Source of the DNA: Tubiluchus corallicola
Taxonomy: Eukaryota; Priapulida; Priapulimorpha; Priapulimorphida; Tubiluchidae
DNA length: 64,000 nt
Reading direction: 5' to 3'
Assembly (NCBI GenBank): GCA_030141605.1
Contig: JAQGDQ010002383.1
Coordinates: 5,001 to 69,000, forward strand
The position numbers and the translations under genes were made by a program. Under the pieces are notes generated by a model. It made no database searches. It was given only the letters and a program-made list of their open reading frames with translations, and was not told the origin of the DNA. How positions within the stretch are numbered: position 1 is the stretch's first letter; every line of letters begins with the position of its first letter. Shown in pieces: positions 1 through 64,000 of the stretch.

Positions 1-690
1 ATTTTGTTTCAAAGGATACACAATTTCTTTTCATATATTTTATTTTTCATATACTTTTTTTCATTTAAACAACTGGTTTTCAGATTTGTGCGTACTGTGT
101 ACAAACTGTACATACACTGTAAAGTGTAGTGTATGCCTGCAAATTAGGCTATTTTTCAAGTCCAAGAATTATGATAATAATTTCTTCCATCTGACTTTTT
201 CTCTGTCTGTAAGTCTGTCCGCTGGTCTACCTGTTTGTCCTTCTGTCTGTGTGCTTATATATCCGTTTAATGGTTTGTGTACACGCGCTACCGGCAGAAA
301 ATGCCTTATTAACATCATAGTTGACACAGGTATAATATCTTGTAAATTTCTTATTCTCTTTTTGGGTTGAGAGGTTAAGGTCTGGTCAAGGTTATTAAAA
401 CAAATCACATCATTAGTATTATTATAATTAAGATAATTATAATAATATAATCGAAGGGTGATTTATATTCAGATACATTTTGGTATTGACAATAATTACA
501 CCGCGAGGAGTTTAAAACTTTTCTGCTGGTAGTGTTTTTTAAGATCAAATCGACAAGGTTGTTTTTTTCCATTTGCAGTTTGTTTTCAATGTGACTTATT
601 CTTTGCATTGCGTGACGACAAACTTGAATAATGGCGCATTATGCAATACTTGTGTTTCTACATATAAGTGCTGGAACTCAAAGATGAAAA
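1..690. other. AT-rich intergenic DNA
   Basis: I see no supported gene here. The longest open frames are under 105 codons with no recognisable domain. There are short runs of CTGT-rich and ATT-rich sequence only. Confidence 0.5.
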
Positions 691-699
691 CACTGTTCA

Positions 700-1310
700 C
701 GTTAATTTTGCAAACAAAAATGAAAAACAACGAAAATCGCTGCAACTGTAGCAGTAACAACAAAAAACAGCAACAAAGACAAAGACAGCAACAGCAATTG
801 CATCAACAGCAACCGCAACAGCAGCAGCAACAACAACAACAACAACGCAACTACGCAAACAACAACAACAACAGTATAATTTGACAGTAGCAACAACATA
901 CAGTGACATCTACAGTGACAACAACAACAGTAAGCCGCATTTGGAATAGCAACAACAACAGCAGCAACAGCAGCGAAAGAAATAGCAATAGTGACAAAAA
1001 GGCAAAATCAACAACGACAAAGACAGCGACAAGGACAACAACAACAGCATGATTTGAAAGCAGCAACAACAACGACATCTACAGTGACAACAACAACAGT
1101 AAGCTGCAATTGGAATAACAAGGGCAACAGCAACAGCAGCAATAACAAGACTAACGACAACAGCAACAGCAGCGAAAGAAATAGCAATAGCAACAAAACG
1201 ACAAAAACAACAGCAACAGAAACAATAATAGCAACAACAGCAGCAACTACAACTAGCAGCAAAATGAAAAGTAACAGAAATAAAAAGCAAAAAAACTACA
1301 GTTACGGCTT
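700..1310. repeat. CAA/CAG-rich low-complexity block with an internal duplication
   Basis: The stretch is a degenerate mix of CAA, CAG and AAC triplets, open in several frames on both strands simply because the triplets contain no stops. A segment at about 893-1000 (starting near GACATCTACAGTGACAAC) is repeated, diverged, at about 1072-1193, so the block grew by duplication as well as by slippage. A Gln/Asn-rich coding exon cannot be excluded, but there is no flanking conserved domain or convincing splice context. Confidence 0.7.
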
Positions 1311-1459
1311 ACGTGACTATATTACCGTGCAAAATAAATCGGCAAAACAGAAAATGCATTTAGGCTTTCAAAGGCTGTTTCGTATGCTACTCATCAAAGA
1401 AGCCAAACTTAATTCCACCCTTTCATCACTGACGATTTTAATTTTAAACTGATACGCAA

Positions 1460-4400
1460 TTTCCTGTGTGGAAGTTAAATGCGGAAGTTCACTTCTGAGC
1501 TGCATGTCCATAAGCAGAAACGGCAGGAGCAAGCAGCATCATTAACGAATCGATTTTTCACTTATTATACTTACTCTACGCGTTGAGAACGCACTAAACT
1601 GATTTGTCAACAGCGAAAAATTGTATTACTGTCACATGCATTAGCGTGCAAAGTTAACTAAAAGCAGAAACTTTGCTTGTTATTGGGACAAAATCCAAAT
1701 AGCAGCAAGCAACTACCCATTGAGTCTAACTGGTCTCAAACATAACTTCAGAGACGCTGGTTTCTTTGACTTTTAGCACTAGCTATTTAAAAGTAGAGTA
1801 ATTAGAACTATATAGAAGAATAAATTAACTTATATGGCACGGCAACCATTGATTAAATTAATGTAATTACCTTAGTGTGATAATCAAATTAAAAGCTGGT
1901 TCTAGGAGACAGTCCCACGGGTACTTACCATAAACTGAGAACAGAGAATCGCAGTTTTATCAAATTAAATGATTTAATAAAACAGCAATTAATCAGGGTT
2001 GGCCTATCCATTTTGTGAGGCAATGATTTTTCGTGATGTAATATGAAGTGCACTAATATTATATCTTTTAAAACACGCACTAGTCAGGCAACCAATTTAT
2101 ATGCCTACATTCTAGCAACAATTCTTCGCATTTTTGTAAGTTGAGGTCTTTGTAATTGTCGTGAAACTTCCGTTGAATAAATTATGAACAGAAGTCTTGA
2201 GGCTTGCAGATATGCAAGTTTCTTAGACGCGGACTGCAGCAAACAATAACACAACTTTATGGACACAACACTGTGGAAATGGAATAAATTATAACGCCTC
2301 GAAATCTAAAGTAGCAAAATGTTACATAGCCCTACATGTCGGCATCTGTGTGATAGAAAGAAAAACAATAGGCGATCTGACGTCGCAGAAATGATGCATA
2401 ACTCAATGTCAAAAAAATTCAACATTCTGATGTTACGGGATTATATACGATCTCGACATTCTATAATCTATTGATATTTTATACTTCTCATGCTCTAACG
2501 TACATAATTATATGACAAGTTAACTCAAAAGATTGTGGTACTGACATAAGGTGAAAAGAGAACCGATACAGGTAATTAAAAAAATCCTACGCAACTTTTC
2601 TGAAATTTCTCTTTCGCACTTCCATGCACTGCAGTCGAATTCTTGCAGATTTGCAATCGCTTCCCAACAACCTTTCTCGCAGAACGAAGCTGGTCGGCAG
2701 GTAAACACGGGATAATTACCAATTTAGCAGATTCTGTGCAGATTAATCATGGTTTTGCACGGTATGCCTGACATTTGCCGCAATGTTTGCGCGCCATGTG
2801 GCCACATGCATGGCGGGTTTTGTCAACATGGACTACATTTACTCAGCCGCCGATTAAAGCGCAAATTAACAAGCTCGGAACCACATCTATGCACGAAACC
2901 ATCAGGAAACTATCATAATTATTCCTGTTATGCACATCGCTGCAGAGCCCATGAAGTGACATTTAAAAAAATGAAATTGTATTGCGATATTGGTTATTGC
3001 GATGTGTCGCAAAAACTACAAAACGATTACGATATTTCGCTAGACTATATAACACTAACTGTTACGGCTAACGTATAACGCAAAACGGTATTACACTGGC
3101 ACGTATCACAAAGTAGTCGCGACTCGCGAGAGATTTCTCAACTTTAGGGCCCGTAATTTTAACCAAAAACTAACGAACTGTAACTTATGATTTTTTGTAA
3201 GCCAGAAGCTAAAAAGATTGTGAAGTTTCCTTACTATTCAGTGATATATAACAGCTAAACTATAACTATTAACAGCTAAATTTAAGATTTAATTGCATAA
3301 TTTGCGATTATGTAATAATTGTGTCACTGGTCATAGTTTTAAATGGTTGTCTGCGCTGCTCGCATACTGTTCAAAAATTCAAAAGAAACACATTTAAATT
3401 ATTAAAAATATTTTAAAAATGGGCAAAATAACGATTAACAGCAAAATTCCCTGTGTTCGTACTTTACAAAACAATAATAAGTACAAATATATTTGAGACC
3501 CAAAAGCTTGTGTGGCTTATTACGGCCTATAAAAACTATGACAGTGTTAATTAGGCCTATAAGTTAACAACTAATGCAATCAATTAAATTTAATTACAGC
3601 ACCAAAAAATGCAATATCAGTTGAGTTAGCGTCAGGAAACAACGAGAGAGGTTGAAAACATACAAATACGCAGCTGCAGCTATAACATTACTTAGGGTAC
3701 AACCAATTAATATAATTTTCTAATGAAAATAATGAAAATAGAGTTTGGTAAATTATACTACTGGATGAAGAATGTTTGTTTGTAAATCTGGACTTAAAGT
3801 CTACTGATGCTAGGCATTGGAGTTTAGGGTTGGTAGAATTTCATATATAGCTACACCGAGGTACTCTATTGAAAAATTACAAAAATTGATATTACATTTT
3901 ATTGAGTGATAGTTACGGTTGTTAGGAGTGTTATGTACAAGAATATTTAAATTTTGTTCAAAACAGTTAACAAATGTCGGGGAAGTAAATTTTGATTTTA
4001 TTTGTACAAAAACTGCTTCAAATTTATTTACATAATAAAAGATTTAAAAATCCAAGATTCTTATTTAGCAACAGTTTCATTGCTCGATAGGTATAATATA
4101 GTTTTAGCAATTCGTTCTTAAAGAACATAAATTTCTGTCTATTTTGCCTTCGGCAACACAGAAATGGTCACAGACGTGAAAACTGAAAATGTAAGCTTAC
4201 TTTTTAATAACGGCTCGTTTGCACGCGACTCAACTGGTGATAAGACATTTGAATTTGGAAAGCGTGCACTACACTAATCGGTATAATACAAATTTAAGCG
4301 TTGACGATATCGATCATTACTCATACAGAATCAGAAATTTTCAGCAAACGTCTCACGACATAATATGACCAGTTTAAACTTATAATTATGAACAAAAGTC

Positions 4401-5690
4401 ATGTTGCTAATCTAGAAACATGCGAATGATTAGGCACAAATTCGTCATTATAATTAGCTACATTTGTTGGTGTGAACAAATTAAAATCTTTTTCTACTAT
4501 AGGAACACTTCCTAGGAAAATTCTGTCCATTTTCTTACATCACTAAGACTTCGCATTATACATCACTGACTCATCAATGAGTGTCTGTAGCACCAGAGTT
4601 TTCTTTTGAATATGATTTATTCGAAATTGCGCCAAAGGCAATTTCATCGTGAATGAGATATATGCACAATATCGACGTGTGATCAGTGAGTAATTGTTGC
4701 AGAAAATTTAAAACGACATTCTAAGAAAAGATGTTCTGTTATTTAGGAAATCGAGCTAAAACTCAGCTAATGGCCTACGCTTTATATATCTAACAACCTC
4801 TATTTTGCCAAATTTATTTGCAATCTTATATCTGTTGTAGTACATTTCACAATTTTAGGTTTCTGCGACGAGGAGATAACGAGTGCATATAATTGTATGC
4901 ATAATAAATGCAACTGTAAATTAGCTTTTACATAGTACTCGATAACTTATACATAATATATGGTATGCTAGTAAGACAATACCTATACTTATAAATGCAA
5001 CTGTAAATTAGCCTTTACATAGTACTCGATAACTTATTCACAAACTAGTGCGATAAATAAGAGAAAAAGCAATCGTGCGTGTGTCATATACTGCGTTGCA
5101 ATTAAACATGTCAACACAAGTGAACACTAACAATACTTTCGAAGGATAATCTTTCACGAAATTATCCGTTTGCTAATTACTGCAACCCGCAGCATCCGTA
5201 GTCATGACAACGCATCACGCAAACATAATCCTGGTTAACTTGCTTCGCAGCTTCTTTTTATGACCATAAGCCTACATAATCGTGCTACGTGTCATACTTT
5301 TTTAATTTCTATGCGCAGATAATATAATGCGTCAAATTATGATGAATATTTTCTATTGTTCACCTTGCTATGCGCGCAGCGCGCTAAACCATAAAATTGA
5401 CCACAGCGTCAGCTTGTTATAATTAATTGAGCCAAAATGTGGAGACTTCAGGAAGTCGTTATTCGATTAACAACTATAAGCCTATATATAATCACACTCG
5501 ATCGAAAAACTTGCAACAGCTAAGAGCCCCTCTCTCTCTCTTCTCTCTCTGCAGAGTAGTGGCGTGAATCTCGTTGTCATGGGAGCAACTGGAAATTCTT
5601 AAGCTAATGTTTTTGCTATTATTTTCTGTCAATAATTAAAACTTTTGCGCGCAAAACTCTAACCTAAAACAAATCAAAACGAAATGAACT
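1460..5690. other. Intergenic DNA without recognisable genes
   Basis: About 4.2 kb of AT-rich sequence. A 109-codon open frame at 2749-3078 (plus) is Cys/His-containing, but I recognise no family and see no flanking exons. A short TC-rich run lies near 5527-5550. Confidence 0.45.
4908..5045. repeat. Tandem duplication of about 82 bp
   Basis: A segment beginning ATAAATGCAACTGTAAATTA occurs at about 4907-4960 and again at about 4989-5042 with one or two differences, continuing through ACATAGTACTCGATAACTTA. The spacing is about 82 bp. Confidence 0.75.
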
Positions 5691-5699
5691 TTGAATTTA

Positions 5700-6520
5700 A
5701 TTGAATTTTTATTTATTTATTTGTATCGTACAACAGCAGTATACAACAAAGTGTCAGTAACAATTAAGCAGTTAGAGAGATAATTGTATCTCACATTTAT
5801 TTTTTTTATTTTCATCTTTATTTTGCCTAGTTCATTTCACTAGTTTGCTACATTTGCCATTTCAGTCTATTTATTTTTGCTACATTTATTTTCAACTACA
5901 TTGTCATTTTAGCTGCGTGTCTTGACAATTTTCTACAATCAGTTATCTTTATTAATAATTGCTCATTCAAGGCTGGTATTATAGATTATATATGATGCTT
6001 TTATTTAGTTTTAAATTATTCTGTTAATTATTATGCCTTACAATTATCACCTATTTTTAATAAAAAAAAATGTGTGCTTTATATTGCCATTTCAGTTTAT
6101 TTTTATGCATTGCTTATCTCAGAACCGTTTTTTTACTTTGTGCTACTCCATATTTTGATTTATACAGTTTTTTATATCTAAATTGTTTGTCTAATTTGCA
6201 AACATAATGTCTGTTGTTTTATGCTGTTTGATTTTGGTATTTTGTTTTGTCATTTAAAACTAGTTTTTGTTACCATTTATATATTATATATATAATTATT
6301 TATATTATATATATTTTTACATTTACAATTATTATATTTTTACATTTTGACAGTCATTTGTTTTGTCTATATTTTAAATCGTCACTAAATGTTCTTCTAC
6401 GAACTAAAAGGGTGGCTGACTTGCTAACCTAAGTAACGTTTACGGTTATTTCGCCACCCTTTTTCTAAATTAGTACTCAATTTGTTTGTGTGTTTGTTTA
6501 TTGTGTAGGCTATAGTTACA
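5700..6520 (+). mobile_element. Probable non-LTR element 3' region with GGGTGGC hairpin
   Basis: A T-rich, non-coding stretch ends in a hairpin whose arms are GGGTGGC (6410) and GCCACCC (6455), followed by a TTTG-rich tail. The same hairpin (GGGTGGCTGAC, then TTTCGCCACCCTTT) recurs at about 37727-37771, just ahead of a (CTTG)n tail. That layout, a conserved 3' hairpin plus a simple-repeat tail, is typical of LINE or SINE 3' ends. Assignment to a family is inference. Confidence 0.4.
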
Positions 6521-7139
6521 AAAAAGATCAGTAAATTTGATCTGAATTTGGCAAAAGCTGTGAAGAAAGACCATTACTCTGTCACTGAACATCCACTTTT
6601 CACTCATATAACTATGATAAAAGTATAAGTTAATGGAGTTAGTACACAAGAAGCTTATCTTTGTATGAGAACACGTGTAATAATTAATACAGATGCTAAT
6701 GGAAATTAATTAGCATTTTTGTTAATTGGCAACGAAAATAACAATGTGACATAGGCTACAAGTAGGTGCAGAAAAGGTAACAATCAAGGCAAAAATGATA
6801 AACACACTTTTAGTTATTTAAATTAAAACAATGAGATGATATCACTAAAAAGATGACAGAAATAATTTAAAAATCAGCAAAATAAACGTGTAAGAGAAAG
6901 CTATAACAGTCAACACTCATGCAGCCTATTACGTAAACGCTGACGCAAAGTACCAGTGCCAAAGTTTAAAACACGTAAAATTTAATGTCTGTATAATAAA
7001 TGAATACAACGTGCCATGTCTGCTGATTATGTAGTAACTGTGTTCCGGTGGGCATTTTTGGTTAAGTAAGTAAGTAACCAATTTGTCATTATGGCATAAT
7101 ACATACAATGAAATTTATGTGGTTATACGTATTGCAGTA

Positions 7140-7640
7140 ACTTATGGAAACAACAAGGATATTAAAACAAATAATTCAATCAGCTGAAAAGGAGCATAAA
7201 GAATTAATATTGGAGATTTCCTGAAATTTACTGTTGATGGTGCGAATTGCAACGGAATAGAAAGAATTCTTGTGGTTTTAGCGTTAATTGAGCGGAATTT
7301 ACGACCAGAAGGGGAGCATTTCAAAATATTTATTACCTGGATGGAATTCATCTTTCATGGTAACTTGCGCTCTCTTTGCCACCCCTTCATACAAATATGC
7401 CATAGATTGCTGTTCAATTCCTAGAATTTTTGAGGCGGATTTAATAACTTGATCAAGAACATTGCGATCTCCCTGCGTGGTAGCGCCATACCAAACAGTA
7501 AGGGATGTTGCTAAGACGCTCTCAATTATCGCATGATAAAAACTCTCCATCACAGCAGGGGCAATGTTAAATGATTTGAGTTGTCTTAAAAACTACAAAC
7601 GCTGGCGGGCCGCCTTTTTTAAACCTTGTGTGGTTTAAAT
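7140..7640 (-). pseudogene. Decayed LINE reverse transcriptase, C-terminal part
   Basis: The minus strand encodes the segment that follows the reverse transcriptase domain in many non-LTR retrotransposons: FYHAIIESVLATSLTVWYG at about 7485-7541, then a KRAQ region and a CSPSGRKFRSINAKTTR block near 7260-7320. The two blocks are in different frames (shift near 7310-7350) and the upstream QLKSFNIAP segment is also interrupted, so this is dead. No other part of the element is seen nearby. It lies just upstream of the PPEF-like exons. Confidence 0.75.
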
Positions 7641-7900
7641 ATTGGGTGATTGGCTATGACGCAAGAGTCTGTCCTCTGAATATTTTCTGTATATGCAACA
7701 TATACATTATGTACATAATTATGTATTATGACCTGTGATCCACGGATGTTGTAGATTAGAGAATGTTGTTATTGTAGAAAATAACTTGAATTGTCGCTTA
7801 GTTAACTATAGTTAATAATTTCCTGATTTTCAACAAATGTTTTCTATATGGCATGTGGTTTCCTGGTGTTTAGGGTTAAATTTTTCTTTATGTTTTACAG

Positions 7901-10704
7901 GGCTAAAAGCAGCAGTATTAATTCAAACTTGGTACAGACGCCATGTTGCTAAGCTGGAAGCCAGGAGACGAGCTGCATGGAATATATACCAGAAAATAGA
8001 ATATGCTGGTGAACACGATCAGTTGAATGTAGGTGTAATAGAACCTCTGTCAAAACTAATTAAAACTGTCATAATTAGGGATATGGGGTCTTTTGATGAT
8101 GAGAATTTCCATAGGGTGCATTTCGATGGCATTGGTGGAAAAGTGCAGGGTGTCAGCAACAGTTTAATTTTCACGTAGGATTTGATTTTTTGTACAGTTG
8201 ACATTCATGCAGGACTCTGGGCCTACTTAATGTAGATTGTCATTAGAGCATTGAAGCCTTGCTAATTATCAAGGACAATTCTTCAGGATGAGACTCTCAG
8301 CTGTTGTAGAGGCGTTTGACTCATGTTCGCAGTTGGATAAATACATCCTTCCTGAATGAGAAAAATAGCCAGTAGTCATCAATCTTTCTTGCGATAGGCT
8401 CGATTTTGTTCAACTTCTGCTGCTAAGTAGACACCTTGTCTACTGAGCTGTTCCTTTGTCTTGCGATGTTTACCCTAGGGATGCACAGAATATTCGGATC
8501 TCCATATTTTATTTAAACATCTATATTTTACTTAGTCAGAGTAAGATTTACAACATTACATGTTACATTTAAATTGAAAATGAAATTGGACAAGACTTGC
8601 CTGTTTTAGCCCTCTGGACAGACCGACATTTTCACTTGCCATTTACCCTAAGTCGTCTGTTTCATTATTTTCTTGTATTTTTCCAACATGTTTGATTTCC
8701 AGCTAACTCCGACATAGTTCAGTATTTAGGTTACGATCATTATCATAATCAATCACAGAGGTCACTAGAGGTAAAAGATCGGTACAATAATTTTTTTCAA
8801 GTGGTTGTATAAGCTTGAATTAATAATAATTACTTTTTCTTCCTCGAGAATATCCTATCTCCACCTCAAGCACTAAAGATTCGATTAAATGCAATTTATT
8901 CTCTTGAAAATAGGGAGCGACCACTGTACACCATTGTCTCATAACCGACCTGACACTATCAAATTGGTCATTTCAAAATCTATAAGCATAATAAAGGGAA
9001 GAAAGAATGCTTACTATTAAGTCATAACAGACTACGATAAATTTATAGTTCAGTCGCCACACTCCATTTATTTATTATTTCAAGAAATGGCATTCATTTG
9101 ATATATAAATCTTGACGCATTTCTATCCAGCTTTAGTTTCAGTTATAACTATTTTTTACTAAGGAAAAAAGGGCATTCTATCTTTTATCAGTTACAAACG
9201 TTGCTGAATGGGAAGAAAAGAAGCTGTAATTTTTAAGCGTAAGTTTACATATGACAGACTGACAATATCCAGTTGTTAAATGAAATTTTAGATTCATACT
9301 AATTTTTTAAAAAGAAAGCGTGTAGACTTACACATTCAATGTTGATGCTTACATGGGATGTTCGGTATACAGACTAGAATTTAGACTGTATACAGATTTA
9401 GTAATAAAAAAAATTAGGCAGCTCACAAATCACCACAAAACGATTTAAATATTACAAAGTTTATAATTCCTTTCAATTGGAATGTTTGGATTTTCACTAA
9501 TACATTAAAAGAAAATTCGGTTCAATTTCGGCAAAAAAATATGGTTCGCTTCTATCCTGTATTCGACCTTAATTTGATTTTTATTCGGAATTCGGCTCAG
9601 TATGGTTGAGGTTCGGTTCGGATGGCATCCAATCAAAAAAAAATCCGCCTCGGTGCACCCTTAGGTTATTTAACAAAAAATTTTAGGAGTTTTCTTTTTA
9701 TTACTTAAAATTCTGTGTGTAAAAAATTCTTCAAACTATTGAACAAGAACAAAATTTACACTAAAAGTTAACTGATATCAAGCAAAAAATTTAAATCAAT
9801 AGACTTAAAATGAGATGAGAGAATTGTTAAAGTGCATGCTTTTTATTTCACTTGTCTAATATGTTCTGTACGTAAATTATTAGTTGCAGAACATAATTAT
9901 CTTTTCTTGCAGTTGTATAATTTTTTTAATGACATGATTGACCACTTATCCATATCGGATCCTGTAAACACCAAACTGAGTAATAATCTAGTGGTAAAAG
10001 CACAACGGCTTCGAATGTCACGTAAGTTTTTTCATCACTTATTGGTTATTACCTAAATACTAAAAAACTTGTAGTTCAGAAATTTCTATTTTGTCTTGTA
10101 ATATAATTAATTAATTAACTGGCTCAGAAAGCCAATACAGACTTGATTCTGGAGGGTGTAGCGCAAACAGACATTGTTGACATGCTCAGCAAAATCACTG
10201 TGCCACCTTGTTTGATGCAGTACATGGTAGTACATATATACACGTAATAATTATTATACCCACTCGGTGTCTATTGACGGATTCAGCTTGTCGCGTGGCT
10301 ATACCATGTCACTGGAGAAATTAAACAGCATAATGATTAATACAACACTTTTGTTTGAGCTTATTTGTTACAACGATAGGCAAAACTTTACAATTCCCCA
10401 CACACAAGAAATTAGTTCGTGAAGCGGATTAGGATTATGGTTAGGGTTGGGGTTAGGGTTAGGGATAGGGATAGGGTATTTAAATTCTGGGAGGAAGATT
10501 GTAATCTCCTTCTCAGCGATATTTAAAAGTAAGTATTTTTGTATTTTAGCTCAACTCAGTACAGAAGAAGATGACGTGGAGTTTCTGAAAGCTACCGATC
10601 CCATACGTTGCACTGTGCCCACATTGTACAAAGGTCCAGTAATTCAGTTTCCTCTTTCACAGGGAACAGTAGAGACGCTAATGGAACATTTTAAAAAGAA
10701 ACAG
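7901..10704 (+). CDS. PPEF/RdgC-like protein phosphatase, N-terminal exons only (partial or fused gene)
   Basis: Three exons join in frame: 7901-8028, 9913-10021 and 10550-10704, each with AG before and GT after. The first encodes a calmodulin-binding IQ motif ([11 protein letters not shown]) and an [23 protein letters not shown] segment. The second begins [12 protein letters not shown], and the third contains [20 protein letters not shown]. In order and spacing these match the N-terminal regulatory region of Ser/Thr phosphatases with EF hands (PPEF, fly RdgC). The next expected part, the PP2A-like catalytic domain (GDxHG, GDxVDRG, GNHE), is not found anywhere downstream; instead a palindromic virus-like element begins 360 bp further on. 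The initiator exon is not identified (the first exon enters in phase 1). The gene is either broken, or its third exon is spliced to the PLEKHG7-like exons from 16276, which are in phase. Confidence 0.8.
8475..9664. mobile_element. Non-autonomous hAT-like element in the PPEF-like intron
   Basis: The left end reads CTAGGGATGCACAGAATATTCGG, shortened here to CTAGGGATGCAC, and the right end GGTGCACCCTTAG, an imperfect inverted repeat typical of hAT ends. The right subterminal region carries several TTCGG motifs, also common in hAT elements. The 8-bp flanks (TGTTTACC and GTTATTTA) match only partly, so the target duplication is weak. There is no transposase reading frame. Confidence 0.55.
10438..10480 (+). 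repeat. Interstitial telomere-like (TTAGGG)n
   Basis: A short array of GGTTAG/TTAGGG units, with GGTTGGGG and GGGATA variants, sits in the intron 70 bp upstream of the third PPEF-like exon. TTAGGG is the animal telomere repeat. It is too short and internal to be a telomere. Confidence 0.85.
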
Positions 10705-11063
10705 GTAACCACAAGCAATTGCTACTGCCTGTTTTAACGAATTTTCGCATGTAACGTGCAAATACTACTAATATCAGGCAGGTGTGATGTAAAATTCAAC
10801 CCATGTCAATTGTTTCCTACACTGCAACCAGAGCAATTAATTTGAATTTGGTTATGCATGTATTTTCTTAAATTTTAATTTTTCAGAAGAAGAAGAGCTG
10901 AATGGTCAGAGTGTGTGTTTGTGTACGATAGTTTTTTGTGCAATAGCCGAGAAAGTTGTTTCTGAGTGATTTCGGTGCCTGCGGCAATAAATTTACCTGG
11001 TTAAATGAAAACCGGATGATTGTGTAAACATTAGTTCGGAATAAAGAATACTGTAAAGTAGGA

Positions 11064-11801
11064 TAGATGTTACACCTCTGGCCGATTTCCCGGGGGGGGT
11101 GGGGATTTCCCCGGGGGGGTGGGGAAAAACACCCCTAAAAAAGTGCGAAAATCCGGGAAAACCCCTAAAAAAGTGTGAAAACCCGTGTGAAAGTGCGCAC
11201 GTGACCGAAATCGACGAAAAAGCGCGAAAAACAAAGAAAAACGAAGAAAAGGCGTGTGAAACGAGGTAAAAATTTTCCATTTTTTCCCTCCCGCACGGCT
11301 TCATTTGGATCGAATGACCTTGAACTCTAGGTCACGTGACCAAAGTTCATTGACCCCTGGCCCCTGGATGGCTTCTTTTTTTGACGCCCCATTTTAAACC
11401 GCGCGAAACCGCGCGAAAGTGTATGAAAGCGCGTGAAAGCGTGTGAAAGCGCATGAAAGCGTGTGAAAGTGTGTGAAAGTGTGTGAAACGAGGTAAAAAG
11501 CGCCTCAAACGAAGAAAAAGGGAGAAGTGGAGTTCCCGCCGAGGACTAATTAGTGCTAATTGGCGCTAATTGGCGCTAATTGGGGAGCCCCTGCCACCCC
11601 TCCGCCGCATGCAAACGTCCGTCCCGGGGGTCGGGGACACCCCCCTGCAACCCACCCCTCCGTCGCGTGGAATCGTCCACTGCAGGCAATGAGGGAAATC
11701 TTTTTCCCGCCACTCGCGCAGTGCCGACCCTTTTCCGCGACCACTTCTCTCTCTCTCGGGTGTCCTCCCTTTTCCGCGACCACTTCTCTCGCGGGTTTAG
11801 A

Positions 11802-11837
<36 letters not shown>

Positions 11838-12048
11838 CGTGTGGAGATTTATTTCAAACGCCAAAGTTCGATAAATGCATTTTCACAAATCTTTTTTTAT
11901 TGATGGATTACAAAAAATTTTTTTACATTTTTTATGCAAAATACATACGTGCTAAAACTAGATTATTATTATTATTATGGTGACATGATAGTTCTACATT
12001 TTACGTTTTTTTCGCAAATTACACAAATTACGCAAAATTACAGTAAAA
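11064..12048. repeat. Left terminal non-coding region of the palindrome
   Basis: This begins with alternating G and C runs, then short motifs ending in GAAAA. A block of roughly 10-bp GCGTGTGAAA units follows at 11397-11500, then a GC-rich stretch (11540-11790) and a GT/GC microsatellite (about 11801-11845). The reverse complement is found at 14860-15809 in the same order. Repeat-rich, gene-free termini are usual in linear viral genomes; that link is inference. Confidence 0.7.
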
Positions 12049-12636
12049 CTACACTAATGACGACGAGCGAGTACATGGATTGTCGTCGTCGATGCGATAC
12101 AGACAAACGTTATTGTTGTTAAAAACGAATTCGTTAAATTTGCGGAAAACGCGAGAGAAATCCTCGACCTTTGTCCCGCCCATCATTATTATGCTTCCGG
12201 TGTGAAAAATGTTCAGAGTAATTTGCTCGCATTTGCAAGTTAGTTTGGGAAATAGTTCCACTTCGTAAAACACTTCTCTAAAAGAATGCGTCGAAGGACG
12301 AACGAGTTCTTCGTACAGTGCACCCAGTTTCAATCTGCAGCGAATTTTGGCTCTGGCGGTGATGGTGCGAATTGCGATCCCGTCGGCGGGCGTCAGTCCG
12401 AGACCTTTCGAGAGTTCTTCGATCGCATTGCGTAGTACTTTTTCCTCTGAAAAACCGTTGGCCACCACGGAGCCGGAGGCAAAAATCATCAGCGTCCCGC
12501 CCAGTCGCTTTAGCAGAACCATTTGCGGTTTCCTTTCGTAGCGTCTTCCGCCTGTTCTCCGCCAGAGTTCGTTCAGATCGAAGCGCTGCGAGAACGAAGC
12601 AGTGGCGACGATGTTGACCGTTTGGACTGACACGTT
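12049..12636 (-). CDS. TATA-binding-protein-like gene, left arm copy
   Basis: About 195 codons resemble the two-fold-repeat saddle domain of TBP. The first repeat starts VNIVATASFSQRFDLNEL and continues through TLMIFASGSVVANGFSEE. The second contains FYEVELFPKLTCK, matching the Y-E-x-E-L-F-P landmark of TBP, and then TLNIFHTGSIIMMGGTKVED. TBP binds promoter DNA and nucleates transcription; some large DNA viruses carry their own divergent version. The frame has no obvious ATG before the homologous region: it overlaps the end of the upstream gene in another frame, so it may be reached by splicing, frameshift or a non-AUG start. The tail is Asp-rich and then Ser-rich. No stop or frameshift lies within the domain. 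Confidence 0.75.
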   Translation of the reverse strand, partial: NVSVQTVNIVATASFSQRFDLNELWRRTGGRRYERKPQMVLLKRLGGTLMIFASGSVVANGFSEEKVLRNAIEELSKGLGLTPADGIAIRTITARAKIRCRLKLGALYEELVRPSTHSFREVFYEVELFPKLTCKCEQITLNIFHTGSIIMMGGTKVEDFSRVFRKFNEFVFNNNNVCLYRIDDDNPCTRSSSLV

Positions 12637-13085
12637 AGTACGTAGTTGGCAATCGTTTCGGACGCCCGAACCGCTCTGCCTCGTCCGTTGCTCTGCCAAC
12701 GTATGGCGGGCGGCGGGTGCTCGCTTTCCAGATCTTCTACGCGTATGACCACGCGATTTTTGGGGAGATGTTTTTTGACGAAATCGTACATCTCTGCCCC
12801 CTTGACGTAGGTGATCCTGCCTCTGGTGGTCTGTCGTAGAATGTTTTCCAATTCTGCGTACTCGATCATTCCCTCCTCCCACGAGATGCCGTGTATGTGT
12901 CTGATTAGGTAGTTGTAGGTGGATCGCTCGTGCTGGGGAACGCGATTCCAGGGGTGGGGCGGTTTGAAGGTGTAGTTGTGATATATGCCGGTCTCTATTT
13001 CGCGAATTACCAAATTTTTGACCAGGTATTCTTCTTTTCCGCACTGGAAGGCATCTACGGTGAGAACTATGCTCGATTCAGACAT
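12573..13085 (-). CDS. Conserved virus-like protein of unknown function, left arm copy
   Basis: 170 codons starting at ATG 13085. Visible features are a KPPHPW motif near residue 44, an HGISWEEG motif near residue 67, and a segment reading RITYVKGAEMYDFVKKHLP. I have the impression of similar HG-(I/L)-SW and YVKG segments in uncharacterised invertebrate virus- or element-derived proteins, but cannot name the family. The start codon overlaps the stop codon of the preceding gene (ATGTCTGA). The C-terminus overlaps the TBP-like gene by about 60 bases in another frame. Confidence 0.7.
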   Translation of the reverse strand: MSESSIVLTVDAFQCGKEEYLVKNLVIREIETGIYHNYTFKPPHPWNRVPQHERSTYNYLIRHIHGISWEEGMIEYAELENILRQTTRGRITYVKGAEMYDFVKKHLPKNRVVIRVEDLESEHPPPAIRWQSNGRGRAVRASETIANYVLTCQSKRSTSSPLLRSRSASI

Positions 13086-13304
13086 CTGTGACGATGGGGG
13101 GTCCTTCTACGCCGTCGGCAACGAGTTTTCCTTCGATGACGATTTGCTTGTGATTGTTCACAAATTCCAGAGACTTGATTTTTTCGAAGGTGTATTTTTT
13201 TATGACCTTGTTGGGGGCACTCTTGCGTGCGTTGGCGCGCTTGCCGCCCCGCGTCCCCGCTTGTTGTTGTTGCTTGCGAGGAACGGTGGTTAGAGGTTGT
13301 TTGA
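13078..13304 (-). CDS. Small basic protein of the virus-like element, left arm copy
   Basis: An open frame ends at 13078 with TGA overlapping the next ATG. The product is Gln/Arg/Lys-rich, then reads KKYTFEKIKSLEFVNNHK and ends GPPIVTDV. Upstream no ATG is available; the frame is only open back to a TTG at 13359. A strong 3' splice site (TTCTTCTTCTCTTGCAG) lies immediately before GATTTCAAA at 13304, so this may be a second exon. Function unknown. Confidence 0.5.
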
Positions 13305-13359
13305 AATCCTGCAAGAGAAGAAGAACAATAGTTATAGTATTGTTGTTCGCTAACGACAA

Positions 13360-13620
13360 CTAGGCATTTTTGATGAGCCATTCTTTCAGATTTCTAGGTT
13401 TTTTGGGGGCAGTGGGGGTGAGCACCATCGGCGGCGATGGAGGGGGCGTCGCGGAAATTACGAGTTTGTCTTCTTCTTTATCATCATCTTTCTCCTCTTC
13501 CTCCTCCTCCTCTCGAAAGATGTCCATTCGTGTCCCTCTCTCGCGTCTGCTTTTACACGGAGGGGCGGAGGTGCCGACGTCCGTGTCTGGCAGACTTCTT
13601 TCCGTCCAGTTTGTCCAGTT
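13360..13620 (-). CDS. C-terminal fragment of an acidic protein in the single-copy centre
   Basis: The only gene part not duplicated in the palindrome. The minus-strand frame runs through an Arg-rich segment, an acidic run (EEEEEEEKDDDKEEDK), a Pro-rich stretch (ATPPPSPP) and a basic end (KKPRNLKEWLIKNA), stopping at TAG 13362-13360. The 5' part is missing: upstream the sequence switches at 13620/13621 to the inverted right arm. The fragment marks the original order acidic gene, basic gene, conserved gene, TBP-like gene. Confidence 0.5.
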   Translation of the reverse strand, partial: NWTNWTERSLPDTDVGTSAPPCKSRRERGTRMDIFREEEEEEEKDDDKEEDKLVISATPPPSPPMVLTPTAPKKPRNLKEWLIKNA

Positions 13621-13824
13621 CCTCGCAAGCAACAACAACAAGCGGGGACGCGGGGCGGCAAGCGCGCCAACGCACGCAAGAGTGCCCCCAACAAGGTCAT
13701 AAAAAAATACACCTTCGAAAAAATCAAGTCTCTGGAATTTGTGAACAATCACAAGCAAATCGTCATCGAAGGAAAACTCGTTGCCGACGGCGTAGAAGGA
13801 CCCCCCATCGTCACAGATGTCTGA
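13621..13824 (+). pseudogene. Small basic protein of the virus-like element, right arm copy, 5'-truncated
   Basis: Same frame as the left copy from the Gln/Arg-rich region to the GPPIVTDV end. It is cut at the inner junction (13620/13621), so the putative splice acceptor and everything before it are absent. The stop overlaps the ATG of the next gene exactly as on the left. Confidence 0.6.
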
Positions 13825-14329
13825 ATCGAGCATAGTTCTCACCGTAGATGCCTTCCAGTGCGGAAAAGAAGAATACCTGGTCAAAAATTTGGTAATTCGC
13901 GAAATAGAGACCGGCATATATCACAACTACACCTTCAAACCGCCCCACCCCTGGAATCGTGTTCCCCAGCACAAGCGATCCACCTACAACTACCTAATCA
14001 GACACATACACGGCATCTCGTGGGAGGAGGGAATGATCGAGTACGCAGAATTGGAAAACATTCTACGACAGACCACCAGAGGCAGGATCACCTACGTCAA
14101 GGGAGCAGAGATGTACGATTTCGTCAAAAAACATCTCCCCAAAAATCGCGTGGTCATACGCGTAGAGGATCTGGAAAGCGACCACCCGCCGCCCGCCATA
14201 CGTTGGCAGAGCAACGGACGAGGCAGAGCGGTTCGGGCGTCCGAAACGATTGCCAACTATGTTCTAACGTGTCAGTCCAAACGGTCAACATCGTCGCCAC
14301 GGCTTCGTTCTCGCAGCGCTTCGATCTGA
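13817..14329 (+). CDS. Conserved virus-like protein of unknown function, right arm copy
   Basis: Intact 170-codon copy of the left-arm gene with very few residue changes (for example Glu to Lys near residue 52 and Glu to Asp before HPPP). Both copies being open, with mostly conservative or silent differences, suggests recent duplication or continuing homogenisation between the arms. The same KPPHPW and HGISWEEG motifs are present. Confidence 0.7.
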   Translation: MSESSIVLTVDAFQCGKEEYLVKNLVIREIETGIYHNYTFKPPHPWNRVPQHKRSTYNYLIRHIHGISWEEGMIEYAELENILRQTTRGRITYVKGAEMYDFVKKHLPKNRVVIRVEDLESDHPPPAIRWQSNGRGRAVRASETIANYVLTCQSKRSTSSPRLRSRSASI

Positions 14330-14859
14330 ACGAACTCCGGCGGAGAACGGGCGGAAGACGCTACGAAAGAAAACCGCAAATGCTTCTGCTAAAGCGACTG
14401 GGCGGGACGCTGATGATTTTTGCCTCCGGCTCCGTGGTGGCCAACGGTTTTTCGGAGGAAAAAGTACTACGCAATGCGATCGAAGAACTCTCGAAAGGTC
14501 TCGGACTGACGCCCGCCGACGGGATCGCAATTCGCACCATCACCGCCAGAGCCAAAATTCGCTGCAGATTGAAACTGGGTGCACTGTACGAAGAACTCGT
14601 TCGTCCTTCGACGCATTCTTTTAGAGAAGTGTTTTACGAAGTGGAACTATTTCCCAAACTAACTTGCAAATGCGAGCAAATTACTCTGAACATTTTTCAC
14701 ACCGGAAGCATAATAATGATGGGCGGGACAAAGGTCGAGGATTTCTCTCACGTTTTCCGCAAATTTAACGAATTCGTTTTTAACAACAATAACGTTTGTC
14801 TGTATCACATCGACGACGACGACGACAATCCATGTACTCGCTCGTCGTCATTAGTGTAG
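14266..14859 (+). CDS. TATA-binding-protein-like gene, right arm copy
   Basis: Mirror copy of the left TBP-like gene, about 197 codons, also without stops. It differs by a few substitutions (for example Arg to His near the C-terminus) and two extra Asp codons in the acidic tail. Landmarks VNIVATASF, FASGSVVANG, FYEVELFP and TLNIFHTG are retained. As on the left, the frame overlaps the end of the upstream gene and has no ATG before the domain. Confidence 0.75.
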   Translation, partial: NVSVQTVNIVATASFSQRFDLNELRRRTGGRRYERKPQMLLLKRLGGTLMIFASGSVVANGFSEEKVLRNAIEELSKGLGLTPADGIAIRTITARAKIRCRLKLGALYEELVRPSTHSFREVFYEVELFPKLTCKCEQITLNIFHTGSIIMMGGTKVEDFSHVFRKFNEFVFNNNNVCLYHIDDDDDNPCTRSSSLV

Positions 14860-15809
14860 TTTTACTGTAATTTGCATAATTTGTGTAATTTGCGAAAAAA
14901 ACGTAAAATGTAGAACTATCACGTCACCATAATAATAATAATAATCTAGTTTTAGCACGTATGTATTTTGCATAAAAAAATGTAAAAAAAATTTTTTGTA
15001 ATCCATCAATAAAAAAGATTTGTGAAAATGCATTTATCGAACTTTGGCGTTTGAAATAAATCTCCACACACACACACACACACACACATCTAAACCCGCG
15101 AGAGAAGTGGTCGCGGAAAAGGGAGGGCACCCGAGAGAGAGAAGTGGTCGCGGAAAAGGGCCGGCACTGCGCGAGTGGGGGGGGGGAAGATTTCCCTCAT
15201 TGCCTGCAATGGACGATTCCACGTGACGGAGGGGTGGGTTGCAGGGGGGGTGTCCCCGACCCCCGGGACGGACGTTTGCACGCGGCGGAGGGGTGGCAGG
15301 GGCTCGCCAATTAGCGCCAATTAGCACTAATTAGTCCTCGGCGGGAACTCCACTTCTCCCTTTTTCTTCGTTTGAGGCGCTTTTTACCTCGTTTCACACA
15401 CTTTCACACGCTTTCGCGCACTTTCACACACTTTCACGCGCTTTCACACACTTTCACATGCTTTCGCGCGGTTTTGCGCGGTTTAAAATGGGGTGTCAAA
15501 AAAAGAAGCCATCCAGGGGTCAATGAACTTTGGTCACGTGACCTAGAGTTCAAGGTCATTCGATCCAAATGAAGCCATGCGGGAGGGAAAAACTGCAAAA
15601 TTTTTACCTCGTTTCACACGCCTTTTCTTCGTTTTTCTTTGTTTTTCGCGCTTTTTCGTCGATTTCGGTCACGTGCGCACTTTCACACGGGTTTTCACAC
15701 TTTTTTAGGGGTTTTCGCGGATTTTCGCACTTTTTTAGGGGTGTTTTTCCCCACCCCCCCGGGCAGCCAAAGGGGGGGTGGGGAAATCGGCCAGAGGCAA
15801 AACATCTAT
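14860..15809. repeat. Right terminal non-coding region of the palindrome
   Basis: Inverted copy of the left terminal region. It holds a shorter CA microsatellite (15065-15090), the GC-rich stretch, the TTTCACACGC-type repeat block (about 15390-15480) and the C/G-run end finishing in AACATCTA at 15809. Differences from the left copy are mostly in microsatellite and homopolymer lengths. Confidence 0.7.
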
Positions 15810-16275
15810 ACTACTGAGGCCGAAATACCTGGGAAAGTTAAAGTTGTCCAAAAGTCCTGTAAGACCTTCACGACCTGGTAGAACCAGTACTTGACAATAA
15901 TTATTGAAATTATCTCTTTTACTGCATTTGTCACAGACTGGCAATGTTTAAAGCATGTGACGCAAATTGTGGCCTTCAACTATAGGTGACAGTAGGAAAT
16001 TGTAATAAAACCCATCGACCTGTTTTTGTGACTTGATTATAGCTTTTTAATATAAGGCTTAGTTCTAAAAATCCTAACGTTGATTGGGATAATATGTACA
16101 AAACATCCAGGTTACAGAATTCTTGAGATTCGAACACCAAACTATCACTGTCCGTTTGTTTTGGATTTTTTTTTGTAAAAAATAAACCAAAACAGGTACA
16201 CCAGGGGAAAGTAATTTTTGTTATTATAATGGTTATTCTCGCGGTGATTTCCAAATAGTTGTTTTCTTTTTATAG
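15810..16275. other. Gene-free stretch between the palindrome and the RhoGEF exon
   Basis: About 470 bp with no recognisable coding part. In particular, no phosphatase catalytic motif is encoded on the plus strand. It ends with the acceptor TTTTATAG before 16276. Confidence 0.5.
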
Positions 16276-30378
<14,103 letters not shown>

Positions 30379-30429
30379 ACAGATTAATTTTTGATGTAAA
30401 CTGTCTGTGATGAGATATGTAAATAAATT

Positions 30430-31171
30430 TTATTGTTCAGTAAAACAGTAGCTTTTAATTGGCTTTTTTCCTTTTTAACTTATTGTTCAAACTAGCGATA
30501 TTATAATCAATATTGCACATGCAAAAGCATTAAAAGAACCTTTCTAAGATGATTAGCACTATTGGCACTAATTGGGAACTCTTCGCTCTCCGTTTACTAA
30601 ATGTAGTGTTCGGCTAACTTCGTTTATTTTTAGATACAAATTGTCTCAAACAAGGCCATTAGCTACTCAGGGAAAGAGTTACAATAGGAGTGGAAATATG
30701 AGTACATTTCCAGAACAAAAGTATTCTTGTAAGTTGAAAGGGAAACAATTTTATAGCAGGAGGTTTCACTGATAACTTGTGCATACACAGTCCATTTGAA
30801 GAGTTCCACTATTACCTGGTATAGACTGGAAAGCGAAGTTGACAAAGCACGCAGAAAAATATTATCATTGGTAGAGCATTCCAAGCTAACGGATATTCTT
30901 GAAAACTTTAGATTTCCTTGGAAATCAAATCTCACAGTTTTCCGTCATCTGCAGAAGCTGTATTCCTCATATCTGTATAACCTCAAAGGCCTGTCTCCAA
31001 GAGGTGGATCTCGTGGGACTCATCGATACTTATAGCCCCTTTTTGCCCTTCATTCCAATGCAGAAATCGAAGTTTTAACAATGAGGAGATCATCCTTGTC
31101 AATGGCGGTTCCGATCTTTTAGAACTGGCGACCATTTCAAATACACTTGTGGGAAAATCACCAGTGTTATG

Positions 31172-31222
<51 letters not shown>

Positions 31223-32090
31223 ATGCGTGTGTCCAAAATCTTTCAACCAAGAGCTGTGTGTGTGCGTGCGTACGTGCGTGCGTGTGTATGTCCAAAATCT
31301 TTCAACCAAGAGCCGTTGAATTTAACAAAATTCACTAACTGGAATAGTCAATAGAGTGATATAATTCACAAGTACTGCTGAGATGAACTAATAGATCATG
31401 CGACTACAATACTGCAAAACTATCCGCTTGTTACAGAATAATTTTTTCGAAAGCTCACAATGACTTGGTCAAACCTAACATTAAAATTTCGTCTTCTGTC
31501 TGGATCCTCAGGACTTTTTCTTCTGTCTTTTTGAATTGTCTTTCACAAAGCCAGTTCAGTCAAATTCTGTAGATGTTTCATGAAATCGCGCGTTTGTGTT
31601 TGAAGCAACCCTTCCCTATTCAGAATATGCTGGCCGACAGTATGGCTTCAAACAGTTCCATAAGATCAGAGAGTTATTCAACGTGTTGGGTTTTGCAAGG
31701 TTACACGTGTATGATACAGATTTCTTGTGACGTATCAGCACGACGAATAGGCCACCAATACCAGGTAAGAATTAAACATTTTGTAAATTAATTTCTCCCA
31801 ATTTTCATTTACAGAATTTTGTAGTTTGTAAATTTTTGGAAAATTTGTTGATCGTGTTCACACTTATAAAAAAAGTTTTCATGAAATTATATATTCATTG
31901 CATTATAGCTACTGTAGTCTCAGTGTATTTCAAGAAATTAAGATTACGTGTATTTTAGAAGTGAACTAAGTTTTACACCTAAATGTTAGTGGATTCTCAC
32001 CTAGCATTAACGATAACCTACCATTTCTCTAGTTAACGTGCATTGTAGAACAACTTTAAAAAACGTTTTTTATTTGCCATCTGACAAAAA
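30430..32090. other. Intergenic DNA after the RhoGEF gene
   Basis: A GT/GCGT microsatellite at 31175-31228 is followed by the phrase CCAAAATCTTTCAACCAAGA. A second GTGCG tract and a second copy of the same phrase follow at about 31288-31310. No supported gene; short open frames show no known domain. Confidence 0.5.
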
Positions 32091-32097
32091 CGTTTTT

Positions 32098-34446
32098 AGT
32101 GTGCATGTCACGTTTAATTTTAGGTTATTGAGGCAAACATCACTTAGACTAGTACAGCAGTTTTTATTCGTTAATTTATAAAAGAGGTATATTTAAACTT
32201 TAGTCAATTATATTCAAAACATTAACGCAGTTACGTACTTAAGGCCTAAACTAATTGTAAGAGAGAAATTTTTAGACGATGCCACTGCATACATAAACCA
32301 TAGGGAATACAGTAATATCAAATTTAATTATCGTCTTTTTATTCAGATTTTCAATTTAGAATAAACACTTGGCACTCACGACCAAGTGGTCACTAAGCTA
32401 ACTGTGTTAAACCAATGACACACGGCCGCCAAAACACACAAACCCGCCGACGTCGGCCATGATAACTCTCCTTAACAGGGCTGTCTCTCCCATTAATGCA
32501 AACCAGGCAGTTGCGCAGGGCACCAAATTTTGGTTGGCGTCAAATTCTGGAAGTAATTATTTCATTTTGAAGTTTAGCTTAAGTAATAACATAGCGTATG
32601 TGTAATAACATAGCTTAAGTAATAACATTGTGTATGTGTAATAACATAGCTTAAGTAATAAAATTGTGTATGTGTAATACCATAGCTTAAGTAATAACAT
32701 TGTGTATGTGTAACATAGATTAAGTAATAGCATTGTGTATGTGTAGTAATATAGCTTAAGTAATAACATTGTGTATGTGTAATAACATAGCTTAAGTAAT
32801 AACATTGTGTATGTGTAATAATATAGCTTAAGTAATAACATTGTGTATGTGTAATAACATAGCTTAAGTAATAACATTGTGTATGTGTAATAATATAGCT
32901 TAAGTAATAACATAGCGTATGTGTAATAACATAGCTTAAGTAATAACATTGTGTATGTGTAATAATATAGCTTAAGTAATAACATAGCGTATGTGTAATA
33001 ACATAGCTTAAGTAATAACATTGTGTATGTGTAATAATATAGTTTAAGTAATAACATTGTGTATGTGTAATAATATAGCTTAAGTAATAACATTGTGTAT
33101 GTGTAATAACATAGATTAAGTAATAACATTGTGTATGTGTAATAACATAGATTAAGTAATAACATTGTGTATGTGTAATAACATAGCTTAAGTAACAACA
33201 TAGCGTATGTGTAATTCTTTAAGTGCGCAACACTAATCAAACGAAACGAACCATAATCTTTCTGTCGAAATGGATAATTCATCGATGCTAGGAAGTTAAT
33301 TCCTACAGCAAAACACTTTCTAGTTTAGTTTTATTTGTATTTCTAAGATTACATCATTCCACTCAGACATTTCTTGCGCGTGATTTTGCAAGCATTTTCT
33401 ATTCTATGCATCGAGCAGCCTCGCTACGTAAGTGCTTATTGTAATGACCCTTACGTTAATAAACACTTCTTTCTATAGCATTTGTCTAATTATGCCAAAT
33501 AAACTTACAAGAGTCGAAGTGTTTAGGAGCGGAATTATACAGGAAATGAAAAGCAAGAAAGCTAGCGGGTGACGGGTGGCGGGTGGCGACAATGAACAGC
33601 AGAAAGATTCGCCAGTGAAGCATTTGCAACAAAACCAGAGTTATGAAGCAGATGAAGCTAGTGAAATGGATGTACACGAAGAAAGAAGTTAAAGTTTCAA
33701 GGATTTCCTGACGAATAGCTGAGGGAAAATCTAAACAAGAAGAGCTGAAATCACAGAAATTTGATTGCTCCTGTAATAGGGTTATAAAGTCAGTTTCAAA
33801 TTTAGTCAACACAATACAAGCTGTAGATAGGTAATTGACCACACTTAATTAGTTCACTATCACACATGCATAAGTCTAACACACAGGTACCATTATACTT
33901 TATTATAATATCATACAAGAAAAATTCAAATTTGCTGATGCTGTGTGAACCGGGGTGGAAGGGGTTGACCGTTGTTCAAATTCCGTCAACACAGCACAAA
34001 CTGTAGATCTATCACACATGCATAAGCCTAACGCACAGGTAGCATTATACTTTACTATAATATTATACAAGAAAAATTCAATTTTGCGGGTGCTGTGTGG
34101 ACCGTGGAAGGGGTTGACCGTTGAAGAGGGGGCGCTAAAACTAATTTTCCCTAAGGCCTACTAAGGAAAATTGTGTTAGCCATGACCCCTTAGATCTGAA
34201 TAAAAAGACGATACTTCAATTTGATATTACTGTACACCACATGGTTTATGTATGTATTTTAAATTTCTCTCATGCAATTAGCTTAGGTCTTAAGTACGTA
34301 ATTGCGTTAATGTTTCGAACAGACATCAAAAATAATTCACTAAGAGTTTAAATATACCTGTTTTATAAATTAATAAATAAATACTGCTGTACTAGTCCAA
34401 GTGATTTTTGCCTCTGTAATTTAAAATTAAACGTGATATGCACACT
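32098..34446. mobile_element. Fold-back element with about 250-bp terminal inverted repeats
   Basis: The segment 32098-32350 (from AGTGTGCATGTCACGTTT to TCGTCTTTTTATTCAGAT) recurs inverted at 34192-34446 (from ATCTGAATAAAAAGACGA to ATGCACACT), with scattered differences. The 1.84-kb interior contains a 36-bp minisatellite and a diverged direct duplication (about 33850-33975 and 34005-34115). It has no convincing transposase; a short frame from ATG 33491 is disrupted. Fold-back DNA transposon is the best guess. Confidence 0.65.
32571..33215. repeat. 36-bp minisatellite, about 18 copies
   Basis: Unit built from CTTAAGTAATAACATTG and TGTATGTGTAATAACATAG. Because 36 is divisible by three, the minus strand stays open for 241 codons as a 12-residue Tyr/Leu-rich repeat. 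I regard that frame as an artefact. Confidence 0.9.
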
Positions 34447-34449
34447 CAG

Positions 34450-36300
34450 ACTACCTAGAGCCCACCCTGCTCGTTAAATTATAGAAGCCATTGAAAAGAT
34501 TCACACTTGTGAAACTACTAGCTGTTCGCGTCTGTAGTGTAATGTAACTACAAAAACTTATAAATTAAGTATCTTAGCGCATTATATCGTTGTATGTAAA
34601 AATGTCCTACCGAAGAGAGACACTGCCAGTTCAAGCATTTTTCGTTCTTTGATTTGATACAGTGAGTTATCATTGATAGACGGTGCTATACTTAATTTCT
34701 CTAAGGAAAAAGCCAGAAAGGCACTTAGTATATATGCTAAACAGTCCGTTCATCGCTTATGTTTTCCTTTATTGCTATTTTGATGATTGCTGTTCATTGC
34801 TAGTTTTGCTGCTAGCTAAAATACTCGTGTTTATCTAACTGTCTTTCATGTTTGGCATCAAAATTTCATCAATTGTTGGTTTTTTCCATCCTTAAAGGAA
34901 GACAGGGTGATTTTTTTATATACCAGCCCATTTCAAGTCCGATAAAAGGGATACATTTTAACACAATTAATACCGCAAAAGTAGTTCTCATAATTAAATA
35001 ATAGATTAAAAATTTAATTAACGGCGGGCTAGCCCACCTATTGATGACATCACCAATTAACATAATTTTCAAAGGCAAAAATACTCCACTAGCTTGTTTG
35101 AACTGTTTGAAAAGTACAGTGGTATTCAGTGTGTTGTATCAAAGCAAGGCAAGTTTTAATATAAAAATTCAAATTTCAGAATAAGTGCTGTGCTCACGCA
35201 TGAGCTGTCGAATGTTTGTAGTTCGTCGCAAACTAACGCATCTGAACAGAGAGGCACAGCACCTGTTTTTTGTGCATTGCGTTTCTGAAATGCAGGCGCT
35301 AGTGCCCGTCTAGCTAACGAATGGCGAAATGCATGTAACAGCGAAGAACTAGTGGCGCGAACGTGAAATTGTATTTCTGGGGTATTAATTATTTCACGTA
35401 AGTCATTTTTGAAAAAAAGAGTATGTTTCCTTTCAATATTTTAAAGAGTAGATTGTTTTGACCTACAGTTTAAGATTAGGCCTGGTTTTACTTTAATAAT
35501 AATAATCTTGATTCTAGTTACTCAATTAAGTCATTAATTTTCCACAGAAATTTCAGGATCAAAATTGATGTTAATTGTTAGATTCACTCCAGTGTAAGAG
35601 GTCTAACAGTGGAAATGCTGAAATTAGTTTACCAAACAAAAAGAATGAACTTTGGGCTGCTTTAATCATTGGAAATAGGGAAATAGGGAGACAAAATCCA
35701 GGCTGTATCCCATCTATTTTCAAATTTCCTGTCTCTGGGCTTTAGTATCAAAATTTAATTTACTGTATCTTTGTTCCATCATTCATGTTCTGTCATTGTT
35801 TTAATTTTGTCGGAAAAATTTATTTGACCCAACATCTTGGTCTGTGGATAGTTTTTTCCTAGAAACGGAGAAGGGTTTTTATGGGATATGAAAAAGGGTG
35901 GTTATATTTTCACTGTTTGTGACGTTTTTCTGCCTAGACCCGAAGTCTCATTTTCATTTTCTTTTCGGGACTGTGCAGTGATTGTAAAATGCTTAGCAAG
36001 AAAAACATTTTTACGTTTTAATTTGGTTTTCCCACAAAAATAAATCTGTGTATACGAGTTACGTGCCTATTCCGACAGAACTATAACTACAATGTATTAC
36101 CGGTTTATTTCCTAAACGCTATTTCGCCAACTTAAACATCGAAATTTTAAGTTTCGAAGTTTTACAAACGACGAGTAAAATCATCAGCAATACAAGTGCA
36201 CTAATTCTCAGATTATTTTCCCACTAAACTGTGAATTTTACTCTTGTTGTTGGAGTGTGTCCCATTCTTTTGTGCTTGCTAAACTATTTTGGGATAAATT
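34450..36300. other. Intergenic DNA upstream of the chitinase-like gene
   Basis: AT-rich. A segment at about 35390-35500 is a diverged copy of the repeat block just upstream of the chitinase-like gene. A TTCACGTAAGTC phrase at 35392 could be a splice donor of a non-coding first exon, but the promoter is not identified. Confidence 0.4.
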
Positions 36301-36315
36301 GCGCTAAGCATTCTT

Positions 36316-36575
36316 TCATGTAAGTCATTTTTGAAAAAAAATAGTATGTGTCCTTTTAATATTTTAAAGAGTAGATTGTTTTGACCTACAGTTTAAGATT
36401 GGGTCCGGTTTTACTTTATATAGTATGTTTCCTTTCAATATTTTAAAGAGTAGATTGTTTTGACCTACAGTTTAAGATTGGGTCCGGTTTTACTTTATAT
36501 AGTATGTTTCCTTTCAATATTTTAACGAGTAGATTGTTTTGACCTACAGTTTAAGATTGGGTCCGGTTTTTACTT
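36316..36575 (+). repeat. About 80-bp tandem repeat, three copies plus one distant copy
   Basis: Unit runs from AGTATGTTTCCTTTCAATAT through GAGTAGATTGTTTTGACCTA to TCCGGTTTTACTTTATAT. Copies start near 36342, 36421 and 36499; an older copy lies at 35408-35500. The block ends 135 bp before the signal-peptide exon. Confidence 0.85.
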
Positions 36576-36709
36576 TATATTATACTTTATATATTTTACT
36601 TTAATTTATAACACGGAATTATATAGAATAATTTTTGCTTGCATTACAATTTTTTTCTACTAATGATTGATAACTAACGATCATGAAAATACTCGATTAT
36701 TTTTGCAGT

Positions 36710-37888
36710 ATGCAGGGGATAGGTGTTTGCCTGGTATTGGTATTACTGGCAGGACTATCATCTACTGAAACTCAGCCAGGTAAGTATTAATTTGGTTTCA
36801 CATTTTAAATACAGTTTGACGTCGGTTAGTTAAATTATTTCGCCATTATTAGGTGTAAGACATTAAGAAAATGAACATATCTGTATCTCTATAAGTTCAG
36901 CAGTTGTTTCACTGATTGTTTGATTGGTTTTTTTCAACATGAAATTTTGACAGCAAATGTCTGGAGAATCTTAATTAACGCTGGCGCAATTTTTGGCAAA
37001 TTCTTTTTTTCATTTACGGTTTGTGTGGGATTTTGATAAAAGTAAATCAAATGTTATTGATATGAACCTTTGTTTCCGTGCCTGTGCCGTTAATGAAACA
37101 CCATTGTTTAGTAGCCAAATTAGCGATGTTACTATGTTTTAAATGTGTTAATCAGAATTTAACAATCCATTGCGATTCCTTCCATCTACGATTAACAGCT
37201 ATCTGTTGGTGAGCATAAACCGCAATCGTTTGTTAAATTCTTTGTTTTCACACTACAATCAAAGACTAATTATCCAAAACACCATATTATGGTTAGGTAA
37301 TTAGTAATTACAGTAAACAGTTAAGTGTAAGTAAACTAACAGTTCCCTTGGTTGGTGACCTAATATTATGCAATAATGAACGCTAATCCTAAAGAATTTT
37401 AAGATACTTTTCTTTCAACTCTTTTTTTTCATAACTAAACATACATGTTTATCCACTTTTGCTAGCTTCAAGCGGAAAATTAATTTTTTTTCTTCCTTTG
37501 ACTCTAGGTCCTCATAATATTAATTTTAAATACGTAAAGGTTAAATTATTATTAAAAGATAGGCACGTGTGTCTCTTCTTTCCCATTATTGAACATTATT
37601 TTATTATAAACTAACACATTCGTATAACGTTCAATTTTCATTCGTCTTAAATGCAAAATCTGATAATTTTTTATTATCTGATACATGCGCATTAACTAAT
37701 TAATTATATTAGTAACAATTCTGAGAGGGTGGCTGACCTCGATGACTTATAGTTCTTTCGCCACCCTTTCACCACTAATCAATAATTACTTTTGCACTTT
37801 GTAATGTTGTATTATTGTATGTTGTATAGATTTATAAATCTGTTAGTTATGTATTTTGCTATTTTAAAAATGGTGATAAACTAATAAA

Positions 37889-37934
<46 letters not shown>

Positions 37935-40900
37935 TACTCATGGGATTGAATTAAGAACGCCCGCGTTCACACGTGTCTGTGTTGTCTAGTCATTGGTTTG
38001 AATTCCAAAGGTTTCTGGTTCAAATATATTGTGTTCACTTTACCAATAACTGATAATCTCGAATTTAAACTTATAACTAATTAGCTAATTATTTTATTTA
38101 ATTACTTTCCAGAAGTTCCAAGTCATCTTCATGACTACGATTCCTACGTGCGGTTCTGCTTTTACCCGGGGGAGGCAGCTCGACGTCCCGCGCCAGCCAC
38201 GTTCTTACCAGAAGACATCGACCCCTCAACTTGCACGCACATCGTGTTTGGATACGCCACAATATTGGATAATGAGCTGACGGCCAAGTCAGAGTCAGAT
38301 TTAGGTAAGTTGCTTGTTGCAAAGTGCTTTTGCCAATATGGTGTTATTGTTTACCATCCAAAGAAATTTCTGTGCTCATTGCGATGATGATGATGATTAT
38401 GGCGACGACGACAACGATGATGATTCAGCTTTAAGTAGAACAGACAAACAAAGCTGCAATGAGATTTTTTATTGCCCACGATAAATTACGAATTACAACT
38501 ACATAACAGAGATTAGTCACACAGGGCAACTACACGTAGCATTTTTTAATTTTTTTATATGACTGTCTTTCGTATCGAACACGCAACCTCCTGTACGGAG
38601 CTCGGACGTTTTACCTATCAGGCTACGCAGCCACTGTATTTGCCTAAGTGTTTGAAGAGAGACAGTACGACGTGACTATTAAACGAATACACAACATTGT
38701 CGTTCTGGCTATTGAGATTGCAAGCTGAGGTAAAAAGGTATCGAGGTTTAGGGACTGAAGTCGTGGACACTGGGTAGTGGGTTTTGAGTTTAAACAGGTA
38801 CTGTGGGTAGAAATACCAAAAAACGTCAGGTCTATTTTATACACTCCCGAAATACTTTTCAGATTGCACGCAAAGTGTTAAAATTACTTGAAGATCACCA
38901 GTCGAATATTCATTCACGAAAAAAGGTTTATAAATAGAAGTAAATAAGTATAATCATTTTACTAGTTTTACAATCTGTTCACAAACCTACTAAATTGACA
39001 ATATGATAAAAATCATGGTTTTTTGGTTCTTTTCTTAGAGAAGCGGTACGAAATCTCGACTTCACACTTAATCGCATTTAGATATAGATCTAGTAACTAA
39101 TTTAATCTACAGCCAAAGGGAAGAAATAAAATGAGGTCTGCAACATCTTGATGGCTCTGCTTGTTAAATGGTTTCAGCTTATCGTAGCCCCGAATGCACC
39201 ACTCATATTTTACGCCTAGCACACGAACGCAGCGCACCCTGTGCTTAACTCCCCAGCCTGTGGTATCATTGATGACTTTCTTTTCTGGCTAATTATCACA
39301 TTGGACACAATTCAATTCAATTCAATAATTTTTTATTTGGCTGATTTGCAACACAAAACATTAAACTATATACGTAATGATAGCAACAATGCGATAACAA
39401 AAACAGGTATGGTTTGAAAATTCTACAGAGTAGGATCGTGAACTTTCCAGACTCACCCCGAGACATGTCTTCTGTTCCTGAAATGGTAACTCGCGTAATT
39501 TCGTAACTTTGAAGCTCGTAGCTCTAATTTTAAATGCTTTTACTCACTTTCTGCATATAGTATTTTTTAGCACTTCTAGTTTTAGTCTAGGTAAATTTTA
39601 ATTGTATGTTTTTGTGGCTTTTATGCTGAAATAAATAGTACAATGAATGGATCAATCATAAATCAATCATTCTGACATGCTCTTCTCCTCACTTCTTAGC
39701 TTAACAAACCCAAATGAGGTTCAGTTTTAGTTATTTCAATGGCAAATAAAAAAAATTGATTTAATTTTGCTTTAATTTTGTTGCGTTTTTCCAACTTTTT
39801 TGTTAAATGATAAAGCACATAAAAATTGACGATATAAAACACATTGAAAAATCCCTGGTAAAGACCTACTTAACAATAACCAAGGTACACGGTGCAAGAA
39901 AGCAACAAACTGAACAAAGACCTGATCAAGTAAAAGTGCATTCAAAGCTGTGGTACAAGGAAAAAACCTAATGAAGCAATGAGTATTGAAGTAACTTTCC
40001 ACAAATTTTATATTTTGTCAGAATTTCAAGAGGCCATTTATGCACTTTAACCCATGTCACAAAAATGATGTGTCGCATTCATTGTTAAACCAAATTTTGA
40101 GCTAAACGTTTTTTAAAACATCGTTATTGCATTGTTTAAGACGCTGGTTGGGCTTTAAATTGCTATTTGCAGTAATACCTAACTAAAAAATCCGTTTGCA
40201 CTAACTGTTTCTGTCGAAGCATTTAATAAAATTCTTTTTTAGAATTGTTTCAGAGAATCCTGGCCCTAAAAAACCAAAATCCAGATCTGAAGGTACTGCT
40301 AGCAGTAGGCGGTTGGGCAGAAGGTTCACAGCGTTTCAGCAATATGGCGTGGTCTCTCAACTCACGTCTTACCTTTGTTAATTCTGTACTTCATTTCCTG
40401 AGACAATATGGTTTCGATGGACTAAATGTCGACTGGGAGTTTCCGGGCTACGAACGAAGAGGTGGACATCCTTCAGATAGAGACAATTTACCACTGCTCT
40501 TAGAGGTATTGATATAAAAATATTAGTAGTATTTGACAGGCTATAACACTCTAACTGCTTTGCTCTTGAAATTCATCTTTTCAAGCATTTTAAAGCAGGT
40601 TGTTAGTTCTGCTAGTTGACCGTCGGTTCTTCGTGTCTATATGGTGTAGTTTTGGCTTGAACAAATTAATGCAAAGTGAGGACTCTTCTTACCCAATATC
40701 TCTGTGTCAATTTTAAATTTATGTACAATTGTGTGTTTAATTTTTAGGAGCTTCACAAGATCTTTACGATGGAAGCCAAGTTTTCCGGCAACAATCAACT
40801 AATCTTGGCCACCACGATACCGGGCGCTAAATACTGGATAGATTTGGGTTACGACATCCCGAAAATCTCTTCGTGCGTTTATAAATACGTTTCTTATTTT

Positions 40901-43900
40901 TGATGAAAATAATTGGTACTAATAACGCTATTTAAAAGTTGAATTATCAGTGAATGATAAATTATTATGTAGAAGATAACCGCCCTGCAGGTCAAGTGAC
41001 TAACCTCAAAATTGTCCTTGAAATCTATCATCTACTACCATTAATCCTTGCAAAGCGCCTTGTGTAAAAAACATCTCTGGTTATTTGTGCTCAAAGAGAA
41101 AAAGCTTCTCATAATATTCTTGATTTCTAAATGCAGGTTTAGTGATTATTTACCAATGATGACTTATCACCTTAATGGAATATGGAACAAACACGCTGGT
41201 CATGGAAGTCCTTTGCATCCTCACTCCTACGATGTGGACAAAACTGCGAATATTGTAAGTGAAGAGGTCGCCTTTGAAATATCTTTGTTTTTAGTAATTT
41301 CAGTTAAGTGTAAGACAACTTGGAAAATCACACACAAGCAAGGGCAGCATTTTTGTGTCATGTGTGTGAAAGGGATAAATTATTGGAAAATCACGGAAGC
41401 ACTTTTGAGACTAATAGCTATGAAGATGCGGTATGATCGTTTTCCTTAGATAACCTAGTAATCTTCCATGCCATATAGTGTTCCTTGGTTTTTAGGGTAC
41501 TTGGATAACCTAATAATCTTCCATGCCATGTAGTGTTCCTTAGTTTTTAGTGTACTTGGATAACCTAATAATCTTCCATGCCATGTAGTGTTCCTTAGTT
41601 TTTAGTGTACTTAGATAATCTAATAATCTTCCATGCCATATAATGTTCCTTAGTTTTTAGTGTACTTAGATAACCTAATAATCTTCCATGCCATGTAGTG
41701 TTCCTTAGTTTTTAGGGTACTTAAATAACCTAGTAATCTTTCATGTCATATAGCGTTCCTTAGTTTTTAGTGTACTTAGATAATCTAATAATCTTCCATG
41801 CCATGTAATGTTCCTTAGTTTTTAGTGTACTTAGATAATCTAATAATCTTCCATGCCATGTAATGTTCCTTAGTTTTTAGCGTACTTAGATAATCTAATA
41901 ATCTTCCATGCCATATAATGTTCTTTAGTTTTTAGTGTACTTAGATAATCTAATAATCTTCCATGCCATGTAGTGTTCCTTAGTTTTTAGTGTACTTAGA
42001 TAATCTATTAATCTTCCATGCCATGTAGTGTTGCTTAGTTTTTAGTGTACTTAGATAATCTAATAATCTTCCATGCCATGTAGTGTTCCTTAGTTTTTAG
42101 TGTATTTAGATAATCTAATAATCTTCCATGCCATATAACGTTCCTTAGTTTTTAGTGTACTTAGACAATCTAATAATCTTCCATGCCATATAGCGTTCCT
42201 TAGTTTTTAGTGTACTTAGATAATTTAATAATCTTCCATGCCATATAGCGTTCCTTAGTTTTTAGTGTACTTAGATAACCTAAATCCTATTATCGTTGCT
42301 TTTTTTTAAGGAATTCATCGTCCAATATTGGATAAACCATGGAACGGATCCAAAGAAATTGCTGCTGGGAATTCCTCTTTTTGGACAGACTTACACTCTC
42401 CAAGACCCATCTGACCACATGTTAAATGCACCTATTGTAGGAAGTGGCAAGGCTGGACACATGTATCAACAGGAAGGAATGATGCCGTACTACGAGGTTT
42501 GTGCCCACAAAACTTTGCTTGAGCTTATTCTTATTAAGATTTTCGGCTTCTTGTGGATTGGTAAACACCAATCTTATTACTGCTTAAGTGATAGATTTAG
42601 CCAACTGAACAACTGATAATGCTTCTTGCGAATATTTTTTGAATGACTTACAGATCTACGTCTTCACTCATAATAAATGAATAAATTACGACAAAATTTG
42701 CAGATTATAAAGATTCGCAAATCTGTTTCGGAAAATTCACAAACATTTTAATGGTACCAATGTGCGGCATTTGTCACATTTGCAAATAAATAAAAATTGT
42801 GGTTTATTTCTATTAATTTTAATGACTTGCATTACTTAAATCTTTTGTAGGTGTGTTCTGAAGTGATGCCAAGCTATGAAAGCTTTTGGGTTGAAGATCA
42901 GCTTGTTCCATTTGCTTACAAAAATGACCAATGGATTGGCTACGAGGATTCAAGGAGTATTAGTGAAAAGGTAACAATCCTTTGCAGTATATTTGGACAA
43001 GTTCTAGAACTTCCATCACCAAACTTTCACTAATTTTTTTGTACGTATTGTTGACCACAGTTAGCATTCAACTGGTTACTGATCACCAACTTTTGTAATT
43101 TTTGCAACGCATTTGCATGTTATCAACGGGCCTCATTTTTCCCTGACTGACAATAGGGTTCGTCTAACTAGTTTTTGTTTGTAGGTCAAGTATGTGATCG
43201 ACAATCACCTTGGAGGCGTTATGGTCTGGGCATTAGGTTTTGATGATTTTAAAGGTCATTGTAATCATGGAAGGAATCCTCTGTTGACCACAATAAAAAC
43301 AGAATTGCTGGAAGTGACACAGGTGACCTATGTAATCCACACAAAATCTTCAAATGTTTTACAGCAGTTGCCGCACAAGTATGAAACGGGTGCAGTAGAA
43401 CCACATTATGCAACATCACATCACGGTGAGACGTACAGGCGTCATACTGTGCAACATCGGCGACACTACGTACAACATGTATCCCATCAGCAAGAAGGAC
43501 AACACCCTGTTCATGGATATGATGAGCACCATGCCTACCATGGGCACAGTCGCAGTCGCAGAGTGGAGTCATCATATTCACGGCACGGGAATTATCACGA
43601 TGCGTATCCTCATCAAACACAAGGAAGTTACATACCATATCAAGAACACGAAATGATTCCCCACGAAACGTACAATTACGAAACATATCCACACAGAGAT
43701 GCATATGAAGTCTACCCTAGCAACAGCTATCCTTATGACGCTCACAATTATGTAATATATCTGCCGGAGCAGTATGACGTGCACCCTCATCAAACACATG
43801 AGAATTACGGTGCATATTCAGCACATGGACAGTATGATGATTTCGAAGTACATCCTCGTGAAAGTTCTGAAATATATCCAGTAAACGAGCCGCATGCGTA

Positions 43901-46337
43901 CCCTTATGAAAAAAGCAATTATTACGATACTTACCCTGGGTCTGAACTCTATGAAGTTCATCCTTATGAAAGTTATGGTTATGAAACACACCCTGATGAA
44001 CTGTATGCTGAACATGGACATTATGAAGGGCATCCTCGTGAAACATACCCTGAACATGGACATTATGAAGGGCATCCTCGTGAAACATATCCTGAACATG
44101 GACATTATGAAGGGCATCCTCGTGAAACATACCCTGAACATGGACATTATGAAGTGCATCCTCGTGAAACATACCCTGAACATGGACATTATGAAGTGCA
44201 TCCTCGTGAAACATACCCTGAACATGGACATTATGAAGTGCATCCTCATGAAACATACCCTGAACATGGACATTATGAAGTGCATCCTCGTGAAACATAC
44301 CCTGAACATGGACACTATGAAGTGCATCCTCATGAAACATACCCTGAACATGGACATTATGAAGTGCATCCTCGTGAAACATACCCTGAACATGGACATT
44401 ATGAAGTGCTTCCTCATGAAACATACCCTGAACATGGACACTATGAAGTGCTTCCTCATGAAACATACCCTGAACATGGACACTATGAAGTGCATCCTCA
44501 TGAAACATACCCTGAACATGGACACTATGAAGTGCATCCTCGTGAAACATACCCTGAACATGGACATTATGAAGTGCATCCTCGTGAAACATACCCTGAA
44601 CATGGACATTATGAAGTGCATCCTCATGAAACATACCCTGAACATGGACATTATGAAGTGCATCCTCATGAAACATACCCTGAACATGGACATTATGAAG
44701 TGCTTCCTCATGAAACATACCCTGAACATGGACACTATGAAGTGCATCCTCATGAAGCGTACCCTGAACATGGACACTATGAAGTGCTTCCTCATGAAAC
44801 ATACCCTGAACATGGACACTATGAAGTGCATCCTCATGAAACATACCCTGAACATGGACACTATGAAGTGCATCCTCGTGAAACATACCCTGAACATGGA
44901 CATTATGAAGTGCATCCTCGTGAAACATACCCTGAACATGGACATTATGAAGTGCATCCTCATGAAACATACCCTGAACATGGACATTATGAAGTGCATC
45001 CTCATGAAACATACCCTGAACATGGACATTATGAAGTGCTTCCTCATGAAACATACCCTGAACATGGACACTATGAAGTGCATCCTCATGAAACATACCC
45101 TGAACATGGACATTATGAAGTGCTTCCTCATGAAACATACCCTGAACATGGACACTATGAAGTGCATCCTCATGAAACATACCCTGAACATGGACACTAT
45201 GAAGTGCATCCTCATGAAACGTACCCTGAACATGGACACTATGAAGTTCATCCTAATGAATTATATCCTCATGAAGAGTATCCTGAACATGGACACTATG
45301 AAGTGCATCCTCATGAAACGTATCCTGAACATGGACACTATGAAGTGCATCCTCATGAAGAGTATCCTGAACATGGACACTATGAAGTGCATCCTCATGA
45401 AACGTATCCTGAACATGGACACTATGAAGTGCATCCTCATGAAACGTACCCTGAACATGGACACTATGAAGTGCATCCTCATGAAACGTATCCTGAATAT
45501 GGACACTATGAAGTGCATCCTCATGAAACGTACCCTGAATATGGACACTATGAAGTGCATCCTCATGAAACGTACCCTGAACATGGACACTATGAAGTGC
45601 ATCCTCATGAAACGTACCCTGAACATGGACACTATGAAGTGCATCCTCATGAAACGTACCCTGAACATGGACACTATGAAGTGCATCCTCATGAAACGTA
45701 CCCTGAACATGGACACTATGAAGTGCATCCTCATGAAACATACCCTGAACATGGACACGATGCATATGAAAGCTATCCAGGCCACTATGATACGTATCCA
45801 TCACATGTTTCCACAGTTGGTATTCCATTTCCACACCATACAGCTTATTCTTATGAAGGGTATCCTACAAATCAATCCTATGAACAATATCCACGTAATA
45901 CTTACAACGATTATGAATTACCTGGTACTGTTGGACACGAGACATATCCCAGTAATACTCATGGGGGCGAAAGCCTTGGCCCAGTAGTTGCCCAGGAAGA
46001 GCAGAGGCCATATAATCCAGAATTGGAGGAAACAAAACTTTCGGATTCCGGTTCATCTGCTTCTGGAAGAAACGGCGCTGTGGGAATGGCTACAGAAAGT
46101 ACGCAATGTGAGGTGAAAGGACCAGGTCCCTCTTGCTCCGGACATTCGCACATGGTAATGGCAAATCCAATAAACTGTCGCAAGTACTATCTATGTCTGT
46201 GGCAGAACACACCCAATGAAATGCGTGTTCCAATGAACTGCCCGGAGGGAACAGTCTTTCATCCATTCAAATACATGTGTGATGATAAGGAAAATGTTGA
46301 TACATCCGTAATATGTAAATGTGGAGAAGAGTCGTGA
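36710..46337 (+). CDS. Secreted GH18 chitinase-like protein with 41 His-rich repeats and a CBM14 domain
   Basis: Eight coding exons join in frame: 36710-36779, 38113-38304, 40243-40505, 40748-40872, 41137-41254, 42311-42496, 42851-42970, 43185-46337. They give 1408 residues. Exon 1 begins MQGIGVCLVLVLLAGLSSTE, a signal peptide. Exons 2-8 form a GH18 fold: VRFCFYPGE, TCTHIVFGYA, VLLAVGGW, FDGLNVDWEFP, MMTYHLNGIW, LLLGIPLFGQTYTL and GGVMVWALGFDD. The catalytic Glu is present, but the usual DxxDxDxE reads DGLNVDWE (second Asp to Asn) and MxYD reads MTYH (Asp to His). A long His/Tyr-rich linker follows, then 41 copies of a 14-residue unit near YPEHGHYEVHPHET. A CBM14 chitin-binding domain closes the protein (CSGHSHM..., six cysteines, about 46135-46315). 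The protein likely binds chitin in a secreted matrix; hydrolytic activity is uncertain. The ATG sits 1 base after an acceptor, so a non-coding upstream exon is expected. Confidence 0.9.
37700..37945 (+). mobile_element. Non-LTR element 3' end with (CTTG)n tail, in chitinase intron 1
   Basis: Hairpin GGGTGGCTGAC / TTTCGCCACCCTTT at 37727-37771, an AT-rich 3' segment, AATAAACTTG, then about nine CTTG/CTTA units (37888-37938). Shares the hairpin with 6406-6463. Confidence 0.55.
38380..38636 (-). mobile_element. tRNA-derived SINE
   Basis: On the minus strand, 38575-38632 has a tRNA-like head: A-box-like TAGCCTGATAGG, an anticodon-arm-like CGTCCGAGCTCCGTACAGGA, and B-box-like GTGTTCGATAC. The body continues to lower coordinates and ends in ATCATC-rich sequence near 38380-38430. 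A functional tRNA is unlikely because no acceptor stem closes. It lies in chitinase intron 2. Confidence 0.65.
39300..39670. other. Possible LINE or SINE 3' ends in chitinase intron 2
   Basis: (CAATT)n followed by AATTTTTTATTTGG at 39307-39343 suggests the tail of a minus-strand element. AAATAAATAGTACAATGAATG followed by AATC repeats at 39629-39668 suggests the tail of a plus-strand one. No coding remains are visible. Confidence 0.35.
41445..42290 (+). repeat. 55-bp intronic minisatellite, about 15 copies
   Basis: Unit includes AATAATCTTCCATGCCAT, then GTTCCTTAGTTTTTAG and TGTACTTAGATAA. It fills the intron between exons 41137-41254 and 42311-42496 almost up to the acceptor. Each unit carries a pyrimidine-rich TTTTTAG that resembles a 3' splice site. 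Confidence 0.95.
44010..45760 (+). repeat. 42-bp coding repeat of the chitinase-like gene, 41 units
   Basis: Coding minisatellite giving YPEHGHYEVHPHET-like units. Early units have GHPRET, middle units alternate HPRET, HPHET and LPHET, and late units are uniform HPHET. One unit near 45247 is enlarged by five residues (NELYPHEE). Each unit has up to four His, two Tyr and three Glu. Confidence 0.95.
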
Positions 46338-47538
46338 TATGTAGCAGTAGACTAATTTGTTTTTGTGTGCCAGTCCTTGCTGTTTACCTGTGACCATGTT
46401 TAATCCCTTTTCAAAAGTGGGAGGAATAGTGTCCTAGTAATGCTTAGCAGTATCTTTTTATTACCTAGATCATTGGAAATAAATGTAATTGACTAAAGCA
46501 GCAACCGAATTGCAACAGCGGAAAACTGATAATTTCATTTCTGCCTTTTTGAACATCATCGATCAGGTTTTATTACTTGAGGTAATATTTTTTTTAAAAG
46601 GAAACACTTGTTTTGTAGCTGAGCAGAACTTCCTTAGCCTTTCGTTTAAGACTTTGGTGCTCGGTACTCTTGCTGCTTATGCCCAAAACAACTAGACCTG
46701 CTACTGCCGGCAAAAGTATATTTTTTCCAAAGTTACTAGTAGAAGCTTTAGTGTAGTTCTATAGCTTTATTTACAGTATGTTTTAGTGATAGTATTTATG
46801 TTGCTAGTAGTTGATTTAGGCCAAAGCTACAGAGCTATAATCTGGTTTTTTTCCTTCATTAGCTGGTTCTGTTTCGATTACTTTATTCCTCAAACTGATT
46901 TTAAAAACAAGTGATTTTCTCAACATTATTATCTGTATATTCGTGCCAAAATTTGGGCATCGTTAACTTATTGATTATAATGATTTCAGTTTATAATTCC
47001 TAATACAATTTAAATTACGCGTAAGTTCAAAATTTAAATAAAAAGAATTTTTGTGCATGAAATTAATGTTATGTTGTTATAGCAACGTTCACTTTGTTGT
47101 TGATGTTTTGTCGTTTATTGTTAAGACAGAATGCATCTTTTGCATACCGTTGTTGTTATCCTTGTTAATAGTATTGTTATTATTTTTGCATAAAATTGAT
47201 TTTGAATTATGCACATTCTAAAGCGAGCAAAATGACATTAAGATTGGAGTACACTGTAAAAATGAATAAAAATTATGCCCAATAGCGTAATTTTTGTAAT
47301 TCAGTTTTATTAATAAAGCTATAATGCAAAATCGTTGAGTATTATGATAATTTTTATTATTTGTACAAAAACTACATGTTGTTATCGCAATTGTGACATT
47401 TTAAGGCCGTTTTTATATATTTGTAATAAATCTATATACAAAACTAATTCTAAGGACTTAATCCAACAGTAAAATTTAACATTGCAATTTTTTGATAACC
47501 GGAAGTAAGTAATGCTTCATGCATGCCCTGAATTTAAC
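46338..47538. other. 3' region shared by two convergent genes
   Basis: Contains the 3' UTR of the chitinase-like gene with AATAAA at 46478. The 3' UTR of the minus-strand Tyr-rich gene probably lies here too, with TTTATT (minus-strand AATAAA) near 47305. No other gene is seen. Confidence 0.5.
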
Positions 47539-49925
47539 TTAATAACAATAACATCGTTGGCCACCTACTGGACGATGTAAAGTGTTATCATGGCGAATCG
47601 GACTCGTTGAATATCCATGCTGTCGGTATTTACTGGGATGGCCGTAGCTGTAATCGTCGTTAGCATATCCGCCATTGTGATAAGTTTTCGTTGATGGATA
47701 ATCGTAGCCGTAGCCGTCGTAAGAATGGCTTAATATTGGTCGAACTATGTCGTACTTGTATAACGTTTCTGGTTGATAATATTCATGGCCTTCCCTAGGA
47801 CAAGAAGCAAAGCATTTAATTATGTTCATCGACTTGTTAATTAAACTATATTAACCCCGATGTATATACTCGGTGTAGCAATAGATGCATTTCAAAAAAA
47901 GAGTTAAAATTCAAGCGAGACCACGTGACTAAAATACACATGCAATCGCTGCAGTTGGGTGTTTAAATAAACTTGTTATTCTTTATAGTAAAATATTTCG
48001 TTAAAATATTTTTATAGTAAAAGAGAAATAAAAAGCGGTTTCTACTGAAAAATTTTCGTATGTCTACGATTTAACTTCTAATAAAGTCATAACTTACTTT
48101 ACTGATATTTTGGTAATTGGTTAAAAATATATTAACATAGCTTCTGTTTTAATAAATTTAATAATTTTACGAAGTGCACTGTAGTGACATCTATTAACGA
48201 ATAAGTTAATTAATCAGTGTTCTGTGCCCACTGCGAACCTTACAAACTGGTTTTAGGCATGATTGCGTTATCCATCGTTAAACAAGAAATTTAATAATCA
48301 CGATCAAGTGAATTTAAACAAGTGAACAGCTGTTTTAAAAGCAAACAAACTAAGTATGATTTCAGTAACACTTGATTTCAGACAATGTTGTTCATATAAT
48401 TTGCCAGATAATTACTATCAAAACAATTTGTTACTTTTTGGCGCTTGTTAAATTGCAAAACAATATAATAAGTTTCAGCCGTTTTGAATTATAACTTTAG
48501 TTTAGTTTTGTTTAGTTTTGTCTGTATGCTTACTTGTAATCGTAGTCGTAACCTCTAGATTTTGCTGAGGTCTCCTTCGCGTAGGATTTATCTTGACTAG
48601 TCAAAGTTCCGTGAGCCCGACCAGAGCGAGAAAATGAGGTTTCGCTACTTTTCTGCCCATCTCCTTCCAACTTGCCTTTGCTCACCGGTCCGTACGTTGT
48701 GGTGTGAAAATAAGTTTTTGGAGCTGGTGCTACTTTGTGATAGGCTGCTGTGTTGCCCTTATAGCCGTGTGGAACAGCACCTCCGGGAGCAAACGCCACA
48801 TCGTTCCGGTACGATGGCCCACTGGCGCTTACCATGCTAAGTACAGCAACGGCTAGAACGGCAACAAGAATCGTATCCCTGCAACGAAAATTTGCATTAG
48901 CCTTGTGTTAAGTGCACAGGTAAGAAGTGTATCATCATCATGATCATCGCCGTCGTCTTCATCGTAGTTGCATTCATCATTCGTCATTATCATCATCAAA
49001 ACAGCAGCAGCAGCAACAGCAATAGCAACAACGACAACAACAACAACAATTACTTCTACAACTACATTACTATTACTGCTACTGCTACTAAAACTACAAC
49101 AATAATTACAACAACAGTAGCATGATTAACAGTAACAACGACGGTAGCATCAGCAACAAGCAACATCAACATTATAACTACCCGGAACTGGTATTTGCCA
49201 GATGATAAAGTTCCCAACTCTTACAAGCATGGGTCTAAATTCAACTTAAAATTTGAAACAAAAACTTTTGCAAAATTTAGATTTACAGTTTAAGAACGTG
49301 GTCCTAATTCTGAATTTTCGCATCTTTTTAACATGTTTATTTAAAAAATCAATTAATTGAATAAGCTTTGAAATCAGTAATGAGCATAAGTATCCACTTT
49401 TTTAAAGAAAATTGCACAAACGTGGATGTAAAAATACGTCAAAAGCTTGTTGTGCGCTTCAGTACTAAGTTCGCACTATAATTTGCAAATTTTACAAATA
49501 AATTTACATTTCATTATTAACAAGAAGATAATATTATTAGATAACATTATTGTAATCCTTTTATAGAATATTTCAATTACAAGCTGTTATTTCGATACTA
49601 TTTTTGTAGTTTTAAACTTCAAATCAAACGTTTGCACATTTTTTTTTAAATTGATTATTTATGCTGACTGCTGAATTGAGCAAATTAGACTAGACTGCTG
49701 ATCAAAAATTTTAAACTTGCTAATAAAAAACATTTTCAGAAAATGAATAGGACTCTGTGCATCGTTAATTTATAAAGCTAGCAACTAAATGACTTTTTAC
49801 AGATTTATCAAAATCATTCAAACGTTTACATCAAGTTTTGAAATAAAAAAACAGTTACTCGCACTTACATTTTGAAGTTTTGCTCTCTGACCGTAGGCCT
49901 GCGATTGTGGAACAATTTGACAACT
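47539..49925 (-). CDS. Secreted Tyr/His/Gly-rich protein, 200 residues
   Basis: Three exons on the minus strand: a leader of about 55 nt ending at 49869, then 48534-48878, then 47539-47794. The start codon is split: exon 1 ends in AT and exon 2 begins with G, giving MDTILVAVLAVAVLSMVSAS, a clear signal peptide. The donor GTAAGC after GATTACAA joins to GGAAGGCCAT in frame (YDYDYK then EGHEYYQ). The mature protein has a Ser/Lys-rich middle and a C-terminal part rich in Tyr, His and Gly (SYDGYGYDYPS, DDYSYGHPSKY), ending GGQRCYCY. I recognise no family. Composition suits an extracellular matrix, cuticle or shell protein, with Tyr residues available for cross-linking. It is convergent with the chitinase-like gene. 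Confidence 0.75.
48935..49135. repeat. CAT/CAG/CAA triplet block in intron 1 of the Tyr-rich gene
   Basis: Degenerate ATC, CAG and CAA triplets, similar in texture to the block at 700-1310. Non-coding here because it lies between the leader exon and the signal-peptide exon. Confidence 0.8.
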
Positions 49926-49952
49926 GTGGCAGTCGGGAAAATGTGGAAAGCA

Positions 49953-49958
49953 TTTATA
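49953..49958 (-). promoter_or_regulatory. TATA box of the Tyr-rich gene
   Basis: Minus strand reads CTCTATAAATGC. With transcription about 25-30 bp downstream (near 49925), the leader exon is about 55 nt and ends at the consensus donor GTAAGT at 49868. Position relative to the split ATG makes it the likely core promoter. Confidence 0.6.
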
Positions 49959-50059
49959 GAGGCCAATTAGAAACGTCCTCCAAATGATAGCGGTCATGGC
50001 GTAAAAACTGGGTGCCAATTTCAGGAAAATGCACTAGTTTCTGGGCGGAAAATTACCAT

Positions 50060-50990
50060 CGTTAGCGTATATACAGGATATTAAGCCCTACATTTATAGA
50101 CAATAACGCTGTGTTAATGTTTAAAGGTTTCCAGCAAGAAACACGGGTTAGTTGTTCGTTTTTTTCTATTTTTATGTGTTAGGCAAACGTGGACACCAAA
50201 ACTTTAGTATAAATTATCGAAACTTCAGTATAATGACGAATTGGTTTATGACAATTTATAAGTGACTCCTCAATTAGACATATTACGTACGTTGTGTTTC
50301 AGGAAATGATAATTCGTTGTATTTTCTAAAAAATAATCATATGTATCTGTAAACTTAATAAAGATTTAAATTGTTTATTACAGAAAAATATCCGTTTCAT
50401 AGACAGATCATTGTATAACAAGTTTCAATAAATTTTTATTAGAAAAATGCAGTGTTTCTACTACATCATTTCCGGCCACCCGTCTTACTTGAATACACAG
50501 TTACTTTGCAAACCTTTCAATTATTATGTCTTTTTTCGCTATATTACATCAACCCATATACATTTGTACCTCTAATGATATCGAAAAAGCAAAATATTTA
50601 ATGACGACTACGTGTTTTAACAAGCTCGGTTATACGTGTTAGCAACTTGTGCAACTTAGCAACAACGAACATGATAGCAACTTTTTGACATTTGTTTTAA
50701 ACTTACGAATTCTAATTAATATTACTCTAATTAATAGCAGTTGTGAATTGAGTTCGATTCCTCCAATGTTCACTGTTTAAATAAGTACTTGACTGTGGTT
50801 ACGTTGTGCTGATGCTTTGCTGCTGTTATTCACTATGAGATTTTGCAGTATTATTTGTTCACTTAACATGCTTCATTCAATAGGACTTTCTGGACAACCC
50901 AATGCCCATTCTTAAAAGTTACGTCTCTTTGCGGTGTAGAAGGTATTGGGTTCGACTCTTCAGTCCCTTATAAGCATCTCGTTGACAAAA
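50060..50990. other. Intergenic DNA
   Basis: AT-rich. A GGGTTCGACTCT B-box-like phrase at 50947 may belong to a SINE remnant. No gene seen. Confidence 0.4.
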
Positions 50991-51008
50991 CTAATGTCTA
51001 ATGTGTCT

Positions 51009-51700
51009 AGACATAGACATAGACATAGACATAGACATAGACATAGACATAGACATAGACATAGACATAGACATAGACATAGACATAGACATAGACATAG
51101 ACATAGACATAGACATAGACATAGACATAGAACATTTATTTTCTCCAATTAGTTTAACATCAAACGTTTTTTAAATATTAAGTAATTATAATCATGGAGC
51201 AGGGCAGGGAAGGACCGTAGGGTCTTCTAGTCTCCTGCCATTTCTTATAAATAGATTAAGACATTAAAAATTAACGGTGATGCTGCAGATAACAAAAACA
51301 AAAACAAATAAGAAAAAAATAATAATAAAAACAGTATAAATGATACAAATTATTCAAAAAGAACTGAAAACAAAAAATAATAAAGTTAGATCTAAACAAA
51401 ACAATACAATTATTCAGTAATTAGGATTATTATATGTAGTAGTTTCAAATGGGGTCTTATTAACAGGGGAATTTGGCCAAGGTTAGTGAGTAAAGTTAAA
51501 AACTGAGAGTACGGAAAGAAAAAAATAAGCATAAAAAGTGTAATATAGAAAAATTTATGAGAAAAAGTAACTATGAGAAAGAGCAACAATTACTTAGGAG
51601 ATGAGTTTACTCTAGGTAAACTAATGTGTGGAATTATAGTACTAGTTACAAATTAGTCAGTGCGTGCCCTTGAGATGTATGCAACTAAGCAGAGTAGGAC
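51009..51700 (-). mobile_element. Probable LINE 3' end with (ACATAG)20 tail
   Basis: Twenty perfect ACATAG hexamers (51009-51130) are followed by AACATTTATTTTCTCC and a GGAGCAGGGCAGGGAAGGACC segment. On the minus strand this is a 3' UTR ending in AATAAATGTT and (CTATGT)n, the usual layout of non-LTR elements here. The long HRHRHR frame is an artefact of the hexamer. Confidence 0.5.
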
Positions 51701-52088
51701 TAAACCCAATAATTATTTGTAAACCTGTAAATTGGTGAGCAAGCTTCGCAGTAAACCGTTTGCCGTAAAAATAGATGCGCATATTATGAACAATACCAAG
51801 TTTTAAATACGAATACAGAATTTGGAGATTCTAATGTGAATTAAACGAAAAATTCAAATTTTCAAAAAATATCTTTTATCCATTAAGTTAAATCATTACT
51901 GACTTTAAAAAACTGTTCGATACCTTTCTGACACTTTAAATCGTTTTCTCTTGATTGGAAGTTGAAGTGGTGAGAGCGAGTATCTGTGCACTATCCTGAT
52001 TTTTTTGTATTTTTAATTTCAATGCCAAAAATGTTTGCTTGTTCATGTACATCATATCTATGTTAACTCGTCTTAAGAAACTGCTAAT

Positions 52089-52207
52089 GTCTACGGCCAT
52101 ATCACATTGAATACACCGGTTCTCGTCTGATCACCGAAGTTAAGCAATGTAGAGCGTGGTTAGTACTTGGATGGGGGACCGCCTAGGAATACCACGTGCT
52201 GTAGACT
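52089..52207 (+). rRNA. 5S ribosomal RNA gene, copy 1
   Basis: 119 nt from GTCTACGGCCATATCACATT to GTGCTGTAGAC, followed by a T run (terminator for RNA polymerase III). The internal promoter is present: box A AAGTTAAGCAATGTAGAGCG and box C GGTTAGTACTTGGATGG. One G replaces the usual T in GGGTGACC (GGGGGACC), so this copy may be slightly degenerate. The 5' and 3' ends pair (GTCTAC with GTAGAC). Confidence 0.9.
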
Positions 52208-52543
52208 TTTTAGCTAGTGACTATTAACTATCAAAGTGTGTGCACAACACGACCGTTTCATTTTGACAGTATTGTTTTTGATTTTTGGAAGTTGAAGTGG
52301 TGAAAATAAATGTCTGTCTCGACATTATGTTGATTTTTTTTGCATTTTAATGTGAAAGACTATCTACTTGTTGCATTTCTCCAATATTATACAAAGTAAG
52401 GAAAAATGAAAATAAAACTAGAAAATCAGCCACTGTCCTTCAAAAATGATTTTTGATTTTCATAAAAAATCAAAACAGATACTTTGTTACTACGTTCACC
52501 TTCATCTATCTATTATTTCTATATTATCTGTCTATAACAAAAT

Positions 52544-52598
52544 GCAGAAGTTAAGCAACCTCAAACCTGGTTTTGCGTTTGAATGGGTGACTGCCCGG
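52544..52598 (+). pseudogene. Half-5S remnant 1
   Basis: GCAGAAGTTAAGCAACCTCA, then CCTGG, then GAATGGGTGACTGCCCGG, a diverged copy of the internal promoter half of 5S without the gene ends. It sits in the 5S spacer. Confidence 0.6.
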
Positions 52599-52911
52599 TA
52601 CTTACATTTTTCTAAATGATCAGGAAGGGTGATGACAAATGCTGTAAGATCTTTTTCACCACTCAAAAATGGATTTTTGTTCTGACAAATATTTTTAAAT
52701 GAAGAATCTTTTTGCTTGTTCATGCTTGATCATTCCCATGTTTAATTATGTCATATCTAGAAGGTAATATACTTAAGCACGGTATTCAACCTCCCTGACA
52801 TTTTATAATTTCATGTGATATTTCTGTTTATACTTTGCATTAAAATGCTAAAAAGGTTTACTTGTTCATGTACATCATTTCTATGTTAACTCATCTTAAG
52901 AAACTGTTAAT

Positions 52912-53030
52912 GTCTACTGCCATATCACATTGAAAACACCGGTTCTCGTCTGATCACCGAAGTTAAGCAATGTAAAGCGTGGTTAGTACTTGGATGGGTG
53001 ACCGCCTAGGAATACCACGTGCTGTAGACT
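52912..53030 (+). rRNA. 5S ribosomal RNA gene, copy 2
   Basis: Same length and ends as copy 1, with canonical GGGTGACCGCC, but CTGCC for CGGCC near the 5' end and AAAGCG for AGAGCG. The T run after GTAGAC is retained. The start lies 823 bp after copy 1. About 50 nt upstream is shared with the other copies (TATGTTAACTCATCTTAAGAAACTG), a possible upstream promoter element. Confidence 0.9.
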
Positions 53031-53192
53031 TTTTAGCTAGTGACTATTATCTATCGAAGTGTGTGCACAACACGACCGTTTCATTTTAACAGTATTGTTT
53101 TTGATTTTTGGAAGTCGAAGTGGTGGGAATAAGTGTCTGTCTCGACATTATGTTGATTTTTATTTGCTTTGCATTTTAATGTCTAAAACTAT

Positions 53193-53460
53193 CTAGTAGT
53201 AGTAGTAGTAGTAGTAGTAAAATCTTTATTCGCCATTATAAAACATTGACCATCATATTAAAAGACAGACAATCAGTGTTAGTCCATATAAAAAACATAC
53301 ACTGTTCTAGGCAAATGCGTCTGGTGCAAGCTAAACTATAAGTGCAACTAGAAATTCAAAAAATAAAATATAAACTAGTTTAGTAAGGTCTAGGAAAAAT
53401 GAAATTATGATTTGAGTAAGTATCATCGTGTTCGTATGTCGGATAATGTCAAAAACTATC
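53193..53460 (-). mobile_element. Probable LINE 3' end with (AGT)n tail in 5S spacer
   Basis: About nine AGT units (53194-53219) followed by AAAATCTTTATTCGCCATTA. On the minus strand this is an AATAAAG-type end plus a simple-repeat tail. It is inserted in the spacer sequence, which resumes near 53450. Confidence 0.5.
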
Positions 53461-53634
53461 TATTTGCTACGTTTCTCGAATATTACACAATGTGAAGAAA
53501 AATGAAAATAAAACTAGAAAATCAGCCACTGCCCTTCAAAAATTATTTTTGATTTTCATAAAAAATCAAAACAGATACTTTGTTCCTACGTTCACCTTAA
53601 TCTATCTATTATTTCTATATTATCTCTTTTCAAC

Positions 53635-53700
53635 GAAATACAGAAGTTAAGCAACCTGGAACCTGGTTTGGTTTTGTGTTTGAATGGGTGACTGCCCTTG
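53635..53700 (+). pseudogene. Half-5S remnant 2
   Basis: Same diverged 5S half as remnant 1 (CAGAAGTTAAGCAACCTGGA, GAATGGGTGACTGCCC), again following the ATCTATCTATTATTTC spacer phrase. Confidence 0.6.
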
Positions 53701-53799
53701 GCTTACATTTTTTTAAATGGACGGGAAGGGTTCTGACAAAAGCTGTAAAATCTTCTTCAACACTCAAAAATGGATTTTTGTTCTGACAGATATTTTTGT

Positions 53800-55866
53800 A
53801 AAACTATGTCACGAAGATTTTGCATATTGTGTTTTTTTGTTCCACATGTGTGCGCCATTTTTGTTCCAGTGGCAAAATTCGATTTTATGCGTGATAAACA
53901 ATTTACAGTTTTAAATAAATCTTTTTGTATTAAATAATTGGAACTTATCCGTGATTGTATTTATATTTTGGTACGGAACTGCCGGGAAAAGAGACCTTTA
54001 GATGAGTATGGCTGAGTGTGATAAAATTAAACACTCTAGAAGTAGATCCAAGGGTTGGGTGAAGACTGGCATAAAATTACTAAAAGAGGCGATGTCTAGT
54101 GAAACGCCTAACTTTGTGTTTGTTCAGCAAAAATTAGAGAACCTTGGAAAATATATTGCCACCTTTAATGAAACAGAAGTGTAGTTAGAAGATTATTTAG
54201 AAGGTGAAGAACTTGAACAAGCGATTATAGAGGCAAGTGAATTAATCAACACAGCGGAATTAATTTCTGCTCAGGCACTAAGTTTGCTAAAACCAGATTC
54301 AAGACCATGTAGTCCTAGTGATTTCCAGCGACATGCAAGTGATAATGATTTTGTCTTGCGACGAGTGAATAACTGTGATTTAGCACGTAGTGAAAGTGCA
54401 GCGAATTTACCAACTAATAATGTAGTCGGTGCAGAAGTCACCAACATAAAACTACCTAAATTGCAACTGCCAACTTTCAGTGGTGACCCATTGAAGTTTT
54501 ACGAATTTTGGGACATGTTCGTTGCCTCTGTGGATGCTAAACCTGTACCAGACGTTCATAAACTTGTTTACTTAAAGAGCTTACTTAAAGGTGAAGCTGC
54601 TCATGTGATAGATGGCCTGCAGCCTGTAGATGGCAATTATAAGGAAGCTGTTTCTTTGTTAAAGGAGAGATTTGGTGATAAAGACGCAATCGAGATGTCA
54701 TTGTTAAAAAAACTGTGGCAGTTAAAGCCCATCACCGATTCGAAAAATATTGAAGCACAAGGAAGTTTTGTAGATGAGCTTGAAGTTGTTATAAGAGGCC
54801 TCAGTGCAATGGGACTTAGTACAGAAGAATTAGGTAAAACCCTAAAACCTCTCTTTCTAGCAAAAATTCCATATGCTTGGCGTGTTGAATGGGAGTGAAT
54901 GAGAAGGCGTGAAGATGACAGCGTGAAGATGACACAACATGCTTTGAAAAATTTCGACAGTTCATGAAAAGCGAAGTTGATATTAGACGAAAGGCTGCTT
55001 CATATACTCGCCATAGAGAGTCTGGTGAATTTAGTCGTCGTGCTGGGTATAAGAATTTAGGTGTGAGGAGCACCCTAGATTCAGTTTCTCTTCTTCAGTC
55101 TAGTGATTTTTGTGGAAACACCAAAAATGCGCCTACAGCTTCAAAGAATTCCCATTGTTTATTTTGTGGCAGAGCTCAACATATGTGGCTTGATTGTGCG
55201 TCTCTTCCTACTAAGACTTTGCAAGAGCGAAAACAGAAGGTTGCTGAGCAGCACCGTTGTTTTTTGTGTCTTGGTTTAAACCACAGAGCTGATACTTGCC
55301 GTAAACCTCCATGCAACCGATGTAGTAAATGGCATCATTATTTATTGTGCAATTCAATTGCTGGCTGCTTCCAGGTGAGTCCTTATGTTAAAAGAGGTTC
55401 AAATACTTCTGATGCAAGTGTTGATGTTCCATCAGTTCATTTACAGTCTTTTTGTACGAATGTTGTGTTCTTAATGACTGCGACTGCTGTTTTGGAAGAT
55501 ACCAAATCGTCAATTCCTATTCGTGTTTTTATAAATCCTGGTGCCACTACCTCTCTTATTTTGTGTGATGTTGCAGAGCGAGCAGGTTGCGAAATTATAG
55601 GCGAGCGTAATCTTTCGTTAGCTATTATGGGTGGACTTAGCACACCGCAACAGAAATGCCACATTGTTCGTGCTAAACTTCGAACAAATACAGGAAAAAT
55701 TGTGACCTTTAATGCCACCACCCAAGATAAACTAGTGAGACCCTTTCCGGCATGTTCTGAGGGTGATTGGTTAGGAGACTTAAAGGGCATGATCCTAGGT
55801 GACCCAGAGATTCTTTGTGGCAATCCACGAGAAATTCATCTACTGGTTGGTATCCCCCAAAGATGA
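53800..55866 (+). pseudogene. BEL/Pao LTR retroelement fragment: leader, gag and protease, no pol
   Basis: LTR-like sequence with a TTAAATAAATC polyadenylation signal (about 53910) and a primer-binding-site-like TTTGGTACGGAACTGCC (53967) precede the coding part. Gag opens at 54002 and is broken by TAG at 54182 and TGA at 54896, with a frameshift near 54960. Recognisable parts are the DUF1759-type capsid region (LPKLQLPTFSGDPLKFYEFW), three zinc-knuckle-like motifs (CLFCGRAQHMWLDC, CFLCLGLNHRADTC, CNRCSKWHHYLLC) and a DUF1758 aspartic protease. In the protease the active-site DSGA/DTGA reads NPGA, so it is inactive. The sequence stops at 55866, where 5S spacer resumes. No reverse transcriptase, RNase H or integrase follows. 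Confidence 0.85.
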
Positions 55867-55963
55867 TTTTTGATTTTTATAAAAAAAAATCAAAACAGTT
55901 TACCTTGTTCTTGTGTTTCGCTTAATCTATCCATTATTTCTACGTTATCTGTCTGTAACAAAA

Positions 55964-56024
55964 TGCAGAAGTTGAGCAACCTCGAACCTGGTTTTGCGTT
56001 TGAATGGGTGACTGCCCAGGACTT
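55964..56024 (+). pseudogene. Half-5S remnant 3
   Basis: GCAGAAGTTGAGCAACCTCG, then GAATGGGTGACTGCCC. Same context as remnants 1 and 2. Confidence 0.6.
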
Positions 56025-56195
56025 GTAAATTATGTCATATTTAAAAGGCAATATACTTGAGCACGGTATTTCCACCTCCCTGATACTTTACAATTTCATG
56101 TGATATTTTTATTTATACTTTGCATTACAATACTAGAAATATTTGCTGTTCATGTACATCATTTCTATGTTAACTCGTCTTAAGAAACTGCTAAT

Positions 56196-56314
56196 GTCTA
56201 CGGCCATATCACATTGAATACACCGGTTCTCGTCTGATCACCGAAGTTAAGCAATGTAGAGCGTGGTTAGTACTTGGATGGGTGACCGCCTAGGAATACC
56301 ACGTGCTGTAGTCT
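56196..56314 (+). rRNA. 5S ribosomal RNA gene, copy 3
   Basis: Closest to a canonical 5S sequence: GTCTACGGCC start, AGAGCGTGG box A, GGATGGGTGACCGCC box C. The end reads CTGTAGTC instead of CTGTAGAC before the T run, which weakens the terminal pairing by one base. The start lies 3284 bp after copy 2 because of the retroelement insertion. Confidence 0.9.
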
Positions 56315-56746
56315 TTTTAGTGATTGACAATTATCTAGCGAAGTGTGTGCACAACACGAACACTTTAGATTGTCTTTGATTTTTGGAAGTTGAAGTGGTG
56401 GAAATAAATGTCTGTCTCGACCTTACGTTGATTTTTATTTTTTTGCATTTTAATGTGAAAAACTATCTATTTGTTACGTTTCTCGAATGTTACACAAGGT
56501 AAGGAAAAATGAAAATAAACTAGAAAATCAGCCACTGCCCTTCAAAAATGATTTTTGATTTTCATAAAAAATCAAAACAGGTACTTTGTTATGCTTGGAA
56601 ATCGTAGTAATCGTAGTATGCGTAGAAAATCAGCCACTGCCCTTCAAAACTGATTTTTGATTTTCATAAAAAATCAAAACAGGTACTTTGTTACTACGTT
56701 CACCGTAATCTATCTACTGTTTCTATATTATCTCTTTTTAACGAAA

Positions 56747-56808
56747 TGCAGAAGTTAAGCAACCTCGAACCTGGTTTGGTTTTGCGTTTGAATGGGTGAC
56801 TGCCCGGC
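56747..56808 (+). pseudogene. Half-5S remnant 4
   Basis: GCAGAAGTTAAGCAACCTCG, then TTTGAATGGGTGACTGCCCG. Fourth copy of the diverged 5S half, alternating with the full genes. Confidence 0.6.
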
Positions 56809-57153
56809 GACTGCTGATGCTGGTAACTTCTTAACTTGGTGCTTAGACTTTTTTAAATGGTCAGGAAGGGTGATGAAAAATGCTGTAAGATCTTCTTCAC
56901 CACTCAAAAATGGATTTTTGTTCTGACAAATATTTTTAAATGAAGAATATTTTTGCTTGTTCATGCTTGATCATTCTCATGTTTAATTATGTCATATTTA
57001 GAAGGTAATATACTTGAGCTCGGTATTTCAACCTCCCTGATACTTTATAATTTCATGTTATATTTTTATTTATACTTTGCATTACAATACTAAAAAGGTT
57101 TGCTTGTTCATGTACATCATTTCTATGTTAACTCGTCTTAAGAAACTCCTAAT

Positions 57154-57219
57154 GTCTACGGCCATATCACATTGAATACACCAGTAATCGTCTGATCACC
57201 GAAGTTAAGCAATGTAGAC
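57154..57219 (+). pseudogene. 5S ribosomal RNA gene, copy 4, 3'-truncated
   Basis: Starts like the intact copies (GTCTACGGCCATATCACATT) and runs to AGTTAAGCAATGTAGAC, where it passes directly into a 17-bp minisatellite. Box C and the 3' half are missing. Confidence 0.85.
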
Positions 57220-57988
57220 TATTGTCTACAGTGCACTCTTGTCTACAGTGCACTCTTGTCTACTGTGCACTATTGTCTACAGTGCACCCTTGTCTACAGT
57301 GTACTCTTGTCTACAGTGCACTATTGTCTACAGTGCACTATTGTCTACAGTGCACTCTTGTCTACTGTGCACTCTTGTCTACTGTGCACTATTGTCTACA
57401 GTGCACTATTGTCTACTGTGCACTATTGTCTACAGTGCACTCTTGTCTACTGTGCACTCTTGTCTACTGTGCACTATTGTCTACTGTGCACTATTGTCTA
57501 CTGTGCACTATTGTCTACAGTGCACTCTTGTCTACTGTGCACTCTTGTCTACTGTGCACTATTGTCTACTGTGCACTATTGTCTACAGTGAACTCTTGTC
57601 TACTGTGCACTATTGTCTACAGTGCACTCTTGTCTACTGTGCACTCTTGTCTACTGTGCACTATTGTCTACTGTGCACTATTGTCTACAGTGAACTCTTG
57701 TCTACTGTGCACTATTGTCTACCGTGCACTATTGTCTACCATGCACTATTGTCTACTGTGCACTATTGTCTACTGTGCACTCTTGTCTACAGTGAACTCT
57801 TGTCTACTGTGCACTATTGTCTACAGTGCACTCTTGTCTACTGTGCACTCTTGTCTACTGTGCACTATTGTCTACTGTGCACTATTGTCTACAGTGAACT
57901 CTTGTCTACTGTGCACTATTGTCTACCGTGCACTATTGTCTACCGTGCACTATTGTCTACAGTGCACTATTGTCTACTGTGCACTATT
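57214..57988 (+). repeat. 17-bp minisatellite, about 45 copies
   Basis: Unit TATTGTCTACAGTGCAC with variants TCTT for TATT and CTG/CCG for CAG. It starts at the break of the truncated 5S gene. Because the unit has no stop in any forward phase, three long open frames run through it; they are artefacts. Confidence 0.95.
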
Positions 57989-58057
57989 GAGCTTTAAAAC
58001 CAAGACTTCGTATACTTAAAAGTAAAAGGTCATTTACTGCCATTGTCAGCAAAAACA

Positions 58058-58186
58058 ATGGAGAAAAATCGTGGCATGGATTTTTTGCAAAAAATTACGG
58101 ATTCATGCAACCAAAGTCCACTGCAAGATGCTGCAGACTTCGACGAATTATCAGCAGCTCAGAAAATTACACAGAAAAAAGCTTAG
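58058..58186 (+). CDS. Small open reading frame, 42 codons, hypothetical
   Basis: ATG in a favourable context (AAAACAATGG), encoding MEKNRGMDFLQKITDSCNQS and continuing to a Lys-rich end at TAG 58184-58186. No domain is recognised and no flanking exon found. Could be chance. Confidence 0.2.
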   Translation: MEKNRGMDFLQKITDSCNQSPLQDAADFDELSAAQKITQKKA

Positions 58187-58189
58187 AAT

Positions 58190-59480
58190 CAATGCGATTA
58201 GCTGCATTAAAGACCTTCGGTTACACCAAGAGACTTAGCTAATTAACTTCAGTAATTGCTATAATGTAGTTGCTTTGTGACATATGCTGTGATTACAATC
58301 CCACATATTCGCCTGTTTTTCCATTACTTCCTTGTATAATTGTTGTCTGATAAACAGTTTCTCTGTCTGTTCTTTGTTCTCTGCTTGATTGGTTGGTTGG
58401 GTGGCATACTAGCTGTCAGACATTGGTTGATTGGTTGTTTGGTGAGTAAGTCGGTTGTTCAGACAACCGATTGGTTGGTTGACTGATTGAGAAGTAGGTG
58501 TAGTTCTGAATGTGCTTGTCGTGTTGTACACTGGATGCATGTCTCCTAGCTTGCTTACTTGGAAAGCTTTTTAGGTGCTTTGCAGAGTAGTGAGTTGATT
58601 GTGTGTTTTCTTTTATTTGACTGATTAATTTTCAAGTTTAATTTGTTTCCATGACACTTTCGCGTTAACTGTATTTTGCCGCTTGATATTGTTGGGATAT
58701 TTCTCAGATATAAGGCATTACATGTGTTCCATTAATGTAATTAGTCAATTGTGTTCGTGATTTCGCTCTTTGTCCCTTGTATAGCTGTTTTCCATGTAAC
58801 AGATTTCTGTGTATTATCTGGTCTTCAATATAAAAATCATGTACGTCTTTATGTTATTACTTTGTAAGCTTTGTACCTTTACTAAATTTAGCTGCTTATG
58901 TTTGCATTTGCATACAAACCTTAGTTCACATTTTTATAGTTATTTGTGCTATTTGTACTTTACTTTTCATTAATTTCTATTAACTGTAGAACTTATTGTT
59001 AATATATTATAATGTTAATATAATATAACAATTATCATATTGACAATTTTGCTGTTCTTTTTTACAAAAATTTATTTCTCACAAAGAAGAGTTTCAGAAT
59101 TATACACAACCGATTTAGATTTCTATTTTTAACGTCTCATGATAAACGTGCAGCGATTAACTTTTAATTTATTTTCTTTGTATGGAGAATCCTCAAAACG
59201 ACTCGAATCGAAACAAGGGAATATTTTACCTTCACATACAGATATAGTAAAGATAACTTAGACTAGCATTTACATCTTTTACATTAGAAAAACATTGAAA
59301 AGGCAGTCTGAAATATAACAGCTACAAGTGGATCTGAAACAAACGTGGATATATCAAGGAGAAGTGGATCTACGTCAAGCACGGATGGACTCCGGATCTG
59401 TTGAAGAACTATTCTACTGTCCATAACTGTAGAAGTATTGTAAAAAGAATGTTCAATCTATGTTCAACTTGGGAATCACA
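58190..59480. other. Intergenic DNA and 3' flank of the Gly-Tyr-rich gene
   Basis: AT-rich, with a degenerate TTGGTTGGTTG stretch near 58390-58490. No gene seen. The 3' UTR of the minus-strand gene should lie in 59300-59484. Confidence 0.4.
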
Positions 59481-59484
59481 GGAT

Positions 59485-61320
59485 TTACCAGAAACCACCA
59501 CCGTATCCACGGCCATAAGATACACGTCCGTAGCCACCAAGTCCACCGTATCCACGTCCGTAGTAACCACGGCCATATCCACCATATCCACCAAATCCAC
59601 CATATCCACGTCCGTAGTAACCACCGCCATATCCACCAAATCCACCGTATCCACTTCCATATCCGTAACCTAATCCACGTCCATAGCCAAGGCCACGTCC
59701 ATAGCCCAAGCCTCGTCCGTAGCTGCCACCATAAAATCCGCTGGCACTGACTACAGCAACCTACAAATGTATTATCAATGAAACTGTTGTACAAATGAAC
59801 TTATCAATGAAACTGTTGTACACGTGAACTTATCAATGAAACTGTTGTACAAATGAACTATCAATGAAACTGTTGTACAAATGAACTATCAATGAAACTG
59901 TTGTACAAATGTACTTATCAATGAAACTGTTGTACAAATAAACTTATCAATGAAACTGTTGTACAAATGTACTTATCAATGAAACTGTTGTACAAATAAA
60001 CTTATCAATGAAACTGTTGTACAAATGAACTATCAATGAAACTGTTGTACAAATGTACTTATCAATGAAACTGTTGTACAAATGAACTTATCAATGAAAC
60101 TGTTGTACAAATGAACTTATCAATGAAACTGTTGTACAAATGTATTATCAATGAAACTGTTATACAAATAAAAACTTCTTGTTCTTTTAACTTCTTTTGT
60201 CTCCAAATGTAATTAAATAGTTTGACTGAAATGTTGTTGGCTAACACAAACCAATGCCAAGTACATGTGTCGACGTACTTTGATTGATGCAGTAAAGGCT
60301 ACGTTGTATTAAATAGAAACGTGAATGTAAATTAACTAGGTGTGGTACTCGAACATGAACAATTGGCTAAATTGTGAAATTCCGTCCATAGACGACTTAC
60401 CAAAACGGCAAGGAGGAAAGCTAGAGTGATCTTCATTTTCCTAACAAGAAAAAATATTTAATTAACAAACTAGAACTTGAATGGGCATTCGATAAAAAAT
60501 CAATAATTGTCATTTTCCAAATTATTTTAGCATAAAACTGACAATGCTCTAATGATCAATGTTGTTTGGTGAAGAGACTGCAATCAAAAGTGATGAAAAC
60601 TCACCTAATGCTGATCAAGGGTTAAATAAAGTGTTTGATACATGTATTAGTACAACATGTATTATACTAAATTTCGCAAAAAAGAAGACAATTAGTCAGT
60701 TTGTGCTAAATTTCTTTGGTAGCCAAAGTTAAGCAGTCGCAAAAAGACTGTGAAGCATCAATGAACGCCTGGATTAAGTTTAGATTATGCCGGTTTAGTA
60801 GCGGAAACCGTTTAAAACAGAATTTTGATACGTTCAATATTTTGATGGCTTAGAGGTAAACGTATTATGTAAAATTTGCAATAAATTAAGACATTTGTGC
60901 TAAATTTCCTTCTTAGCAAAAATTAAACAAACTCGAAAAGCTAAAAGAGACAAAAACGGGGATAGGTATGTACATTTTACGTTTTCAAACAGTTTCCCTT
61001 ACTGACTCGTACGTTTCAAAATGTAAAATAATTTCGTCTCAATCTTGCTACTCCTATATTGTAGATAAAGTTTGTCGTAAATGTTAAGATAAAACGAAAC
61101 ATCTTGTAAGTTTACTCTTCAAAAAATACCACTGAATGTATTACCAAGAAATCTTTCAAACATTTTAAAAAAAGTTGCCGTTTGTAACGATAAAAAACGC
61201 AGTTCGTAAGATGACTAGGTCATATACTAAAACTTCAAAATGCTTACTTTAGTAATAGTAAAAAATACTTACAATTATAAGTTGAGTTGAGATTCGTGTG
61301 GTACCACAGACGACAGGCGT
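59485..61320 (-). CDS. Secreted Gly-Tyr-rich (shematrin-like) protein, 103 residues
   Basis: Three exons on the minus strand: leader about 61320-61273 (donor GTAAGT), 60401-60440, and 59485-59760. Coding starts at ATG 60436: MKITLAFLLAVL from exon 2 joins VAVVSASG from exon 3, a signal peptide. The mature part is almost only Gly, Tyr and Arg in GYGRGLGYGRG, GGFGGYGGGYYGRGYGG and similar units, ending GGGFW. Such compositions occur in shematrins and other shell, cuticle and adhesive matrix proteins; similarity is compositional, so naming it an orthologue would be unsafe. The intron between exons 2 and 3 holds a minisatellite. TATTTAAGG at 61347-61355 is a plausible core promoter. Confidence 0.75.
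59768..60165. repeat. 29-31 bp intronic minisatellite, about 13 copies
   Basis: Unit ATCAATGAAACTGTTGTACAA plus AATGAACTT or AATGTACTT. It begins 8 bp inside the intron from the acceptor of the Gly-Tyr-rich exon 3. Confidence 0.95.
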
Positions 61321-61346
61321 ATGGTAGCAACACCGGTCTCATCACG

Positions 61347-61355
61347 CCTTAAATA
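61347..61355 (-). promoter_or_regulatory. TATA-like element of the Gly-Tyr-rich gene
   Basis: Minus strand TATTTAAGG, about 75 bp upstream of the donor that ends the non-coding first exon. The layout (TATA, leader of about 50 nt, intron, ATG at or near the start of exon 2) copies that of the Tyr-rich gene at 47.5-49.9 kb. Confidence 0.5.
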
Positions 61356-61699
61356 CTTCCATCGGCTGGTGACCATGAGAGTCAAGCTCTTAATCACAGA
61401 TACCTGAAGTCAGCAGCAGCAGTAGCAGCCGGATTTTTAACGAACAACCTTCTGTCACCCATCAAAATAAAAGTGTTGTTTTCTGTCCTGAGAGACCGCG
61501 CATGTAATTTAAAGCCCTAGCAAGGCAGTTACTGAATATGAAACAAACAGAAAAACAATGACGTCTCTGTGCATTACCAGTGTAAATTAACGTTAGTGGA
61601 AGGTTGGAAAAACGCCTTTTATTTGAATGCATGTGTTTTGTTGATACTGATAATTATTTTCCCTAAAAAAACTTGAAGGGTACAGGGGGTAAGTGATTT

Positions 61700-63205
61700 G
61701 TAGTTAATTGTGCTCAACAGAAAATTGGAGACATAGTTTAGACAACAAGCAATACATTTTAGCGGCATTTTTGGATTTAAGTAAAGCATTCGATAGCATT
61801 AACGCTCGAACTACTTTACGATAACTTAAAACAAATCAGATTTTATTCGATATCGTTAAAACTGATAGAAAATCATCTCAAAGATGGACAAGAACGAGTA
61901 ATGATACAACCAACTTTTCTGACTGGGCAACGTTAAACAGACGTATACCGCAAGGAACACTACTACTTTATTATTTTGCCTATATATAAACAACATATCC
62001 AGTGTATTACAACACTCACAAATAACGCTGATGACACTACAATCTACATAGCCCATGAAAATATCCAAACTGCAAAAATTTATTTAGAAAAAGATATAAA
62101 AAATATAAATACGGCATTTAGTCATTACAAGCTAAATATGAATAATGACAAAACATAAACCATGATACTGTCACCCTCATTAAATACTAATGATGCATCA
62201 TCAACCACTTTGACAATAGATAATGCTGTAATCAAACAAACTAATAATGATAAATTTCTGGGCATACAGGTAGACAATAATCTTTCACGGGATGACACTT
62301 TAATAACATATACACAAAAATGGCATCAAGCACATCATATCTCCGACAAGTTAAAGGGCAGCTAATAAAGGAAACTAAGTCACTAATATATAAAACTTTA
62401 GTTCTACCACACTTCTTATATGGATGTACGCTACTTCAAAAAACCAAAAGAGAAAATTACTTAAAATTAAATCTCCTTCAGAACTATGTGTTGAGATTAA
62501 TAGCTGGGTACTCATACAAACGTAAGGCAGGTAGACAAAAATTTAAAGCTTCAACAACTAACCTGAGAAAAACGTAAAAATTCCCAATCATTGAAGCACA
62601 CAAAGAATATTTTACTCTGCTTTTTACATTTAAATACATTAACAACATCAGCAAACCATTCCGGAATAACAGATTTACCTTTTTTCCAAGTCTAATCGTT
62701 AATTCCAGAACAAGCAATCTAAAACAAATTAGGACAAATACCCACTATGGAACGAACTCTGTAATCAAACAAGCAATTCTACTTTGGAATTCTCTACCAT
62801 TACAGGTTAAACAAATCAAGTCCCTATCAGCATTTAAAACAAAATTAAAATAACTAATATTAACCTAATATGAAATATCATCACACCAGTACGACAACAT
62901 ACACACTAATTCAGAATTTATATATCCACGGCCATATTAATTAAATCATACTTTTTTCGTTTTTTGTTCATAGTTGTAAATATGCTTGATTTTATTCGTC
63001 ATTACTGCACAGTAAGTTTAGCAGTGTAAGTTTTTATTAACTAACACTGATTGATCATCTCTGTAAAGTTACTCTTACTTTACCTCACTCACTCACTCAC
63101 TCACTCACTCACTCACTCACTCACTCACTCACTCACTCACTCACTCACTCACTCACTCACTCACTCACTCACTCACTCACTCACTCACTCACTCACTCAC
63201 TTACT
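61700..63205 (+). mobile_element. 5'-truncated non-LTR retrotransposon (Jockey/CR1-like) with (TCAC)n tail
   Basis: Reverse transcriptase remains: ILAAFLDLSKAFDSI (about 61756-61800, motif A), a PQGTLL phrase (motif B), NADDTTIYIA (from about 62021, motif C with the catalytic Asp pair), then FLGIQVDNNLS and LVLPHFLYGCTLL. The C-terminal block AILLWNSLPLQVKQIKSLSA ends at TAA near 62851. Several stops and frameshifts make it dead. A 3' UTR follows and then about 29 TCAC units (63085-63200). The endonuclease half is missing, typical of truncated insertion. Confidence 0.85.
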
Positions 63206-63206
63206 C

Positions 63207-63316
63207 CTGCAGCACCTGGTATTCCTTGTTGGTCCCCCATCCAAGTACTAACCCCCCTCTTCGTTGCTTAACTTCGGTGATCAGAAGAGAACCGGTGTCT
63301 TCAACGTGATTTGAAC
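63207..63316 (-). pseudogene. 5S-like sequence, inverted copy A
   Basis: Minus strand carries GAAGTTAAGCAACGAAGAGG and GGTTAGTACTTGGATGGG, the internal promoter of 5S, and reaches GGTGCTGCAG at its 3' end. The 5' stem is replaced by GTTCAAATCACGTTGAAGAC. Diverged from the genes at 52-57 kb. Confidence 0.75.
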
Positions 63317-63417
63317 CTAGTATTCCTTGTCGGTCACCCATCCAAGTACTAACCCGCCTCTTCGTTGCTTAACTTCGGTGATCAGACGAGAACCCTTGTC
63401 ATCAACCTGTTTTGAAC
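63317..63417 (-). pseudogene. 5S-like sequence, inverted copy B
   Basis: Second 5S-like unit in direct tandem with copy A (about 105-bp period), with GATCACCGAAGTTAAGCAAC and GGATGGGTGACCGACAAGGA. It lacks both gene ends. The tandem arrangement and missing ends argue for pseudogenes or a 5S-derived SINE. Confidence 0.75.
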
Positions 63418-63714
63418 AACCGGTATTTTCAACGCCGTAATTGTGTATAAGCAGATGCGCGTGATATACAAGAATTGCAAACTTGCTACATAGGAACATG
63501 TACTAATGCGTATAAATTGTCCTCAAATACCAGTAAAATCCACACTAAGTTTCGTTTATTAACAATCAGTATGCAAATCAGTAACAACAGTATACAAACA
63601 TGTTTAATATTAGCCTATATCGATTCGATTTTTTTACTTTTTCAAGAACGGAAGTGAACGAGTTAAAAAAAGACAAAAATTCGGATTTCCGTGATAAGTA
63701 ATCTAGCTTGTCGC

Positions 63715-63938
63715 CTAGAATTCACAAATATACGGAAATTTTGCTGTATCACACGAGAAGTCATTCCACGTGTTCCCATTTGCCCGCAAGATGGCGCAGC
63801 TTTCGCCATCGCCGTAATTTTCTGGTTGGCCATCTGCTACATCCCAAGAAGTAAAAAGGGCAGGTCGACCTGTTGCAAACCACCTCCAGTCACCCTCCTC
63901 GTGTATGTCCATTAAACCAATCCAAAAATGCTCACCAG
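63715..63938 (-). CDS. C-type lectin domain protein, last exon (partial)
   Basis: Minus-strand exon entered through an acceptor (TTAATAAAG) at 63939 and ending at TAG 63715-63717, about 74 codons. It encodes the second half of a C-type lectin fold: GEHFWIGLMDIHEEGDWRW, a calcium/sugar site reading QPENYGD (compare EPN or QPD), the WND motif in TWNDFSC, and the closing YICEF. Cys residues of the long loop are in place. QPE rather than EPN or QPD leaves sugar preference open. The rest of the gene lies beyond the window. Confidence 0.9.
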
Positions 63939-64000
63939 CTTTATTAAAAACAAAATATAATTAATATTAAATTTGGTTATTTACCATTATATTTTCATAT

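Follow-up and report, generated by a model that had tools for sequence, protein, structure and literature searches.

The window analysed here, a stretch of 64 kb, contains a palindrome in which two inverted arms, 11057-13284 (left, minus strand) and 13618-15815 (right, plus strand), flank a unique centre at 13285-13617. Alignment within the window upheld the inverted arms of about 2.2 kb proposed in a sequence-only reading of this DNA and corrected the size of the centre, which is 333 bp, not 337. The arm-versus-arm alignment comprises 2239 columns (2126 matches, 61 mismatches and 52 gap bases), and the arms agree at 97.2% of aligned bases, with the inner 1203 nt being 99% alike, far above chance. 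The outer ends had been called identical; the outermost 35 nt of the two arms match at 89% and are similar, not identical. The left terminus (type A, 11057-11091, 5'-AGTAGGATAGATGTTACACCTC...) forms an inverted pair with the right terminus (type B, 15781-15815, ...GCAAAACATCTATACTACT), the latter being as found at the native right end L033 described below. The type A terminus also adjoins unrelated flanks at other loci. GC content per 1-kb bin was 0.467-0.496 in 11001-16000 versus 0.270-0.428 in the remaining bins of the window, in agreement with the higher GC earlier ascribed to the element.

Both arms carry the compact, outward-facing and overlapping genes that had been described. These are a 170-aa ORF (left copy 12573-13085, minus strand; right copy 13817-14329, plus strand) and, overlapping it, the frame of a TBP-like gene (left copy, an open frame, 12049-12633, minus strand; right copy 14269-14859, plus strand). 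The TBP assignment was confirmed on the right copy by a match to Pfam PF00352 (E 5.5e-22), which was the sole match above cut-off when five window ORFs were scanned with Pfam; no transposase family was found among these five ORFs. The left TBP-like frame has no in-frame ATG ahead of a mid-domain Met. The 170-aa ORF, searched via its right copy, gave no family match in Pfam or NCBIfam; nor did IMG/VR or the protein collection yield a relative within the reach of the search (relatives sharing short exact words), and its single-sequence structure model (pLDDT 38) was of no use. This ORF may resemble a eukaryotic family.

A small gene, the frame of which ends ...PPIVTDV (13078-13359, minus strand), spans the boundary between the centre and the left arm; in the right arm it is truncated. 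Beside it lies the C-terminal end of an acidic protein (13360-13626, minus strand), which is a 337-aa open frame in L023, a native copy. The earlier description of the centre is upheld: an acidic ORF ends within it at 13360, the gene at 13078-13359 links the centre to the left arm only, and the start of the right arm falls abruptly inside this small gene, which is cut there at a microhomology. A PC4-like identity for the acidic protein was considered and rejected (Pfam E 0.062; the best match among solved structures, E 0.39, was unrelated). The left flank contains exons that we take to be PPEF; a regular-expression search for a PPEF-type phosphatase motif found none anywhere in the window.

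A search of the same genome for a fuller relative recovered a native left end, L023, plus L029, L022 and L033. L023 matches element positions 783-2570 (the inner arm plus the centre) contiguously at 98.4%; over the outer 856 bp of the arm the match is 94.3%. With inner arm and centre unbroken in L023, the proposal that the centre naturally adjoins the arm on its inward side is borne out. By these matches the left arm and the centre can be assigned to the left end of a Polinton/Maverick present elsewhere in the genome, the centre being its native inward continuation and the right arm, by alignment of the arms, a second and inverted copy. In the native order the left end is followed by an ATPase-like ORF, an integrase, a capsid protein, a protease-like ORF and PolB. 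The integrase is of the rve type (rve E 8.2e-17, chromodomain E 2.5e-6), and the family-B DNA polymerase is of the predicted protein-primed type (PF03175, E 2.5e-10, L033:1404-3467). The AlphaFold2 model of the capsid protein (pLDDT 88.3) shows a double-jelly-roll fold, with structural matches to Sputnik (3j26, E 1.1e-15), mavirus (6g43, E 4.4e-14) and also PBCV-1. The capsid protein has 141 sequence relatives at E<=1e-10, and among the best 120 of these several are named F54H12.2-like. The ATPase-like (FtsK_SpoIIIE E 0.007, AAA_14 E 0.005) and protease-like (Peptidase_C5 E 0.0043 in L022 and 0.0071 in L029) matches are weak, all being below the curated cut-offs. Scans of IMG/VR with the capsid protein and PolB gave no matches. 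The PolB regions of L033 and L029 are 96.5% identical. Polintons are typically 15-20 kb long; C1626 ends within PolB. The arms, each comprising a terminus, the TBP-like gene, the 170-aa gene and part of the small gene, are best explained as the left end of a Polinton/Maverick family recently active in this animal genome.

The arms had been read as one end of an unknown virus or virus-like element. One end of a virus-like element was correct, that end being the left end of a Polinton, and an unknown virus is ruled out by the Polinton gene set of L023 and L029, integrase included. The element had also been set apart from ordinary transposons unless its arms proved homologous to a known family with a transposase; since the parent is a Polinton with an integrase, that separation falls. 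The window element itself consists of two left ends, with neither integrase nor polymerase among the five ORFs scanned, and fails as an autonomous Polinton.

Polinton ends read 5'-AG...CT-3', and the present family has such ends. It further resembles Polinton/Mavericks (virus-like, self-synthesising transposons of adintovirus type) in its integrase with chromodomain, PolB, double-jelly-roll capsid and terminal inverted match and, tentatively, in its protease-like ORF. Unlike these, its left end carries the TBP gene together with the 170-aa ORF, to which no family could be assigned, and the family forms left-end inverted dimers. The native right end L033 resembles the left-end arm over the outer 84 bp only, at 85%, in a comparison of one native right end with a left end from another copy. 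The parent element hence appears to have terminal inverted repeats, and short ones; an excerpt of PMC12220804 gives several hundred bp as usual for Polintons, versus about 84 bp here. An internal deletion of a Polinton having long terminal repeats (at least 2 kb, with the TBP gene in both) would also leave an inverted arm pair and a short centre. We consider this improbable. Because the likeness of L033 to the arm is confined to about 84 bp, the arms of 2.2 kb represent a left end duplicated head to head and not native repeats; neither a TBP nor a 170-aa gene turned up at L033, and on that one right end native long repeats are rejected. The five different arm lengths given by the joins also speak against deletion.

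Five distinct left-end inverted joins were read in the genome, so the palindrome is not an isolated event. With t denoting the distance from the left terminus, the joins are t2561 to t2228 (window), t2251 to about t848 (L024), t2401 to t724 (L026) and t2415 to t1052 (L027); L025 passes to t1761 via a short internal piece. Arm lengths thus range from t724 to t2228. In the window the native forward-strand match ends at 13626 and the reverse-strand match begins at 13618, the overlap being a 9-bp microhomology, GTTCCTCGC (13618-13626). The microhomologies at the other joins are 9 bp (L024), 10 bp (L026), 8 bp (L027) and 4 bp (L025); when inverted joins were placed at random in this sequence, at least 8 bp occurred at a frequency of 2.65e-4 and at least 4 bp at 1.8e-2. 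The L024 join is complex: a 14-nt match to a single arm site is followed by unmatched bases and then by the arm from about t848. Each join was found at one place only (contig K, described below, and the L025 stretch recur through contig reuse), and multiplication of the dimers is therefore not supported.

The differences between arms bear on how the joins arose. Arms agree at 96.9% of aligned bases in L024 and 98.7% in L025, and many of the differences are shared with other copies: four of seven in L025 (t850-1761), 11 of 13 in L024 (including four neighbouring ones where repeats are dense) and all four in L026. Such shared differences are unexpected under snap-back of a single molecule and point rather to two copies that were joined, or linked by template switching. 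Of the fold-back origin put forward earlier, the inverted duplication of one end is upheld, the single-molecule snap-back being less likely. Microhomology is also typical of break-induced replication and end joining, by which host repair might have inversely duplicated an already inserted copy. Such repair should copy host flank, whereas at L024 and L026 the arms stop at the element termini and the flanks of the two sides differ, an argument that presumes correct assembly at those loci; we regard host repair as very improbable. No target-site duplication, of the 5-6 bp expected of Polintons, was present at the two loci with both termini gap-free (L024 and L026), and no matching pair occurred among 21 distinct flanking hexamers (one with N) from all termini fetched, a comparison in which left/right flank pairing is unreliable in this assembly and which includes no native copy with both flanks.

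Note that palindromic repeats can lead assemblies to attach one contig to many scaffolds. Contig K (342.6 kb) starts at 12905, inside the left arm, and its sequence (12905-64000 of the window) is common to 12 scaffolds, the window included. The stretch from 12905 to the element end equals that in the 11 other scaffolds with at most two differences in 2911 bp, and the right flank is identical too; the element part and up to 6603 flank bases were checked, with identity of the rest of contig K inferred from equal lengths. N gaps abut the same base, 12905, in five scaffolds, and a source contig other than that of the remaining window supplied the left-arm bases 11057-12904. The outer part of the left arm, with its flank, thus need not belong here. 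Being a composite made in scaffolding, the window does not faithfully represent one locus; physical support for its dimer extends rightward from 12905 only, and since the remainder was joined by assembly, a different structure in long reads is a live risk.

This reuse of contig K in 12 scaffolds lends weight to an artefact, in which the joins would be chimeras made during library preparation or amplification (strand-displacement mispriming), or else errors at contig ends, and ordinary left ends would occupy the true loci. Of the five joins, three are close to contig ends, where chimeric reads collect: the window join lies 713 bp into contig K, and L026 and L027 begin at 363 bp and 8 bp from the ends of their contigs. 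Strand-displacement amplification by phi29 polymerase in vitro yields inverted joins with intervening deletions at complementarities of 2-21 nt (excerpt of PMC1855051), much as seen here, an observation that counts equally for the replicative origin favoured below. In contrast to such chimeras, the present joins have defined ends, host flanks and diverged arms, which would be unexpected of an in-vitro copy of one molecule. Five different joins occur within a single element family, the sequence retrieved for L024 and L025 places them deep within long contigs and is free of N, and in L024 and L026 symmetry ends at the element termini. On balance an artefact seems unlikely, if less so than the deletion or repair routes.

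We favour, with a probability of about 0.6, an inverted dimer of a Polinton left end that arose by microhomology-primed fold-back or template switching and was then inserted. In a setting of linear, strand-displacing, protein-primed replication, a strand begun at the left terminus would halt inside the Polinton, and its 3' end would anneal at some 8-10 nt of microhomology to the complementary strand of the same end, either of its own molecule or of another copy. Extension back out to a left terminus would give a short linear product, each terminus of which is a replication/integration end; its insertion could use integrase supplied in trans. We infer that dimers formed during protein-primed replication and were inserted as finished dimers.

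The head-to-head joins that recur in the genome are similar to defective genomes known from linear DNA viruses. Daniell (1976) reportedly described defective adenovirus genomes in which the left end is present twice, as inverted copies; these, too, involve a linear genome with protein-primed replication, and the short molecule is bounded by a left end on either side, whereas the present molecules sit inserted in an animal genome. Nothing on point concerning palindromic or fold-back Polintons was found in one open-access library. The question at stake is whether animal Polintons still replicate as viruses. If the favoured reading is correct, inserted one-end dimers, each with its own microhomology join, would be a fossil record of free linear strand-displacing replication, readable from any long-read genome. 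A bolder proposal, which we advance tentatively and think somewhat doubtful, is that the Polintons here replicate as linear protein-primed virus genomes that repeatedly shed left-end dimers as adenovirus does, and that dimers inserted by integrase in trans persist as palindromic parasites with two intact TBP genes under selection.

A Polinton left end bearing a TATA-binding-protein gene is unusual. The same library held nothing on point on Polinton-borne TBP, and neither 'TATA' nor 'TBP' occurs in the text of PMC11071308. Large DNA viruses such as nimaviruses encode a TBP-like protein (wsv303) in genomes of roughly 300 kb (excerpt of PMC10871703), a likeness, that of a virus-encoded TBP-like protein in an animal virus, drawn by description and not by sequence. 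A Polinton-borne TBP would mean that such elements can supply a promoter-recognition factor of their own. No TBP relatives were found in IMG/VR; the one relative at E<=0.01, P0003, is 59% identical and lies on a 1855-bp contig.

The palindrome is present as sequence: two inverted arms (11057-13284 and 13618-15815) surround a centre of 333 bp and agree at 97.2% of aligned bases, rising to 99% across the inner 1203 nt. Read outward, each arm carries the end of a small gene, then a 170-aa ORF, then a TATA-binding-protein-like (TBP) frame overlapping that ORF. The sequence-only reading had taken this as the snap-back of one end of an unknown DNA virus or virus-like element. That interpretation has to be replaced in part: the element is of a known kind, its place in the window is an assembly composite, and one end has been joined head to head repeatedly, which may be a genuine trace of Polinton replication.

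The parent element is a Polinton/Maverick. On another contig of the same genome (C1626), stretch L023 carries the inner arm and centre contiguously (element coordinates 783-2570, 98.4%) and matches the outer 856 bp of the arm at 94.3%. Beyond the centre, an open frame for an acidic protein of 337 aa is followed by an ATPase-like ORF (FtsK_SpoIIIE, E 0.007, under the cut-off), then by two more ORFs, the first of them small and basic, and then by an integrase (rve, E 8.2e-17). Further along C1626 (stretch L029), the integrase tail with its chromodomain (E 2.5e-6) is followed by an ORF that we read as penton-like, which has no family match, a capsid protein, a protease-like ORF (Peptidase_C5, E 0.007, under the cut-off) and PolB. 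The capsid protein, modelled from a 39-sequence alignment (the query plus 38 of the 120 relatives listed) with a pLDDT of 88.3, matches its double-jelly-roll counterparts in Sputnik, PBCV-1 and mavirus. PolB, read on in stretch L033 (C2073), matches PF03175 (E 2.5e-10). The defining genes of Polintons/Mavericks are as set out in PMC4028283 and PMC12220804.

L033 supplies a right end for this family, in which PolB and an acidic ORF are followed by the terminus at 5815. Its match to the arm is confined to the outer 84 bp (element 4676-4759, 85%), and when L033:3401-5830 was compared with the element at high sensitivity, no other match was better than E 0.25. The arms were therefore rejected as native terminal repeats, and from this one native right end (n=1) the 2.2-kb inverted arm is read as a second left end. 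The acidic ORF between PolB and the right terminus (L033:3396-4394, 333 aa) belongs to no known Pfam family.

The inner arm has at least 46 matches in the genome (343.5 Mb, 2344 contigs), a lower bound because 40 of the 68 candidates were scored; the 20 stretches fetched initially, on 19 contigs, cover part of them. Twelve scaffolds, counting that of the window, carry the final 2911 bp of the element with at most two base differences from the window, and downstream of the element the other 11 equal it at every base fetched (23 to 6603 bases each). The right core match lies 342,597 bases from the scaffold end in nine of the 12; in the remaining three, which are reversed, the same 342,597 bases lie ahead of it. 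Five scaffolds have an N run that adjoins the identical base, window position 12905. These data indicate one contig of 342.6 kb, here called K, that starts at 12905 inside the left arm and was joined to many left neighbours: it makes up window 12905-64000 and recurs in C2200, C2066, C1850, C1781, C2, C2271, C2254, C457, C628, C14 and C2185. Contig K was duplicated by the assembly at this repeat. The readable left flanks all differ from one another. Exons left of the element, presumably PPEF-like, have an IQ motif in Pfam (E 7e-4, slightly under the cut-off), and no phosphatase motifs follow them within the window. Given the start of K, the differing flanks and the missing motifs, the outer left arm and left flank may be foreign to the right-hand locus. 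Note that the initial 5000 bases of the window's contig (C2159:1-5000) are N.

Inverted joins of left ends recur across the genome. With t as distance from the Polinton left terminus, contig K joins t2561 to t2228 (microhomology 9), L024 (C47) t2251 to about t848 (9), L026 (C229) t2401 to t724 (10) and L027 (C197) t2415 to t1052 (8), and L025 (C354) runs from t1894 through a short piece matching L023:6070-6185 to t1761 (4). Among 200,000 random inverted joins of the native left end, microhomology of at least 8 arose in 0.0265% and of at least 4 in 1.8%. The L024 join is complex, having nine shared bases, five more matching that arm site and a few unmatched before the arm from about t848. None of the five stretches has N at the join; a contig end is near three joins (K, L026 and L027), and L024 and L025 lie away from one. 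An identical 4430 bases of L025 recur in C2254 (stretch L016). An old, broken left-end copy (~80%) occupies 4639-6297 of L021 (C387:30000-39900); it jumps to the same internal point as L025 (L023 about 6070), perhaps a shared deletion.

Snap-back of a single strand would leave partner arms initially identical. Over aligned bases they agree at 99.6% in L026, 99.5% in K (380 bp, taken from the window), 98.7% in L025 and 96.4% in L027, and at 96.9% in L024, where much of the difference falls in the outer 55 bp. Site-by-site comparison of 24 aligned arms took in the joins of L025, L024 and L026. Between the L025 arms (t850-1761), three of seven differences are private to one arm and four are common to other copies; the corresponding shared fractions are 11/13 in L024 (t60-830), four of them adjacent, and 4/4 in L026. 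Such sites favour two copies having been joined, or template switching from one to another, provided that the assembly did not mix copies.

The PolB of Polintons is of the protein-primed type, and polymerases of this type displace strands. In vitro, the phi29 polymerase, of the same type, makes inverted joins that delete the sequence in between: of 475 chimeras 85% were of the inverted kind, and most arose from a 3' end that primed where 2-21 nucleotides were complementary (PMC1855051). A strand initiated at the left terminus could anneal to a complementary strand via 8-10 nt, and its extension would give exactly a left-left dimer. A precedent for inverted left-end duplication is found in adenovirus defective genomes, reportedly described by Daniell in 1976. 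The dimer would then be inserted as a finished molecule, as suggested by symmetry that stops at the termini and by differing flanks in L024 and L026. Several results weaken this step: neither L024 nor L026 has a target-site duplication, the 21 distinct flanking hexamers include no matching pair, and the pairing of flanks is unreliable.

By homology, the TBP frame is genuine. It matches PF00352 (E 5.5e-22), solved TBPs align to its residues 20-182, and NCBIfam TBP models align to residues 17-183 (E 2.1e-12, under those models' subfamily cut-offs). In a shared-word search of 5.8 billion proteins the sole TBP relative at E<=0.01 was P0003 (59% identity), which starts at the equivalent of a mid-domain Met. 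The frame overlaps the 170-aa ORF by ~60 nt in a different frame (window 12573-12633 and 14269-14329), and where the 170-aa ORF is intact no ATG precedes that Met; an upstream ATG does occur in a few copies that are truncated or rearranged, L034 among them. Splicing or a frameshift may be involved in the start. Counting copies that span at least 95% of the gene (2 TBP and 16 170-aa matches were dropped as partial), 34 TBP copies gave 20 distinct sequences, 17 without internal stop, and 24 copies of the 170-aa ORF gave 12, of which 11 lacked one; 12 copies in each set are contig K. As pairs of related copies are non-independent and the genes overlap, the pN/pS values, 0.53 among 17 TBP sequences and 0.18 among 11 of the 170-aa ORF, are to be read with that limit. 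Distinct codon changes were 11 synonymous and 8 non-synonymous in the 170-aa ORF and 9 and 19 in TBP, indicating modest constraint on TBP. The family looks young; the L021 copy, at ~80% identity and with stops, is older.

A near-terminal Polinton piece without its last 20 bp lies at 2777-2939 of L035 (C1972:31000-37000), within a rearranged PolB region that is perhaps another reused contig; its PolB score reappears in C88, C1994, C2034, C2113 and C2284. Elsewhere in the window, 54185-55863 encodes a retrotransposon gag (DUF1759, E 4e-26) that we take to be BEL/Pao-like, and 42284-46334 holds an exon resembling chitinase (GH18, E 1.1e-7) as well as a long PEHGHYEVHPHETY-type repeat followed by a chitin-binding domain.
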